Source: Cryptosporangium minutisporangium (GTDB lineage: Bacteria > Actinomycetota > Actinomycetes > Mycobacteriales > Cryptosporangiaceae). Taken from it: a stretch of 64,000 bases of DNA. A model generated the notes under the pieces. The model was given only the letters and a program-made list of their open reading frames with translations, made no database searches and had not been told where the DNA came from. Where the stretch lies: the NCBI RefSeq assembly GCF_039536245.1, contig NZ_BAAAYN010000023.1, positions 316,875 to 380,874 of the forward strand. Direction: 5' to 3'. Positions 1 to 64,000 of this stretch are shown here, one piece after another; the first letter of the stretch is position 1, and each line of letters starts with the position of its first letter. The position numbers and the translations under genes were made by a program.

Positions 1-1826
1 GACATGTAGAGCACAGGGAGCCCCGGATGGCGATGCTGGAGTAGCTCAGCCAGCCTCGGCCCGGACATCTCGGGCATGATCACGTCGGTGAGCAGCAGGT
101 CGCAGCCCTGCTGCTCGTGGAGGACCAGCGCGTCCTGCCCGTTGGTCGCCGACAGGACGTGATACCCGGCTTTGGTCAGGATGCGGGTGATGACGCGGGC
201 CAGGGCGGGCTCGTCCTCGACGACCAGGACCGTGCTTCCCTCGGCGGGAGCTGGCTCGGCATCCGGGTCGGCGGTTTCGCCCGCGCTCTCCGGCGCTGTC
301 GCCAGCGGGAAGTACATGCGGAACGTGGTGCCGACCCCGGGCTCGGAGTACACGTTGATGCTGCCGGCGGCCTCGGTGACGATGCCGTAGACGGTCGAGA
401 GGCCCAATCCGGTGCCTCGGCCCCGTGGCTTGGTGGTGTAGAACGGCTCGAAGATGTGCTCGGCTACGTCCGGTGGCATACCTTCCCCGGTGTCGCTGAC
501 GAGCAGGCACGCGTAGACCCCCGCCTCCAAGGGAGGCTGCATGTTCACCTCGCGTCCGTCGAGCGCGGTTCGGCGGGCCTCGAGGACCAGCGTGCCACCG
601 TCCGGCATGGCGTCTCGGGCGTTGATGGCGAGGTTGAGCAGAACCTGCTGAATTTGACCGGGATCGGCATGGATCACCGGAGCCTCCGGCGCGGGCACGG
701 TCTGCACGATGATGTGCTCACCGATGGTGCGTTCGAGCATCGCGTGCACCTCGGCGATCGCGGCGTTGAGGTCCACGTCCTGCGGCTGGATGGTGTCTCC
801 GCGGGTGAAGGTCAACAACTGGCGGGTGAGACCGATCGCGCGCTCGGTCGCCTTCTGCACCTGGGCGAGGTCGGCCTGCACCGCGTCGTTGTCTCCGGTG
901 GCCTCGGCGGCGAACTCGGTGTAGTTGGCGATGATGGCCAGGATGTTGTTGAAGTCGTGGGCGACACCACCGGCCAGTTTCCCCAGACTCTCCATACGCT
1001 GGGCCTGGTGGGTGCGCTCCTCGATGGCGCGCTGTCGCTCGGCCGCTTCCTTCATCGCGCTGATGTCGCGAGCGACCACGGAGATACCGATGAGGGTTCC
1101 GACGTCGTCCTGGACCGGCGCGACACCGACCGAGACCTCGAGCGGCGAGCCGTCCTTGTGCCGGCGTCGCGCCTCGTAGTGGAGCCCTTGTTCGCCCGCG
1201 ATGATGCGCGCGAGGGCGGCCGCCTGATCACCGGCATGCTCGTCGTCCGCGAGGATCGCCGCGGGCCGCCCGATCACTTCCTCAGCCGCATACCCGAAGA
1301 GCCGCTCGGCGCCGCGGTTCCACGCGTTGACCGTGCCGTCCAGCGTCGCCCCGATGATCGCGTCATTCGTATGTTCGACCACCGCGGCGAGCGTGGCCCG
1401 ATGGTTCTCGGCCGCGTGACGGGCGGCACGTTCCCGCGCGTCGGCCTCGTCGAGCCGATGCTGGCCCCACGGATCCACATAAATGGCGCCCTTGCCGAGC
1501 AGCACGCCGTAGCTCCGGCGCAAGGACCAGTAGTAAATGCCGACGCCGGCAGTGAGCAGGTCCCAGAGCGCCGACGGCCACGGTATCCCGCTCGCGTCCA
1601 TCGCTGTTCCACCCATGGACGCCGCGTGCAGGATCATCTCGTAGGACATCACCGCGTGCAGACCGTGCCCGATGGCGCAGCTGAAGAAGATCAACGCCGT
1701 CGCCATAGCCAGCTTGTTCGACCGCAACTGCCCAGCTCGGGCCAGCGGCACCAGAATAGCGACCATGATCGCGGCGTACGAGACCATGATCACCAGATTG
1801 CCGAGCAGGAAAGTCTGTTCGGACAT
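1..1826 (-). CDS. Hybrid sensor histidine kinase with PAS and receiver domains, 3' end off the window
   Basis: About 608 residues are visible and the frame is open to the left edge, so the C-terminus is missing. The N-terminus has about three membrane segments (residues 1-75, with GHGLHAVMSY) resembling ethylene-receptor-like sensor regions. A PAS domain follows at about 125-260. The histidine is in VAHDFNNILA, the NtrB-like HDFNN type. The ATPase domain shows DTGEGMPP and GTGLGLSTVYG. A receiver domain follows, with the phospho-acceptor Asp in LLLTDVIMPEMSG. By family knowledge it autophosphorylates and passes phosphate to its own receiver. The ATG at 1826 begins MSEQTFLLGN directly before the first membrane helix. 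The GGDEF-EAL gene upstream lies on the same strand 58 bases away, so co-transcription is possible. The signal sensed is unknown. Confidence 0.88.
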   Translation of the reverse strand, partial: MSEQTFLLGNLVIMVSYAAIMVAILVPLARAGQLRSNKLAMATALIFFSCAIGHGLHAVMSYEMILHAASMGGTAMDASGIPWPSALWDLLTAGVGIYYWSLRRSYGVLLGKGAIYVDPWGQHRLDEADARERAARHAAENHRATLAAVVEHTNDAIIGATLDGTVNAWNRGAERLFGYAAEEVIGRPAAILADDEHAGDQAAALARIIAGEQGLHYEARRRHKDGSPLEVSVGVAPVQDDVGTLIGISVVARDISAMKEAAERQRAIEERTHQAQRMESLGKLAGGVAHDFNNILAIIANYTEFAAEATGDNDAVQADLAQVQKATERAIGLTRQLLTFTRGDTIQPQDVDLNAAIAEVHAMLERTIGEHIIVQTVPAPEAPVIHADPGQIQQVLLNLAINARDAMPDGGTLVLEARRTALDGREVNMQPPLEAGVYACLLVSDTGEGMPPDVAEHIFEPFYTTKPRGRGTGLGLSTVYGIVTEAAGSINVYSEPGVGTTFRMYFPLATAPESAGETADPDAEPAPAEGSTVLVVEDEPALARVITRILTKAGYHVLSATNGQDALVLHEQQGCDLLLTDVIMPEMSGPRLAELLQHRHPGLPVLYM

Positions 1827-1884
1827 GTTCGTCTATCGGACAGTTACCTGAAGAACTGAGATCAGCACCCGCCAGTTCGTCCGG

Positions 1885-3702
1885 TCAGCCCGCGGCGATT
1901 AGGTGATGCTCCGTGGCCGCCGTGGTCGCAAGGGCGTGCGGTGTGCCGGGCTTACCGTAGAGCCAGCCCTGTCCGGCGTCGACGCCGTGGGCGCGGAGCG
2001 CTGCGGCTTGGTAGGGCTCCTCGATGCCCTCGGCGACCGTAGTCATGCCCATGGCGCGGGCCAGGGCGACGACGGCCGTGATGACCGGCGAGATGGCGCC
2101 CTCGGGGCGCAGCGCCCGGACGAACGACTGGTCGATCTTGAGGATGTCGACCGGAAGTCGGTCCAGGCGACTGAGCGACGAGTAGCCAGTTCCGAAGTCG
2201 TCGATCGCCACCTGTACGCCGTCGCGGCGCAGCGTGGAGAGTGCCGCGAAAGCCGAGGGTGCGTCGGCTTCGACCATGCTTTCGGTGATCTCCAGAACCA
2301 GCCGGGACGGCGCCAGGCCGGTCTCGGCGAGTATTTGCCGAACGTCCTGGACGAAACAGGGATCGTGCAGTTGCCGGCCGGACACGTTAACCGTCACCCG
2401 CGGGTTGTCCGCCCAGTCCCAGCCGGCCGCCTCCTGACAGGCCGTACGCAGAACCCAGCGCCCGAGGTCGAGGATGAATCCGGACTGCTCGGCGACCGGA
2501 ATGAACTCGACCGGAGGGATGGCGCCACGCTCGGGGTGGGTCCAGCGCAGCAGCGCCTCGGCGCCGCGCACCGCGCCGGTCGCCAGGTTGACGATCGGCT
2601 GGTAGACCACGGCGAACTCTCCGGCCGGCAGCGCGCGGACCATGTCCTGATTCCGCGCATCGCTTGGAGTATCGACGACCGTGCTGCCGGGCTCCTCACG
2701 CTTGGCCCTGCGAAGAGCGGCGTCCGCACGTCCGAGCAGATGCGAGGCGCTCTCGGCCTGGCTGGCTTCGGCCACCCCCGCGGACAGGCCGCACGGGAGC
2801 TCCAGCAGAGCCCGCAACGCGTCGGCTTGGGTGGCGGCGGCGGATGCGTCCGCCCCCGGCAACAGGAGGACGAATTCGTCACCCCGGGTGCGGGCCAGCG
2901 TCCCGCCGGCCGGCCGGGCGAGCCGCCAGGCGCGCGCCGTGGCGCGCAGCAGCCGGTCCGCCTGGGCGCGTCCGATGCGCTGATTGACCACGCGGAAGCC
3001 GTCCAGGTTGACGATCGCCACGCTCATCGCCCGCCCCGTCACCTCCCGATCAGCGAACGCCTCGTCCAGGGCCCGATCCAGCCCTCGGCGGTTGAACAGG
3101 CCGGTGAGCGGGTCCATGTCGGCGTCGGCGGCCATCCGCACCAACATCCCGATGATCACCGCCACCAACGCGTTGATCGAGACGAGCGCGAACACGACGC
3201 TGCCCGGGACGGCCTGCCAGACCAGCTGGGCGACCGCCAGCGAGGCCGCGATGACGACCTGGTGGACGACTCCGGCCGGCCAGGAGAAGAAGAACAAGGT
3301 GAACAGCGAGACCAGCGAATAGATGATGACGTACGCCGTGGCGTGACCTTCGTCCCTGGCGAGCCAGATCAGCAGCGTCGTCACGGCCACCGCGCTCCCG
3401 ACGACGCCGTGGAAGGCGATGCGTGGCCAGCGGCGCGCCCGGACCCCGAGGAACACTCCGACGACGATCGCCGCGGCACCCACCGCGGTCTCCCCTACCG
3501 CCTCGCGGAGCGGTTCGTTGCACCACGCGATGATCATGGCGACGAGGCCGGCCACGACCGAGCAGGCGCCGGTGACCGCAGCCATCAGCCAAGGGGTGGC
3601 GACCACGGGTGCCTGCCACCAGCCGACCGGCCCCAGCTGGGTCAACCTGCGCATCGCTGTTGCCGCTAGTCGGTCAAGGCGCACGGAACGAGTTCGAGCC
3701 AT
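1885..3702 (-). CDS. Membrane GGDEF-EAL protein, likely c-di-GMP phosphodiesterase with degenerate cyclase domain
   Basis: 605 residues. About six N-terminal membrane helices (residues 30-190) are followed by a GGDEF domain (about 195-340) and an EAL domain (about 355-600). The EAL domain keeps its metal and catalytic motifs: EALLRW (from 382), EITESM, DDFGTGYSSL, KIDQSF and EGIEE, so c-di-GMP hydrolysis is likely. The GGDEF half has RGDEF at 273-277, GRAQAD where active cyclases have GHxxGD, and RVVNQ in place of the usual FKxxND, so cyclase activity is doubtful. It may serve as a GTP-sensing regulatory domain, which is inference. The ATG at 3702 begins MARTRSVRLD. A shorter near-copy of its EAL C-terminal half lies at about 6925-7385 on the other strand. 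Confidence 0.9.
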   Translation of the reverse strand: MARTRSVRLDRLAATAMRRLTQLGPVGWWQAPVVATPWLMAAVTGACSVVAGLVAMIIAWCNEPLREAVGETAVGAAAIVVGVFLGVRARRWPRIAFHGVVGSAVAVTTLLIWLARDEGHATAYVIIYSLVSLFTLFFFSWPAGVVHQVVIAASLAVAQLVWQAVPGSVVFALVSINALVAVIIGMLVRMAADADMDPLTGLFNRRGLDRALDEAFADREVTGRAMSVAIVNLDGFRVVNQRIGRAQADRLLRATARAWRLARPAGGTLARTRGDEFVLLLPGADASAAATQADALRALLELPCGLSAGVAEASQAESASHLLGRADAALRRAKREEPGSTVVDTPSDARNQDMVRALPAGEFAVVYQPIVNLATGAVRGAEALLRWTHPERGAIPPVEFIPVAEQSGFILDLGRWVLRTACQEAAGWDWADNPRVTVNVSGRQLHDPCFVQDVRQILAETGLAPSRLVLEITESMVEADAPSAFAALSTLRRDGVQVAIDDFGTGYSSLSRLDRLPVDILKIDQSFVRALRPEGAISPVITAVVALARAMGMTTVAEGIEEPYQAAALRAHGVDAGQGWLYGKPGTPHALATTAATEHHLIAAG

Positions 3703-3938
3703 GAACGGGCCTTCCCTTTCCGCGCGAGCCGCGATCTCCCGACCTCTCTCATCGACGCGCCATGCGGTTCCCTGAGCATGAGCAGGCGAACCACTCCGAG
3801 AAACCCGAACGGCAGACCCACCGCACCCGCCAGCGGGCGCATGTCACACGGGGGACGTACGTTCGCGCATACCGGTGGGCCCGCTCCTCCGGCATCATTG
3901 CGGCGCGGCGATCGCCGGGCAGCTGCTGAGGAGACGAA

Positions 3939-5183
3939 GTGACCGAGTTGACGGTTCTGCAGCAGCTTCTGCGGCAATCGCATCACGCACGGCCGGAAGA
4001 CCTACCGGAGATGGCGATGCGCGCCGCGCCCCTGCTGGAGGCACAGACGCTGGTCATCTACCTGGTCGACCACCGGCAGCGGCTGCTACTGCCGATGCCC
4101 GGCGAATCGACTCCTGCTCGGGAACCCATGCGGATCGACGCGACCGTAGCGGGCCGCGCCTACTCCCAGGTCAGCACGGTCACTCATGAAGCCGAGGGCG
4201 GAATCCGCGTCTGGCTACCCTTGCTGAACGGCGCCGAACGCCTCGGGGTGCTGGAAGTCTGCGCCGACCGACCACTGAGCGAGAGCGCTCTCGACGACTG
4301 CGCCGCAGCCGCCGCGATCCTGGCCGAGCTGGTCGTGTCCCGCAGCTTCTACAGCGACACCATCGAGCGGATACGGCGACGGGAACCGATGCAACTCGCC
4401 GCCGAGATGCTGCGCGCTCAGCTGCCCCCGCTGACCTACTCCACCGGCCGCCTGGTCATCAGCGGCATCCTGGAACCCTGCTACGACGTGGGCGGCGACG
4501 CGTTCGATTACGCCGTCAACGGCCACACCGCCCACCTCGCGCTGTTCGACGCACCCGGCCACGGCTCGGCCGGCGGCATGCGCGCGGTCGTGCTCGCCTC
4601 CATCACTCTGGCCGCCTACCGCAACGCCCGCCGCGCCGACCACGACCTGATCGCCACCTACCACCACCTCGACGACGCGATCCGCGCTCATGACCCCGCC
4701 GGAATGATCACCGGAGTACTCGCCCAGATCGATCTGCGGACCGGCATCCTCCGGGTGATCTCCGCCGGACACCCCAACGGCATCGTGCTGCGCCGCGGCA
4801 AGGTGGTGAAGGTACTTCCCAGCCCGACCGCGCTCCCGGTCAGCCTCGGCGACCACCGCCCACCGGTGGTGGTCGAGGAAGCCCTCGAGCCCGGCGACCG
4901 GGTGCTCCTCTATACCGACGGCGTCACCGAAGCGCGCTCCCCCGACGGCGAATCCTTCGGCATCGATCGACTCATCGACTACGCCGTCAAAGCCGAAGCC
5001 GACCGGCTCCCCGCACCAGAGACCACCCGGCGACTGGTGCACGCCATCCTCGACTTCCAGAACGACGATCTCCGAGACGACGCCACCGTCCTGCTCGCCG
5101 AGTGGACCAGTCCCGCACCGCCGGACTCCCACGCCGACCTCCAGTCCGCACCGCCGCACCAGCCGATGAACGTCAACGACTGA
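3939..5183 (+). CDS. GAF-like / SpoIIE-type PP2C serine phosphatase
   Basis: 414 residues. The first 150 residues resemble a GAF-type sensor domain (LVIYLVDHRQ, LPLLNGAERLGVLEV). The rest is a PPM/SpoIIE-type phosphatase with CYDVGGDAFDY, FDAPGHGSAGG, SAGHPNGIVL, YTDGVTEARSPDG and RDDATVLLAEW, which supply the metal-binding Asp residues. Such proteins dephosphorylate anti-anti-sigma factors in partner-switching stress pathways. No RsbW/RsbV-like partner is present in the window. The start is GTG at 3939, with an AGGAG motif about ten bases upstream. It diverges from the GGDEF-EAL gene across 236 bases in which I see no clear operator. The fourth residue of the last metal motif varies little from the family, so activity is expected. 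Confidence 0.9.
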   Translation: MTELTVLQQLLRQSHHARPEDLPEMAMRAAPLLEAQTLVIYLVDHRQRLLLPMPGESTPAREPMRIDATVAGRAYSQVSTVTHEAEGGIRVWLPLLNGAERLGVLEVCADRPLSESALDDCAAAAAILAELVVSRSFYSDTIERIRRREPMQLAAEMLRAQLPPLTYSTGRLVISGILEPCYDVGGDAFDYAVNGHTAHLALFDAPGHGSAGGMRAVVLASITLAAYRNARRADHDLIATYHHLDDAIRAHDPAGMITGVLAQIDLRTGILRVISAGHPNGIVLRRGKVVKVLPSPTALPVSLGDHRPPVVVEEALEPGDRVLLYTDGVTEARSPDGESFGIDRLIDYAVKAEADRLPAPETTRRLVHAILDFQNDDLRDDATVLLAEWTSPAPPDSHADLQSAPPHQPMNVND

Positions 5184-5293
5184 GGCCGGGCACGGCCGCC
5201 GTCAGCCGGTCGGCAATTCCTGGCAACCCGTTGCCGGCGGCGCCCAGCGACGACGCTACTGGTGCGGACATGCGCTCCGATCGAGGACGTCCC

Positions 5294-6347
5294 ATGAACC
5301 GCGTCATCTGCAATCCGCTCGACCTGTCCTACCGGTACCAGGAGATCAGCTCCCGCTGGACCCTCGGACCGTGCACCGCGAAGCGGCGGATCCCTCGATC
5401 GTGCTGTACCGCGGCCGGTTCTACCTGTTCGCATCGATGTCCTACGGGTTCTGGCACTCGACCGACCTGGTGACGTGGGAGTACCGCCAGACCGACAAGT
5501 TGCCGCCGCTGGATTACACGCCCGACGTCCGGGAGATCGACGGCGCGCTCTACATCTCCGCGTCACGCCGCGACGAACCGTGCCCGTTCTTCCGTTCGGT
5601 CGAACCGCTGGCGGACGACTTCGTCGAGGTGACGCCGGGCTCGTTCGACTTCTGGGATCCGAACCTGTTCCAGGACGACGACGGATCGACCTACTTCTAC
5701 TGGGGATGCAGTAACAAGACTCCGGTCTACGGGACCCGGATCGATCCGTCGACGTTCGCACCGATCGGTGAACGCGTCGAGGTGACCCACTCGGACCCAG
5801 CGGCACGCGGCTGGGAGAACTCCGGGGACAACCACATCAAGCAGCCGCCCCGCGCCGAGCGGGACCGGCTGATCGCCCAGTACGTCGGCGACGCCCCGTT
5901 CCTCGAGGCGCCTGGATGACCCGGCACGCGGGCATCGGTCGGGACATGCCGCACTCGTTCGTCGTCCTCGACGAGGTTCGCCCCGTCCGGTACGTCCGGG
6001 TCACCGCCGGGCACCTGCCGTTCGGTGGTGCGTTCGCCGTCAGCGGGCTCCGGGTCTTCGGGCTGGGCAGCGGTCAGGCCCCGACCGAGGTCACACCGCG
6101 AGCGACGCGGGTCGACGGACGACAGGCCCTGATCGAGTGGGACGCCGCCCACGACGCCCAGGGCTACAACGTCCGCTACGGGCTCAACCCGGAGAAGCTC
6201 TACCGCAGCTGGCTGGTGTACGAGCAGACCGATCTCGACCTGCGTGCACTCAACGCCGAAGCCGACTACTGGGTCGCAGTGGACGCTTTCGACGAGAACG
6301 GGATCACGCCGGGCCGTCCGGTCCCGATCCAGCGCCGACCGAGCTGA
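5294..6347 (+). pseudogene. Decayed glycoside hydrolase family 43-like gene
   Basis: Pieces of one GH43-like protein are spread over frames. Frame one starts at ATG 5294 (MNRVICNPLDLSYRYQEIS). Near 5362-5370 the reading frame shifts by one base into HREAADPSIVLYRGRFYLF, which continues to a stop at 5917. It includes the GH43-like ADPS and SFDFWDPNLFQDDDG segments, the expected sites of catalytic acids. At about 5910 the frame shifts again (EGxWMTRHAG can be read across the break). The text then jumps to a galactose-binding-like and fibronectin-type tail (VRYVRVTAGHLPFGG, YNVRYGLNPEKLY) ending at 6347. The central part of the catalytic domain between RHAG and the tail is missing. Two frameshifts plus an internal deletion make it a nonfunctional relic of a xylan or arabinan glycosidase. 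The family call is from memory of motif patterns. Confidence 0.8.
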
Positions 6348-6452
6348 CCGGACGCCGACTGCGCCGGCGCCCCCGGGTGCCAGCGGAACGCAGCTCCTGG
6401 GAGGGATGATCGCCGGTAAACACCACGATTCGGCGGCGACATCGGAGGAGCC

Positions 6453-6773
6453 ATGGTTTCACCGGAGCACGCGGTCATAGTGACCTACTCCCTGTCCGGC
6501 AACGCCCTCGGAGAACCTCAGGAGCGGGAGTCGGTGCACGCGCTGGAGAAGCGCTTGACCACCGCTATCGAGGCCGCAGGCGCCGGGGAGCTCGACGGCG
6601 ATGAGTTCGGCGGAGGCGAGGCGGTGCTTTACGCGTACGGCCCCGATGCCAGCCGACTGTTCGCGGTGATGGAGCCAGCGTTGCGTGCCTTTCCCGCGCG
6701 GCCTGGCCACGCTGTGCTCCGCTACGGCGAGGCCGACGATCCCACCGCGATCGAACGACGAATCGACCTCTAG
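6453..6773 (+). CDS. Small conserved acidic protein, function unknown
   Basis: 106 residues, soluble, no signal peptide. It begins HAVIVTYSLSGNALG and contains ELDGDEFGGGEAVLYAYGPD and FPARPGHAVLRYG. It looks like a small alpha/beta protein seen in other actinobacteria, but I know no function for it. The start ATG at 6453 has a strong GGAGGAG just upstream, which supports expression as a single gene. It sits between two decayed genes (GH43 and the EAL fragment), so its survival with a good ribosome site suggests it is under selection. No operon partner is visible. Confidence 0.7.
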   Translation: MVSPEHAVIVTYSLSGNALGEPQERESVHALEKRLTTAIEAAGAGELDGDEFGGGEAVLYAYGPDASRLFAVMEPALRAFPARPGHAVLRYGEADDPTAIERRIDL

Positions 6774-6924
6774 CGGTGGCTTCCGCGTCCTCAGGACCCT
6801 GGCTGCGGAGTCGATAGGACACTACGTCCTCGTCTTCGTCCCCGCTGATCGAGCAGTGGTCGGTCCCCGCTGGTCGCGATGGACGTTCCATCTCGTCGTC
6901 GTCGGGACGCTGCTCATCGCGACG

Positions 6925-7385
6925 CCGAGACCGGTCTGCCGCCCACCCAGCTCGTGCTGGAGGTGACCGAGAGCTTGCTCCACGCCGATGCACCGATCGC
7001 GCTAGCTGCCCTGCAGGCACTCCGGGCCGACGGCGTCCGGATCGCCGTGGACGACTTCGGCACCGGCTACTCGTCACTGGGCCGCTTGGAGCGGCTGCCC
7101 GTCGACATCCTGAAGATCGACCGCTCGTTCGTGACCGCACTCCGGCCGGACGCTCCGGCCGCGCCGGTGATCACCGCGATCGTCGCGCTGGCGCACGCCC
7201 TCGGGATGACCACGGTCGCCGAGGGTATCGAAGAGCCCTACCAGGCCGCTGCGTTGATCGCGCACGGATGCAAGGCGGGTCAGGGCTGGCTTTTCGGGCG
7301 CCCCGGTCCGCCCGGAGCGCTGGCGGCACTCGCCACCGCCCCACGGGTCCCCGACCTGCCTCGACGATCCGTTTCCACCCGCTGA
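6925..7385 (+). pseudogene. Truncated EAL-domain remnant
   Basis: From about 6925 the frame reads ETGLPPTQLVLEVTESL and continues through DDFGTGYSSLGRLERL, KIDRSF and EGIEEPYQAAAL to a stop at 7385. This matches residues about 458-600 of the GGDEF-EAL protein at 1885-3702 almost word for word. The EAL motif itself, the N-terminal half of the domain, and any sensor region are absent. Homology begins abruptly at about 6925; upstream, 6776-6924 holds no matching text. An open frame extends back to 6879 but its first residues are unrelated. Without the first catalytic Glu it cannot be a working phosphodiesterase. Its 3' end lies antisense to the last 35 codons of the converging diguanylate cyclase gene. 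Confidence 0.8.
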
Positions 7386-8932
7386 GACGGTCGCGTGACG
7401 GCGGCTGTCTGGCCCCGCGCCGGGTTGATCGGCCGGGGCACCCCGGCCTCGCTGCGGGCGACCTTCGCGGCATACATTCCGGTATCCGCCAGGTTGATAA
7501 ATGCGTCCCGATCGGGGTAGGCGCCTCCGTGAGACGCGGTGGCTGCGCCGATGGACACGCCGACGCGAACGGCCGACTCGTCGAGCTGGATCGGTTGACG
7601 CACGAGTTCGGCGATGCGCTCGGCCGCGTCGTCGGCGACCTCGCCCTTGATCAGAATGAGGAACTCGTCGCCACCGATCCGGCCGACCACGTCGGCATCC
7701 TCTACGGCGCCGGCCAGCCGCACCGCGATCGCCTTGAGGACCGAATCGCCGGCTCGATGCCCGTACTGGTCGTTGATCGGCTTGAAACCGTCCAGATCGC
7801 AGAGCAGCAGCGTGATGTGCCGGAGGTCGCCGTTGCGCAGCTCAGCCAACGCCTCGTCGATCTGGGCGGTGATGTGCCGCCGGTTGAACAGGCCGGTCAG
7901 CTCGTCGTGGTGCGCGTAGTGCGCTAGCTCGCGTTCGGCTTCGCACCGCTGCGCCGACAACAGTTTGAGGCGGAGCAGGACCAGCGGGACGATCAGCATC
8001 GAGCCGACCGCGAGCAGTACGCTCGCACCGTCGTCACCGCGGATAGCCTGCACCGCACCCATCAGCGGGTTGGTACACAACGCAGCGCCGATCCAGCCGA
8101 GCGGCGGCTCACCCGTGGCGGGCTTGATCCGGCCGCTCGGGAAGGTGATGTGCGGCGCGGCGGGCAGCAGGACAGCGGTCCCCATGGCCAGGTATGCCAT
8201 CATGATCAACTCGCTGGTCCACGTCGTGGTGCCGTTCACGGTCAGCACCGCACACACCTCGGCGGCGAGCGTCGTCGTCGCAGCGAGCAGCAGGTAGAAG
8301 ATCGGTCCGCGCGATTTCCTCGCCCGGAACCCGATCCGGAGCAGACAGCCCATCACGCCGCAGAGCAACATCAGGTCGACGAGCATCAGGGTCTCGCCGA
8401 GCAGGGTCGCGTCAGGGGTCAGATTGGGAGCGACCAACCCCACCCACAGCGGCGCGGCCGCGCAGAGCCCGAGAAGGCCGGCGTCCAGCATTCCGCCCGA
8501 GTCGTTCTTTCCGTGCAGGCGCAGCGCCCAGGCGGTGCCGACCAAGAGAAGCCCGTGCGCGGTCGCGATGACGAGGTCGACCGGCCGCCCTTCGGCCCGG
8601 CCGAGATGATGCTCGGTGATCCACTCCGGCCACAGGTTCATGCTGACCGCGAGCATGATCATTCCCGCCGTCGCCGTGAGCCACGGGGCCCGGTCGATCA
8701 GGTGTCGGGCCCACAGAGCCAGGGCGCACATCAGAATCGGCAGGGCCGACGCCACGGCGAAGATCACCGCACGCGGGCCCGGCCCGGCCACCGCATAAGC
8801 GATCCCGCACAGCGCCGCAGCCCCCGCGAAGCGGGCATGCACCGGCCACGCCTGCGCCGACGCCCGCGGCCACCTCGTCAATCTTCTCACCCGCCCTCCG
8901 CACCGATCGACCCATCGGTGCGGACAGGGCAT
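7280..8932 (-). CDS. Multi-pass membrane diguanylate cyclase
   Basis: 550 residues. About nine to ten hydrophobic segments (residues 35-325) are followed by a short coiled linker and a GGDEF domain (about 340-500). The cyclase motifs are intact: DELTGLFNRR, CDLDGFKPINDQYGHRAGD and RIGGDEFLIL. The usual RxxD inhibitory site upstream of GGDEF is not present (ExxD in its place), so product inhibition may be weak. It should make c-di-GMP from two GTP at the membrane. It opposes the EAL protein at 1885-3702. The C-terminal 50 residues (after PRPINPARG) are low-complexity and are read from the strand opposite the EAL remnant, so this tail was probably acquired when that fragment landed there. The start at 8932 is the most upstream; a later start is possible. 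Confidence 0.87.
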   Translation of the reverse strand: MPCPHRWVDRCGGRVRRLTRWPRASAQAWPVHARFAGAAALCGIAYAVAGPGPRAVIFAVASALPILMCALALWARHLIDRAPWLTATAGMIMLAVSMNLWPEWITEHHLGRAEGRPVDLVIATAHGLLLVGTAWALRLHGKNDSGGMLDAGLLGLCAAAPLWVGLVAPNLTPDATLLGETLMLVDLMLLCGVMGCLLRIGFRARKSRGPIFYLLLAATTTLAAEVCAVLTVNGTTTWTSELIMMAYLAMGTAVLLPAAPHITFPSGRIKPATGEPPLGWIGAALCTNPLMGAVQAIRGDDGASVLLAVGSMLIVPLVLLRLKLLSAQRCEAERELAHYAHHDELTGLFNRRHITAQIDEALAELRNGDLRHITLLLCDLDGFKPINDQYGHRAGDSVLKAIAVRLAGAVEDADVVGRIGGDEFLILIKGEVADDAAERIAELVRQPIQLDESAVRVGVSIGAATASHGGAYPDRDAFINLADTGMYAAKVARSEAGVPRPINPARGQTAAVTRPSQRVETDRRGRSGTRGAVASAASAPGGPGRPKSQP

Positions 8933-8991
8933 GCCTGAGCCAATCCTTCGTGTGGGACACGCCGGGAGTGCGCTCCTCTCCGCGCTTCGGA

Positions 8992-10446
8992 TCAGCGGCT
9001 GTTGCCCGGACGGTAGACGCTGAGTTCGCCGTGGGCCGACAGCACCCCGGCCAGGTCACCCGGTTCGTGCCGTAGAGCGCTGTCCAGGAAGACGAGCGTG
9101 GCTGCGGCGACGACGCGCGGGCTCTCGGTGCGGCCCAGCGAGCCGACGATCGAGGGCACCGGCGGCAGGTACAGCGGGCCGTCGGAGAAGGTGAGGTGCG
9201 CGGCGCCGGGGATGGTGAGCCGGTAGCTCGTCGCGGTGCTGGACCGGAGGGCCTTGGTGAGGCGGGGTAGGTACCGCGGGTCGGTTCCGGCGGTGATGGC
9301 CTGGGTGAGCGCGAGCGTCGGCTGCTGGAGAGAGGGGGAGGTAAGGCCGTGGGGGTAGCCGTCCAGATCGATGACGGCGTCGAACCGGCCGTCCTGCCGG
9401 GCTGCCTGCAGAGCCGCGGCACCACCCATGGAGTGGCCGGTGACCGCGACCCGGGAGGTGTCCAGGCGTCCGGTCAGCGGGCCCTTGATCTCGCCTCGGC
9501 CGAGATGGTCCAGCTGGGTGAGGACGAAGCTGAGGTCAGCCGCCCGAATCACCGTCCAGCCAACCGCCAACTTGTCGTCCTCGTTCCGGTCTCCGGTGGA
9601 GACGGTCCTCGTGCGGATCGTCCGGCCGTCGGCGAGGACGACGGCGGCGGAGTCGTACGGGTGGTCGAGTGCGGCGACCACATAGCCATGGCTGGCCAGC
9701 TCCTCCGCCCATGCGGTGTTTTGGGTACGCACTCCGCCCGACCCGGGAGAGAACAGCACGACCGGAAACCGTCCGCCCCCACCGGCGACCGGGGCGTCGA
9801 CGACCGACCGGGTGTGGGCACGCGGGACGCCGTCGACCAGGAAGCCCGGCAAGCCGACCTGGCGGGCGAGGGCCTCGGAGACGGTGCGCGCTTCGTGCTC
9901 CGTGCGCCCGAGGTACCGGGCCCGCGGCGCGTTCGTGGGGCCTTCCTGCGCGGGATACCAGAGCTGGACGACGACCGTGCGCCGGTCGTGCGGAACGGCG
10001 GTGAAGCTCTCCGGGCGGTGGGGGTCGGTCCACTGCACCACGTGGGTGCCGACCGCGAACTGGCCCGACGGCTCGGGGAACTCGGGTACCGGAAAGGCCC
10101 AGGCGGCCGCCGGACTCGTCGCGATCAGGCCGAGGCAGGCCATCGATCCCGGCAACGCCAGCCACCAGCGGGCCCGCCGTACGGGCCGGCCGGTACGGCG
10201 TCGTAGCAGCGGAGAGACGGTGAACGGCAACGCGACGGCGGCGCCTGCCAGTACCGGCAGCATCTGCCAGCGAATCCCCACCACACTCAGCGCGCTCGCA
10301 GACAGTACGAAGATCGTCCCCGCCGCGATCGTGACGCGTGCGCGCGCAGCGGGCGGAAACCAACGCGCCACCACCAGCAGAACGCCACCCAGCAGGACAA
10401 GGAATTCCAGCGGAGACAGGTACAGGCCCGGGATGGTCTCGGTCAC
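8992..10446 (-). CDS. Membrane-anchored PAF-acetylhydrolase/dienelactone-hydrolase-like enzyme
   Basis: About 484 residues from the chosen GTG at 10446, which reads VTETIPGLYL. A GGAGG motif lies about ten bases upstream, which is why this start is preferred over the ATG at 10482. The first 130 residues carry four to five membrane helices. The rest is an alpha/beta hydrolase: VVVQLWYPAQEG, PVVLFSPGSGG, GYVVAALDHPYDS, the nucleophile elbow GHSMGG, an Asp in VIDLDGYPHG and a His in GAAHLTFSD. This pattern matches the platelet-activating-factor acetylhydrolase group, which cleaves short or oxidised acyl esters. The real substrate is unknown. It is followed downstream only by the converging end of unrelated signalling genes. 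Confidence 0.82.
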   Translation of the reverse strand: MTETIPGLYLSPLEFLVLLGGVLLVVARWFPPAARARVTIAAGTIFVLSASALSVVGIRWQMLPVLAGAAVALPFTVSPLLRRRTGRPVRRARWWLALPGSMACLGLIATSPAAAWAFPVPEFPEPSGQFAVGTHVVQWTDPHRPESFTAVPHDRRTVVVQLWYPAQEGPTNAPRARYLGRTEHEARTVSEALARQVGLPGFLVDGVPRAHTRSVVDAPVAGGGGRFPVVLFSPGSGGVRTQNTAWAEELASHGYVVAALDHPYDSAAVVLADGRTIRTRTVSTGDRNEDDKLAVGWTVIRAADLSFVLTQLDHLGRGEIKGPLTGRLDTSRVAVTGHSMGGAAALQAARQDGRFDAVIDLDGYPHGLTSPSLQQPTLALTQAITAGTDPRYLPRLTKALRSSTATSYRLTIPGAAHLTFSDGPLYLPPVPSIVGSLGRTESPRVVAAATLVFLDSALRHEPGDLAGVLSAHGELSVYRPGNSR

Positions 10447-10532
10447 CCGGCAATCCTCCGGGCGGGGCATGCCCCGCCACATCTGTCCCCGGTCTCGATC
10501 GCATGCGACCGGAGACGTAGTCCGCGTGCGAC

Positions 10533-11873
10533 CTACGCGGCCACCGTGGAGATCGCCGGTGCACGGAGGGTCCGGATCGCCGTACCGAGGCTGGTGGCCA
10601 GCGTCGCGACCGCCGCGATGGCCACGATGCCGAGCCAGATCCCCGGGCCCACGTCCGGACGCAGGGCATCCGTACGGACGAGCGTGAAGGAGAGGATTCC
10701 GGCGACGCCCGCCGTCGTCCCGAACAGGACACCGGCGAGTGACAGCACGGCCGCCTCACCACCGACCATGCGGAGCACCTGCCCCGGTGTCGCGCCGGCC
10801 AGCCGCTGCTGTCCGAACTCCTGCCGCCGATACGAGGTGGCTGCGTACAGCGCGTTGACGAGCATGAGGCAGGAGAACGCCGCGATGATGCCGACGACCA
10901 CCACGTTGAGCGTCTCCAGGTTTTTGTCTTCGACCGACTTGGTCACGCCGGAGGACTCGATCGCGTCGCTCTCGACGGCCTGCAGGTAGAGGGTGGCGGT
11001 CGCCATTCCGACGAAGACGACCAGCGGCATGAGGATGCCGGCGAGTTCGTCGGCACGTCGGCGCAGGTTGAGCACGGCGAGGTGGCCACCGGCTCCGAGC
11101 ACCCGACGGAGGGGACGCTCCGCCACCGCGAGCAGTGCGCGCAGCAGCAGGGGCGAGAAGACCGCGAGGCCGATCGACAACAGGATGGCGCCGTAGGCGG
11201 GCGCGGCCATCAACGCGGTGTCGGTCGCCTGCATCGCAAAGGTCGCGCTGACCGCACCAGCACCGGCGAGCAGTGCGACCACGCCCGCCACCTGCCGGAG
11301 CCGCCCGCGGGAGGACCGCGTGCCCGCGGCGGACCACAATCCTCGGCGCACGGCCAGGAACGCGGCGCCCACCGACGCGATCACGGTGATGGCGAAACCG
11401 GCGCCCAGCCCGATCGGTCCGAACACGTAGGGCGTCGATTCCGCGACCTGGCCGCTGGCGTGGAAGCGATCCACCAGGGACCGGCCGGCCAGCATCGCCG
11501 GCCACACCGAGAGCAGGGCACCAGCAACGGCGACGATCGCGGCTTCGCCGACGATCATCCGGCTGATCTGCCCCGGCGTGGCGCCGGTGGAGCGAAGCAG
11601 CTCCATCTCGCTGCCGCGTTGGCGGACGTTCACCGTCAAGGTCGACGCGACGGCGAAGAGGACCAACAGCGTGCCGTAACCGCCGACGACACCTCCGGTG
11701 AGGCTGAGCGACTCGGCGCTGGCCGGGTCGACGCCCGCCCCGGCGGCCGTGTCGTGCAGCGAATTGAACGTCATGACGATGACGCTGCCGAGGAAGGCGG
11801 CCAGCAGCGTGGCGACGAGGCGCCCCGGCCGCTGCTGGATCGATCGGATCGCGAGTCGGAACATCTGTCTCAC
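10533..11873 (-). CDS. FtsX/MacB-type ABC transporter permease
   Basis: 446 residues with about eight membrane helices in two FtsX-like halves. Each half repeats the pattern RQRGSEMELLRSTGATPGQI / YRRQEFGQQRLAGATPGQVLRM, typical of actinobacterial duplicated FtsX permeases. It pairs with the ATPase just upstream; the ATG at 11873 overlaps that gene's stop by four bases, so the two are coupled. Such pairs export peptides or antibiotics, or act as mechanotransmitters. The large extracellular loop of MacB is missing, which is normal for this actinobacterial subgroup. An alternative start three codons in (MFRLAIRS) is possible. The divergent TetR regulator probably controls the pair. Confidence 0.9.
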   Translation of the reverse strand: MRQMFRLAIRSIQQRPGRLVATLLAAFLGSVIVMTFNSLHDTAAGAGVDPASAESLSLTGGVVGGYGTLLVLFAVASTLTVNVRQRGSEMELLRSTGATPGQISRMIVGEAAIVAVAGALLSVWPAMLAGRSLVDRFHASGQVAESTPYVFGPIGLGAGFAITVIASVGAAFLAVRRGLWSAAGTRSSRGRLRQVAGVVALLAGAGAVSATFAMQATDTALMAAPAYGAILLSIGLAVFSPLLLRALLAVAERPLRRVLGAGGHLAVLNLRRRADELAGILMPLVVFVGMATATLYLQAVESDAIESSGVTKSVEDKNLETLNVVVVGIIAAFSCLMLVNALYAATSYRRQEFGQQRLAGATPGQVLRMVGGEAAVLSLAGVLFGTTAGVAGILSFTLVRTDALRPDVGPGIWLGIVAIAAVATLATSLGTAIRTLRAPAISTVAA

Positions 11874-12619
11874 ACCCCCACGGACACGGTGTCGGCGAGG
11901 TGCGCCAGCCGCTCGGCGACTGCGTCTGCCGTCGGCGCCCGAAATTCGCCGGCCAGCCGACCGTCGGCGAGGAACACCACGGAGTCGGCGAACGACGCAG
12001 CGACCGGATCGTGCGTCACCATCACCACGGTGCGTCCGTGCTCGTCGACCGCCCGCCGCAGCAGGCGCAGAACATCGCGAGCACTGCGGGTGTCCAGGGC
12101 GCCCGTTGGTTCGTCCGCGAAGACGACCGGCGGTTCGGTGACCAGCGCCCGCGCGATGGCGACACGCTGACGCTGTCCGCCGGAGAGCTGGTCGGGCCGG
12201 TGGTCGAGACGGTCGCCGAGGCCGACCTGGGTGAGGATCTGGCGAGCCCGGGCCTTATCGACCCGCCGGCCGGCGAGAGTCAGCGGCAGGGTCGTGTTCT
12301 CCACCACGGTCAGCGTCGGCAGCAGGTTGTACTGCTGGAACACGAAGCCGATTCGTTCCCGACGAAATTTCGTCAGCTTTGCTTCGCTGCCGACCGCCAT
12401 CGGCGCGCCGTCGATCTCGATCAACCCGGAGTCCGGGCGGTCGAGTCCGGCGGCGCACTGCAGCAGCGTCGACTTGCCGGAGCCGGATGGCCCCATGACA
12501 GCGGTGAAGGAGCCGGCCAGCAGGCTCAACGAGATGCCGTCCAGCGCACGCAGCGCGTTCTCGGCGTCCCCGTAGGTCTTGCTGACGTCCACCAGCCGTA
12601 AAGCGGTTCCTGCGGTCAT
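11870..12619 (-). CDS. ABC transporter ATP-binding protein (LolD/MacB type)
   Basis: 249 residues, a single ATPase domain. Walker A is GPSGSGKST (43-51), the Q-loop is in FVFQQYNLLPT, the signature is LSGGQRQRVAIARAL, Walker B is VVFADEPTGALD, and the H-loop is in VTHDP. The NLLPTLTVVEN and GLGDRLDHRPDQLSGGQ text is characteristic of the LolD/MacB/YknY class that drives FtsX-type permeases. It is the first gene of a two-gene operon with the permease. The ATG at 12619 lies about 100 bases from the divergent TetR gene, and the palindromic region between them is the likely operator. Confidence 0.94.
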   Translation of the reverse strand: MTAGTALRLVDVSKTYGDAENALRALDGISLSLLAGSFTAVMGPSGSGKSTLLQCAAGLDRPDSGLIEIDGAPMAVGSEAKLTKFRRERIGFVFQQYNLLPTLTVVENTTLPLTLAGRRVDKARARQILTQVGLGDRLDHRPDQLSGGQRQRVAIARALVTEPPVVFADEPTGALDTRSARDVLRLLRRAVDEHGRTVVMVTHDPVAASFADSVVFLADGRLAGEFRAPTADAVAERLAHLADTVSVGV

Positions 12620-12631
12620 GAACCCATCCTC

Positions 12632-12665
12632 CGAATCAGGATTCGCCGAATCTTCATTCGGCGAA
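12632..12665. promoter_or_regulatory. Overlapping palindromes, probable TetR operator
   Basis: A perfect inverted repeat TTCGCCGAAT-CTTC-ATTCGGCGAA occupies 12642-12665, and a smaller one CGAATC-AG-GATTCG occupies 12632-12645, sharing part of it. Both lie between the divergently transcribed ABC operon (start 12619) and the TetR gene (start 12717). The size and place fit a TetR-family operator that represses both directions. Confidence 0.75.
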
Positions 12666-12716
12666 CTGGGGTTCAGTATGCTGACACCGTCGGAGCGTCG
12701 TCAAGGGAGCGTCGAG

Positions 12717-13322
12717 ATGAGTGTTCGTAAGGCCAAGGCGGCCGAGACCCGGGCCGCCCTGCTGAATGCGGCCCGCACCGTGTTCGTCGAGCGCGGGTAC
12801 CTCAACACGAAGATCGTCGACATCACCTCGGCTGCGGGGCGGGCCACCGGTGTGTTCTACGACCACTTCGCGGACAAGGAAGAGCTGCTCCAGGCGCTGC
12901 TGATGGAGATGCACGGCCAGGCGCGCGAGCGACTGGCGGGCGGGACGCATCCGCGCGAACACGACCTGACCGACCCGGACGTGCTCCGCGAGCACGTCGC
13001 GGCGACCTGGCAGGTGATGCGCGCGAACCTTCCGGTGGTCGTCGCGCTGTTCGAGTCGACGGTGGCGGCCGGGCCGAAGTCGGACGCGATGTGGCGCCGG
13101 CTCACCCAGGACACCGACATGCTCCGCGACCACCTGGAGTACGGCCGCGAGCTCGGTCGCACGCTGCCCGGCGACCCCACGCTCGTCGCCGCGGCGATGG
13201 GTGGAATGCTCTCGATGCTCGCCTACGCGACGCTGTCCTCCGGCGCCCTCGAGGCGTCCGACGACGAGATCATCGGCACCGTTACCGCACTGCTGCTCAA
13301 CGGATTGGCCGGTCCGAAGTGA
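12717..13322 (+). CDS. TetR-family repressor of the adjacent ABC transporter
   Basis: 201 residues from ATG 12717 (MSVRKAKAAETRAAL), which has AGGGAG about nine bases upstream. The frame is open further upstream to 12579, but that stretch covers the promoter region and adds no TetR sequence. The N-terminal helix-turn-helix is clear: LLNAARTVFVERGYLNTKIV, then ITSAAGRATGVFYDHFADKEEL. The C-terminal ligand domain is typical in length and not assignable to a ligand. It faces the ABC pair across palindromes and by analogy represses it until the transported compound binds. Confidence 0.92.
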   Translation: MSVRKAKAAETRAALLNAARTVFVERGYLNTKIVDITSAAGRATGVFYDHFADKEELLQALLMEMHGQARERLAGGTHPREHDLTDPDVLREHVAATWQVMRANLPVVVALFESTVAAGPKSDAMWRRLTQDTDMLRDHLEYGRELGRTLPGDPTLVAAAMGGMLSMLAYATLSSGALEASDDEIIGTVTALLLNGLAGPK

Positions 13323-13323
13323 G

Positions 13324-13953
13324 TCAGTAGATGGCGCTGAAGGCGTACCAGCCGTCGCCGAGAGATCGATAGTGAACCGGACCCCCGACCACTCCACCAG
13401 GGAAGTCGTCTGGCCGACCCTGCTCCGGTAGGGCCTGCCGCGCCCGAACGAAACCCGCGAAGCCATCCGGCTCGCCATGGACTTCGAAAAAGAAGACGTT
13501 GCCCGCATGTCGGCAGATGAGGGTCACCCGATAGGCGCCGACCAGTCGGGGGTCATGCGGCGCTTCGAGGTCAGGGCAGGACGGTTCCGCGTCACCCAGC
13601 GCCCGCTCGAACGCGGACTGGCTCACTCCCCAGCGAACGCTCAGCGGCAGACCGGCACAGAGGGCCACGAGCGCGATCACGGGTGTCAGCGCGGCGATCG
13701 CGAACCAGGGCGCACGGCCACCCGGTCTCGCCCTCGCCCCGGCCACCACGCCAGCGACCACAGTGGTCACAACCGCGCAGCCGCATCCAATGAGCCACAG
13801 CACCGCAGTGCCAGGTAACGACGCGATCCACGCGGCGAGGAGCAGCGTGGCGGTAGCGAAGAGGCACAGAAAGACGAGCGGTCGCCGAGTTGAGCCGGCG
13901 TCGCGCTCCTGGGAGCGCGCCTTCGTGGACATGGCGCCAGTATTCCGGGTCAT
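13324..13953 (-). CDS. Small membrane protein with a C-terminal extracytoplasmic domain, unknown
   Basis: About 209 residues from ATG 13953; starts at 13983 and 13932 are also possible and none has a strong ribosome site. Three hydrophobic segments fill the first half (LVFLCLFATATLLLAAWIA, then VLWLIGCGCAVVTTVVAG, then FAIAALTPVIALVALCAG). The C-terminal 90 residues are soluble, with two Cys (EPSCPDLEAP and LICRHAG) that could form a disulfide outside the cell. It ends one base beyond the converging TetR gene's stop. I recognise no family. The protein-like composition and conserved-looking C-terminal fold favour a real gene. Confidence 0.65.
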   Translation of the reverse strand: MTRNTGAMSTKARSQERDAGSTRRPLVFLCLFATATLLLAAWIASLPGTAVLWLIGCGCAVVTTVVAGVVAGARARPGGRAPWFAIAALTPVIALVALCAGLPLSVRWGVSQSAFERALGDAEPSCPDLEAPHDPRLVGAYRVTLICRHAGNVFFFEVHGEPDGFAGFVRARQALPEQGRPDDFPGGVVGGPVHYRSLGDGWYAFSAIY

Positions 13954-14103
13954 CACAATCCCGGCGCGCGCGTAGCCAAGCAATCGCTTGGTCGCCTATG
14001 ATTCGGCGCGCTCGCTCCTTCGCTCGGCAGAGTTCCTCCGGTTCACCGCGCCGTCCCGAGCTCCAACGTCGACGACGACGTGGCCTCTCGCGAAAGGCTT
14101 GCC

Positions 14104-15876
14104 ATGCCACCCACGAGTCCCCGACCGACCCGCCGTCGCTTCCTGCAAGGTCTGGCCGCCGGAGCGGGAGCCGTCGCCGGTTCCCAGGTGTTCGGCGCCG
14201 TCGCCGCGACCACGGCCGCTGCCGCCGACACCCCGACGTACGACGTCGTGGTGGTCGGATCCGGCGCTGCCGGGATGACCGCGGCGCTCACGGCGGCCAA
14301 GCGCGGGATGACCGTACTCGTCGTCGAGAAGGCGGCGAAGTACGGTGGCTCGGCCGCACGATCGGGCGCCGGGATCTGGATCCCGAACAACCAGGTCATC
14401 CGCGCTGCCGGAGTGCCCGACACGCCGGCGAAGGCCGCCACCTACCTGGCGGCCGTCGTGGGTGCGGAGGTGCCCGCGGCACGGCAGGCGGCGTTCCTGG
14501 ACAACGGCCCGGCGATGATCTCGTTCGTCATGGCCAACAGTCCGCTGCGCTTCCGCTTCATGGCCGGCTACTCCGACTACTACCCGGAGCTTCCCGGCGG
14601 GATGCCCAACGGCCGGTCGATCGAGCCGGACCTGTTCGACGGGAAGCGCCTCGGTGCCGACCTCGCCGATCTGAACCCGGCCTACATTCCGGTGCCGACC
14701 GGCACGGTGGTGTTCAGCGCCGACTACAAATGGCTGAATCTGGCGCTGGTCAATCCGAAGGGCACCGCGGTCGCCGCCGAGACGGTGGCCCGCTGGGTGG
14801 CGGCCGCAGCGGCCGGGAAGACACCACTGACCATGGGCCAGGCGCTGGCCGGTGCCCTGCGTGCGGGACTGAAGACGGCTGGGGTGCCGGTCTGGCTGAG
14901 CAGCCCGATGGTGGACCTGAGGGTCGAGGGCGGACGGGTCACCGGTGTGCTGGTCACGCGGAACGGCGCGCCGACGGTGATTGCCGCCCGGCACGGCGTC
15001 ATCATCGGCTCCGGAGGGTTCGAGCACAACGGCGCCATGCGCGATCAGTACCAGCAGGAGCCGATCGGCACCGAGTGGACGGTCGGCGCGGCCAGCAACA
15101 CCGGGGACGGTATCCGGGCCGGGCAGCAGGTCGGAGCGGCGCTCGCCCTGATGGACGACTCCTGGTGGGGACCGGCGATTCCGCTGCCCGACGAGCCGTA
15201 CTTCTGTCTCGCCGAACGCACGCTCCCGGGCAGCATCATCGTGAACCAGGCCGGGAACCGCTTCGTCAACGAGGCCGCTCCCTACAGCGACGTCGTCCAC
15301 GTGATGTACGAGAAGCACGCTGCCGCTCCGGACATCCCGGCCTGGATGGTCATCGATCAGAACTACCGCAACCGCTACCTGTTCAAAGACATCGCACCGG
15401 CGCTGCCGTTCCCGGACGCCTGGTACGACAGCGGCGCCGTCGTCAGGTCCACCACGATCGCGGGCCTCGCGGCGAAGATGGGCGTCCCGGCCGCCACGTT
15501 GCAGAGCACCGTCACCCGGTTCAACGGGTTCGCAGCGTCCGGCAAGGACCTGGACTTCCAGCGCGGCGACAGTGCCTACGACCACTACTACACCGATCCG
15601 GCGGTGAAGCCGAACTCCTGCCTCGCGCCGCTGCGGCTCCCCCCGTACTACGCGTTCAAGATCGTCCCCGGCGACCTGGGCACCAAGGGCGGCATGGTGA
15701 CCGACGCCGACGCCCGGGTCCTGACCCCCGGCGGAGCCGTCATCCCGGGCCTCTACGCCGCCGGCAACGCCAGCGCGGCGGTGATGGGTCGCAGTTATGC
15801 GGGGGCCGGCTCCACGATCGGGCCCGCGATGACCTTCGGTTACGTCGCCGCCAACCACATCGCCGCCCACCGGTGA
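14104..15876 (+). CDS. Tat-exported FAD-dependent 3-ketosteroid-dehydrogenase-like oxidoreductase
   Basis: 590 residues from ATG 14104, chosen because AAAGG lies about eight bases upstream. It opens with a twin-arginine signal (TRRRFLQGLAAGAG, then an AAA-rich cleavage region). The mature part starts with a Rossmann FAD motif YDVVVVGSGAAGM and VVEKAAKYGGSAARSGAG. Its end, GLYAAGNASAAVMGRSYAGAG, then TIGPAMTFGYVAANH, closely follows 3-ketosteroid-delta1-dehydrogenases and related fumarate-reductase-type flavoproteins. The family inserts a double bond in the steroid A ring or reduces enones. Characterised KstD enzymes are mostly cytoplasmic, so Tat export is noteworthy. No other steroid-catabolic gene is near, so the substrate could be something else. 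It converges on the NRPS operon with a 30-base gap. Confidence 0.87.
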   Translation: MPPTSPRPTRRRFLQGLAAGAGAVAGSQVFGAVAATTAAAADTPTYDVVVVGSGAAGMTAALTAAKRGMTVLVVEKAAKYGGSAARSGAGIWIPNNQVIRAAGVPDTPAKAATYLAAVVGAEVPAARQAAFLDNGPAMISFVMANSPLRFRFMAGYSDYYPELPGGMPNGRSIEPDLFDGKRLGADLADLNPAYIPVPTGTVVFSADYKWLNLALVNPKGTAVAAETVARWVAAAAAGKTPLTMGQALAGALRAGLKTAGVPVWLSSPMVDLRVEGGRVTGVLVTRNGAPTVIAARHGVIIGSGGFEHNGAMRDQYQQEPIGTEWTVGAASNTGDGIRAGQQVGAALALMDDSWWGPAIPLPDEPYFCLAERTLPGSIIVNQAGNRFVNEAAPYSDVVHVMYEKHAAAPDIPAWMVIDQNYRNRYLFKDIAPALPFPDAWYDSGAVVRSTTIAGLAAKMGVPAATLQSTVTRFNGFAASGKDLDFQRGDSAYDHYYTDPAVKPNSCLAPLRLPPYYAFKIVPGDLGTKGGMVTDADARVLTPGGAVIPGLYAAGNASAAVMGRSYAGAGSTIGPAMTFGYVAANHIAAHR

Positions 15877-15906
15877 TCCGGACGGGGAGCCCTCCGCCAG
15901 AGGCGC

Positions 15907-17052
15907 TCACGACGACCGCGGCGTCGAGGCGGGAGCCAGCGTCGCGGGCGCCAGCAGGACCTCCCGGATCGCGCGCAGAAGCTCGACCGCCTGCGCGCCG
16001 TTCACCACCCGGTGGTCGTAGGCCACGCCGAGCTGCACGACGGTGTGCGCCACCGGTGCACCAGCCGCATCCAGCTGGACGACTCGCTCGTTGCCGCCGA
16101 GCGAGAGCGCGCAGACGGTGCCCGGCAGCACCATCGGGACGGCCACGCTGACGTCCTCGTCGGTGTGCAGCGCCAGCAGCACGCTCGCGCCGGTGAGGTC
16201 ACCGGCGCGGAACGTGCCACGCATCGCGGTGAGCCGGAACCGCATGAGCGTCTTGGCGATGTCGGCGAGCGGCGTCGCGGCGACGTCCCGGACGACCGGC
16301 ACGTGAAGGCCCTGTCCCACGTCGATCGTCACCCCGACGTCGATGCGCTCGGCGAGGCGTACCGCGTCGGGCTCGACGTACGCGCCGAAGCAGTACGGGA
16401 ATCGCTCGGCCACCGCTCCGAGCGACGCCACCACGAGCTCCGGCAGGCCGATGAGGCAGCGATGGACTCCGGTGAGCTCCTGCGCGTGCCGGAGGGCCGC
16501 GTCGACCGGGACCCGGATCGCGACGAAGCCGGTCGGGATCGACCGGTGCGACGCGCTGACCACGGCGGCGACGGCCCGCTGCACCGGGGACAACGGCTCG
16601 ACCCGGCCGGACTCCGCACCGGCCTCGGCCGGTGCCGAGTCCGGCGCCTCGGCCCGCGGGGCCAGCGCCTCGATGTCCGCGGTGCGGATCAAGGGCCGGT
16701 TGAGCGCTCGGACGGCGGCGAGGTCGATTCCGCGCTCGGCCATCAGGCGCCGCGCCGGTTCGGTGATGATCGGTCCCGCATCGCCGTCCGTGGCAGTCGC
16801 GGCACCGGCCGGATCGACCGACACGGGCAGCACCCGGCCGATCACCTGGCCCACCGCGCAGTCGGACCCCTCCCCGATCAGCTGGTGGAGCACCCCGTCG
16901 GCGTCACTGGCCAGGTCCTCGGCCGCCTTGGAGGTCTCGACGGTCGCGACCAGGTCCCCGGCACGCACCGCCGCACCCGCTGCGACCAGCCAGGAGACCA
17001 GCGTGTACGTCGTGTCGTTGGAGTTGAGCTTCGGAATCCTGACCTCGGTCAC
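15907..17052 (-). CDS. E2 acyltransferase of a 2-oxoacid-dehydrogenase-like complex
   Basis: 381 residues from GTG 17052, whose GTGA overlaps the stop of E1beta. The lipoyl domain occupies about 1-75 with the lipoylated Lys42 in VETSKAAED. A peripheral-subunit-binding domain follows at about 92-130 (ITEPARRLMAERGIDL). The catalytic domain spans about 150-380. Its active-site motif reads AYDHRVVNGA, keeping the His but with Asn where most E2 enzymes have Asp (DHRxxDG). E2 passes an acyl group from lipoate to CoA, or possibly here to a carrier protein. It is the last gene of the eight-gene NRPS operon. No E3 (lipoamide dehydrogenase) is in the window, so E3 would come from primary metabolism or not be needed. 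Confidence 0.88.
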   Translation of the reverse strand: MTEVRIPKLNSNDTTYTLVSWLVAAGAAVRAGDLVATVETSKAAEDLASDADGVLHQLIGEGSDCAVGQVIGRVLPVSVDPAGAATATDGDAGPIITEPARRLMAERGIDLAAVRALNRPLIRTADIEALAPRAEAPDSAPAEAGAESGRVEPLSPVQRAVAAVVSASHRSIPTGFVAIRVPVDAALRHAQELTGVHRCLIGLPELVVASLGAVAERFPYCFGAYVEPDAVRLAERIDVGVTIDVGQGLHVPVVRDVAATPLADIAKTLMRFRLTAMRGTFRAGDLTGASVLLALHTDEDVSVAVPMVLPGTVCALSLGGNERVVQLDAAGAPVAHTVVQLGVAYDHRVVNGAQAVELLRAIREVLLAPATLAPASTPRSS

Positions 17053-18059
17053 GAGCGTCCCTCCAGGACCGCCGTACTGATCGATTCGGCCTGCACGAGG
17101 ACCTCGCGCTCGAGGTGTGCGGCGCTGGGCACCACGCTGTCCGCCGCGCAGAGCACGCGCACCGGCCGGGACAGCCGGCCCCACAACGCGGTGTGCAGCC
17201 GGTGGGCGAGATCCGCCGCCCAGGTGCCGCCGGACGTCCCGTCCTCCACGACGACGACCTGCCCGGCCCGCGCGGCCGCCGGAAGGATCGGCTCGACGTC
17301 CATCGGGTCGAGCCGGGCGGGCACGTACAGCTCACAGCTGATCTCGTAGCGCACGAACAGTTCCCGCATCGCGGTCAGCGTGCGCTCGGCGACGCCGCCG
17401 GGAGTGATCAGCACGCAGTCCGGCGGTGCCTCCTCGATCCGCGCCACCGCGGTGCCCGGCCAGGAGCCGATCAGGTGGTAGGAGAACAGGTCGTCCGCGG
17501 TGCCCGGCGGTCGTCTCCATCCCGTGTACAGGACCTTGTCCTCGAACACCACGGACGGAACGCCGGAGGCCAGCGCACCGTCGAGCAGGTCGCCGTAGTC
17601 GTGGAACGGGCTGATCTCGTAGACGTCGAGATCCGGGACCCCGAGGAAGTGTTTCTGCAGGCTCTGGCTGTGGGTCGGGCCGTAGCCGCGGTGGCCACCG
17701 GTCGGGCACCGCACGAGGATCGGCATCGGTGCCCGCCGGCCGTACATGCTCACCGACTTCGCTGCGAAGTTGACGATCTGGTCGAAGGCGAGCGTCACGA
17801 AGTCGGCGAACATCATCTCGACGATGGCCCGGTTCCCGGCGAGGGCCAGACCGTTGGCGAGCCCGACCGTCCCGCCCTCGCTGATCGGTGTGCCGATGAC
17901 CTGGCGGGGAAAGCGCGTGGACAGGCCGCGGGTGATCTTGAAGGCGCCGCCGTAGGGATCGGTGATGTCCTGCCCCAGTACGTACAGCCGGTCATCAGCG
18001 GCGAGCGCCGCGCAGAGCGCGGCGTTGAGGTGGTCCGCTACGCGTTGGCGCGCTGCCAT
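17049..18059 (-). CDS. E1 beta subunit of a TPP-dependent 2-oxoacid-dehydrogenase-like complex
   Basis: 336 residues. It matches the transketolase-like beta subunit of pyruvate, acetoin and branched-chain 2-oxoacid dehydrogenases: YVLGQDITDPYGGAFKIT, TPISEGGTVGLANGLALAG, MMFADFVTLAFDQIVN, CPTGGHRGYGPTHSQSLQ and VVVVEDGTSGG. It forms the E1 heterotetramer with E1alpha, whose gene it overlaps by 22 bases, and is coupled to E2 by a GTGA overlap. In this NRPS operon it probably supplies an acyl or hydroxyacyl unit for the peptide, which is inference from context. The ATG at 18059 is the only good start. Confidence 0.9.
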   Translation of the reverse strand: MAARQRVADHLNAALCAALAADDRLYVLGQDITDPYGGAFKITRGLSTRFPRQVIGTPISEGGTVGLANGLALAGNRAIVEMMFADFVTLAFDQIVNFAAKSVSMYGRRAPMPILVRCPTGGHRGYGPTHSQSLQKHFLGVPDLDVYEISPFHDYGDLLDGALASGVPSVVFEDKVLYTGWRRPPGTADDLFSYHLIGSWPGTAVARIEEAPPDCVLITPGGVAERTLTAMRELFVRYEISCELYVPARLDPMDVEPILPAAARAGQVVVVEDGTSGGTWAADLAHRLHTALWGRLSRPVRVLCAADSVVPSAAHLEREVLVQAESISTAVLEGRS

Positions 18060-18961
18060 TGCTCCTCCTCCACGACGACGAGGGAGGACGACGTGCCCGG
18101 CCGCGCCGGTGGGCGGGCGGTGACGTCGCGCACCACCTCGGCCACCCGGCTCCGTTGTTCGGCGTCCAGCCGCTGGAACACCGGTCCGCGGTACCGCTGG
18201 TACCAGTCGGTGGCCCGCAGCCGGTCGAGCTCCTCCGGTGGTCGCGAGTCATCGCCTTTGCTGTGCGGGCCGATCCGCTGGGTGGCGAACTCCACCACGA
18301 GCGGACCGGCGCCGGCCCGGACCCGGCCCACCGGCTCGTCGAGCGACTGCCGGATCGTCGGCACGTCGTCGGTGCCGACGTAGTGGTGGGCGACGCCGAA
18401 CGCGGCGGCTCGGCCGGCGATCGTGCCGGCCATCGCCGCGCTCGTGGGAGTGCTCTGCGCGATGCCGTTGTGCTCCACCACGACCAGGACGGGCAATCGC
18501 CACAGCGCCGCCATGTTCAGCGCCTCGTAGACGGCTCCCTCACCCCAGGTGCCGTCACCGATGTAGACGCACGCCAACCGACCGGGCTCGCGGTGGGCCA
18601 CGTGGAGCGCGGCACCGGCCGCGACGGGGAGGCTCTCGCCCTGCACCCCGGTGGACAGGTACCGGCCGCGTCGCAGGTGCTGGCTGCCGCCCATCCCCCC
18701 GCTGACGGCCCCGACCCGGCCCAGGATCTCGGCGAGCAACCCAGCCGGGTCGTCGAACCGGGCCAGGTAGTGGCCGTGGCCACGGTGGTTGCTGAAGACG
18801 AAGTCGTCCGGGCTCAGCAGCGCACGAAGGGCGACCGGTACCGCTTCCTGCCCCAGGCAGGTGTGTGTCGTCCCGTGCAACTCCCCGCGCGCGAACAGGT
18901 CGAGCAGCGCGTACTCGAAGTGCCGGATCAGCAGCATCAGCCGCAGGTCGTCGTCGCTCAC
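18038..18961 (-). CDS. E1 alpha subunit (TPP-binding) of the same complex
   Basis: 307 residues from GTG 18961, which overlaps the stop of the glycosyltransferase by four bases (GTGA). This start gives VSDDDLRLMLLIRHFEYALLD, the normal E1alpha beginning; longer upstream frames read through the glycosyltransferase gene and are not credible. Thiamine diphosphate binding is shown by GDGTWGEGAVYEALN running to VVVEHNG. The family's THTCLGQEAVPVAL, NHRGHGHYLARFDD and GGMGGSQHL are present. The phosphorylation-loop region is GPHSKGDDSRPPEE. It decarboxylates a 2-oxoacid or cleaves a ketose and hands the C2/acyl piece to lipoyl-E2. The closest functional class (acetoin, pyruvate or ketose type) cannot be settled by eye. 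Confidence 0.9.
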   Translation of the reverse strand: MSDDDLRLMLLIRHFEYALLDLFARGELHGTTHTCLGQEAVPVALRALLSPDDFVFSNHRGHGHYLARFDDPAGLLAEILGRVGAVSGGMGGSQHLRRGRYLSTGVQGESLPVAAGAALHVAHREPGRLACVYIGDGTWGEGAVYEALNMAALWRLPVLVVVEHNGIAQSTPTSAAMAGTIAGRAAAFGVAHHYVGTDDVPTIRQSLDEPVGRVRAGAGPLVVEFATQRIGPHSKGDDSRPPEELDRLRATDWYQRYRGPVFQRLDAEQRSRVAEVVRDVTARPPARPGTSSSLVVVEEEQWQRANA

Positions 18962-20190
18962 GTCCGCGCCCTTCGCCGTGCGAGCACCGCCGCCAGCGCC
19001 CGCTGACGGGAAGGGCTGAGCGCGGCGCCCTCCGCCGAGGGCGCGGCCGGCGACAGGCCGTCCAGATACCGTTCCAGCGCTCCGGCGTCGAGGCCGCCGA
19101 CGAATTCCGCGGCCGCCTGCCTCCCCTGCTCCGCCAGCTCCGTGTAGTGCGACGGGTCGTCCAGGAGCCGCCGTAACGCGCTCCGCCAGGGAGTGATGTC
19201 CTGCGGAGGCACGATCGGCCGCGGATAGGCCTCGTCGGCGCGTTGGGGCCGGTACTCCCGGATGTGCTCGACCGGGAGGAGGTAGGGCACGCCGAGCTTC
19301 GCCTCGCGGAGCCCGCCCACGTCGCTGGCGAGCACCGGCACGCCGTGCAGCATCGCCTCGACGGCGGTGTACCCGAACGTCTCGTCCCACAGCGACGGCA
19401 TCAGCAGGATTCGCGTCCGCGCCAGCAGATCGGCGATGTCGTCCACCGGCTCGGCGAGCGCGATGTTGGGCCTGCGGGCCAGCTCGGCCTCCTCGGACGG
19501 CTCGGTTCCCCAGGTCGGGACCGCCAGGAAATCCACCTCCGGCTCGGCGTCGGCGAGCTCCAGCAGGATGCCCAGGCCCTTGAAACCGCACGGGTTGACG
19601 AGGGTGACCGCGCCGCGGTCCGGACGGCCGAGTCCCGGGTGCGGTCCACGGCCGTACACCGCGGGGTGTATCACCGTCGCGTCCAGGCCGCCCCACCGGT
19701 GTGCGTACTCCGCCGCGGTCCGGCTCACGGCCACCACCCCGGCGCAGCGCTGCACCAGCCGCATTCCGGAGCCGCCGGGGTAGAAGGACCGCGGCCCGAA
19801 CGGGAGCTGCTGGAGCGTGTGCAGCAGGTAGACGACCCGCCCGGGGGTCGCGCGCAGGGCGGTGCCGAGCATCAGCAGGCCGGGGTCGTCGGAGGGCACC
19901 AGGGTCCAGTCGGGTCGCTCGGCGGCGGCCACCCGCGCGACGTGGGCCGCCAGGCCGGCGGCGGAGGCGACCGCGTGCACCTCCACACCGCGATGGGTGA
20001 ACGTCAGGACGCCGTCGACCAGCCGCGATTCCGGCAGCGACTCGATCGAGGACCCGTGCAACGGGGTGACCGCGACGCAGCGGTGCCCCGCGGCCGCGAG
20101 GTCCTCCAGCAGGATCCGGTTGGATTTGGTGGCGCCCCCGTGGCCGGGCAGGTACCGCATGTTCTGCGCCAGCAGGATCCGCATCGTCAT
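18958..20190 (-). CDS. GT4-family glycosyltransferase in the NRPS operon
   Basis: 410 residues from ATG 20190, which overlaps the carrier-protein stop (ATGA). The fold is GT-B: RILLAQNMRYLPGHGGATKS at the N-terminus, a hinge around VAVSRTAAEYAHRWGG, and the nucleotide-sugar site MPSLWDETFGYTAVEAM with the EX7E pair, followed by HGVPVLASDVGGLRE. It should transfer a sugar from an NDP- or GDP-sugar. Its place inside the operon suggests the peptide, or an intermediate on a carrier, is glycosylated. The last 20 residues (ALSPSRQRALAAVLARRR) are basic and helical and resemble the N-terminal segment of the NRPS proteins in this operon, possibly a docking element. Confidence 0.88.
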   Translation of the reverse strand: MTMRILLAQNMRYLPGHGGATKSNRILLEDLAAAGHRCVAVTPLHGSSIESLPESRLVDGVLTFTHRGVEVHAVASAAGLAAHVARVAAAERPDWTLVPSDDPGLLMLGTALRATPGRVVYLLHTLQQLPFGPRSFYPGGSGMRLVQRCAGVVAVSRTAAEYAHRWGGLDATVIHPAVYGRGPHPGLGRPDRGAVTLVNPCGFKGLGILLELADAEPEVDFLAVPTWGTEPSEEAELARRPNIALAEPVDDIADLLARTRILLMPSLWDETFGYTAVEAMLHGVPVLASDVGGLREAKLGVPYLLPVEHIREYRPQRADEAYPRPIVPPQDITPWRSALRRLLDDPSHYTELAEQGRQAAAEFVGGLDAGALERYLDGLSPAAPSAEGAALSPSRQRALAAVLARRRART

Positions 20191-20537
20191 TCGTTCTCGG
20201 CCAGGAGAGCCGCCAGTTCGTCCTCGGACATCCGGTCCAGTTCCGCGAGCGCCAGCGCGAGTTCGTCGGCGTCGGCGGCCTCCAGCCGGGCGGCGGTCAC
20301 GACCCTCGCCACGGCCGCGATCGTCAGGTCCGTTTCGAACAGGGCGTCGATCGGGAGCTCCAGGCCCAACTCCTCCTGCACCGTCGCCAGGAACCGGACC
20401 AGCGTCAACGACTGACCACCCAGCGCGAAGAAGTCGTCCTGCACCGACGTCGGCGCCAGACCCAGGCCGATCCAGATCCGCGCGACCGCCGCCTCGGTGG
20501 CGTCGGCGCCCTCCGGTACTCCCGCTGTCGTCGTCAT
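20187..20537 (-). CDS. Free-standing thiolation (carrier) protein
   Basis: 116 residues from ATG 20537, which overlaps the MbtH stop by one base (TGATG). A longer frame exists but would cover the MbtH gene. The phosphopantetheine site is DDFFALGGQSLTLVRFL, the Ser following GGQ. It is shaped like NRPS/PKS carrier domains (ARIWIGLGLAPTSVQDDFF, ELPIDALFETDLTIAAVA). The C-terminus is an acidic helix, ELDRMSEDELAALLAENE, like the C-terminal tail of NRPS-A. A discrete carrier next to E1/E2 genes suggests it receives the acyl or C2 unit they make, or carries a substrate for glycosylation. Neither role is proven by the sequence. Confidence 0.9.
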   Translation of the reverse strand: MTTTAGVPEGADATEAAVARIWIGLGLAPTSVQDDFFALGGQSLTLVRFLATVQEELGLELPIDALFETDLTIAAVARVVTAARLEAADADELALALAELDRMSEDELAALLAENE

Positions 20538-20733
20538 CAGGCCTCCCCTCGGGTACGCGCACTCAACGGGCGCATGTCGGTCCACACGGCGTCGATGTGA
20601 TCCAGGCACTGCTGCCGGGCACCGACCGTGCCCTCCGCCCGCCAGCCGGCCGGGCGCTCCTCGTCGCATGGCCAGATCGAGTACTGCTCCTCGTCGTTGA
20701 CGACGACCTGGTACTCCCGCTCCACCGGCTCGC

Positions 20734-20737
<4 letters not shown>
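20537..20737 (-). CDS. mbtH: MbtH-like NRPS chaperone
   Basis: 66 residues from GTG 20737 (GTGA overlap with the NRPS-B stop). It contains the full family signature [10 protein letters not shown], then [20 protein letters not shown], then WTDMRPLS. MbtH proteins bind adenylation domains and are needed for their solubility or activity. Here it most likely serves the three A domains of NRPS-A and NRPS-B. It is too short to stand out unless sought, and the long frame around it to 21565 is only the antisense or shifted reading of NRPS-B. Confidence 0.95.
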
Positions 20738-26273
<5,536 letters not shown>

Positions 26274-26277
<4 letters not shown>

Positions 26278-29200
26278 CGCGTCGGCCTCTCGTCGGCGGC
26301 GGGCAGGGTCTCGTCGGCGAGCAGTGCCGCCGCCTCGACGTCGGAGAGGTCGGCGAGATCGGCGAGCAGCGCCTCCTCGACCGCGGCGGCGAACTGCTCC
26401 AGCACCGGGTACTGGAACACCGCACGCAGCGGTACGCGCACTCCCGCCGCGCCGCGTAACCGGGCGAGCATCTTCATCGCCAGTAGCGAGTGCCCGCCTC
26501 CGGCGAAGAAGTCGGCGTAGAGCCCGACCCGATCCAGGCCGAGCACGTCCGCCCAGACCTCGGCGACCAGCTCCTCCGCGGCCGTCCGCGGCGCGACGTA
26601 CGGCGCCGGGCGCGAGGGAGTCGCCCGTGGCAGGGGTAGCGGGGGTGGCGCGGCCGACCCGCGGCCGGCCACCGTGGACAGCGGCGCGTCGGGATCGGTG
26701 AGCAGGGCGGTCAGCAGCGCGCCGAAGCGGTCCGCCACCCGCCGGACGGTGTCCCGCTCGAACAGCTCGGTGCGGTACCCGAAGACCAACCGCAGCCCGG
26801 AGCGCGTCCGCCAGGCGTCGAGGCTGAGGTCGAACTTGACCTGGCGGTGCTCGCCGTCGAAGAACTCGGCGTGGACACCGGGCAGGACCTCGGTTCCGGC
26901 GGCCTCCTCGGTGTGCAGGACGAACATGGTCTGGAACAGCGGTGTGCGGCTCAGGTCCCGGGGGACGTCGAGCGCTCCGAGGAGCCGGTCGAACGGGACG
27001 TCCTGGTGTGCGTAGGCCTCGAGCGCGACGTCCCGGGTCCGGGCCAGCAGCCGCCGGAACGTCGGGTCGCCGGACAGGTCACCCCGGAGCGCCAGCGTGT
27101 TGACGAAGAAGCCGATCAGGTCGGCCACCTCCACACGGGGCCGGTTCTCGATCGGCGACCCGACGCAGATGTCGTCGTGGCCGGTCAGCTGCGCGAGCAG
27201 CACCTGGTACGCCGCGAGCAGCACCATGAACGGGGTGCCGGTCGTCTCGGCGGCGAGGCGTTGCACGCTGCGGGACACCGCAGCGGGCAGGTCGAGCACC
27301 AGGAAGTCGCCCGCCGACCCCGGCACCGGCGGGCGCGGGCGGTCGGTCGGCAGGTCCAGCGGACGCACGTCGGCGAGCTGCCGCCGCCAGTACGCCAACG
27401 AGTCGCCCGCCGGCTGGACTCGCTGCCACAGCGCGTAGTCCGCGTACTGCACGGGCAGGTCGGGTAGCTCGGGTTCGAACCCCGAGGCGAGGGCGGCGTA
27501 GGCCCGGTGCACCTCGGCGACGAGCAGCCCCGCCGATCGGCCGTCACCGGCGATGTGGTGGACGACGACGGCCAGCACGTGGTCGTCGTCGGAGAGCCGG
27601 ACCAACCCGGCGCGGATCAGCGGTCCGGTGGCGAGGTCGAACGGCGCGTTCGTCCACCCGGCGACGATCCGCCGGGCCTCCGCCTCGCCATCGCCGTCGG
27701 CCCGGACGAGCTCGACTCCGGTCGGCGGCAGGACTTCTTGAACCGGCTCGCCGTCGAACTCGAGGAACCGGGTCCGGAGCGCCTCGTGCCGGTTCACGAC
27801 CACTCCGAGTGCGCCTTCGAGGAGGTCGGGATCGACCGGGCCGCGCAGTCGGTACGCCAGGTAGATGTTGTAGGAGGCATCGTCCGGATCGAGCTGCTGC
27901 AGGAACCACAGCCGCTCCTGGCCGAGGGAGAGAGGGACCGGACCGGCGTCGGCCGGACGGGCGAGAACGGGCCGGTCCACCGCGCCCGGCCGGGCCCGCA
28001 GCCGGTCGATCACCGTGGCCAGGCCGGCGACCGTGGGCGCACTGAACAGGTGCCGGACCGTCAGGGCGCAGTCGGCAGCGGTGCACAGTCGGGCGATCGC
28101 GCTGATGGCAAGCAGCGAGTGGCCGCCGAGCGCGAAGAAGTTGTCGTGCACCCCGATGCGGTCCGGACCGAGGACGGCGGCCCACACCTGGGCGACCAGT
28201 TCCTCGGTCGGCGTGCGCGGCGCCACGAAGTCCGTGGCCGACCGGGTCTCCGGAGCGGGCAGAGCGCGACGGTCCACCTTGCCGCTGGTGGTCAGCGGGA
28301 TCTCGTCGAGGACCACAAGGTGTGCCGGAACGAGGAAGGAGGGCAGCCGCTCGGCCAGTCCGGCGCGCAGGTCCGCCGGGCGCAGGTCGCCGGGCGCACC
28401 CTGGTCGGCCCGCTCGCCGGTCACGTAGCCGACGAGGGTCCGGTGGCCCGCCGCATCCGTCCGGGGAACCACCACCGCCCGGCGAACCCCGGGCTGCGCG
28501 GTCAGCGCCGCCTCGACCTCCCCCAGTTCCACGCGGTAACCGCGGATCTTCACCTGGTCGTCGAGTCGGCCGAGGAACTCCAGCTGGCCGTCGGCCCGCC
28601 AGCGCACCCGATCGCCGGTGCGGTACATGCGGGCTCCGGGCCGCCCGAAAGGGTCGGGCCGGAAACGGTCCGCGGTGAGCCCGGGGCGCCCGAGGTAGCC
28701 GCGGGCCAGGCCGGCGCCAGCGATCCACAGCTCCCCCGGCACCCCGGTCGGCGCCAGCGTGCCCCGGTCGTCGAGGACGTAGAGCCGGGTCCGCCCGATC
28801 GGCCGGCCGATCGGCGGCTGTCCCTCGACGTCGCGTTCACCGAGGGCGGCGGCGGTGGCGATGACCGTGGTCTCGGTCGGGCCGTACGTGTTGAGTACTT
28901 CGACCCGGTCGCCGACCCGGTGCCGCCAAGTGGCGAGCGCGTCGGCGTGCACCTGGTCCGCGCCGAGAATCAGCAGCCGCAGCCCGGCCGGGATCGGAAC
29001 CTGGTCGAGCGTGGCCACCAGCTCGTGCCAGTAGGGAGTAGGAAGGTCGAGCACGGTGATGTCGGCGCCGCCCAGTAACTCGGGAAGATCCCGACCGGGT
29101 GGGAGGAGCACCAGCCGCGCCCCCGAGGCGAGCGCCGGCCACACCTCCTCGACGTGGGTGTCGAAGCTGACCGAGGCGAACTGCACCACCCGATCGGCCG

Positions 29201-32200
29201 GGGTCAACGCGTACCGGCTGCGCATCCACGCCACCCGGGCGGCCAGCGCGTGGCGGGACACGGCGACGCCTTTCGGCGTCCCGGTCGAGCCAGAGGTGTA
29301 GATGACGTACGCCGTCGCACCGGAGGACGGTGGAACGGTCGACCCGGGCTCGGAGGTGCGGTCGTCCACGCACACCAGGTGTTCCACCGGCGGCAGCTGC
29401 CCGGCCCGTCGGGCTTCGGTGACCAGGACGGTGGCGCCGCTGTCGCGCAGCAGGAACTCGATCCGTGCGCGCGGGTACCCGACGTCGATCGGCACGTACG
29501 CGCCGCCGGCCTTGAGCACCGCGAGCAGCGTCACGATCAGATCCGCGGTCCGCGGCAGTGCCACGGCGACCGGGACCTCGGCCTCGACGCCGAGCGTCCG
29601 CAGGCGGGCTGCGAGCCCGTCGGCCCGCTGATCGAGCTCCGCGTAGGTGAGTTCGTGCTCCCCGTCGAGGACCGCGATCGCGTCCGGCCGGGCCAGTGTC
29701 CGGGCGGCGACCAGCGCCACGACGTCCTCGGCCGGGCCGTCCGCCGGGCCTTCGCCGAGAGCCAGCAGCCGGGAGCGCTCCGCCGCCGGTATCAGATCCA
29801 GGGTGGACAGTGGTCGGTCCGGCCCGGCGACCGCGGCTCGCAGCAAGTCTTCCAGCCGTTCGGCCAGGCCGGCGACGGTCGAGGAGTCGAACAGGTCGGT
29901 CCGGTAGTTGATCGAGAGCTCGAGGCCGGTCGGCTCCCGCCAGAGCTCCGCCAGCAGGTCGAACTTCGCCTGGGCGACGCCGTCGGCGAAGAGCTCGGCC
30001 CGGACGCCCGGCAGCACGTCGGTGCCCGCGCTGTCCTCGGTGTGCAAGATCAGCATCGTTTGGAAGATCGGCGAGTAGCCGGCGTCGCGCGGCAGGTTCC
30101 AGGCGGCGGCCAGCCGCTCGAACGGAATGCGCGGATGGGCGTACGCGGCGAGCGCGGTCTCCCGGGTCCGGCTCAGTAGCTCACCGAAGCTCGGATCGTC
30201 GGCCAGGTCGGCCCGCAACGCCAGCGTGTGGGTGAACATCCCGATGAGCGGCGCGAGCTCGGGCCGGGCTCGGTCGGAGATCGACGTGCCGACGCAGAGG
30301 TCGGTCTGCCCGCTCAGCCGGGACAGCAACGCCTGGTATCCCGCCAGCAGCACCATGAACAGCGTGCACCGGTGTGCGGTGGCCAGTCGTTCGAGCGCCT
30401 CGGTGAGCTCGGCCGGCAGGGAGCGGCGCACGAACGCACCGCGGGAGCTGGGCGTCGACGGCCGCGGTCGATCGGTCGGCACGTCCAGCACCGGCACGCC
30501 GGCGAGCTGGTCCTGCCAGTACGCCAGCGCCTCGTCCTCTCCGGCGCGAACCACGTCGCGTTCCCAGACCGCGAAGTCGGAGTACTGGACCGGCAGGTCG
30601 GGAAGCGCCCCTACGGCGTATGCGGCGCGGATCTCGTCGACGAGGATCCGCAACGACTGGCCGTCGCCCCCGATGTGGTGCACGACCAGGCACCAGACGT
30701 GGTCGTCGGGGCCCAGCCGGATGAGGCCCGCCCGGACCAGCGGCCCACGCGCCAGGTCGAACGGGGTGTTCGTCCATCCGGCCACGACCCGGCAGGCCTC
30801 CTCGGCGCCGGATGCGTCCACCCGCTCCAGCGGCACCCGCGCTGGCGGCAGCACCTCCTGCACCGGCTCGCCCTCCCCGAGCACGAACCGGGTGCGCAGT
30901 GCCTCGTGGCGATCGACCACTTCGTTGAGCGCCCGCTCCAGGGCATCCGAGTCGATCCGACCGTGCAGCCGGTAGGCCAGCGGCATGTTGTAGGAGGCGT
31001 CCGCGGGATCGAGCTGGTGCAGGAACCACAGCTGCTCCTGCCCGCGGGAGAGCGGCGCCGGACCGGCGGTTCCGGACCGGACGGTCACCGGCGGCAGGGG
31101 CACGACGGCCGATCCCGCGTCGAGCGCGGCGGCCAGGTCGGCGACGACGGGGTGGGCGAAGAGCGACGCGACGCCGACCTCGCGGTCGAGCCGGCCCGAC
31201 AGCCGGGCAGCGATCGCCATCGCGAGCAGCGAGTGGCCACCGAGCAGCAGGAAGTCGTCGGTCGCGCCGACCCGCTCGCGGCCGAGGACGTCCCGGAACA
31301 CCTCCGCGACGACCTCCTCGGTGGGTGTCCGCGGCGGCCGGTAGTCGTCGGCAGGCTCGGCACCGACCTCGGGCGTCGGCAGCGCAGCGCGGTCGAGCTT
31401 GCCGTTGGGCGTCAGCGGCAACCGCTCCAGGGCGACGTACCGGCGCGGCAGCAGGTAGTCGGGCAGGGCCCCCGCCAGTCCGGTGCGCAGGCCGGCCGGG
31501 TCCCACGGCACGCCGGGGGCCGGTACGACGTAGGCGACCAGGTGTCGTTCCCCGGTCACGTCCCCGCCGACGGCGACCGCGGCCTCGGCGACGCCGTGGA
31601 TCCCGGCCAGGTGGTTCTCGATCTCGCCGAGCTCGACGCGGTGTCCGTTCAGCTTCACCTGGTCGTCGGTCCGACCGAGGAAGACGAGTTGCCCGTCGCC
31701 GCGCCAGCGGGCCAGGTCGCCGGTGCGGTACAGCCGTGCGCCGGGTGGGCCTTCGGGGTCCGGCCGGAACTTGTCGGCGGTCAGTGCCGGGCGGTCGAGG
31801 TACCCACGGGCCACTCCGAGGCCCGCGATCCACAGCTCGCCGGGCGCCCCGATCGGCACCGGGCGTCCGTCCGGAGCGCGCAGATCGACCCGGGTGTTGG
31901 CGAGCGGCGTGCCGATCACCACGTCGACGACGTCCGTGGGCACCTCCCACGCGCAGGACCACACCGTGGTCTCGGTCGGTCCGTAGACGTTGACCAGCCG
32001 ACCGACTCGGGACCGCAGCTGCCGGGCGAGCGCAGGCGGCAGTGCCTCGCCACCCGCCAGGGCGGTCACCTCCGGGTCGTCGAATCCGCCGGCGAGGAGG
32101 AGCCGCCACCGCGACGGCGTGGTCTGGACGTGGGTGACGCCGGTGCGGCGGATCAGGTCCGTGAGCGCGACGCCGTCCCGGGCCGCCGCCTCGTCCGCCA

Positions 32201-34436
32201 CGACGAGCCGCGCTCCGGACGCCAGCGGCAGGTAGAGCTCGAGCGCCGCGATGTCGAACGCGAGCGAGGTCACCGCCAGCCACCGGTCGGCCGGGCCGGC
32301 GCCCAGCCGACGCGCGAAATCGGCGATCAGGTTGCCCAGCGCCCGGTGCTCCACGGCGACGCCCTTGGGCCGTCCGGTGGAGCCCGAGGTGTAGAGGACG
32401 TAGGCGACGTCGTCGGGAGCGGCCACGATCGCTTCGTCGTGGGGGCGCTCGGCGTCCGGCTCGTCGACGAGGAGCACCGTGGCCCCGGTCGTCGGCAGGC
32501 GATCGTGCAGCGCGCTCTCGGTCACCAGCACCGCGGCTCGGCAATCGGCGAGCACGAAGGCCTGACGCTCGGCCGGGTACTCCGGATCGATCGGTACGTA
32601 CGCTCCTCCCGCACGCCACACCGCCAACGTGGCGACCACCATTCGGGGCGAGCGCTCCAGACAGACCGCCACGAGCGTGCCGCGACGGCAGCCGGCCGCG
32701 CGCAGCCGCGCGGCCAGGGCGTCCACTTCCCGGCCCAGGTCGCCGTAGGTCAGCTCGGCCCCCGTGCCGATCACGGCCATCCGGTCCGGCGTCGTTCGCA
32801 TCCGCTCGGCGATGAGTTCGGCCCCCGTGCCGATCACGGCCATCCGGTCCGGCGTCGTTCGCATCCGCTCGGCGATGAGTTCGGCCACGCCTGCCGTCGG
32901 CACCGGACGCGCGGTGTCGTTCCACCGGCGCAGCGTCTCCCGGTCCCCCAGCGTGGGAAGGGCGGCCGTCGCCAGAAGGACGCCCGGCTCGTCGGCCAGG
33001 ACGTCGACCAGCGTCCGGTACGTGTCGGCGAACCGTTCGACCGCCCCGGGTTCCGCTGCCCCCGGTGGGTAGCGGAACGTCAGGTCGGTGCTTCCGCCGG
33101 GCAGCGGCGTCGCCTCGACAGTGAGGTCGAGGGCGTCCGCGCCGACTTCGTGGTGCCACACCGTGGTCGCCAGTCCGGGCCAGGCGCCCTCGTCGGCCCG
33201 GTGCCGATGGACGTGGAGTGCGACCTGGAAGAGCGGGTGAGCACCGCCGCGGCGGATCGTCGCGGTCCGCGCGACCACCTCGTCGAACGGCACTTCGTGG
33301 GCGAATGCCTCCAGCACCGTGGTGCGCACGCGCTGCACCACGTCGACGAAGGTCTCCGCGCCGTCGAGATCGGTCCGCAGCACCAGCGGGTTGAGGAAGC
33401 AGCCGACCAGCGGCTCCAGCTCCGTCCGGGTCCGGCCGGCCGAGACCGTCCCCACGGTGATGTCGTTCGACTGCGTGTACCGGCCGAGGACCACCGTGAG
33501 CACCGCGAGAAGGGTGACGAACGGCGTGGGGTTCCCGCTGATCGCGCGCAGCCGGTCCAGTCGGCCCGACGCCAGGCGCAGGCGCACGCTCTCGGTACCA
33601 CCGCCCGCCGGTCGGAGCAGGAACGGCAGGTTCAGTTCGGCGGGCGGGGTGGCGAGCCGGTTCCGCCAGTACTCCGCGTTCGACGTCGACGGGGCCTGGT
33701 CGGCGAGCCAGGACGCGTAGTCCGCGTACTCGACTCCCGACGCCTCCGGAATCCTCGTCGTCGCACCGACCGCCCTCGCGTACCCGGCCGCGAGATCACG
33801 CAGCACGATGTCGACGGACTGTTCGTCGAAGGCGATGTGGTGGCCGGCGAAGAGCAGGACGTGGTCGTCGTCGCCGAGGCGGCAGAGCGTCACCCGGAAC
33901 AGTGGGCCCCGGGCCAGGTCGAACCGTTCGGCAGCGGCGGCAGCGGTGACCTCCCCGGCACGCGCCTCGCGGTCGTCGACGGGCAGATCGGTGAGGTCGA
34001 CGACGTCGAGCCGCGCCTCGGTCGTCGGCAGCACGAATTGGTGGGGCGCACCGCCCACGACCTGGTAGCGGGTCCGCATCGACTCGTGGCGGGCCACCAC
34101 CTCGGACAGCGCCGTGCGCAGCGCCTCGGGTCGGAGGGCGCCGCGCAGCCGGAGGCCGAACGTCGCGTTCGGCACCACCACCCGCCCGGACTCGACCTGG
34201 TCGGCGAGCCACATCCGCGTCTGCGCGGGTGTGCACGGGAACGCGCGCCCGTCCCGGGGCAGGACGGGGATGGCTGACACCCCGTGGTCGCCACGGTCGC
34301 GGGCGGCGAGGAGGGCCGCCAGGGCCGCACGCCGCCGCGGATCCAGTCCGGCGAGGCGGTCGGCGCCGGATCCGGCGCCCGGACCGGCACTCAGGTGGGG
34401 GTCGGCGGGTAACGAGCCGACGACAGGGAGAGCCAT
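26274..34436 (-). CDS. NRPS-A: C-A(Gly)-T-C-A-T-C-T three-module synthetase
   Basis: 2720 residues. C1 about 60-500, A1 about 515-1020, T1 with Ser1069; C2 about 1125-1560, A2 about 1565-2060, T2 with Ser2107; C3 about 2165-2580, T3 with Ser2650. No A domain lies between C3 and T3, only a 30-residue Pro-rich linker. C2 and C3 have HHIGGDG and HHIAGDG; C1 has HHIAFDE, losing the final Gly. The A1 pocket reads D-I-L-Q-L-G-V-V-W-K, close to glycine codes. A2 reads D-T-E-D-I-G-T-V-I-K; the two acidic pocket residues suggest a basic amino acid (lysine-like), less surely. No epimerase is present. A 63-base in-frame duplication sits at the A1 entrance. The C-terminus is acidic (LSDVEAAALLADE). It starts the operon at ATG 34436 and begins with C1, so an acyl starter is possible. 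Confidence 0.93.
32755..32880 (-). repeat. Perfect 63-base in-frame tandem duplication within NRPS-A
   Basis: 32755-32817 and 32818-32880 are identical, followed by six more matching bases. On the coding strand each copy encodes 21 residues (AELIAERMRTTPDRMAVIGTG), residues about 518-559, just before the A1 domain core (ELTYGDL). The second copy continues into normal A-domain sequence. The duplication keeps the frame, so the protein has an extra helix and strand at the C1-A1 junction. It is either a recent slippage event or an assembly error. Confidence 0.95.
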
Positions 34437-34667
34437 GAACGTAACCCCCGAAACGTCATCGCGATTGTCTGGATGTGTTGCGGATCGACAGTGCGGGAAG
34501 GCTCGATGAGCCGCCGGGTCTCATGAGAGCGCTTTCAGACGTGGCGAACGGTACTAACCGTGCTACGTAGCGTCAAGAGTTGAGTTAACCCGTTCGTCAT
34601 CTCCCGGCGAGCCGTCCAGACCGGACTAGTCATTGAGGACGCGCACCGTCCTGTGGATACTCGGCCG
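34437..34667. promoter_or_regulatory. Divergent promoter region between the NRPS operon and the GT1 gene, with palindromes
   Basis: About 230 bases separate the two start codons. Within them lie ACGGT-ACTA-ACCGT (34548-34561) and, directly after it, a ten-base perfect palindrome GCTACGTAGC (34562-34571). Their adjacency suggests operator sites for a regulator of both directions. No pathway regulator gene is next to the cluster. A GGGGG stretch upstream of the NRPS ATG could be its ribosome site. No convincing -35/-10 pair could be fixed. Confidence 0.5.
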
Positions 34668-35930
34668 ATGGCGGTCATCCTGTTGGTCACCCACGGCACC
34701 GCCGGCGACGTGCTGCCGTTCGTCCGCATCGGCTCGGCGCTCGCCGCCCGTGGCCACGACGTCAGCCTGCTGACCCACGCGCCCTACGCCGAGCAGGTGT
34801 GCAGCGCGGGACTCGCGTTCGTGCCGATCGACACGGAGTCGGCCTACCGCGACAGCCAGGCGCGATCGCGGGATCTGCTCGACGTCCGAAGCCCGGCCGA
34901 CCTCCGCCGGTACTACGACGAGAGGGGACTGTTCAGACAGCTGCGCGACGAGGTAGCGTCGCTGACGGCCCGGCACCGTCCGGGTCGGACGGTGCTGGTC
35001 GGGCGGCACACGTCGGCGCTGTCCGTCCTGATCGCCGGGGAGGCCCTCGGCGCACCCACGGTGTCCATCGCGGTGGCACCGATCCAGCTGCTCGTCGCAC
35101 CGGTCGCCGCGCTCCACCTCGCGCGTGGGCTCGCCGACGGCATCGACGCGGTGCGCGCCGAGCACGGGCTGCTCCCGCGGAACGATTGGCTGCGCTGGCT
35201 CGGCTCGGCCGACCGAACTCTGGGCCTGTGGACGCGCTGGTTCGACGAGGCGGGAACACGCGCGCCGGGCGGCGTCGATCTGGTCGGTTTTGTCACCGGC
35301 GACGACAGCGACGAGCAACTGCCGCCCGAGGTAGCAACTCTCCTCGCCGCGGAACGGGCTCCGATCCTGGTCACCGGTGGCACCGGCGCGATGCTGCACC
35401 CCCGGTTCTACGCCGTGGCACTCGACGCGATCACGGCGACGGGTCGCGATGCCGTCGTGGTCGCACCGGACCGGACCATGCTCCCGGAGCGCTTACCGCC
35501 CGGAACCCACTGGCATCCCCGATTGCCGTTCCCGAGGCTGATCCCCGAGGTCGGTGCGCTTCTGCACCACGGCGGCATCGGGACGGCGGTCAGGGCGCTG
35601 CGATCCGGCACACCGCAGGTCATCATGGCCCACGGCGCCGACCGCCCGGACAACGCCGAACGCCTCGCGAGCCACCGGCTGGGCCGATGGCTGGACGCCG
35701 CCCGCTGGTCGGCGGAGGCCGTCGCCGGCCAGCTCGCCGAGGCCCTGGCCGACCACGACTACGCCGAGCGTGCCGACGAGGTGACCCGCCAGGACCCGGC
35801 CAGCGGTAGCGAGTCCGCCGCCGACCTGATCGAGGCGACGCTGACCGGACCGAACCGGCAGCCTTCGACGTCGGTTCGCGACCTCTCCGCCGAACAGCGG
35901 CGACTACTGCTGCGTCGGCTCCGCCGCTGA
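34668..35930 (+). CDS. GT1-type (MGT-like) glycosyltransferase, divergent from the NRPS operon
   Basis: 420 residues from ATG 34668 (MAVILLVTHGTAGDVLP), the usual start of this GT-B family; a GTG at 34653 is the alternative. The N-terminal acceptor half ends near 220. The donor half has ILVTGGTGAM, LPFPRLIPEVGALLHHGGIGT (the nucleotide-sugar loop) and PQVIMAHGADRPDNAERL. Such enzymes add deoxysugars or sugars to natural products (macrolide and glycopeptide type). With the GT4 enzyme this makes two glycosyltransferases for one pathway. The C-terminus ends RDLSAEQRRLLLRRLRR, a basic helix resembling the N-terminal segments of NRPS-A and NRPS-B. No sugar-nucleotide biosynthesis genes are in the window. 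Confidence 0.87.
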   Translation: MAVILLVTHGTAGDVLPFVRIGSALAARGHDVSLLTHAPYAEQVCSAGLAFVPIDTESAYRDSQARSRDLLDVRSPADLRRYYDERGLFRQLRDEVASLTARHRPGRTVLVGRHTSALSVLIAGEALGAPTVSIAVAPIQLLVAPVAALHLARGLADGIDAVRAEHGLLPRNDWLRWLGSADRTLGLWTRWFDEAGTRAPGGVDLVGFVTGDDSDEQLPPEVATLLAAERAPILVTGGTGAMLHPRFYAVALDAITATGRDAVVVAPDRTMLPERLPPGTHWHPRLPFPRLIPEVGALLHHGGIGTAVRALRSGTPQVIMAHGADRPDNAERLASHRLGRWLDAARWSAEAVAGQLAEALADHDYAERADEVTRQDPASGSESAADLIEATLTGPNRQPSTSVRDLSAEQRRLLLRRLRR

Positions 35931-35955
35931 CCGTGCCGGGCGTTGGGGAGTGGAT

Positions 35956-36843
35956 TCAGGGATTGCTGCGCTCGGCACGCCAGCGCGCGGCCAAGGCGGC
36001 GATCTCCTCGGCGATCGGCTGCTGCAGTGCGTCCGGGAGATCGTGGCCCATCCCGGGGTAGGTCACCAGCCGGGCCCCGGCCACGGCGGCCGCGGTAGCG
36101 CGGCCGCCGGACGGGCGGACGAGGAGGTCGGCCTCGCCGTGCACGACCAGCGTGGGCGCGCGCACGCCGGCCAGCAGCGGCCGTCGGTCCGGCGAGGAGA
36201 TGATCGCGGCGAGTTGACGCCGTACACCGGCGTTGTCGTGTGCCCGGTCGAAGGACTGTCGGGCCATCTCCCGCAGCCACGGCTCGTTCCGGGCGTAGGC
36301 CGGGGAGCCGATCGTCCGGAACACCCGGACGACGTGCCGAGCTGCACCCTCCCGAGTCCTGCCCCGGCCGCCGAGCAGTGCCGGCAGCAGGCGTGGGTGG
36401 GCGCCACCGATCCGGACGTCGGGGGTGGAGGAGATCGAGGTCAAGGTACGCACGCGGTCCGGATGGAGGCCGGCGAGCGTCTGCGCGATCATCCCCCCGA
36501 GCGACACCCCCACGACGTGGGCGCTCGACCACCCGAGCGCGTCCAGGACGCCCACCGCGTCGTCGGCCATGTCCGCGACGCGGTAGCCGCGCCAGCGGCG
36601 GCTCACGAATACCAGCGGCGACGGCGTCCCCAGCCCGTGGAGATGGGTGGAGAGTCCGACGTCGCGATTGTCGAACCGCGCCACCTGAAATCCCCGGTCG
36701 ACCAGCAGCTGCCGGAAGTGGTCCGGCCAGAACAGCATCTGCAGACCCAGACCCATGATCAGTAGTACCGGCTCGTCCGCCGGTCGCCCCTCGACGTCGT
36801 ACGCGATCTCGACCCCGGCTCGCCGTGCCCGCTGCAGCGTCAT
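35956..36843 (-). CDS. Alpha/beta hydrolase
   Basis: 295 residues from ATG 36843; GGAGAT immediately upstream supports this start, and the much longer upstream frame runs antisense through the phosphoglucomutase gene. Hydrolase features: VLLIMGLGLQMLFWP (oxyanion region), RFDNRDVGLS, the nucleophile elbow GVSLGGM, VVHGEADLLV for the Asp, and YPGMGHDLP for the His. It fits the general esterase / epoxide hydrolase / haloalkane-type superfamily, and the DNRDVGLS motif is common in actinobacterial esterases. Substrate unknown. It ends 25 bases after the converging GT1 stop and may or may not belong to the peptide pathway. Confidence 0.88.
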   Translation of the reverse strand: MTLQRARRAGVEIAYDVEGRPADEPVLLIMGLGLQMLFWPDHFRQLLVDRGFQVARFDNRDVGLSTHLHGLGTPSPLVFVSRRWRGYRVADMADDAVGVLDALGWSSAHVVGVSLGGMIAQTLAGLHPDRVRTLTSISSTPDVRIGGAHPRLLPALLGGRGRTREGAARHVVRVFRTIGSPAYARNEPWLREMARQSFDRAHDNAGVRRQLAAIISSPDRRPLLAGVRAPTLVVHGEADLLVRPSGGRATAAAVAGARLVTYPGMGHDLPDALQQPIAEEIAALAARWRAERSNP

Positions 36844-37002
36844 ATCTCCAGGGTGCGCCGGTCCGTCGTCACCGGAGGCCCGGTTCGGACAGAAGCCCGG
36901 CCGGCGGACGCCGGCCCTCGCCCGAGGGGCGCGCACCGGCGCGCCGCGACTCGCCACGACCGCGGCACCACCGAACGAGCGCGGCCTCGCTAGCGTGGCG
37001 GC

Positions 37003-37749
37003 ATGCACTCGCCGACGACACTCGGACTTCCCGCACGAGCCCGGGGCTGCCTCTTCGATTTGGACGGTGTGGTGACGCGGACCGCCGCGCAACACGCCAA
37101 GGCTTGGAAGACGACGTTCGACCAGTTCCTCGCCGAGTACGGGAACGGCCAACAGCCGTTCGACGTCGACACCGATTACGTACGGTACGTGGACGGGCGG
37201 AAGCGGCTCGACGGCACGCGGGCGTTCCTCGCGTCCCGGGGTATCACGTTGCCGGAGGGAACGGCGTCCGACACCGCGTCCGCCCACACCGTCCTCGGCC
37301 TCTCGAACACGAAGAACGCGCTGGTCCTGCGGCTGATCGACGCCGAAGGCGTCGAGGTGTTCGACGACGCGGTCCGCTACCTGAACGCGGTGCGCGACGC
37401 GGGCCTCGCGCGCGCGGTGGTGACGTCGTCGGCGAACGCCGTACAGGTGCTCACCGTCACCGGGCTGATCGACTTCTTCGACGTTCGGGTGGACGCACTC
37501 GTCGCCGCCGAGCGCGGTTTGGCGGGTAAGCCCGCTCCGGACACGTTCCTGGCCGGTGCGGAGCTGCTCGACCTGCGCCCGCACGAGGCCGTGGTCTTCG
37601 AGGACGCGCTCGCCGGTGTGGAAGCCGGGCGGGCGGGCGATTTCGGCCTGGTCGTCGGCGTCGACCGGGTCGGGCAGGCGGACGAGTTGAAGGCGCACGG
37701 CGCCGACGTCGTGGTGACGGCGCTGACCGATCTGCTGGGGTACGCATGA
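37003..37749 (+). CDS. pgmB: Beta-phosphoglucomutase-like HAD hydrolase
   Basis: 248 residues. HAD motifs: CLFDLDGVVT with nucleophile Asp19 and acid Asp21, VVTSSANA (motif II), GKPAPDTFL (motif III Lys) and VFEDALAGVEAG (motif IV). The cap region has the RKRLDGTRAFLASRG text typical of beta-phosphoglucomutases, including the substrate-binding Arg. It converts beta-glucose 1-phosphate to glucose 6-phosphate. The stop overlaps the start of the GH65 gene by four bases, the usual pairing in which the phosphorylase makes beta-glucose 1-phosphate. It diverges from the alpha/beta hydrolase. Confidence 0.92.
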   Translation: MHSPTTLGLPARARGCLFDLDGVVTRTAAQHAKAWKTTFDQFLAEYGNGQQPFDVDTDYVRYVDGRKRLDGTRAFLASRGITLPEGTASDTASAHTVLGLSNTKNALVLRLIDAEGVEVFDDAVRYLNAVRDAGLARAVVTSSANAVQVLTVTGLIDFFDVRVDALVAAERGLAGKPAPDTFLAGAELLDLRPHEAVVFEDALAGVEAGRAGDFGLVVGVDRVGQADELKAHGADVVVTALTDLLGYA

Positions 37750-40109
37750 CGCGGCCGGGACCGTTCGCCGTCGACCCGTGGGCGATCCGGGAGGAGAGCG
37801 TCGACCTCGACCGGCTAGGCATGAGCGAGGCGGTGTTCGCGCTCGCCAACGGTCACATCGGAATGCGCGGCAACCTCGACGAGGGTGACCCGCACGGGAT
37901 GCCGGGCACGTACCTCAACTCGTTCTGCGAGCTGCGGCCGCTGCCCTACGCCGAGGGTGGTTACGGCTATCCGGAGAGCGGCCAGGCGATCGTCAACGTG
38001 ACGAACGGCAAGCTGTTCCGCCTCCTCGTGGACGACGAGCCGCTCGACGTCAGGTACGGGAAGACGCTGACCCACGAGCGGGTCCTCGACTTCCGCGCGG
38101 GCATCCTCACCCGGCGACTGGACTGGGTCTCCCCAGCGGGCACCGCGATCCGGCTCGAGACCGAGCGGCTGGTCTCGCTGGCCCAGCGGTCGGTCGCGGC
38201 GATCTGTTACACGGTGAGCGCCGAGACACCGGTGCAACTCGTGGTCCAGTCCGAGTTGTTCGCGAACGAGGAGTTGCCGCCCAGCGGAAAGGACCCGCGG
38301 ATCGAGGCAGCACTCGCTCGTCCGCTACGCCCGGAGATCCACACCGCCGAGCCCACCGGCGCGACGCTGCTGCACAGCCTCGACGGCATGGGCCTGCGGA
38401 TGGCGGCCGCGATGGACCACGAGGTCGACGGCCCGGGCGACGTCGAGATCCGCTCCGACGCCAGTGAGAACATCGGCCGCACGACCGTGATCTGCCGGAT
38501 CCAGCCCGGCCGTCCGCTGCGGATCATCAAGTACCTGGCGTACGGCTGGTCGTCCCAGCGGTCGCTGCCCGCGCTCAACGACCAGGTACGAGCGGCGCTC
38601 AGCGCCGCCCGCTACCGCGGGTGGGAAGGGCTCCGGCAGGAGCAGCGCGCGTACCTGGACGCGTTCTGGGAGAGCGCCGACGTCGAGGTGGAGGGTGACG
38701 GCCGGCTGCAGCAGGCCGTCCGCTTCGGGCTGTTCCACGTTCTGCAGGCCGGCGCCAGGGCCGAGGGGCGGGCGATCTCCGCCAAGGGCCTGACCGGTCC
38801 CGGCTACGACGGCCACACGTTCTGGGACACCGAGACGTTCGTCCTGCCGATGCTCAGCCACACGCTCCCGGACGCCGCCGCCGACGCCCTGCGGTGGCGG
38901 CAGTTGACGCTTCCGCTCGCGGAGGAGCGCGCCGAGATGCTCGGCTTCGCGGGTGCGGCGTTCCCCTGGCGGACGATTCGCGGCCAGGAATGCTCCGGCT
39001 ACTGGCCCGCCGGGACCGCCGCGCTGCACGTCAACGCCGACATCGCGGACGCCGTGCTGCGGCACGTCGCCGCAACCGGTGACGAGGAGTTCGAGCGTAC
39101 GGTCGGGATCGAGTTGCTGACCGCGACCGCCCGGCTGTGGCGCTCGGTCGGCCACTACTGCGCCGACGGCGACTTCCGGATCGACGGCGTCACCGGGCCC
39201 GACGAGTACAGCGCGCTGGCCGACAACAACCTGTTCACGAACCTGATGGCGCAGCGGAACCTGCGGGGTGCTGCCGACGCCTGCGAGCGGCATCCGGCGG
39301 AGGCCGCTGCATTGCGCGTCGACAGCGCGGAGCTCGCGTCCTGGCGTGCGGCGGCCGACGCGATGGCGATTCCCTACGACGAGAAGCGGGGCGTCCACGC
39401 GCAGGCGCAAAATTTCACCGAGTACGCCGTCTGGGACTTTGCCGGAACCCGCAGCGACGAGTACCCGCTCCTGCTGCACTTCCCCTATCTGCAGCTCTAC
39501 CGGATGCAGGTGATCAAGCAGGCCGATCTGGTCCTCGCGATGCAGCTCTGCCCGGAAGCGTTCACGCTCGAGGAGAAGCAGCGGAACTTCGCCTACTACG
39601 AGCAGATCACGGTCCGGGACTCGTCGCTCTCGGCGGCGAGCCAGGCGGTGCTGGCCGCCGAGACCGGGCACCTCCGGCTGGCGTACGAGTACCTCTGCGA
39701 GACCGCGATGCTCGACCTGCACGACTTGGCCGGTAACACCGACCACGGCCTGCACATCGCCGCGCTGGCCGGCGTGTGGTCCGGGATCGTCCTCGGTTTC
39801 GGGGGTCTGCGTCACATGGCGGCGGGGCTCTCGTTCGCCCCTCGCCTACCCGAGGAACTGAACCGGATCACGTTCATGATCCGCTGGCGGGGCAGGCGGC
39901 TGCGAACCGAGATCACTCCCAGGGAGGCGCGCTACCGCCTGCTCGACGGCCCGGACCTGGAGTTCCTCCATCACGGCGAGCGACTCGTCGTCGGCGCGTC
40001 CGAGGAGGTGACCGCCGCGATCCCACCCGCGCCCACGGTGGAGCCGGTGCGACAGCCGGTCGGGCGGGAGCCGCTGATCCGGCGTCTGGGGGATTTCGGT
40101 ACCGCCTGA
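37746..40109 (+). CDS. GH65 disaccharide phosphorylase (trehalose/maltose/kojibiose type)
   Basis: 787 residues, full length for the family. An N-terminal beta-sandwich (ESVFALANGHIGMRGNLDEG-like text) is followed by an (alpha/alpha)6 barrel with GYDGHTFWDTETFVLPML and the general acid Glu487 in DGVTGPDEYSALADNN. A C-terminal beta domain ends the protein. Phosphate-binding text (HGLHIAALAGVW, FGGLR) suggests a phosphorylase rather than a hydrolase. It would cleave an alpha-glucosyl disaccharide with inversion, giving beta-glucose 1-phosphate for the coupled phosphoglucomutase. Which disaccharide cannot be told by eye. Confidence 0.93.
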   Translation: MTRPGPFAVDPWAIREESVDLDRLGMSEAVFALANGHIGMRGNLDEGDPHGMPGTYLNSFCELRPLPYAEGGYGYPESGQAIVNVTNGKLFRLLVDDEPLDVRYGKTLTHERVLDFRAGILTRRLDWVSPAGTAIRLETERLVSLAQRSVAAICYTVSAETPVQLVVQSELFANEELPPSGKDPRIEAALARPLRPEIHTAEPTGATLLHSLDGMGLRMAAAMDHEVDGPGDVEIRSDASENIGRTTVICRIQPGRPLRIIKYLAYGWSSQRSLPALNDQVRAALSAARYRGWEGLRQEQRAYLDAFWESADVEVEGDGRLQQAVRFGLFHVLQAGARAEGRAISAKGLTGPGYDGHTFWDTETFVLPMLSHTLPDAAADALRWRQLTLPLAEERAEMLGFAGAAFPWRTIRGQECSGYWPAGTAALHVNADIADAVLRHVAATGDEEFERTVGIELLTATARLWRSVGHYCADGDFRIDGVTGPDEYSALADNNLFTNLMAQRNLRGAADACERHPAEAAALRVDSAELASWRAAADAMAIPYDEKRGVHAQAQNFTEYAVWDFAGTRSDEYPLLLHFPYLQLYRMQVIKQADLVLAMQLCPEAFTLEEKQRNFAYYEQITVRDSSLSAASQAVLAAETGHLRLAYEYLCETAMLDLHDLAGNTDHGLHIAALAGVWSGIVLGFGGLRHMAAGLSFAPRLPEELNRITFMIRWRGRRLRTEITPREARYRLLDGPDLEFLHHGERLVVGASEEVTAAIPPAPTVEPVRQPVGREPLIRRLGDFGTA

Positions 40110-40123
40110 GCGCTGGATCGTAG

Positions 40124-40726
40124 TCAGATCCACCCTTGTTGCCACGCGTGATGGGCGGCCGCGTGCCGGGTCGGCAACTGCAGCTTGGTCATCGCGGCCG
40201 ACAGGTAGTTGCGGACCGTGCCCGGCGCCAGGTGGACGGCGGCGGCGATCTCGTTCACCGAGGCACCGGTGCGCGCGGCCCGCAGCACCTCCAGCTCGCG
40301 GTCGGTGAGCGGGCAGTCGTCCTCGGTCAGGGCGGAGGCGGCGATGTCGGGGTCGACGTAACGTCGGCCACCGGCAACGTCCCGAATGATCTCGGCGAGC
40401 CGGGCAGCGGAGGTGGTCTTCGGCACGAACCCGCGGACACCCACGGCCAGCGCGCGCCGGAGAACGGCGGGACGCGCGTGGCGGGTCACCAGGACGATCT
40501 GCGTCGGCAACCCGGCGCGGATCTCCTCCGCCGCGCGCAGACCGTCGGTCGGCGGCATCTCCAGGTCGAGCACCGCGATGTCCGGCCGGAGCTCCCGCGC
40601 CAGCCGCACCGCGTCGGTCGAGGTGGACGCCGTGGCGACGACCTCCAGGTCCTCCTCCAGCGCGAGCAGTGCGGTCAGCGCGCTACGCAGGAGGTCCTCG
40701 TCGTCGGCGAGCAGCAGGCGGATCAT
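40124..40726 (-). CDS. NarL/LuxR-type response regulator (DesR-like)
   Basis: 200 residues. The receiver domain has the acidic pair Asp8-Asp9, phospho-acceptor Asp54 in AVLDLEMP, Thr in LVTRHA and Lys in GFVPKTT. The C-terminal LuxR helix-turn-helix reads PLTDRELEVLRAARTGASVNEIA and LAPGTVRNYLSAAMTKL. It is coupled to the histidine kinase: the kinase stop overlaps its ATG by four bases. Such pairs usually control an adjacent transporter or membrane-lipid gene. The candidate targets here are the membrane proteins at 42026-42962, with palindromes before them. Confidence 0.94.
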   Translation of the reverse strand: MIRLLLADDEDLLRSALTALLALEEDLEVVATASTSTDAVRLARELRPDIAVLDLEMPPTDGLRAAEEIRAGLPTQIVLVTRHARPAVLRRALAVGVRGFVPKTTSAARLAEIIRDVAGGRRYVDPDIAASALTEDDCPLTDRELEVLRAARTGASVNEIAAAVHLAPGTVRNYLSAAMTKLQLPTRHAAAHHAWQQGWI

Positions 40727-41868
40727 CGGCTACTCCCGGGTATCGAGGCGCTCACCGTGAACCGATCATCGGTGCGGGTCCATTCGAGCACCCCACCGCC
40801 GGCTTCCAGCCGCTCGGCGAGTGCCCGCAGACCGGTGCCCTCGGTGTCGGGGCCCGGCCCGGCGCCGTCGTTGCTCACCCGGAGACAGGCGGTCCCGGAC
40901 GACACCCGGTACTCGATCGACGCCTCCCGTGCGGTGCTGTGGCGCAGCACGTTCGTGGCTGCCTCCCGCATCACCAGCCCGAGCAGGTGCCGGGCGGCCT
41001 CCGGGATCGTGGCCGGCTCCAGCGTCGTCCGGGCGTCGATGCCGGCCGATGCCAGCACCCGGGTCGCGTTCGTGATCTCGTCGTCCAGGCTCGTGCGCCG
41101 GTAGCCCCGCACCACTGCGCGGGTATCACGCAGCGCGTCGGCCGCCAGCTGCCGGACCTCCCCCATCTCGGCGACGGCCCGCTGCGGGTCGGTCTCGACC
41201 AGCCGGGCCGCCAGCTCGCTCTTCAACGCGATCACCTGGAGATGATGACCCTGGATGTCGTGCAACTCGGCGGCGAACCGCAGCCGTTCGTCCTTGACCG
41301 CCAGCTCCGCCGATATCCGTCGGGCCTCCTCCAGCCGTCCGGCGATGTCCCAGGCCCAGAGCGGGCCCAGGACCGCCCAGCTGACGAACGCGGTCATGCC
41401 GGGCGGGAACAGCGTCGCGTAGAGCAGCCGGCCGTCGTCGGCGAGCAGGCTGACGACACCGCCCGGCACCGCGGCCAGGACCGTTGCTCCCAGGATCAGC
41501 CGGCGCCGGGCGCGGGGCTCCAGGTAGGTCGCGACCACCGCGACCATCACCGCCGGGCCGACCGCCCAGAGCCCGTAGTTCCGCAGCGGCAGCGCGCAGG
41601 CCGCGAGCACCGCCCCGGCGAGTGCCCCGGCGACCGGCCAACCCGCGGGCAACCGGATCCGCTCGCCGGCCCGCAGCCGCAGCGTGAGCAGCACCAGCAC
41701 GGCCGCCACCTCGACGACCAGCGCTCCGGCGCTGAACAGCCGCGCCGGCGCCGGGACGTCCCCGTCGAGCACCCACTCACCGGTGAACAGGATCAACACG
41801 ATCGCGTTGCTGCCCGGCACCACCCACCAGGTGTACCGGCGGAAGCCGTCCAGACCGGTCTCGTTCAC
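40723..41868 (-). CDS. DesK-like sensor histidine kinase (HisKA_3)
   Basis: 381 residues from GTG 41868. The first 165 residues carry about six membrane helices and little periplasmic sequence, as in intramembrane-sensing kinases. A coiled linker leads to the phospho-acceptor His203 in FAAELHDIQGHHLQ. The ATPase domain has NVLRHSTA (N box), SNDGAGPGPDTEGTGLRAL (G boxes). It phosphorylates the response regulator encoded next. It diverges from two small membrane-protein genes across 157 bases that contain likely operators. Confidence 0.93.
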   Translation of the reverse strand: MNETGLDGFRRYTWWVVPGSNAIVLILFTGEWVLDGDVPAPARLFSAGALVVEVAAVLVLLTLRLRAGERIRLPAGWPVAGALAGAVLAACALPLRNYGLWAVGPAVMVAVVATYLEPRARRRLILGATVLAAVPGGVVSLLADDGRLLYATLFPPGMTAFVSWAVLGPLWAWDIAGRLEEARRISAELAVKDERLRFAAELHDIQGHHLQVIALKSELAARLVETDPQRAVAEMGEVRQLAADALRDTRAVVRGYRRTSLDDEITNATRVLASAGIDARTTLEPATIPEAARHLLGLVMREAATNVLRHSTAREASIEYRVSSGTACLRVSNDGAGPGPDTEGTGLRALAERLEAGGGVLEWTRTDDRFTVSASIPGSSR

Positions 41869-41905
41869 CCCGCCATTCTCCCAGCGGGCCGCTGACCAGG
41901 CGCAG

Positions 41906-41966
41906 TGTCATCCGTCCGGTCGTCGCATGACAGATGTCATTCGGAGACGTAGTGATCCGCCACTAC
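41906..41966. promoter_or_regulatory. Inverted repeats in the two-component divergent promoter
   Basis: ATGACA-GA-TGTCAT is a perfect palindrome at 41927-41940, and another TGTCAT half-site lies at 41906-41911. A second inverted repeat, GTAGTG-ATCCGC-CACTAC, is at 41949-41966. All lie between the kinase start (41868) and the membrane-protein start (42026). NarL-type regulators bind sites of this size, so these are candidate binding sites for the neighbouring response regulator. Confidence 0.6.
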
Positions 41967-42025
41967 GGGTTGGCCCCCGCCGCACGACACCGTGAGGACG
42001 TCGGAGAACACGGGAGGAGAACACC

Positions 42026-42427
42026 ATGCAGGACGTTTCCACGAAACGACGCGGCGGTTGGGGCCACTTCGCGCGGCACTACGTCGAGATGCTGATCGCG
42101 ATGGCGGCCGGGATGTTGGTCCTGGGCGCCGCCGTGCGGGGCGTCCTCGCGCTGACCGGAGCCGAGTTGTCGACCGAGCTGGCCTCGGTGGAGATGGCGT
42201 TCGACATGTCGGTCGGCATGCTCGTCTGGATGCGGATCCGTGGCCACGGCTGGCCGGCGACGCTGGAGATGTGCGCGTCGATGTTCGTGCCACTGGTCCT
42301 GCTGTTCCCGCTGCTCTGGGCCGGTGTGATCACCGCGGACGACCTGATGATGGTCGAGCACGCGCTGATGCTCCCGCTGATGTTCGTCGTGATGCTGCGC
42401 CGTCGGAGCGAGTACACCCATGGCTGA
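42026..42427 (+). CDS. Small four-helix membrane protein, unknown
   Basis: 133 residues. Four hydrophobic segments (MLIAMAAGMLVLGAAVRGVL, VEMAFDMSVGMLVWM, LEMCASMFVPLVLLFPLLWA and MMVEHALMLPLMFVVML), unusually rich in Met. A GGAGGAG lies before the ATG at 42026. It overlaps the next membrane-protein gene by eight bases and faces the DesK/DesR-like pair, so it is a likely target of that system. Similar proteins are sometimes mislabelled as flagellar FliP; I see no FliP sequence here. The Met-rich helices could suggest metal or membrane-stress sensing, but that is speculation. Confidence 0.75.
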   Translation: MQDVSTKRRGGWGHFARHYVEMLIAMAAGMLVLGAAVRGVLALTGAELSTELASVEMAFDMSVGMLVWMRIRGHGWPATLEMCASMFVPLVLLFPLLWAGVITADDLMMVEHALMLPLMFVVMLRRRSEYTHG

Positions 42428-42962
42428 GTTCACGACGACGCTGGCCCGTCGCTGGCCGACCCTGCTGGCCCTGCCGTGCGCCCTGCTGATCGGCGCCGAC
42501 GTGGGCCAGGACGCGATCTCCGGGATCGCGGCGACGCTACTGGTGTTGCCGCTGGACTACCTGCTCATCAACCAGCTCGGCAGGCGGGACGCGAGCTGGT
42601 GGGCGCTGGGCGGCCTCGTCGTGGTCATCTTCGTGGTCGAGCTGACCGGCGTGGTGCCGCTGTCCACCGTGCTCGTCGCGCTAGCCCTGATCCTGCTGGT
42701 CTGGGGCGCGGTCACCGGTACGCCGAACGGCCGGGCGACCTTCAACCTGCAGGCCGCCGGCATGCTCGGGTTCGGCGCGATCGCGCTGGCCGGGATGATC
42801 GTCGACCCCGACCTCGGCCGCTACCTGGTGGCGGCGGGCTGGCTGACGCACGGCGTCTGGGACGTCGTCCACCTGAAGCTCGACAGGGTGGTCTCCCGCT
42901 CCTACGCCGAGTGGTGCTTCGTCGTCGACGTCGCGGTCTGCCTGCTGCTGTTGCTGATCTGA
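42420..42962 (+). CDS. Five- to six-helix membrane protein, unknown
   Basis: 180 residues, nearly all hydrophobic: helices around 15-30, 33-52, 60-80, 80-95, 108-125 and 160-180, with a cytoplasmic stretch VHLKLDRVVSRSYAEWC. It begins eight bases inside the preceding membrane-protein gene, so the two are coupled and probably form a complex. Its 3' end overlaps the converging permease-like gene by 61 bases. I do not recognise a family; the WLTHGVWDVVHLK segment resembles small actinobacterial membrane proteins of unknown role. Confidence 0.75.
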   Translation: MAEFTTTLARRWPTLLALPCALLIGADVGQDAISGIAATLLVLPLDYLLINQLGRRDASWWALGGLVVVIFVVELTGVVPLSTVLVALALILLVWGAVTGTPNGRATFNLQAAGMLGFGAIALAGMIVDPDLGRYLVAAGWLTHGVWDVVHLKLDRVVSRSYAEWCFVVDVAVCLLLLLI

Positions 42963-44713
42963 CCCTGCCCGTCCCCCGCCGGTGCACCGGCCGGCATCGG
43001 CTGGGGCGGGAACGACGACGCGGGCGGTGGCGGCAGTGCCGGGGCACCCTGCTCTCCGATCCGCAGCGCGAGCCGATCCAGGTAGGCCAGTTGCGCTGCG
43101 AGAGCCAGAGCGAACAGCACCACGGCGATCGGGATCGGAAGTATCCAGGACAGCGCCGGGTTCGGCACGGCCTGGAAGTTCTGGAGGGTGCGCGCAGCGT
43201 GCAGGGTGGTCGCTGCCGAATCCCCATCGATGGTTGTCGCGTACTGCCAGATCAGACCCTGTGCGCCCAGCACCCAGTGGAGCACGACGGCGATCCCGAC
43301 CATCGGCAGCGCGGGAACCAGCAGGCGGACGCCGCGCGCGCCGCGGCCGTGCTGGCCCCGGAAGAACAGGGTGAACACGACCAGCGCGGGGATCGAGATC
43401 CAGCCCGGCGGGATCGAACCGAGGAACGTCCCGACGCTGTCCGCGTCGCCGGCGCGGTTGAAATGTGCCAGCACGAGCGGACCCACCCCGACGAACAGCC
43501 AGGGCGCGAACGGTAGGAGCAGCAACTCGCTCCGCCGCCCGAACGGCCGCACCGCACCGATCCCGAACCCAGCCAACGCCGCGAACAGCACCCCGACCAC
43601 CGCCGGCAACAGCGGCGGCGCCCAGGTGTGCAGCAATGCCCGCCACGGCGAGAAGTCGACCGGACTCGTGCCTGCTGTGCCGCTCGTGTGCAGCCACGGC
43701 CAAGCGCCGTACCCGAGCGCGACGAGCGCCAGCACGAGCCCGATCACGACGCCGAACCACGCCGGCCGACGGACACGGCCGTTGCCCGGCCCGTCCTCGA
43801 GCTCGATCCGGGTACGGGTCGCCAGTAACACAACGACCGCGGCGATGCCCAGCACAGCCAACACGATCAGCAACAGCGTCGACTCGGCGTACCCGGGCCC
43901 GAACCCGAACGTGCGAAATGCGCTGGAGATCATGAACGTCAGCGGTGTCTCGGCCGGGCCGACCCCGGCCGAGAGCACGAACGGCCCGGTGAACGTCTGG
44001 AGCGAGAGTGCGAGCACGCCGAGCGCCAGCACGATCCCGCCGACGACGAATGCGCCGACCCGACGTCCGACGGAGGGACCGGTCGCCGGCCTCTCCGCCA
44101 CCGTCGGCGGGTACCCGGCGGTCGCCGGCGGGACCGGCTGGGGAACCGCCGGGACGCTGGGAGTACGCAGCGCCGCCAGATAGATGGTCACCCCCACCGC
44201 GAGCGCCAGACCGGCCGTCGTCCAGGCCACCTCCGAGAGGACCCACCCTCGGGGCTGCGCCTGATCGTGGAACTCGCGGCGAGAGGTCGCCCATCCGACC
44301 GCGTACGCGACCGGCGCGTACGTCGCGAGCGGCAGCGCCAGCAGGCCCCGCACGACCCAGCGCGCCGACCGGCCGCCGAGCTGGGCTGCGACTGCGAGCA
44401 GCGGAGCTACGACCAGGCCGACGGCGAGGGGCGCCAGCGCCAGCACGATCGCGAACCCGAAGCGGCCACCCACTCCGCTCTGCCAGACGGCGTCATAGTT
44501 CTGGAAGCCGATGTACTCCTCGGCTTCGGTCAGCCGGAAGTCCTGGAAGCTGCCGAGCACCGTGGTCACGGTTGGCGCTACGTAGGACCAGAGGAGGGCG
44601 AGGACGGCTGGCGTGAGTAGGCCGAGGCCGAGCGCAACGCGTGCGCCCGGCCGTGGCGCGGGAGGCGCGAGGGGTGCGGACACGTGCAGCACCGTACCGT
44701 CCAGGACATCCAC
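42902..44713 (-). CDS. Large membrane protein resembling two fused, degenerate ABC permease halves
   Basis: 603 residues, about 14 hydrophobic segments. The N-terminus, LTPAVLALLWSYVAPTVTTV followed by SFQDFRLTEAEEYIGFQNYDAVW, looks like the start of MalF-type sugar permeases. However the EAA loop that contacts the ATPase is not recognisable, and no ATPase or binding protein lies nearby. A Pro-rich linker (about 190-225) joins two similar halves. The C-terminus is Pro/Gly-rich and then polar, and overlaps the converging gene by 61 bases. Function is uncertain; a two-domain permease relic that took on another role is one reading. A GTG at 44683 (VSAPLAPPAP) is an alternative start. Confidence 0.7.
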   Translation of the reverse strand: MDVLDGTVLHVSAPLAPPAPRPGARVALGLGLLTPAVLALLWSYVAPTVTTVLGSFQDFRLTEAEEYIGFQNYDAVWQSGVGGRFGFAIVLALAPLAVGLVVAPLLAVAAQLGGRSARWVVRGLLALPLATYAPVAYAVGWATSRREFHDQAQPRGWVLSEVAWTTAGLALAVGVTIYLAALRTPSVPAVPQPVPPATAGYPPTVAERPATGPSVGRRVGAFVVGGIVLALGVLALSLQTFTGPFVLSAGVGPAETPLTFMISSAFRTFGFGPGYAESTLLLIVLAVLGIAAVVVLLATRTRIELEDGPGNGRVRRPAWFGVVIGLVLALVALGYGAWPWLHTSGTAGTSPVDFSPWRALLHTWAPPLLPAVVGVLFAALAGFGIGAVRPFGRRSELLLLPFAPWLFVGVGPLVLAHFNRAGDADSVGTFLGSIPPGWISIPALVVFTLFFRGQHGRGARGVRLLVPALPMVGIAVVLHWVLGAQGLIWQYATTIDGDSAATTLHAARTLQNFQAVPNPALSWILPIPIAVVLFALALAAQLAYLDRLALRIGEQGAPALPPPPASSFPPQPMPAGAPAGDGQGQISNSSRQTATSTTKHHSA

Positions 44714-44780
44714 CGCTGGCGAATTAGAACGGTTCGGCCGCCCGCATCATCGGCGCGCTGCGGTGACTCGAGCGAGGAGT

Positions 44781-45782
44781 TCAGCTGCCCCCAAGTCCTT
44801 CACGCAGCAGGACGTCGGCCGGCGGGCACCGATGGTCGAGCACCCGGAAGAGCGCGGTCCACAACGGCGCGACCGTGTCCGGCCGGCAGCCGCGCGCGGT
44901 CAGCAGTGCTTCCAGCCACTCGTTGGCGTCGCGCAGAAGGGACGGGTCGTCGAGGAGCGTGGCGGCGGCCAGCGCTTGGATCACGTGATCGACCGCGAAC
45001 TCCGCCTCCACGTCGAGGTCCGGCAAGCAGGTGTCGCTGACGGTCCCGTCCCAGGCGACTCGGACGAGGCCGGGCAGCTGCCGGTCGCGCAGCAGCGCCT
45101 CGGCCCGCTCGGCAGCCCCGGGACGGGGTAGTGCCGGCACCGGTTGGTCGAGCGGGTGCGTCTCGGCCAAAACGTCAGCGGTCTCCTGCGGTGAGGCACC
45201 CCATCCGCTCGCGCCCAGGACCGTTGCTCGGGACGAGTCGACGCCCAGGGCTCTGCCGCCGACGATCGTCGGCATACCGGCGGCGGCTGCGACCTCGACG
45301 ATCCGCCGGGCACCGGGCAGCGCTGCGGGCACCGTGCAGCTCACGGCCATCACGTCCGGTCGAAGACGGCGCAGATATCCGGGCAGATAGCGTGCGGGGG
45401 TGGACGCTCCGAGGAACGTCGTACGCCATCCGAGATGTCGAAGCGATTCGGCGAGGATCCGGGCGGCCAGCGCGTGCCACTCCCGCTCGGGGCAGGCCAC
45501 GACGACGTGACCGTGTGGTTCGGTGGGGTTCGGGATCCACGCCTCGACGGCCGCCACCGCTGCATCGGCGACAGCGGTCGCCGCGTGTTCCTGCGCGACC
45601 GTGTACTGCCCCTCCTGCCAGCGTTGACCGACTGCGTCCTGGATCGGTGCGATCAGACCGGTCAGCACCTGGAGCGGATCGGTCCCGCAGGACAGCGCGT
45701 CGTGGACGACCTTGATGCCCGTCCGACGATCAGCGGCGTCGACGGCCTGCGCGTAGTTCCGTTGCGCGACGTCTGTGAGCAT
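44781..45782 (-). CDS. Stand-alone cobalamin-binding protein with the CarH-type light-sensor signature
   Basis: 333 residues from ATG 45782 (MLTDVAQRNY), preferred because GAGAGG lies about seven bases upstream; an ATG at 45815 is the alternative. The N-terminal helical B12-cap domain (about 1-85) has Trp55, nine residues, then Glu65-His66, the Wx9EH pattern that marks adenosylcobalamin photoreceptors such as CarH. The Rossmann B12 domain (about 90-215) has EWHALA around His103, where the usual motif is ExHxxG; the last Gly is Ala. A C-terminal part of about 115 residues is unassigned. No MerR-type DNA-binding domain is attached, unlike CarH/LitR. It may sense light or B12 and act on another protein. 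Confidence 0.82.
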   Translation of the reverse strand: MLTDVAQRNYAQAVDAADRRTGIKVVHDALSCGTDPLQVLTGLIAPIQDAVGQRWQEGQYTVAQEHAATAVADAAVAAVEAWIPNPTEPHGHVVVACPEREWHALAARILAESLRHLGWRTTFLGASTPARYLPGYLRRLRPDVMAVSCTVPAALPGARRIVEVAAAAGMPTIVGGRALGVDSSRATVLGASGWGASPQETADVLAETHPLDQPVPALPRPGAAERAEALLRDRQLPGLVRVAWDGTVSDTCLPDLDVEAEFAVDHVIQALAAATLLDDPSLLRDANEWLEALLTARGCRPDTVAPLWTALFRVLDHRCPPADVLLREGLGGS

Positions 45783-45834
45783 GGTGAGGCCTCTCGGGAC
45801 TCCGAAGGCCGTCATCGGCCTGCACCCTTGGCAT

Positions 45835-45890
45835 CGGATACACCTTTATTCCGTAATGATAGATTTGAGAATAGACGTCGTGCTGCGGTG
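45835..45890 (-). promoter_or_regulatory. AT-rich promoter-like stretch upstream of the B12-sensor gene
   Basis: In an otherwise very GC-rich region this stretch has TATTCTCAAATCTATCATTA (coding strand of the B12 gene), well placed before the gene at 45782. It probably contains its promoter. No CarH-type palindrome could be confirmed. Confidence 0.4.
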
Positions 45891-45926
45891 GAGCGGCACT
45901 AGGCCCCTGCGCGGCGTACGAGCCGA

Positions 45927-46343
45927 TCACGAGGGATCGCTGGTCCTCGCCGGCCGCCTGCTGCTGCGCTCGGACGCCTGGCCCGACCCGTGCTGGCGCC
46001 CGGGCTCAGCGGGGCTGCTCGCGCTCAGCGCGTCGAGGAGGCTGATGGATTCCTTCGCCGACGCGGTGGTCCGCAACGCCCAGTAGGCGACCCACTGACG
46101 CCACATGCCGAAACCGCCGGCACCGATCAGCAATGGGCCGGCCACCACGCCCTGGCCCGACAGGACCAACACTCCGTAGCCGGCCATGCCGGCGAAGAAG
46201 CACATGTTGCCGCCGAGGAACGGAAAGGCCGCGTGGACCCACGGGTTCACCGCGTGCAGCAGGCAGGCACCGACGAAGAACACGAGGGGAGCAGCGAGGA
46301 GCGGATATCCCCAGCCGACGAACTTGACCGCCTGGAGCGCCAC
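45927..46343 (-). CDS. Small membrane protein with three to four helices, unknown
   Basis: 138 residues. Hydrophobic segments at about 10-30, 40-62 and 63-85 (GYPLLAAPLVFFVGACLLHA, GNMCFFAGMAGYGVLVLSG, VVAGPLLIGAGGFGMW), then a hydrophilic Ser/Arg-rich tail. I recognise no family. It lies upstream of the B12-sensor gene on the same strand with about 145 bases between, so co-regulation is possible but not shown. The regular helix pattern argues for a real gene. Confidence 0.55.
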   Translation of the reverse strand: MALQAVKFVGWGYPLLAAPLVFFVGACLLHAVNPWVHAAFPFLGGNMCFFAGMAGYGVLVLSGQGVVAGPLLIGAGGFGMWRQWVAYWALRTTASAKESISLLDALSASSPAEPGRQHGSGQASERSSRRPARTSDPS

Positions 46344-46744
46344 TGCGCCACCGAGGGGATCAGGACCATCGTCGCGGAATGCTCCAGAGCAACGGCTTGC
46401 GGGAGTGGAAGTTCACCCGCCCGAGAGTGCCGGTCGCCTGTTGTCCGGCCACTGTGGACGTCATGATTCCGACACCGCCCGCGCCTCCTCGGAGAGGCGC
46501 GCCGTCGGTCTTTCTTCGCCGAGTCCCGCAGTCCCGGCCCCGTGGGACACGTCGAACCTAGCCGCCGTCGCAGGGCGGCCCGCGATGTCGAATGGCCGAT
46601 GAACGACCGCCCTGTGTCCTGTGGAGCGAACACGAGTTGGATGGATGCTTGTCGTCGAGGCATGCCTCGCCCGAGTTGAGCGGCTGCCGCTCGGCCAGCT
46701 GAGGACCGCTTCTTTCACGGATGACCGAGCTGAGGGGGTTACGA
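46344..46744. other. Gene-free interval of about 400 bases
   Basis: No credible coding frame, RNA gene or strong hairpin was seen. The frames that are open here are rich in Arg and Ser and look like noise. Its right end must contain the promoter and the AGGGGG ribosome site of the secreted-protein gene at 46745. Confidence 0.5.
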
Positions 46745-47098
46745 ATGCGCATTCGGGCGACGACGAACGCTTGGCCGGAGCGGGTGATGATCGCCGCCGT
46801 TCCGCTATTACTCACGATGGTCGGGGTGACCTCTACGGCGCACGCAGCGAGCGGTTCAATGGCCGCGGCCGCTAGTGAAAGCGGGTATTTAGCGTGCCCC
46901 GCCGGGCAGGTCGTCTGGATCACCGAACGCACCGGGCCGGGGGTCACCACTGTGCGCTTGGACGGCGTCATCGGCCGCCAGTCCAAAACAGTGTGGTCGA
47001 CGACGACGATGAGGACGGGTATGCAAGCGACGTTTTGGTCGGTCTCGACCACCGGCGAGCTGGACCGCTTCACCACCGGCACCCACTGCGGACCCTAG
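46745..47098 (+). CDS. Small secreted protein, unknown
   Basis: 117 residues from ATG 46745, with AGGGGG about six bases upstream. A signal peptide is clear: RIRATTNAWPERVM, then a hydrophobic core IAAVPLLLTMVGVTST and AHA-A cleavage around residue 34. The mature part (about 80 residues) has two Cys (YLACPAGQ and GTHCGP) likely joined by a disulfide, and Thr/Ser-rich strands. No family recognised. It stands alone between the gene-free interval and the converging regulator gene. Confidence 0.65.
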   Translation: MRIRATTNAWPERVMIAAVPLLLTMVGVTSTAHAASGSMAAAASESGYLACPAGQVVWITERTGPGVTTVRLDGVIGRQSKTVWSTTTMRTGMQATFWSVSTTGELDRFTTGTHCGP

Positions 47099-47135
47099 AA
47101 GGGGCCGCCCGGATCGTCGGCACGAGGTCCCACCA

Positions 47136-47795
47136 TTATGTGGGATGAATACCGCCCTCTGGATTAGTCGACGCGATCCCGCCCGCCATGGTCGAGGCTT
47201 CATCAATGATGGTCGGTCCCATTCCCGCGACATGGTAGGGGTCAACGGCCTGCATCATTGCGAATAGCCGGCGTCCTTCTCGGCGGTGGCGGTCGGCCAG
47301 TTCGGTATCCGTGTTGACCAGCGCCTTCCCCAAGCCGACGTGCGCCACGGCCTCCTCGTACCTGGCCTCGACGCGCTGGGCGATTGCTAGTGCCTGTCGA
47401 TGGCAGGTGGCGGCGGATGCAGGCTGTCCGGCTCGCAGAAGCGTGCCGCCGAGCCGATTGTGGGCATAGCAGCGACTCTGCGGGCTGCCGGCGCGGTCCG
47501 TTCGTTCGACCGCCTCCTCATGCAGACGGCGGGCCTCACAGACGTATCCGGCGCGGAGGCGGACGATGCCGAGCTCCGCGAGAGCCTCGGCAACCCCGAT
47601 CTGGTTGCCGTATGCCTCGAAGTTGGTGATCGCCCGGCGGAACAGCAGCGGGGCGACGACGCGGTGGTCGAGCCGTGCGTGCGCCCGACCTAACTCGAAC
47701 AGGACGAGGGACCACCGATGGCTATCACCGCCGGGGTTCCCGAGATGACGGGTCGCCTGCCGCAGGTAGCCCAGGGCGGAAGATCTCCCGGGCGG
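47136..47795 (-). pseudogene. Out-of-frame C-terminal TPR part of the AfsR-like regulator
   Basis: From about 47795 leftward the TPR-like sequence of the AfsR-like regulator continues in a different frame: ALGYLRQATRHLGNPGG, VVAPLLFRRAITNFEAYGNQ, AEALAELGIVRLRAGYVCEA, RLHEEAVERTDRAG and AATCHRQALAIAQRVEARYE, ending at the stop at 47136. These are regular tetratricopeptide helices of the kind that precede the break, so this is the original C-terminus (about 215 residues) cut off by a frameshift rather than a separate gene. It has no start or ribosome site of its own. Confidence 0.75.
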
Positions 47796-50760
47796 CCAGG
47801 CCGGAGGCGCGCGCCTCCACCGGATTTCCCGCCAGTAGCCAGGCCGACGCCAGGCCCGCGAGTGCCTTCGCCTCGGCCTGCAGGTTGCTGGCCGTCCGAT
47901 GCAGGGTGACCGCCTCGGTGAAGCGCGCCACCGCCCGGCGCGGTGCCCCGCAGCGGAGCGCCAACCGGCCCAGCCCGTACAACGCCATCGCCTGTCCGAA
48001 CTCGGACCGGCTGGTGGTGCTGAGCGCGAGGCCGCGCTCCAGCACCTGCTGCGCCCGGACGTCGTCGGTGTCGACGTAGACGCCGCCCAGGTGCGCACAG
48101 AGGAACGCGAGCTGCACCGGGTCACCGGTGTCTTCCGAGATCGCGACCGCCTCCGCCAGCGCGGCCTCCGCCCGTACCAGGTCGCCTTGATCGCGGTGGG
48201 CCAGGCCGATCAGCCCGAGCAGGACGCTCTCGTCGCGGGAGCTGCCGAGCTCCCTGGCGACCGCGAGCGCCCGGTCGGCGGCGGCGATGGCATCTGCCTG
48301 GCGTCCCTGCTGACGTCGGAGAATGCCCCGCAGCTGCCAGACGTGGACCTCGCCGAGGCGGTAGCCGACCCGGCTGGCCACCTCCAGACTCGCGTCGAGG
48401 CAGGACTCGACCCGGTCGGCCGCTCCGAGGAGACGGTGGACGGTGGCGGCCAGGTAGAGCGCGTCAGCCTCGCCCGGCGCGTGCTGAGCCGCGCGGAACA
48501 ACTCCAGCGCCCGCTCCGCGTGGGCCAGCTTCTCGGTGATGTCCGATCCCGGCTTCGTCGTGTAGAGATCGGCGAGGTTGCGGTTCATCACCGCCTCCCC
48601 CAGCGTGTCTCCTGCGACCTGGCACGCGCGGAGGGCCAGGCGGTGGACCCGGCTGCCGTCGTCGGTGAAATCGCGGAGTTCGTAGCAGGAGTGCGCAGCC
48701 GCAGCCAGCGTCCAGGCCAGGTCGGCGCGGCCGATTTCGACGCTCTGCGCGACCAGCTCCCCGATCGACTCGCGCTCGGCCTCGAACCAGGCGAACGGCG
48801 CCCGCGCGACGCCTGCCAGGACCGACTCGGGCAGCGGGGCAGCCGGCGTCACCTCGGGTATGGCCGCCAGCGTGCGGGCAGGCAGCCGGGCGTTCGCCTG
48901 ATCGGCGAGCGTGAGCCATCCCCCGACGGCGCGCTCCAGCACCGTGGGCGGCGCGAGGTCAGGGTCGGTCGCGGCCTGTTCTCGGGCGAAGGGCCGAACC
49001 AGGGCGTGGAACCGGTAGCGGGGCCGACCGCTGCTGTCCGGGCCCGCCACGTCGAGCAGCCGCTGCTCGACCAGGACGTCGACCGCCTCGTCGGCGGCGC
49101 TCTCGTCCAGACCGGTGACGACGGCGGCCAGCCAGCCGGGGAACGCGGCGAGGTCGAGCACGGCCAGCATCCGTAGGACCCGGCGCTGCCGGCTGCTCAG
49201 CAACGCGTATCCGGCTCCGATGCTGGCGCGGACGTCGAGATCGTGCAGACGCAGCTCGTCCAGCCGCCGGTGCTCGTCGGCCAGCCGCTCGACGAACCAC
49301 TCCAGCGACGTCTCCGGCGCGCTGGCGATCCGGGCCGCCATGATGCGCACGGCGAGCGGAAGACGGCCGCAGAGGGCGAGCAGCCGTTGAGCGGCGTCGA
49401 TCTGATCGTGAACACGCTCCGTCCCGACGATCCGCTCGAAGAGGGCCAGCGCCTCCTCCTGCGTGAACACGTCGAGTTCGACGAAGTGCGCGCCTTCCAG
49501 CGCGGACAGACGGATCCGGCTGGTCACGAGCACCGCGCAGCCGACCCCGCCGGGAAGCAACGCGCGGATCCGGCGCTCGTCGGTCGCGTTCTCCAGCACG
49601 ATGAGGAGGCGACGGTCGGCCACGATGCTGCGCAGGAGCGCGGCCCGCTCGTCGGTCCGGTCCGGTACGGCGGAGCCCGGCACGCCGACGGCCCGCAGAA
49701 ACATGCCAAGCACGTCAGCTGGCTCAACCGACCGGCTCGTCTCCCTGGTCAGGTCGACGTAGAGCTGACCGTCCGGATACCACGCACGCAGGCCGTGCGT
49801 GAGCGTGACCGCCAGCGCGCTCTTGCCGACTCCGGCGCGTCCGGAGATCGCCACCACGCGGAGCGCCCGCGCCTCGGCCTCGGTGAGAACCTTCAGGCAG
49901 TGGGCCAGCTCGGTGTCGCGCCCGGTGAAGTCGGAGATCCCGGCAGGCGCCTGGGACGGCCCGGTCCAGCCGGTGCCCCGGACGTCGGGCAGCGCATCGC
50001 GGGTGCGCGGGGCCGGCGCGTCCTCGGCCGCCAGGATCATCCGGTGGGCCGCGCGCAGCTCCGGGCCGGGGTCGATGCCGCGCTGCTCGACCAGGCGCTT
50101 GTGAATGGCCAGATAGACGTCGAGCGCCTCCGCCTGCCGACCGTCGGCGTGCAGGGCGCGCATCCACTGGGCCAGCAGTCGCTCGCGGGTCGGGTGCTCA
50201 GCGACCAGGCGACACAGTTCGCCGAGCACCTCGGTGTGGCGGGAACAGCCGAGTTCCGCCTCGATCCGTGCCTCGACCGCGACGAGACGACGCTCCTCCA
50301 CCCCGTCGACGAACGCCGTGAGCGTTCGCGTCCGGGGCACGTCGGCACAGGCCGGTCCCCGGTGGAGAGCGAGCGCGTCGGACAGCAGCAACGCGGCACC
50401 CTCCGGGTCGCCGCGTCGCAGGGCCGTCTCGCCGTCACTGCACAACGCGTCGAACAGGTCGACGTCGACCGCGTCGGGAGGTAGGTCGAGCCGATAGCCA
50501 CCACCATGGCCGACGATGACCCGTGCACCGTCGGCGCCGAACGCCCGGCGCAGCGCGGACACGTATCCACGGACCAGAGTGCCCGCGGACGGCGGCGGCC
50601 GACCGTCCCACACCTCGTCCGCCAGTCGGCCGACCGAGACGTGCTCGCGGCGGTGCCGGACGAGAACGGCGAGCAGCGCACGAGCGCGTCCACCTCGAAT
50701 CGGACGCCACTGGTCGCCGTTGCGGACTTCCAGCGTGCCCAGACAACGGCATCGCAGCAT
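47725..50760 (-). CDS. AfsR/SARP-type transcriptional regulator, C-terminus frameshifted
   Basis: 1011 residues in this frame. The N-terminal OmpR-like winged helix (about 1-95) is followed by a bacterial transcriptional activation domain (about 96-245), together the SARP region. An NB-ARC ATPase follows with Walker A GRAGVGKS (Lys313), LLIVLENATDE (Walker B) and VLVTSRIRLSALEG. TPR repeats run from about 640 to the end. At about residue 988 (near 47795) a one-base shift takes the frame off the TPR pattern; it ends 20-odd residues later, while the TPR pattern goes on in the next frame to 47136. The DNA-binding and ATPase parts are intact. SARP regulators activate antibiotic pathways; the NRPS operon is 13 kb away, so a link is only possible. 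ATG 50760 lies 12 bases after the methyltransferase stop. Confidence 0.87.
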   Translation of the reverse strand: MLRCRCLGTLEVRNGDQWRPIRGGRARALLAVLVRHRREHVSVGRLADEVWDGRPPPSAGTLVRGYVSALRRAFGADGARVIVGHGGGYRLDLPPDAVDVDLFDALCSDGETALRRGDPEGAALLLSDALALHRGPACADVPRTRTLTAFVDGVEERRLVAVEARIEAELGCSRHTEVLGELCRLVAEHPTRERLLAQWMRALHADGRQAEALDVYLAIHKRLVEQRGIDPGPELRAAHRMILAAEDAPAPRTRDALPDVRGTGWTGPSQAPAGISDFTGRDTELAHCLKVLTEAEARALRVVAISGRAGVGKSALAVTLTHGLRAWYPDGQLYVDLTRETSRSVEPADVLGMFLRAVGVPGSAVPDRTDERAALLRSIVADRRLLIVLENATDERRIRALLPGGVGCAVLVTSRIRLSALEGAHFVELDVFTQEEALALFERIVGTERVHDQIDAAQRLLALCGRLPLAVRIMAARIASAPETSLEWFVERLADEHRRLDELRLHDLDVRASIGAGYALLSSRQRRVLRMLAVLDLAAFPGWLAAVVTGLDESAADEAVDVLVEQRLLDVAGPDSSGRPRYRFHALVRPFAREQAATDPDLAPPTVLERAVGGWLTLADQANARLPARTLAAIPEVTPAAPLPESVLAGVARAPFAWFEAERESIGELVAQSVEIGRADLAWTLAAAAHSCYELRDFTDDGSRVHRLALRACQVAGDTLGEAVMNRNLADLYTTKPGSDITEKLAHAERALELFRAAQHAPGEADALYLAATVHRLLGAADRVESCLDASLEVASRVGYRLGEVHVWQLRGILRRQQGRQADAIAAADRALAVARELGSSRDESVLLGLIGLAHRDQGDLVRAEAALAEAVAISEDTGDPVQLAFLCAHLGGVYVDTDDVRAQQVLERGLALSTTSRSEFGQAMALYGLGRLALRCGAPRRAVARFTEAVTLHRTASNLQAEAKALAGLASAWLLAGNPVEARASGLAAREIFRPGLPAAGDPSSREPRR

Positions 50761-50772
50761 CTGTGGAGCGCC

Positions 50773-51570
50773 TCAGACTTTGCGAGCCACACCGCAGTAG
50801 ACGGCCAGTTCCGCCGGGCGGGTGCCGGGTTCTGGTCGCCACAGTGGATTCGAGACGATGCCGGGCTCGACCAGCTCGAGGCCGTCGAAGAACGCGGTTA
50901 TCTGCTCGACGGTCCGCAGGGTGTAGTCCGCCGCGCCCTTCCGGTGCGCGGTGTGGGCTGCGTCGTCGTTCTGCGGCGTGGTGATGCTGTCGTTGATGGC
51001 GACGTAGCTGCCGGGGGCCAGGGAGTCGACGAGGGCGCGCACGATCTCCGCAGGATTGTCTTCGTCCGGGATGTGGCCCAGAATGCCGATCAACATGACG
51101 GCGACCGGACGGGAAAAATCGAGGGTGGCCGCCGCTGCTTGCAGTATTCGCGCTGGATCCCGGGCATCGGCGTCGACGTAGTCGGTAGCGCCTTCCGGGC
51201 TGCTGGTCAGCAGCGCGCGGGCGTGCACCAGAACCAGCGGATCGTTGTCGACGTAGACGACCCTGGACTCGGGGGCGATGCGCTGGGCCAGTTCGTGCGT
51301 GTTCTCGACGGTGGGTAGTCCTGGTCCGATGTCGAGGAACTGGCGGATGCCGGCCTCGCCGGCCAGGAACCCGATGGCACGGGACAGGAACCGGCGGCCC
51401 GCTCGGGCGAACTCGGCCATCTCCGGAAGCTGAGCGGTGACGGCGTCGGCGGCGGCCCGGTCCGCGGCGAAGTTGTCCTTGCCGCCGAGCAGGTAGTCCC
51501 ACATCCGCGCGCTGGCCGGCTGGTCGGTGCGCAACCGGGACTGCAGGTCAGATTTGGGGCCGCTGGTCAT
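50773..51570 (-). CDS. DUF574-type S-adenosylmethionine-dependent methyltransferase
   Basis: 265 residues. It has the family's markers: PASARMWDYLLGGKDNFAAD at the N-terminus, FLDIGPGLPTVENTHELAQ (SAM-binding loop), RVVYVDNDPLVLVHARALL, PVAVMLIGILGHIPD and SNPLWRPEPGT. This family is greatly expanded in filamentous actinobacteria, often next to regulators, and its substrates are mostly unknown. It precedes the AfsR-like gene by 12 bases on the same strand, so the two are probably co-transcribed. The ATG at 51570 begins MTSGPKSD. Confidence 0.92.
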   Translation of the reverse strand: MTSGPKSDLQSRLRTDQPASARMWDYLLGGKDNFAADRAAADAVTAQLPEMAEFARAGRRFLSRAIGFLAGEAGIRQFLDIGPGLPTVENTHELAQRIAPESRVVYVDNDPLVLVHARALLTSSPEGATDYVDADARDPARILQAAAATLDFSRPVAVMLIGILGHIPDEDNPAEIVRALVDSLAPGSYVAINDSITTPQNDDAAHTAHRKGAADYTLRTVEQITAFFDGLELVEPGIVSNPLWRPEPGTRPAELAVYCGVARKV

Positions 51571-51623
51571 TCATCCGCCTTCCCGTCGGCTGAAGGCCGT
51601 CGTGCACGACAGTCTGCCAGTCC

Positions 51624-52655
51624 CTACGCTGGTAGCCAGAATGCCCAGTTCCGCGGTGGCGCCGGCCAGCGGGGGTCAGGCTGCCAGCCCTCGGGCGGCA
51701 CCCATCCCGGTGGGGGCTCTGGCCAGCCGGGCGGCGGGTTGAACCGCCGCACGGTGGCGCGCGCCGGCACCGGACGCGGCTCAACCGGTGGCCCGCCGCC
51801 GTTCAGGTCGTCACTGTGTACGCGAACGGCTCCCCCGCCACGCGACATCCTCTCGAGCCATTCGTGGGAGAGTTCGCCTGCCCGTGCGGCGTGGAGCGTG
51901 ACGTCGGCCTTCAGGCGGTTGCCCTTCACGATCGCGCGCGCGGCCGTCACTCGTCCCTGCTCGGCGAGGAACGACACGGCGGGAAGCAGCTCGGCGCTCA
52001 TCTTCGGCGTCAACGTACCGACGGCCCGTCCATCGATCCGGACCTCGGCCACCGTCCGGGTGGACCGCGGTCGCTGTTCGGTCAGCTCGTGCACAGTGGC
52101 GTAGACCCACGCCTCCCCCTCTGGGCGCAGAAAGGGATGGAGCACGGAGAGGTATTTCTCCTCCCCGGTCACCTGGATCGAACTGCCCGCCGGAAGACAG
52201 ACATGAGCCTCGGCGGGCGGCAGGTTGAGCGGCACCAGCAGATGCGGCTCGGCTAACCGGAGCCGGACCCGGCCGACCTCGCCGCGCTGACGGCGCACCG
52301 GCTCGTCCCGACGATCGTCGAAGTGGTACTCGTAGTCGTATCCACACCACACCGCCGCAGTGATCTGCGGAGACCAACCCTGGCGCACCAACTCGGTGAG
52401 TACCGGGGCGTAGCGAGCAGCGTCTTCGCGTGGCAGGTGCCCGACCAGCCCACTCTCGCATCGCACCTCGATCGCGTTGCGGTCGTAGCGGTTGTTCGGG
52501 TTCGGGAGCAGGAGTGCGGGAACTTCGATGTCGGCCCCGTCGTCGGGTAGCACCGGACCGAAGAGCCGGCGAATCGCCGCGACGTGGTGCGACTCGCCCA
52601 CCACCTCCTGGCTGGCCCAGCCTCGCTGTCCCCAGAGCTCCAAGACCTGCGACAT
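51624..52655 (-). CDS. HIRAN-domain protein with a Pro/Trp-rich tail
   Basis: 343 residues. The N-terminal HIRAN domain (about 18-90) shows VVGESHHVAAIRRLFG, LLPNPNNRYDRNAIEV and GLVGHLPREDAARYAPVL. HIRAN domains bind 3' DNA ends in HLTF/SMARCA3-type enzymes and occur alone in bacteria. A middle region (about 130-290) contains a second, related fold with TVAEVRIDGRAVGTLTPKMS, another possible HIRAN-like unit. The tail repeats PPxGW and PDPRWP motifs, ending RNWAFW, as in many actinobacterial surface or membrane-linked proteins. No helicase or nuclease domain is attached. Single-gene transcription unit. Confidence 0.82.
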   Translation of the reverse strand: MSQVLELWGQRGWASQEVVGESHHVAAIRRLFGPVLPDDGADIEVPALLLPNPNNRYDRNAIEVRCESGLVGHLPREDAARYAPVLTELVRQGWSPQITAAVWCGYDYEYHFDDRRDEPVRRQRGEVGRVRLRLAEPHLLVPLNLPPAEAHVCLPAGSSIQVTGEEKYLSVLHPFLRPEGEAWVYATVHELTEQRPRSTRTVAEVRIDGRAVGTLTPKMSAELLPAVSFLAEQGRVTAARAIVKGNRLKADVTLHAARAGELSHEWLERMSRGGGAVRVHSDDLNGGGPPVEPRPVPARATVRRFNPPPGWPEPPPGWVPPEGWQPDPRWPAPPRNWAFWLPA

Positions 52656-52844
52656 TCCTCCCCCACCGTTGGCCGTCGAGGGATCCTACCTACGCGGATG
52701 GCCCGGGCTGAGCGCTAGTGCCCACCTGTCGCAGGGGTAACCGCTTCCCCGCCCCGATACCGAGGGATCCTCCCGAAGCCCTCGGTCCCCCCGGAGCGGA
52801 CCGTTGGAGGTGCTCAGAACACCACCAACTCTCTGGGGGATTTC

Positions 52845-53243
52845 ATGGGACGCCAGTACGACGTCAACCTCACTTCCGCCCGCGCCGTCGACGAGAAGAA
52901 GACCTCCGCGATCGACGTCATCCTGCCGGGCGCGCGATTCGACGTCCTCGTCGAGTTCGAGGTCGGCAGCGCGGTTCGCGCATTCAACGGCGACTACACG
53001 CTCTACGCGACGGTCCGGAACCAGACCACGCTGGCCCCGGTCGCCACGGTCTCGAAGAGCGGCAGCTTGGCCGGCCAGCAGACACTGGAGCCGACGACGG
53101 TTCCGGAAACCATCGAGATCCCCGCCGGCTGGGTCGCCAATACCGGTGACGTACTGGACGTGCTGGTCTCGCTGCTCTACAAAACCGGTTCGATCGACGA
53201 CCAGGACGCCGCCACCACCACGACGTTCCTCGTCAGCCAGTGA
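52845..53243 (+). CDS. Small beta-rich protein, unknown
   Basis: 132 residues from ATG 52845, with GGGGG about nine bases upstream. It has no signal peptide or membrane helix. The sequence alternates polar and hydrophobic residues (VNLTSARAVDEKKTSAIDVI, FDVLVEFEVGSAVRAFNGDY, LYATVRNQT, EIPAGWVANTGDVLDVLVSL), which suggests a beta-sandwich of immunoglobulin-like size. I recognise no family. A strong hairpin terminator follows its stop codon, so it is a single-gene unit. Confidence 0.7.
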   Translation: MGRQYDVNLTSARAVDEKKTSAIDVILPGARFDVLVEFEVGSAVRAFNGDYTLYATVRNQTTLAPVATVSKSGSLAGQQTLEPTTVPETIEIPAGWVANTGDVLDVLVSLLYKTGSIDDQDAATTTTFLVSQ

Positions 53244-53248
53244 CAATC

Positions 53249-53277
53249 GCGGCCCGGCGCATCCAGCGCCGGGCCGC
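53249..53277. terminator. Bidirectional hairpin terminator
   Basis: A perfect 12-base stem GCGGCCCGGCGC with loop ATCCA and its complement lies between two converging genes (stops at 53243 and 53284). There is no T-run, as is common in high-GC actinobacteria. Confidence 0.85.
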
Positions 53278-53283
53278 TGTCCG

Positions 53284-55872
53284 TCATTCCAGGCAACCGT
53301 CGCGAGCCAAGCGGAGCGCCAGGTCCACGCGGGAACGCACCCCGAGCTTGCGGTACGTATGGCTCAGGTGCGCCTCGACGGTCTTCGGCGACAGGTACAG
53401 CGCACCCGCCGCCTCGGCGTTAGTGGCTCCCCGCGCGACCGCCGTCGCCACCTCGATCTCCTGCGGTGTCAGCCGCTCGGACGACTCGCGCCCGCCGGAC
53501 GACGACGCCCTGGCCCCGGTCGCCGCCGACTCCGTCGCTGCCCGGCGCGCCCAGGGCACCGCGGACAGCGTCCGGAACAGCCGCTCGGCCGCGAGCAACG
53601 GCTCCCGGGCCGCTGCCGGGCGGCGGAACCGCCGCAGTGCCTCACCCGCGGCCAGCAGCGTCCGCGCCAATTCGTACGGGGTGTCGGTCCGCCGATGGTG
53701 CCGTTCCGCCCGGGCGAACTGCTCCTCGGCCTCCGCGAGGGTTCCGGCCAGCATTCCCGTGCACCGCGCAGCAGCCGCCGACTGCCATTCGCGCCCGCTC
53801 ACGTCCGCGACGCCCGCGAGCCATTCGAGCGCTTTCTCCGCCGCGGTCCGGTCACCTGCCCGCAGATGGGCCTCGACCCGGTCGGCCGCGTACGGGACGA
53901 CGCTCGGATTGGTGATCCCACCCTCGAGGGCACGGTCGTGTGCGGCGTCCAGATGCGACGCCGCGGTGCCCGCGTCGCCCCGCGCCAGCGCGTCCAAACC
54001 CAGTGCTGCGGAGAGGACGACGTCGGCGAGCCCGGCGTCCGCATCGGCGAACGCGGCCTGAGCGTTCTCGACGTGGGCCGCCAGACGCTCCTCGCGGCCG
54101 CAGGCCGCCTCGACGTAGGCCAGGAACGCGGACGCCGCACCGACGACGTGCCGTTGTCCCAGATCCTCGGCCGCGCGGCCGGCCTGGACCGCAGCCGCCC
54201 GCGCGGACGCCCACCGGCCGTTCCAGCGGTCGAGTTCGGCGCGGGTCAGCAGCAGCGCGGGCAGCGTCACCGGGGTCGGCTCGCCGGGCCGGTCGAGTAC
54301 CGTCCGCGCGTCGCCGAACCGCTCGGCGTACACGCACGACCGGGCGAGCACCAGGCGCGTCGCCGGCTCCGGGCAGACCGGCGGACCCAGAAGGAGATCG
54401 TCCACCGCGAAGACGTCGCACGTCAGTGTCGTCGGGTGCGTCGAATGCAATCGCAGGAGCCCCTCGGCGGGCCGGGTGAGCTGCCCGGTGATGCGCAGCG
54501 CCCCGTTCACGTCTCCGTTCAGCGTGGCCGGCAGCAGTGCCTCGACCAGCAGGGCGTCCGCGCGTTGCGGGTCGACCGGACGCACCGTGTCCGCGGCCTC
54601 GACCAGCGTGGCTTGCGCTCGCTCCAGCAGACCCAGACAGCCGTAGGCGCGCCCGAGGGACAGCTCCAGGTCGGCGCGCAGGCGCGGGTCGGTACGCGTG
54701 CGCGGCACGGTCTGCTCCGCCCAACGTGCCGCCAGCCACGCGTCTCCGCTGTTCAGCGCGCGCACAATGGTGCGCACGAACTGCTCCGCCGCCGGGCTGC
54801 CCGGGCCTGCTTCCCGGTCGCGGTACCACGCCCGCTCCGGTCCGGAGGACACCGCGGCCAGCGCCCGGTACGCGGCGCGGCGGGTCGCCTGCGGCACGGC
54901 GTGCAGGAGGACTCCGCGCAGCACGGGATCGCTCAGTTCGTAACGGGCGTCCGGCGCCACTCGCAGCAAGCCGGCCCACTCGGCCACGTCGAGGTCGGCG
55001 AGGTCGAGACCCGCCTCGGCGAGCGCGGCGTCGAGGACCTCCACCAGCGGTCGACGACACGCAGCGACCAGCGTGAGCGCGGTGCGGGCCGCGGCGTCCA
55101 GCGGCGCCAGCCGCTCGGTCCAGGCGGCGGCGAGCCGCTCCCCGACCGGCAGCACCGGCGGCAGCGACTCGTGCCCGGAGCGCTGGGCCGGCCCGAGCGT
55201 GGCGACCGCGGCCAGCAGTGCCGCCGGGTTGCCCCCGCCGGCGTCGAACAGCGCGTCGAGCACGCGATCGGCGACGTCGAACCCGCGGTGAGCCAGGACG
55301 CGACGCGCCTCGACGCGCCGGAGCGGACGAAGTACGGTCCGCGCCCATCCGGCCCGCTCGGCATCCAAACGCGCCACGTCCCGTCCGGCCCAGACGACGG
55401 TCGCCCGCCCGGCGGGAAGTCGTCGGAGCGCGAACATCAGCGTCCGGATCGACGCTTCGTCGGCCCGTTCCACGTCGTCGACGAGGACGAGCAGCGAACG
55501 CCGGGCGCCGGCCGCGTCGAACAGGGTGTGGGTCGCGGTACCCACCGCGTACGGGTTGAGCGCTCCGGCGCCGTTCGCGAGTGCCAGCGCCTGCTCCAGT
55601 GCCGACCGCTGGGTCGGCGGTAGCGCGTCGATCTGCGTCCGCAGTGGCTGTACGAGGTCGGCGAGGACCGCGAACGGGAGGTCACTCTCCGCCCGTCTGC
55701 CGCGGGCGGAGAGGACCTGCGCGTCGTCGGCCCTGGCGATCTCCGTGAGCAACGCGGTGCGGCCGATTCCCGGCGGCCCGGCGACGACGAGCGTCGAGCC
55801 GTACCGCTCGGGTGAGGCCCGCAACCGCCGTAGCATTCCGAGTTCTGATTCCCGGCCCAAGAGGAGCGTCAT
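53284..55872 (-). CDS. LuxR-family large ATP-binding regulator (LAL type)
   Basis: 862 residues from ATG 55872 (MTLLLGRESEL), which follows GGGGGTGAC. The N-terminal AAA domain has VVAGPPGIGRTALL, where Arg38 stands in place of the Walker A Lys, and LLVLVDDVERAD as Walker B. A long helical TPR-like middle part follows. The C-terminal LuxR helix-turn-helix reads RLTPQEIEVATAVARGATNAEA and LYLSPKTVEAHLSHTYRKLGV. LAL regulators usually need ATP binding to activate transcription; the Lys-to-Arg change may weaken hydrolysis. It lies next to the subtilase gene on the same strand, 72 bases downstream of it. Confidence 0.9.
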   Translation of the reverse strand: MTLLLGRESELGMLRRLRASPERYGSTLVVAGPPGIGRTALLTEIARADDAQVLSARGRRAESDLPFAVLADLVQPLRTQIDALPPTQRSALEQALALANGAGALNPYAVGTATHTLFDAAGARRSLLVLVDDVERADEASIRTLMFALRRLPAGRATVVWAGRDVARLDAERAGWARTVLRPLRRVEARRVLAHRGFDVADRVLDALFDAGGGNPAALLAAVATLGPAQRSGHESLPPVLPVGERLAAAWTERLAPLDAAARTALTLVAACRRPLVEVLDAALAEAGLDLADLDVAEWAGLLRVAPDARYELSDPVLRGVLLHAVPQATRRAAYRALAAVSSGPERAWYRDREAGPGSPAAEQFVRTIVRALNSGDAWLAARWAEQTVPRTRTDPRLRADLELSLGRAYGCLGLLERAQATLVEAADTVRPVDPQRADALLVEALLPATLNGDVNGALRITGQLTRPAEGLLRLHSTHPTTLTCDVFAVDDLLLGPPVCPEPATRLVLARSCVYAERFGDARTVLDRPGEPTPVTLPALLLTRAELDRWNGRWASARAAAVQAGRAAEDLGQRHVVGAASAFLAYVEAACGREERLAAHVENAQAAFADADAGLADVVLSAALGLDALARGDAGTAASHLDAAHDRALEGGITNPSVVPYAADRVEAHLRAGDRTAAEKALEWLAGVADVSGREWQSAAAARCTGMLAGTLAEAEEQFARAERHHRRTDTPYELARTLLAAGEALRRFRRPAAAREPLLAAERLFRTLSAVPWARRAATESAATGARASSSGGRESSERLTPQEIEVATAVARGATNAEAAGALYLSPKTVEAHLSHTYRKLGVRSRVDLALRLARDGCLE

Positions 55873-55944
55873 GTCACCCCCGTGACGACGAGACGCGCCG
55901 CGCGGCCGGACCCCTCCGGCCGGCCGCACCCGCGTCGTGGGCTT

Positions 55945-57435
55945 CTACTTAGTAGGAGGGCACCGCCGTTCGCTGGATACACACCGCTTTTCGTCGGCGG
56001 CACCGCAGCACGTCCGGCCCGGATACAGCACCGGTCCGACGCCCGGAAGGTGCTGCTCGCGTGCGATTCCGAGCAGTGTGTCGGCAGCCTGACGCGGGCT
56101 CTCGCCGGTGCACGACACCCGGGCGGCAATCAGCCCGGCGACCAGCGGAGCCGAGAACGACGTCCCGCTCCAGCGGGCCATCCCATCTGGGAACCGGCGC
56201 TTCTCGCCCGCGTTCGGCGGCTCCGTGCAGCGGTACTTTCCTTTCGGGAATGCATTGACGAGGCCTTCTCCCGGCGCATACACGTCGACCCAGAAGCCGT
56301 AGTTGCTGAAGTCGGCACGGCTCCGCCCGTTCGACGACAGCGCACCGACCGAGATCGCCCACTCGTAGGCGCCCGGCCAGTTGACGCGCCGCTCGCCTTC
56401 GTTCCCGGCCGGCGTCACGATCGCCATGCCGGGTAGGTGCTTGATCCGCGACTCGTAGAGCGCGTCGAACGCCATCAGCGGCAGGTCGTCCATGGTCGAC
56501 GTGGTGAACTCGAACATGACGACGTCCGGCGACCGGCTCAGCGTCTCGGCGAGCTTCTCGACGGCAAGGGCTTCGAAGACCGCGCCGGCGTTCGGAATGG
56601 TGGGGTCCGGCGGCTGCGTGATCTCGACGAACTTCTCGACGTAGACCTCCGCGTCCGGCGCGGTCACCCGGACGCACCCGGCAACGAACGTGCCGTGGCC
56701 GGCGTAGGGGCGGATCATCGTCGTCCCGCCCGGCTGGTACGGGTCCTCCGCTTCACCGTCCACGCCGGTCAGCCAGTCGTGGCGCGCGACCGACGCCTGG
56801 TCGACTCCGAGGTCCGCGACGGTCACGGTGATCCCGGCGCCCGTGCAGTGTTCGGGGCCACAGCCGCAGCCGGCCCGCGTGCTGATCTCCGGGTAGGGCC
56901 GGTGCGTACCACGCGGGACTTCTTCCGGCTCGGTGGCCGGGCACGGGTGCGGCGCGACGTAGAGCACGGACTCCGGCCGGATCGTTCCCCGCCCGACCGC
57001 GTGCTCGGTGAGCGCGTCGATGACCGCCGGCACTCGCGCCTCGCTCGCGCGCCGGTCGTCGCTGGGAGACAGCGGATCATCGCTGTCCCACGCGTCATTC
57101 TCGTAGTCGAGCCTGATGACGTCGGCGATCACCGGCCGCTGCCGGATGATCGGCTCCCCGTCGTCGTCGCGGCGGGCGCCCGGCCGATCCGACCTTTCCG
57201 GGTCGTATCCCCCGTCGCCCGGCCAGTCGCGGGCGCCGTTGCGGAGCACGGCCCGCAGGTACGACCGCAGCGCCGGGACAACCCTCGGGACATCCGCCAG
57301 CCGGACGAGCAGGCTGTGCTCGCGATACAGGAAATCCAGCCCGTCTTCCCGCCAGGAGAGTGGCGAGGCAGCTGAGCCCTTCAGGTTGTTGAGCACGAGT
57401 TGCACCTGGGCGATCAGTCGAGGATCTTCAGGCAT
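55945..57435 (-). CDS. Cytoplasmic subtilisin-like (S8) serine protease
   Basis: 496 residues, no signal peptide. The catalytic triad is Asp208 (VTVADLG), His247 (AGHGTFVAG) and Ser426 (SGTSFSAPLVAG), with oxyanion Asn345 in TPAGNEG. The first 190 residues are a distinct N-terminal region, not a standard propeptide. Cys clusters occur just before the catalytic Asp (CGCGPEHC, 190-197) and at the C-terminus (CC at 476-477, Cys485 and Cys492), perhaps for metal or disulfides. It diverges from the TPR-CHAT gene by 52 bases, an arrangement suggesting joint control and a protease pair. The ATG at 57435 has an AAGGGA upstream. Confidence 0.9.
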   Translation of the reverse strand: MPEDPRLIAQVQLVLNNLKGSAASPLSWREDGLDFLYREHSLLVRLADVPRVVPALRSYLRAVLRNGARDWPGDGGYDPERSDRPGARRDDDGEPIIRQRPVIADVIRLDYENDAWDSDDPLSPSDDRRASEARVPAVIDALTEHAVGRGTIRPESVLYVAPHPCPATEPEEVPRGTHRPYPEISTRAGCGCGPEHCTGAGITVTVADLGVDQASVARHDWLTGVDGEAEDPYQPGGTTMIRPYAGHGTFVAGCVRVTAPDAEVYVEKFVEITQPPDPTIPNAGAVFEALAVEKLAETLSRSPDVVMFEFTTSTMDDLPLMAFDALYESRIKHLPGMAIVTPAGNEGERRVNWPGAYEWAISVGALSSNGRSRADFSNYGFWVDVYAPGEGLVNAFPKGKYRCTEPPNAGEKRRFPDGMARWSGTSFSAPLVAGLIAARVSCTGESPRQAADTLLGIAREQHLPGVGPVLYPGRTCCGAADEKRCVSSERRCPPTK

Positions 57436-57487
57436 TCCGTCGGTTTCCCTTCTGTGACGCGTACTCGGATCGATTTACGATCGGGGG
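57436..57487. promoter_or_regulatory. Short divergent promoter between subtilase and TPR-CHAT genes
   Basis: Only 52 bases separate the two start codons, so both promoters and any operator overlap. An inverted repeat GATCG-ATTTA-CGATC lies at 57468-57482, immediately before the CHAT ribosome site. Its arms are short, so the call is weak. Confidence 0.4.
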
Positions 57488-60094
57488 ATGTCGGCGACGA
57501 GCGACGACATCGAACAACCGTCTACGGACGAGCTACTGACGCTCGCCCTGGCTCGCCCGAACGAGGCGCTCGCCGCCGCGCGCGCGATCCTCGCGGAGCA
57601 CCCCGGCCCCGCCCGGGCCGCCGTGGCACACCAGGCCGTCGGCGTCGTGCTGCGCGACTTCGGGAACATCTCCGACGCGATCGCCGAGCTGCGCGCCGCA
57701 GCGCGCTGGGCTCGGGCCGCCCGGGACCACGACCGGGAGACTGACGTGCTGGCCAGCCTCGGTGTCGCGCTGGTCATGTCCGGCCGGACTCGCGCAGGGC
57801 TGAGCACGCTGGAGCGGGCCGTCCGCGCTGCGGACGGGCAGCTGACCGGCCGCGTGCTGATCCGGCGGGTGTACGTGTTGTGGTCGCTCGGCCGGTACGC
57901 GGAAGCGCTGGACGATGCCCAGCGCGCCGTCGATCTGCTGGCCGACGGGGACGCGGTCTGGGCTGCCCGCGCCTATCAGCACCGGGCCGCGCTGCTGCTC
58001 GCGATGGGCGACACGACGCGGGCCGACCGGGACTACGCACGGTGCGGCGCGCTCTACGCCCAGGCGCAGCAGGACCTCGAATACGCATCGGCGCGGCAGG
58101 AGCGCGGCGCCACCGCGTTCGCCCGCGGGGACATGCCGGTCGCGCTCGCTCATCTGGACGACGCCGAGCGGATCGTCGAAAAGCTCGGCGTCTTCGATGC
58201 CGGGCTGTACGTCACCAAAACGACCGTGCTGCTCGCCGCGGGCCTGCACCGGGACGCTCTGACGACAGTCGAGTACGCCCTGGCGCGGATCAGCGAACAC
58301 CGCGGGTCGGCCACGCAGCGGTCGGAGCTGCTGCACTGCGCCGCGCTGGCCGCGCACGCGGCCGGGAAGAGCGAGACCGCGCGGGCCCACGCCCGAGAGG
58401 CGCTGCGCGCGTTCCGACAGCAGCAGCGCCCCTGGTGGGCCGCCCGCACCGAGTTGGTGTTCCTGCAGGCGCAGGAGCACCCCGGAGACGGCCTGCTCCG
58501 ACGTGCGCGCCGCCTCTCCCGGCAGCTCGACGTGCTCGATCCCGAGCAGGCGATCAGCGCTCATTTGCTCACCGCCCGGACCGCGTTCGCCGTCGGGAAG
58601 CCCGCCGTCGGCCGGTCGCACCTGCGTGCGGCTGCGGCCGGACGGCCCAGCGGCCTGTCCGGCCGGGTCTCCGCCTGTCTCGCGCAGGCGCTGCTCGCCG
58701 AGGCGGAGGGACGCCACCGCGCGATGCTCGGCGCGTGCGCCCGCGGCCTCCGCCAGTTGGACGCGTACTTACGGACGCTCGGCGCGACCGAGTTGCGAGT
58801 GCTGGCCAGCGCACAGGGATCGGATCTGGCCACGCTGGCGCTGCGGCACGCCGTCGAGCGCGCCGACGCCCGGCAAGTTCTGCAGTGGAGCGAGCGCTGG
58901 CGCGCCGCCGCGCTCGCGGTGCCCCAGGTCCGGCCGCCGGATGACACCCCGACGGCCGACCGGGACCTCGCGGCGCTGCGCAGTCTCGTCAGCCGTCTCG
59001 AAGAGGGCGCAGGTCCGCCCGGAACACCCGGCACGCTGCAGCGCGATCGGCGCCGGTTGGAGGACGCGATCCGGCGGCGCGCGCTGCTCGCGCCGGGGAG
59101 CGCGGGGTCCACCGCCCGGTTCCGGATCCGGGACCTGCTCGCCGAGCTCGGCAGCGCGACGACGCTGCTCGAACTCATCGATCTGGACGGCCAGCTGATC
59201 GCGGTCGTCGTCCGGAGCCATCGGGTGCGTCTGCACCGGGTCGGACCGACCGCGGAAGCGGCGCGCTCGCTGGCGCACGCGTTGTTCGCGCTCCGTCGCG
59301 AGGGCGGCCGTCGGGGCGTCCACCGGCTCGATCTCGGCGTCATCGGCGCCCGCCTGGAGGCCGATCTGCTCGGCGGCGCCGTACCGCTGCTCGGCGATGA
59401 CGGATCGATCGTCGTCATCCCGACCGGACGGCTGCACGCGGTGCCGTGGGGTCTGCTGCCCTCGCTCCGCGACCGGCCGACGAGCGTCATGCCCTCGGCG
59501 GCGGCGTGGCTGCGGTCCCGGCGGGCAGCGCCTCCGCCGGACGCCAAGGTCGTGCTGGTGGGCGGTCCGAAGCTGTCCACGGGGACCGCGGAGATCCAGG
59601 CGCTGAGCAGTCTGTACCCGCGAGCGGAGGTCCTCGCCCACGGCGCTGCGACCGCGGAACGGGTGATGGCCGCGATCGACGGCGCGCATCTCGTCCACAT
59701 CGCCGCGCACGGCACCTTCCGTGCGGACAGCCCGCTGTTCTCGGCGCTCGAGCTGGACGACGGCCCGCTGACCGTGTACGACCTCGAGCGGCTGCGCCGC
59801 GCACCGCACCGGGTCGTCCTCTCCAGCTGCAACTCGGCCGTCGGCGCCCCGGCCGGGGCGGACGAGCTCGTCGGGGTCGTGACGTCGCTGATCGGGCTGG
59901 GCGCGGCGGGGATGGTGGCCAGCGTCGTACCGGTCAACGACCCTGCCACGGTGCCGTTCATGTCGACGGTGCACCAGCACTTGAAGGAGGGCTGCCCACC
60001 GGGCGAGGCGCTCGCGCGCGCCCGGGGTGAGTCGGGCACGCACGAGACCGTGACACGCACGGTCGCGGAGGCCTTCATCGCGCTCGGAAGCTGA
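57488..60094 (+). CDS. TPR-CHAT caspase-like protease
   Basis: 868 residues. The first 450 are tetratricopeptide-type helical repeats (ARAAVAHQAVGVVLRDFGNI, AIAELRAAARWARAARDHDR, GLSTLERAVRAADG and so on). The C-terminal CHAT domain (about 560-868) carries the cysteine-protease dyad His741 (HIAAHGTF) and Cys781 (LSSCNSA), plus VTSLIGLGAAGMVASVVPVN. CHAT proteins belong to the caspase/separase clan and are activated by sensing events; the TPR-CHAT Csx29 of type III-E CRISPR is the best-known relative in layout. It faces the subtilase gene and converges on the unknown protein/sigma pair with only three bases between. GGGGG touches the ATG, a close spacing. Confidence 0.92.
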   Translation: MSATSDDIEQPSTDELLTLALARPNEALAAARAILAEHPGPARAAVAHQAVGVVLRDFGNISDAIAELRAAARWARAARDHDRETDVLASLGVALVMSGRTRAGLSTLERAVRAADGQLTGRVLIRRVYVLWSLGRYAEALDDAQRAVDLLADGDAVWAARAYQHRAALLLAMGDTTRADRDYARCGALYAQAQQDLEYASARQERGATAFARGDMPVALAHLDDAERIVEKLGVFDAGLYVTKTTVLLAAGLHRDALTTVEYALARISEHRGSATQRSELLHCAALAAHAAGKSETARAHAREALRAFRQQQRPWWAARTELVFLQAQEHPGDGLLRRARRLSRQLDVLDPEQAISAHLLTARTAFAVGKPAVGRSHLRAAAAGRPSGLSGRVSACLAQALLAEAEGRHRAMLGACARGLRQLDAYLRTLGATELRVLASAQGSDLATLALRHAVERADARQVLQWSERWRAAALAVPQVRPPDDTPTADRDLAALRSLVSRLEEGAGPPGTPGTLQRDRRRLEDAIRRRALLAPGSAGSTARFRIRDLLAELGSATTLLELIDLDGQLIAVVVRSHRVRLHRVGPTAEAARSLAHALFALRREGGRRGVHRLDLGVIGARLEADLLGGAVPLLGDDGSIVVIPTGRLHAVPWGLLPSLRDRPTSVMPSAAAWLRSRRAAPPPDAKVVLVGGPKLSTGTAEIQALSSLYPRAEVLAHGAATAERVMAAIDGAHLVHIAAHGTFRADSPLFSALELDDGPLTVYDLERLRRAPHRVVLSSCNSAVGAPAGADELVGVVTSLIGLGAAGMVASVVPVNDPATVPFMSTVHQHLKEGCPPGEALARARGESGTHETVTRTVAEAFIALGS

Positions 60095-60097
60095 GGC

Positions 60098-60562
60098 TCA
60101 CAGCAGCACCCAATCCGTGAGCACGCGGCCCGCGGTGGTGTCGCAGCGGAGCCGGATCCGGTTCGAGGGGAGGGGCGACATCACGAACAGCCCGCGGTCG
60201 TCGGCGCTGAGCTGCAGCAGCGCGCCGCCTTCGCTCTCCACGAAGATCTCGGCCGGCCCCGGCGGGATGAGCTGGCCGATGATCTGGTCGGACGCCACCT
60301 CCAGCTCGACCGAGAGCCGAGCCGCGTCGAACACCAGGACACGCACGTCCCCGGGCCCGGCGCGCATCGTGCTCAACGCGTCCTGCTCGACGTCGGAATC
60401 AAAAACCAGACCGGCAACGTGCAGGTCGTCGTCGACCGTGCGCCAGGAGAACAGGTGCTGGGCGTGCAGTGCCACGCGTTGCGCGATCGGACCGGTCTCC
60501 CGGACGACCTCTGCGAGGTCCGCGAAGAGATTGTCGTCGTCATCCCAGCGCTGCTTCGTCAT
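60098..60562 (-). CDS. Unknown acidic protein coupled to the sigma factor, possible anti-sigma or CHAT substrate
   Basis: 154 residues from ATG 60562. A very strong ribosome site (AGGAGGTGA, inside the sigma gene) decides this start. It overlaps the sigma gene by 23 bases. The N-terminus is acidic (RWDDDDNLFADLAEVV), and the rest is beta-rich (VDDDLHVAGLVFDSDVE, DVRVLVFDAARLSVELEV, IFVESEGGALLQLSADD). No membrane helix or signal. I know no function. Coupling to a sigma factor, and its place between sigma and a CHAT protease, make it a candidate inhibitor or cleavage target by analogy with Csx30; no sequence likeness to Csx30 is claimed. Confidence 0.75.
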   Translation of the reverse strand: MTKQRWDDDDNLFADLAEVVRETGPIAQRVALHAQHLFSWRTVDDDLHVAGLVFDSDVEQDALSTMRAGPGDVRVLVFDAARLSVELEVASDQIIGQLIPPGPAEIFVESEGGALLQLSADDRGLFVMSPLPSNRIRLRCDTTAGRVLTDWVLL

Positions 60563-61175
60563 GCCGGTCACCTCCTGCCCCGTCCGGCTGATCAGCTTCG
60601 GCGAGCAGCGTTCGTAACGCCGACGTACCGCGCAGCCGCTGCAAAGCTCTGGCCCGGGTGGGTCCAATGCTGCCGACCGGGATGCCGGTTCGCCGATGGA
60701 TCTCGGCGTAGCTGAGCGGCGGATCGACGAGCAGCAGGAGCAGCAGCTCCCGGTGACGGGGGGTCAGCTCGGCCAGGCCCGCCAGGAGGGCCTCCCGGCG
60801 CTCCAGCCGCACCATGTCGGCGTATCGCTCGGAGAAGAGGTCGGCGACCACCACGGTCTCGTCGTCCCAGACCGGATCAGCCGGAGCGTGCGCGTCGGTG
60901 CGCTGCCGGAACGATCGGACCCGGATCGCCTCGCGTTGCGCGGTGACGATGAGCCACATCGGAAGTGCCTGCGGATCCCGCAGAGTCTCGAGGTGTTCCA
61001 CGGCACGCAGCCACACCGTCTGCGCGACATCCTCGACCTCGTTCGGCTCGACCCGGTGCCGCCGGATCACGCCGACGACGAGCATGCCGTAGAGGTCGAC
61101 GATCTCCCGCCATGCGGCAGCGTCGCCCTGCACGGCCTGTTCGACCAGGGCACAGCTCCGTGACACCTCGTCCAT
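60540..61175 (-). CDS. ECF-like sigma-70 factor
   Basis: 211 residues from ATG 61175. Region 2 is VEDVAQTVWLRAVEHLETLR with PMWLIVTAQREAIRVRSFRQ. Region 4 is LTPRHRELLLLLLVDPPLSY, then AEIHRRTGIPVGSIGPTRAR. Both halves needed to bind core polymerase and promoter -10/-35 elements are present; the sigma1.1 and region 3 of housekeeping factors are missing, so it is an ECF type. The unknown acidic protein is encoded immediately after and overlaps it, as anti-sigma factors often do. A longer start at 61187 (GTG) is possible. Confidence 0.9.
   Translation of the reverse strand: MDEVSRSCALVEQAVQGDAAAWREIVDLYGMLVVGVIRRHRVEPNEVEDVAQTVWLRAVEHLETLRDPQALPMWLIVTAQREAIRVRSFRQRTDAHAPADPVWDDETVVVADLFSERYADMVRLERREALLAGLAELTPRHRELLLLLLVDPPLSYAEIHRRTGIPVGSIGPTRARALQRLRGTSALRTLLAEADQPDGAGGDRHDEAALG
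60568..60576 (-). promoter_or_regulatory. Strong internal ribosome-binding site AGGAGGTGA
   Basis: This near-perfect anti-16S match lies inside the sigma-factor coding region, eight bases before the ATG of the unknown acidic protein. It indicates high translation of that protein relative to the sigma factor, as expected if it must hold the factor in check. Confidence 0.85.
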
Positions 61176-61550
61176 CCCGACTCCCACGACCGGCGCGTGC
61201 GCAGCGTTGGAAGATCCATCTGACTGTAAGGAGGGCCGCGGGCTGCGTCAGATACATCCGCGGGTCCGGCCCAACTACGCAGACACACCGCGCGTGCGGG
61301 CTGTCCCGGTGTGCAGGCCGATCAGCAGCGCGTAGAGCACCGGATCGTCGCCAGTGGACGCGGGTGCCGGTGGACGCCGGTGGACGCCGCGACCTTCTCA
61401 CCCGGACCGGCCCGGAGTGATCGAGGGTTTCCCCCGTAGCGGCCCGAAACTGGGCCCGCGAATCCTCGAAGTCGCCCCAGCGCGCGGAGCGCCACCTCCG
61501 GCCTGCCTGATAGCGCGGATCCGGGGAGTGAATCCGAGAGGAGATGACCC
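61176..61550. other. Intergenic region of about 375 bases
   Basis: It holds the promoters for the sigma operon (leftward) and the coiled-coil gene (rightward) but no coding frame I trust. A ten-base unit GGTGGACGCC is repeated at 61369-61388. No clear -35/-10 pair or hairpin was identified. Confidence 0.5.
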
Positions 61551-62807
61551 GTGTTCGATCCCGTGAGCTTTGTGGTACTAGCCCTCGTGAATGGGATATT
61601 GAATACCGTCGCTCAAAAGGCAGCCACCGAGGGTTATGGCGCGTTCAAACGCTATCTCACCCAGCGCTACGGTACCGAGGTCGAGGTCAGCGTCGCGCAA
61701 CTCGAGAAGAATCCCCGGTCCCTCGAATATCAAAGCGACCTGGCCTGGCGGTTGCGCACTGCGGGCGCCGACAACGATCCCGAGCTGATGAGATTGGCCA
61801 GAGAGCTCACCGACCTGGTGGAGAACCCAGAGCGCTCCAGTCATTCCGAAGCCGTCGTAACGGATCCGGTTGCAGATCTTCGACGGACCACCGGAATGAA
61901 AGTGGTGAGCGGGTTACTCGAAGAGCACCTGAGTAAGGTTCTCGCAGTACGGTCGAGACACCTTGTGGAGGACAGAGACCTTCTTTCCGGCAACATCAAG
62001 GGCAGCGCGGCAGAAGTTCCGCTCGCAATCCGGGACAGCGCGACCCAATTACGCCATCGGATGCGACAGGTCATCCAGCAGATATCCACCACTATTGAAG
62101 AGTCCCGCTATCGAGAGGTCGAGGCGGCAGTCGAAGAATTTCCTGCCGGGCTCGCTGAACGACAGCGGGCCGACCGCCTGGTGCAAGCGGATAAGCTGCT
62201 CCACATTTCCTATGAGTCTCTCCGGGTCACCGTCGAGTTCTTCAGTGAGATCAATCGTAGCGTTCTCAGCCGGATCGAAGAGGAGCAGTCGCGAAGCCGG
62301 CAGGCGAACATGATGTTCGGAAACGCCGTGATGATCTACGAACTGACCGACTTCGTGATCGGCTACATCCGGTCTTTCACCCTAGGCGGCGACCTCGAAG
62401 GTCTGCGTGCCGATGCGAAAAAGCGTGTCGACGACGCACGGCGGGCGGAGAAGGAATTCGCTGCCCGCATCCGCGAGCGAGAGGTGGAGGTTGGCGTGCT
62501 GGAGCAGACGCTCGCCGATATACGCGCCCGCGAGGAGGCACTCGATCTGCTCGACCGGGAGTGGGATCGGTACCTGGGCGAGATGGGCGACATGCGCGGT
62601 CGAATCGACGAAGTTCGGCGCAGCATACCTACGCTGGAGACGATCCGAGAGAATGCCGAGCGGCAGATCACCGCACTGCAACTCGTCGCGATGCTGAATT
62701 TTCTGAAACAGAGTTCCGACTCGATCCGTCCGACGGTGGACACGCTCCAAGGATTTCGGCTTGCTCCGCTCAACGAGTCCCGCGTCCGTCGACTGCTCGG
62801 AATGTGA
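61551..62807 (+). CDS. Coiled-coil protein with a conflict-system-like N-terminal domain
   Basis: 418 residues from GTG 61551, preceded by GAGGAG. The first 90 residues (DPVSFVVLALVNGILNTVAQ, TEGYGAFKRYLTQRYG, LAWRLRTAGADNDPELMRLA) resemble an N-terminal helical module that I know from actinobacterial TIR/NTPase and other conflict-system proteins, where it couples sensor and effector. Residues about 100-250 are helical. About 260-390 form a long coiled coil (RADAKKRVDDARRAEKEFAA, IREREVEVGVLEQTLADIRA). No enzymatic motif is seen. Base and codon use is less GC-biased than in the neighbours, suggesting acquisition. It is nine bases before the next gene, so the two form an operon. Confidence 0.78.
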   Translation: MFDPVSFVVLALVNGILNTVAQKAATEGYGAFKRYLTQRYGTEVEVSVAQLEKNPRSLEYQSDLAWRLRTAGADNDPELMRLARELTDLVENPERSSHSEAVVTDPVADLRRTTGMKVVSGLLEEHLSKVLAVRSRHLVEDRDLLSGNIKGSAAEVPLAIRDSATQLRHRMRQVIQQISTTIEESRYREVEAAVEEFPAGLAERQRADRLVQADKLLHISYESLRVTVEFFSEINRSVLSRIEEEQSRSRQANMMFGNAVMIYELTDFVIGYIRSFTLGGDLEGLRADAKKRVDDARRAEKEFAARIREREVEVGVLEQTLADIRAREEALDLLDREWDRYLGEMGDMRGRIDEVRRSIPTLETIRENAERQITALQLVAMLNFLKQSSDSIRPTVDTLQGFRLAPLNESRVRRLLGM

Positions 62808-62816
62808 CGGAGCGCC

Positions 62817-63671
62817 ATGGACAACGCCCCCCGGAGTCGGCACGCCGACCTCTCGACCGAACAGCTCGAAGACCGCCTGCGCCGCGCCGATACGCCGGCC
62901 GCCGACCGGGCCGCGATCGAGTCAGAGCTCTCGCGGCGGTTCACCGAGGAACTGACCGGAGAGCGAACGTCCCCCGGGCCCGCTCCCGAGCCGCCCAATC
63001 CAGAGCCGCCCAAGCCATCGCCGCCCAGGCCCCCACCGCCCCGATCACCACCGCCCCGCACTACTCCGACCGTGGAGTTCCACGAAGCCGCACCGCCAGT
63101 GGTTGTACCGGCTTCGGCCGATCCAGGGACGTCGGACCTCGATCGGCCAACGCGGCGACGGAGTGGTGCACGCTTGTTCCGGGCGGTTCTGGTCATCGCC
63201 GTGCTCGGCGCGCTGGCGGCCGTTGCGGTGGTTTTGAAAGATCAGAACAGCTCCACGCCAACCTACTCGCAGGAGGAAAAATCCTCGGCGGACCAATTAG
63301 AGACGTGCATCGTGGATACGTGGATACTGGTCAGCGTCACCGCCGACGATGGCAGCACCTACGAAATCACCAACGGTGCTCAGGCCTACGTTTTCACTCC
63401 AAGCGGTACCGCCGCATTTAGTTCCGACGTGACCTTGGCTGGACCCAACGGAGCCGAGGTGCGAATAGTCGGCCAAACCCGCTTCACGTACACCCTGGGA
63501 GACGGCACGATCACCACGTACGCCACCTATACCACTGGCGAGATCGAATATTACACCGACGGAGTACTGCAGGACAGCCAACCGTCCTGGATGAATGACA
63601 ATGCTGTACCGCTCTCCTGTTCCGGTTCGCGTCTGGACTTCGGCGGTGGGCACTACGCGCGCAAGGGGTGA
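62817..63671 (+). CDS. Single-pass membrane protein with Pro-rich cytoplasmic linker and extracellular beta domain
   Basis: 284 residues. A charged helical N-terminus (1-50, LSTEQLEDRLRRADTPAADR) is followed by a Pro-rich linker (55-85), one membrane helix (about 120-140, LFRAVLVIAVLGALAAVAVV), and an outside domain of about 130 residues that begins CIVDTWILVSVT and ends VPLSCSGSRLDF. The latter looks like the lipocalin-like CxxxTW...C domains of actinobacterial membrane proteins. The short N-terminal helix (LSTEQLEDRL) occurs in many such proteins. It follows the coiled-coil gene by nine bases. The outside domain may sense a ligand and signal inside; this is inference. Confidence 0.75.
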   Translation: MDNAPRSRHADLSTEQLEDRLRRADTPAADRAAIESELSRRFTEELTGERTSPGPAPEPPNPEPPKPSPPRPPPPRSPPPRTTPTVEFHEAAPPVVVPASADPGTSDLDRPTRRRSGARLFRAVLVIAVLGALAAVAVVLKDQNSSTPTYSQEEKSSADQLETCIVDTWILVSVTADDGSTYEITNGAQAYVFTPSGTAAFSSDVTLAGPNGAEVRIVGQTRFTYTLGDGTITTYATYTTGEIEYYTDGVLQDSQPSWMNDNAVPLSCSGSRLDFGGGHYARKG

Positions 63672-63711
63672 TGCGCCCGGAGCATCGCAGGCCTCCCAGC
63701 GTCGGCGGACA

Positions 63712-64000
63712 CTAGGTGACGACGTCCTCGCTCTCACGCTCGTCGGCGTGATCACGACCGAGGCTGCGGGCGCGCTGGATGCGCCACAGCGTCCGACCGA
63801 CCGGCAGCAGTGCCACGGTGAGGAACACGGCGAGCAGCGTGCCGGAGATCGGACGGGTGAAGAAACCGCTGGGATCGCCGTCGAACAGCAACAGCGATCG
63901 GCGCAGCGAGGTCTCCAGCAGAGACCCGAGGACGAAGGCCAGCACCAGCGGGCCGGGGTCGAAGCCGGCCTTCTTCATCAGGTACCCGACGACGCCGAAG
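63712..64000 (-). CDS. tctA: TctA-type tripartite tricarboxylate transporter permease, 5' part off the window
   Basis: Only the last 95 residues are present. They read GVVGYLMKKAGFDPGPLVLA, LGSLLETSLRRSLLLFDGD, then FTRPISGTLLAVFLTVALL, and end in a charged tail. The FGVVGYLMKKAGFD and LGSLLETSLRRSL text is diagnostic of the C-terminus of TctA membrane proteins, which take up citrate or other tricarboxylates with TctB and the binding protein TctC. The frame is open to the right edge. TctB/TctC would lie further upstream on the same strand. Confidence 0.88.
   Translation of the reverse strand, partial: FGVVGYLMKKAGFDPGPLVLAFVLGSLLETSLRRSLLLFDGDPSGFFTRPISGTLLAVFLTVALLPVGRTLWRIQRARSLGRDHADERESEDVVT

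Follow-up and report, generated by a model that had tools for sequence, protein, structure and literature searches.

We find that the gene at positions 44781 to 45782 (minus strand) of the window, the 64-kb stretch of DNA analysed here, encodes a member of the stand-alone photocobilin family by its sequence, predicted fold, and motifs. Photocobilins combine an adenosylcobalamin (AdoCbl) domain with a five-helix globin that holds biliverdin beside the corrin, and they exist as stand-alone and enzyme-fused forms; the stand-alone SasPcob, for example, acts in trans to alter the behaviour of a diguanylate cyclase (Zhang et al. 2024, PMC10979010). The window protein is a photocobilin with three deviations (no SpoIIE gene adjoins it, its bilin pocket is changed, and Arg replaces the Gly by the axial His), and it is not a new kind of system. 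Our overall reading, to which we give a probability of about 0.8, is that this stand-alone photocobilin would work by AdoCbl photolysis, with output by contact in trans and mainly as a green-light sensor. From homology and conserved residues, the protein would be expected to bind AdoCbl, to respond to light by photolysis, and to open as a dimer, and we infer in addition a partner, an output, and a loss of biliverdin. The first-pass annotation had seen here a CarH-like module that senses light through B12 and lacks a DNA-binding domain, and had proposed that it may act by contacts with other proteins. Both ideas hold in outline, the second being the one already published for stand-alone photocobilins, while the identity of the tail as a photocobilin globin had been missed.

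The frame, placed earlier at exactly these coordinates, is intact over 333 residues from ATG 45782 to the stop TGA at 44783-44781 (ORF list and translation, with phmmer). A longer frame starts at ATG 45815 and would give 344 residues; we prefer the start at 45782 because GAGAGG lies seven bases before it and because of the N-termini of relatives, judged by eye. The AT-rich region noticed upstream was confirmed. At 45821..45880 (read on the minus strand, as are all parts of the gene below), a stretch of 60 bases has 43% GC, compared with 71% over the window as a whole, and among 12,788 sampled 60-mer positions, this one included, just two fall so low. We regard it as a putative promoter region, for which light control had been suggested earlier, since the gene stands alone and would need a promoter of its own. 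A sigma-70 promoter was considered and dropped, as no promoter-like site of this type turned up when 42700-46800 was scanned.

The protein begins with the four-helix bundle of the B12 module (residues 1-82, 45537..45782; Pfam B12-binding_2 at residues 8-79, E 1.2e-14; model helices 4-15, 19-31, 36-56, and 62-82), followed by a Rossmann-type B12-binding domain at about residues 91-208 (45159..45512; predicted model and Pfam B12-binding at residues 91-198, E 7.1e-16), both Pfam matches being over cut-off. Pfam found no MerR domain in the protein, in agreement with the earlier view that this head is missing, and nothing over cut-off past residue 198. Both photocobilin B12 motifs are present, as had been recognized for the Wx9EH signature and the B12 His: W55-x9-E65-H66 at 45585..45620, whose SasPcob counterparts W61, E71, and H72 are residues of the adenosyl pocket and dimer interface, and the E/DxH motif E101-W-H103 at 45474..45482, where H103 aligns with His108, the lower axial cobalt ligand of SasPcob (PMC10979010). 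The C-terminal extension is likewise real and covers residues 217-333 (117 residues here, 115 in the earlier estimate). It holds a globin-like domain of the photoglobin or bilin-binding type at about residues 222-333 (44784..45119), assigned by phmmer and VIA.

The match to photocobilins runs through nearly the whole protein. The top three phmmer matches in the PDB are photocobilin structures (8j2x, E 5e-49; 8j2w, E 5.1e-49; 8j2y, E 1.7e-44), aligned over query residues 14-317 for 8j2w and 8j2x and 16-303 for 8j2y, and the fourth, 8jbs, ends at query residue 161; with an E of 5e-49, the photocobilin match is not due to chance. The structure prediction that had been proposed for the C-terminal part gives a globin-type domain and a photocobilin fold end to end. 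In this AlphaFold model (m2b0626cfc85c, with 33 relatives as alignment), pLDDT is 92.6 and pTM 0.90, and the tail forms helices at 223-232, 236-248, 256-277, 281-296, 301-315, and 320-330. Photocobilin chains fill the first five Foldseek rows for the model (TM 0.80-0.86 by query), and VIA-align returns Z 34.9 (8j2y), 33.5 (8j2w), and 33.1 (8j2x) over residues 1-332, with the next at 21.1; the allophycocyanin 9i1r_I aligns with residues 185-332 at Z 12.5.

Among known systems, SasPcob of Saccharothrix syringae (PDB 8J2W dark, 8J2X light) shares with the window protein the two domains, the length class, and the lack of an output domain, at 35-38% identity and fold Z 33.1-33.5, and the B12-site W/E/H and Trp296 are common to both. 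However, the Asp270, His137, and Gly105 of SasPcob are Ala263, Tyr132, and Arg100 here, and the window copy has no adjoining SpoIIE gene. AbDPcob (AbPcob), an Acidimicrobiaceae photocobilin-diguanylate cyclase (PDB 8J2Y), has the same sensor module (Z 34.9) and likewise no Asp at this place (it has His), yet it carries a fused diguanylate cyclase where the window protein stops after the globin. CarH and LitR likewise have a B12 module in which Wx9EH and the axial His are found (domain Z about 18-20), but CarH, unlike the window protein, carries a MerR head for DNA binding and lacks a globin. AerR of Rhodobacter capsulatus (PDB 7TE2; Z 19.0 over residues 2-210) has a B12 module without a DNA-binding domain and exerts its output by antirepressor contact; its 205-residue chain has no globin, whereas the window protein has 117 further residues predicted as globin-type. 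Since this tail is a photocobilin globin by phmmer and VIA, we rejected the reading of a CarH- or AerR-like protein whose tail would be of unknown kind.

Photocobilins were found in 77 of 298 sampled genomes of the order (match threshold E <= 1e-30). Of 95 matches, 92 were taken, leaving out two partial ones and the weakest, and with two PDB chains these make up a 94-row alignment. G58, E71, H72, H108, and W296 (SasPcob numbers) occur in all 94 rows, the window protein among them, while W61 occurs in 93, again with the window included, and E106 in 93, AbPcob having D. A scan of genome contigs with a single protein confirmed no relative, and one with alignment A1 confirmed 499 stretches, the best 80 of which were kept as named loci L101-L180; conservation of W/E/H in these loci is partly by construction, as the scan and filter used those motifs. 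Together with these best 80 of 499, there are 170 loci with 160 distinct core sequences (10 are duplicates between the two collections), and the SpoIIE count below, over 172 loci, contains the 10 duplicates as well. In a quick tree with long branches flagged, the window protein falls in a 17-row clade (SH-aLRT 99), on an end branch of 0.81. In its own genome, of 9.23 Mb on 152 contigs, eight B12-binding matches pass the cut-off and two weaker ones fall under it. Three of the eight are photocobilins. The other five, in the parts scanned, are two methylmalonyl-CoA mutases, a MeaB-containing protein, a methionine synthase, and a radical SAM protein, and no MerR fusion was seen in these parts.

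In the mechanism that we propose, the helical bundle and the Rossmann domain would enclose AdoCbl in the dark, H103 binding the cobalt and W55, E65, and H66 surrounding the adenosyl group, and a head-to-tail dimer would be held. Green light would break the Co-C bond, upon which the adenosyl group would depart, the E65/H66 helix would shift, and the dimer would open. Through contact, the changed surface may then make a partner protein more or less active. The genome encodes a cobalamin adenosyltransferase (E 5.1e-59). One mark against a simple transfer of the light response comes from the axial-His site. The signature used as a SignatureFinder search filter for light-responsive B12 domains consists of GxxW, EH, GxxH, and GxxxP (PMC11796333), and the window protein carries three of these motifs, GxxW (G52-W55), EH, and GxxxP (G125-P129). 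GxxH, the form of the axial-His motif in SasPcob and AbPcob, is absent and reads R100-E-W-H103, with Arg100 (45485-45483) in place of SasPcob Gly105. This Gly is present in the nearest protein whose light sensitivity has been demonstrated, and Arg replaces it in all 17 rows of the clade.

It is on this substitution, and on the resemblance of the B12 module to methyltransferase corrinoid proteins as well, that one could build the view of a B12 sensor or corrinoid carrier that makes no use of light. We consider this highly improbable, given that the W/EH and E/DxH motifs of light-dependent B12 domains (PMC10979010) are present, that the match to a demonstrated photoreceptor is whole-length, and that NCBIfam corrinoid models score far under their cut-offs; the NCBIfam CarH model gives 47.8 bits against a cut-off of 400. 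Across the family, with the best 80 of 499 named loci included, the GxxH Gly is found in 106 of 172 rows, and its distribution follows that of Asp270: 86 of 89 Asp270 rows have Gly vs. 20 of the 83 others, 60 of which have Arg. This pairing of Gly with Asp and Arg with no Asp would mark two branches of the family, and shared ancestry explains it without a functional link.

The bilin pocket is the second site of change. In SasPcob, Asp270 anchors biliverdin and contacts rings A-C, His137 pairs with the ring C propionate, and Trp296 touches ring D and the corrin (PMC10979010). In the presence of AdoCbl, SasPcob has a biliverdin dissociation constant of about 0.7 uM. The Trp between bilin and corrin is kept in the window protein as Trp289 (codon 44916..44918), and L294 and R297 are kept as well, but Asp270 aligns with Ala263 (codon 44994..44996), Tyr132 replaces His137, and C252, C299, and D302 also differ. 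Asp stands at column 270 in 63 of the 94 order rows and, with the best 80 of 499 named loci added, in 86 of 160 distinct sequences. No row of the 17-row clade has it, yet nine have an Asp one residue earlier, where the column may be out of register, which weakens any clean claim of an Asp-less clade. Neither Asp is found in the six-row subclade of the window genus (the window protein and L010-L014). The Asp is no condition of family membership, as the founding member AbDPcob has His there, and some biliverdin binding and a red-light response remain in that protein (PMC10979010). In a separate three-row subclade (L019, L021, and L029), a Cys occupies column 270, the place of the biliverdin-anchoring Asp.

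Photoglobins have a CXQD motif, and related globins linked to B12 proteins have a Cys-containing RGMC motif (2023 PNAS, PMC10151467). A Cys three residues before column 270 is found in none of the 172 rows (best 80 of 499 named loci included), so a covalent site of the CXQD type is unsupported. In the same set, Cys299 occurs in five rows, the window protein and L010-L013, all of one genus; this position contacts biliverdin in docking models of AbPcob (PMC10979010).

The supply of biliverdin is less informative. The genome has no match to PF01126 (heme oxygenase) and none to the PHY domain, and one genome of the same genus has a weak PF01126 match (G001). Of 76 genomes with retrieved photocobilin copies, 60 have an Asp copy and 16 do not; a clear PF01126 match, as sorted by hand, occurs in 21 of the former and 3 of the latter (Fisher p 0.36), or in 26 and 5 when weak matches, also over the curated cut-off, are counted. 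A heme oxygenase that tracks the Asp type is thus unsupported, and because 39 of the 60 Asp-type genomes likewise have no clear match, the absence of PF01126 says little. With no such link in the heme oxygenase distribution, the case against biliverdin comes mainly from the pocket residues, and we regard its binding by the window protein as doubtful.

On the other hand, a full two-chromophore photocobilin that binds its bilin through Trp289, Arg297, and their neighbours and senses green and red light like SasPcob would fit the retention of W289, L294, and R297, and AbPcob, which lacks the Asp too, still incorporates biliverdin (about 20%) and reacts to red light (PMC10979010). Ala263 at the ring A-C contact and Tyr132 for His137 speak against it, as does the own genome's lack of PF01126 or PHY matches, for what this is worth given the Asp-type genomes just mentioned, and we judge it unlikely, if still worth serious thought. 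With Ala in place of the biliverdin-anchoring Asp, we favour a photocobilin that kept its globin but whose hold on biliverdin is probably weak or absent, which would make it mainly a green-light sensor.

The third deviation concerns the genomic context. A SpoIIE-type phosphatase gene lies just upstream of 166 of 172 photocobilin loci (best 80 of 499 named loci included): 31 of 32 in L009-L040, 55 of 60 in L041-L100, and, for L101-L180 (the best 80 of 499), 78 of 78 plus 2 of 2, the last two being L119 and L121, which fell outside the motif filter (EWH present, the required Leu absent) and were checked separately. Among 78 measured pairs of this best-80-of-499 set, 57 overlap and 69 lie within 10 bases, the largest distance being 164, where stop-to-start distances depend on start codons assigned by script. 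The link is not new in kind, since STAS, SpoIIE, and PP2C-like proteins have been named as predicted partners of SasPcob (Zhang et al., PMC10979010). This was the only paper found on a photocobilin or B12-binding domain together with SpoIIE; Schneider et al. 2022 (photoglobin) may report such context. In most relatives, the partner would probably be the SpoIIE-type PP2C phosphatase encoded just upstream.

In the window, no SpoIIE gene was found beside the photocobilin within 6.2 kb upstream or 5.8 kb downstream. This copy is one of six loci without such a neighbour: that it is alone in this is true of the first 32 loci, and five more among the next 60 (L081, L087, L098, L099, and L100) show none within 425-538 bases on their upstream side. 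Very long branches of the quick tree lead to L081, L099, and L100. The two paralogues in the genome each have a SpoIIE neighbour, and two of the 22 SpoIIE matches of this genome directly adjoin them. One of these actinobacterial SpoIIE-photocobilin pairs is L013 (contig C17), which belongs to the same clade, is 61% identical to the window copy, and has its start at the stop codon of a gene for a GAF-SpoIIE phosphatase (Pfam SpoIIE, E 5.1e-36); the window copy has no such junction. A SpoIIE phosphatase domain at 4521-5105 (plus strand), about 40 kb from the photocobilin, is weakly similar to the photocobilin-linked one.

This context raises the question of whether the window copy is decaying: a SpoIIE-linked photocobilin could have been duplicated, and the duplicate, having lost its partner, could now be drifting. 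It is the sole one of three photocobilins in the genome without an adjoining SpoIIE gene, and its end branch is long. Nevertheless, the intact frame, the retention of W55, E65, H66, E101, and H103, the high-confidence predicted fold, the ribosome-site-like GAGAGG, and the AT-rich leader make decay rather improbable. The absence of a SpoIIE neighbour and the leader of its own suggest instead that the window copy, which may have lost such a neighbour or never had one, most likely acts in trans, either on one of the SpoIIE phosphatases of the genome or on another target.

A 603-aa gene, ABC-permease-like by eye (44713-42905, minus strand), starts 67 bases past the photocobilin stop and has no Pfam or NCBIfam match; stretches with 44-48% identity occur at G000:C78, G000:C47, and G002:C14 and C20, three of them with an internal stop. 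Of five family genomes, three, its own included, have matches, and none of these is a full-length orthologue by position. Upstream, a 138-aa membrane-protein-like ORF (46343-45930, minus strand), also without Pfam or NCBIfam match, finds matches only in its own genome among the five. From the match pattern of these two genes, the neighbourhood looks species-specific. Further away on the minus strand are a 1011-aa SARP/AfsR-type regulator (47725-50760; Trans_reg_C, BTAD, NB-ARC, and TPR) and, by domain scan, a two-component pair of a HisKA_3 kinase and a LuxR-type response regulator (40124-41868).

Taking the pocket and the context together with the changed axial-His site (Arg for Gly throughout the clade), one may speculate that the clade is a separate biliverdin-free branch of photocobilins in which the globin serves as a relay and has ceased to be a red-light antenna, the window copy being SpoIIE-free, green-only, and acting in trans; we would put only a small stake on this. 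A bolder version would have Cys299 hold a different bilin covalently. With regard to the biology of the family, this single genome holds an altered-pocket photocobilin without SpoIIE next to two SpoIIE-linked paralogues, and offers a natural comparison of the roles of biliverdin and of the phosphatase. The close pairing in 166 of 172 loci, the best 80 of 499 included, makes the control target of stand-alone photocobilins directly testable.

Follow-up and report, generated by a model that had tools for sequence, protein, structure and literature searches.

A conserved CRISPR-free cassette of actinobacteria that may link a TPR-CHAT protease to an ECF sigma factor

Within a 64,000-nucleotide stretch of the Cryptosporangium minutisporangium genome (hereafter the window), we describe a four-gene cassette that encodes a TPR-CHAT cysteine protease, an S8 (subtilisin-like) serine protease, an ECF sigma factor and a small protein. 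Judged by its sequence conservation, this cassette is a real, widespread module of actinobacteria. We give a probability of about 0.5 to the reading that it is a self-contained, CRISPR-free signalling module running from protease to sigma factor, in which the small protein would inhibit the sigma factor, CHAT would cut the small protein and the TPR part would sense the signal.

Layout and conservation of the cassette

The S8 protease (496 aa; 55945-57435, minus strand; Pfam PF00082 Peptidase_S8, 3.7e-18) is encoded divergently from the TPR-CHAT protease (868 aa; 57488-60094, plus strand; Pfam CHAT, 3.6e-34, and TPR_12, 1.7e-8), their start codons being separated by 52 bp. The CHAT gene converges on that of the small protein (154 aa; 60098-60562, minus strand), a candidate anti-sigma factor and CHAT substrate with no Pfam or NCBIfam match, and 3 bp lie between the two stop codons. 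The small-protein gene overlaps by 23 bp the gene of the sigma factor (211 aa; 60540-61175, minus strand), a probable member of group ECF54 that is matched by TIGR02937 sigma70-ECF (5e-14), Sigma70_r2 (7e-9) and Sigma70_r4 (4e-5). All four reading frames are intact at these positions. The original prediction of a subtilase divergent by 52 bases from CHAT, and of CHAT converging within three bases on the sigma/small-protein pair, is thereby confirmed, and the domain matches bear out the ECF-like identity that it had given the sigma factor. Upstream of the sigma gene, two adjacent proteins without Pfam matches are encoded on the plus strand (61551-62807 and 62817-63671).

Conservation of this neighbourhood in relatives was the first check proposed earlier, and the cassette passed it. 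The scan of genome contigs was seeded with CHAT alone, using a narrower CHAT alignment, and is thus independent of the small protein. In the best 80 actinobacterial loci, which come from Kribbella, Streptomyces, Nonomuraea, Nocardioides, Paractinoplanes and others, all four genes are present within the fetched flanks in 71, S8 in 79 and the small protein in 75. Because it is kept in 71 of 80 loci, the arrangement is not due to chance. The order and orientation of the four genes vary between loci. Nevertheless stable is the placement of the sigma gene directly before that of the small protein, found in 67 of 75, 26 of 33 and 33 of 34 cases in three locus sets, and loci seeded with the small protein are mostly complete cassettes too. 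A profile search places small-protein homologues in 117 of the 395 genomes of the class and in 58 of its 138 genera. In order-level samples, a CHAT homologue (E≤1e-20) occurs in 23 of 24 genomes with the small protein versus 6 of 36 without it. Several of these six carry the promoter motif described below within a few kilobases of the CHAT gene, and they could hold diverged cassettes.

The window genome itself contains a second complete cassette with its own promoter motif (L044; G000:C6:184044-200478), in which a second motif copy is followed by a SARP regulator gene and then by a large S8 protein. Elsewhere in this genome there is a third small-protein/sigma pair, more distantly related (L211; G000:C66:33519-33911), with CHAT and S8 absent from the fetched 16 kb.

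The CHAT protease and its candidate substrate

His741 and Cys781, the residues by which the original prediction had recognized an intact TPR-CHAT protease, form the CHAT pair that all aligned full-length homologues retain, as in CHAT domains of clan CD. The AlphaFold2 model of CHAT (pLDDT 87.4, pTM 0.81) returns separase, Csx29 and the anti-sigma factor DdvA as Foldseek matches. When the model is compared by VIA-align, Csx29 is the best match (7y9x, Z 27.0 over 516 residues, rmsd 14.0), followed by separase and DdvA (8rw5, Z 22.3; 8rot, Z 21.4). The large rmsd probably stems from a TPR superhelix that curves differently in the model, and the likeness of CHAT to Csx29 is therefore one of shared architecture rather than orthology. 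A housekeeping-type promoter, GTGACG-N16-TACGAT, can be read from the sequence before CHAT (57454-57481, plus strand), and its TACGATC element is kept in Kribbella relatives. Since this predicted promoter ends 6 bp before the ATG, the start codon falls at about the predicted transcription start, and the CHAT transcript is probably leaderless.

The small protein, which is soluble, was modelled confidently by AlphaFold2 (pLDDT 87.6). The model exhibits an N-terminal helix (residues 2-45), a short helix (56-63), a flexible linker (about 64-73, modelled with less certainty) with conserved Arg67/Arg74, and a C-terminal seven-strand Ig/FN3-like sandwich that resembles CarboxypepD_reg, a regulatory-like domain without peptidase activity. 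This Pfam family (PF13620) is matched by 14 of 33 small-protein homologues, the window protein itself having no match. The linker pattern hR-x(3-12)-R-x-h-x-F occurs in 130 of 142 homologues, compared with 1.3% of shuffles. Structure searches return only generic Ig/FN3-type domains and give no clear match for the N terminus, and Csx30 is not among the listed profile or Foldseek matches. Neither the small protein nor its homologues have a Pfam match to an anti-sigma domain; features of the zinc-binding type (class I/ZAS) are lacking, and most homologues have 0-1 Cys.

A link between this protein and the sigma factor, as originally predicted, is supported by their near-constant adjacency and by one natural fusion, in which a single 310-aa ORF consists of the sigma factor and then the small protein (L036). 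Another apparent fusion (L187) was rejected, since its domain coordinates place sigma region 4 in another frame, and only L036 counts. On the strength of the adjacency, the fusion, the model and the linker motif, we regard the small protein as a sigma partner and a plausible protease substrate, with inhibition and cleavage both putative.

The same features can be read differently. The small protein might stay bound to sigma as a sensor or a positive cofactor and use its Ig-like domain to bind a partner or ligand, with CHAT and S8 acting on other substrates and sharing only its regulation. An Ig-like fold is typical of binding domains, the L036 fusion is reminiscent of one-component ECF factors that carry regulatory extensions, and sigma/partner pairs do exist without linked proteases. 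However, genomes in which the pair stands alone usually carry a CHAT homologue elsewhere (E≤1e-20, in 8 of 9), and the arginine linker is conserved, so that we hold a sensor or cofactor role to be unlikely.

A predicted promoter and the proposed switch

Alignment of the regions upstream of the sigma gene in Kribbella relatives suggested a TGTATC element, which was then tested across all loci (2.63 Mb). Of 296 TGTATC sites, 136 are followed by CTC at a spacing of 17 and 37 at a spacing of 18, versus 0-12 at any other spacing, and in 93% of the unique sites the next base is A. The resulting motif, TGTATCA-N16/17-CTC, is common to several genera and looks like the promoter of the ECF sigma factor. 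In the window, the predicted promoter of the sigma/partner operon is TGTATCT-N16-CTC (61231-61256, minus strand; G000:C23:378105-378130). A predicted second copy, TGTATCC-N16-CTC, is a weaker match with C where A is usual and lies in the 3' end of the S8 gene (55956-55981, minus strand), 52 bp before a gene for a LuxR-family LAL regulator with an AAA_16 ATPase and a GerE HTH (881 aa; 53284-55929, minus strand; Pfam GerE, 6.7e-15, and AAA_16, 9.7e-14). This LAL gene is a candidate for local control by the sigma factor.

Across the loci, motif sites stand before sigma-led or S8-led operons, while others precede neighbouring genes for regulators of the LuxR/LAL (the window, L091, L100), SARP (L044, L046) and NarL (L037, L038, L041, L042) types. 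The motif precedes the LAL regulator in 36 of the 38 Streptomyces-type loci that hold one, many of these loci being close relatives, so that the counts are not independent. The window genome has nine motif sites in total, four of which belong to its two cassettes. A large regulon was rejected since whole-genome motif counts are about those of a reversed-pattern control, which suggests that the regulon is local.

Some motif copies stand in other settings. In Kribbella (L075-L087, L089), a conserved copy just past the S8 3' end (about 7430-7500, plus strand) is directed into S8 in antisense orientation; no convincing ORF follows it, and it possibly gives rise to an antisense RNA. Elsewhere, the motif is followed by genes for an M10 matrixin-like protease (L121, 4714-6525), a helix-hairpin-helix protein (L204, 310-858), a Big_1-like protein (L104, 2461-3495) and a nucleotide cyclase (L073, 12889-13569), which are possible alternative outputs.

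The S8 protease has an Asp208/His247/Ser426 catalytic triad that does not vary among 19 aligned sequences. The window protein has no signal peptide or hydrophobic segment, which agrees with its earlier description as cytoplasmic, and 120 of the 132 S8 homologues scanned are likewise cytoplasmic, without a signal. One clade of five loci (L049, L054, L056, L057, L058; f15/g16) encodes S8 with a Tat-type signal and lacks the TGTATC promoter motif; there, S8 may act outside the cytoplasm. A cascade of two proteases, in which S8 would cleave the small protein and CHAT would stand upstream as its sensor or activator, could explain why S8 frequently shares an operon with sigma under the same promoter (in the order S8-sigma-partner) and is almost always divergent from CHAT (78 of 79 in the CHAT-seeded set). 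Yet several loci (L038, L041, L042) have CHAT, partner and sigma and no S8, and S8 carries the Tat signal in the clade above. We consider such a cascade the least probable of the explanations weighed here, and quite improbable in itself.

In the switch that we favor, the N-terminal helical part of the small soluble protein would keep the ECF sigma factor inactive, while CHAT would be made constitutively from its housekeeping promoter and stay idle until its TPR part recognizes a ligand or partner. Once activated, CHAT would cleave the small protein close to the conserved arginines of its flexible linker. The freed sigma factor would transcribe its own operon, forming a positive loop, and also the neighbouring LAL/SARP/NarL-type regulator, by which the signal would be carried further. 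S8 would most likely belong to the same pathway, either completing the breakdown of the cleaved fragment or acting on CHAT, to activate or limit it. Against this reading stand the lack of a recognizable anti-sigma domain in the partner, the loci without S8, the clade that exports S8 by Tat and has no promoter motif, and the published view of this sigma group, discussed below, in which the proteases act on sigma directly.

Genomic setting and known systems

The cassette had been proposed to be CRISPR-free, and this holds: no CRISPR-like repeats were found near the locus, and no match to the RAMP family, including Cas7-11, was found in the whole window genome, control genomes being positive. Nor was there any Rfam match near the locus. 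A mobile or defence-island setting is not supported, since the cassette has no phage match, PADLOC gives weak matches only, and the single plasmid-collection record that matches the small protein is a chromosome-sized replicon of Nonomuraea gerenzanensis (11.85 Mb). With a chromosomal locus, no phage match, one such plasmid record and no RAMP gene, the infection trigger that had been suggested finds no support. What stands of the predicted system, in which CHAT acts on the small protein and thereby on sigma, is a conserved CRISPR-free module of CHAT, substrate candidate and sigma factor, in which CHAT is closest in fold to Csx29. The regulators under the motif would argue for a developmental or metabolic role of the cassette. 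The LuxR/LAL and SARP families are often linked to secondary metabolism.

The neighbourhood is already published as that of ECF54, for which a conserved context of CHAT, subtilase and "carboxypeptidase" genes in actinobacteria is reported (PMC8999054, citing Huang 2015; Casas-Pastor 2021). As the window sigma factor likewise stands with subtilase and CHAT genes, a combination found in 71 of 80 CHAT-seeded loci, it is assigned by its neighbourhood, and probably belongs, to this group. In what PMC8999054 says of ECF54, no anti-sigma factor is recognized, and proteolysis is proposed to strike sigma itself, which the proteases would degrade directly until a signal stops its degradation. That proposal was drawn from the same gene neighbourhood, and it fits two proteases with intact active sites and the absence of a classical anti-sigma domain. 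It leaves unexplained, however, the near-constant adjacency of sigma and partner and their fusion, and the listed "carboxypeptidase" may be an overlooked sigma partner. We suspect that this annotation reflects the CarboxypepD_reg-like domain of the partner, which, as noted above, 14 of 33 homologues match. We therefore see direct proteolysis of sigma as improbable, on a par with the sensor or cofactor role. Relative to the account of ECF54 in PMC8999054, what is new here is the partner protein, the promoter, the local regulon and the Csx29-like fold.

CHAT proteins have been tied to ECF sigma factors before, through Csx29 (PMC10028731) and through the DdvS/DdvA pairing of Myxococcus xanthus (PMC4374960). 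DdvA resembles the cassette CHAT in its fold and in being paired with an ECF sigma factor. However, it is a transmembrane anti-sigma factor in its own right, whereas the cassette encodes a soluble CHAT and, next to sigma, a small protein as a separate product. In the type III CRISPR system CalpL/CalpT/CalpS, a protease cuts an anti-sigma factor and sigma is released (PMC11229360), but in contrast to the cassette CHAT, CalpL is of the Lon family, activated by cyclic oligoadenylate and CRISPR-dependent.

The type III-E CASP/Craspase shares with the cassette a TPR-CHAT protease, the Csx29 fold and the His/Cys dyad. It differs in having Cas7-11 (gRAMP), a guide and a CRISPR array, none of which was found for the cassette, while the cassette adds an S8 protease, is chromosomal and encodes a small protein with no listed Csx30 match. 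We tentatively propose, as a bolder claim that we hold to be somewhat less probable than the switch itself, that the cassette is a widespread, chromosomal, guide-free counterpart of CASP/Craspase, in which a Csx29-like CHAT would cut an Ig-domain anti-sigma factor in its arginine-bearing linker, so that the released ECF sigma factor would turn on its own operon together with a single adjacent pathway regulator. Type III-E CRISPR would then have adopted a switch that already existed. If true, this would offer an RNA-free model for TPR-CHAT proteases that drive transcription. A large actinobacterial sigma group that is uncharacterised and lies next to LuxR/LAL and SARP regulators would gain a partner protein, a promoter and a local regulon, and the puzzling Csx29-Csx30-sigma arm of type III-E CRISPR might find its ancestral context here.
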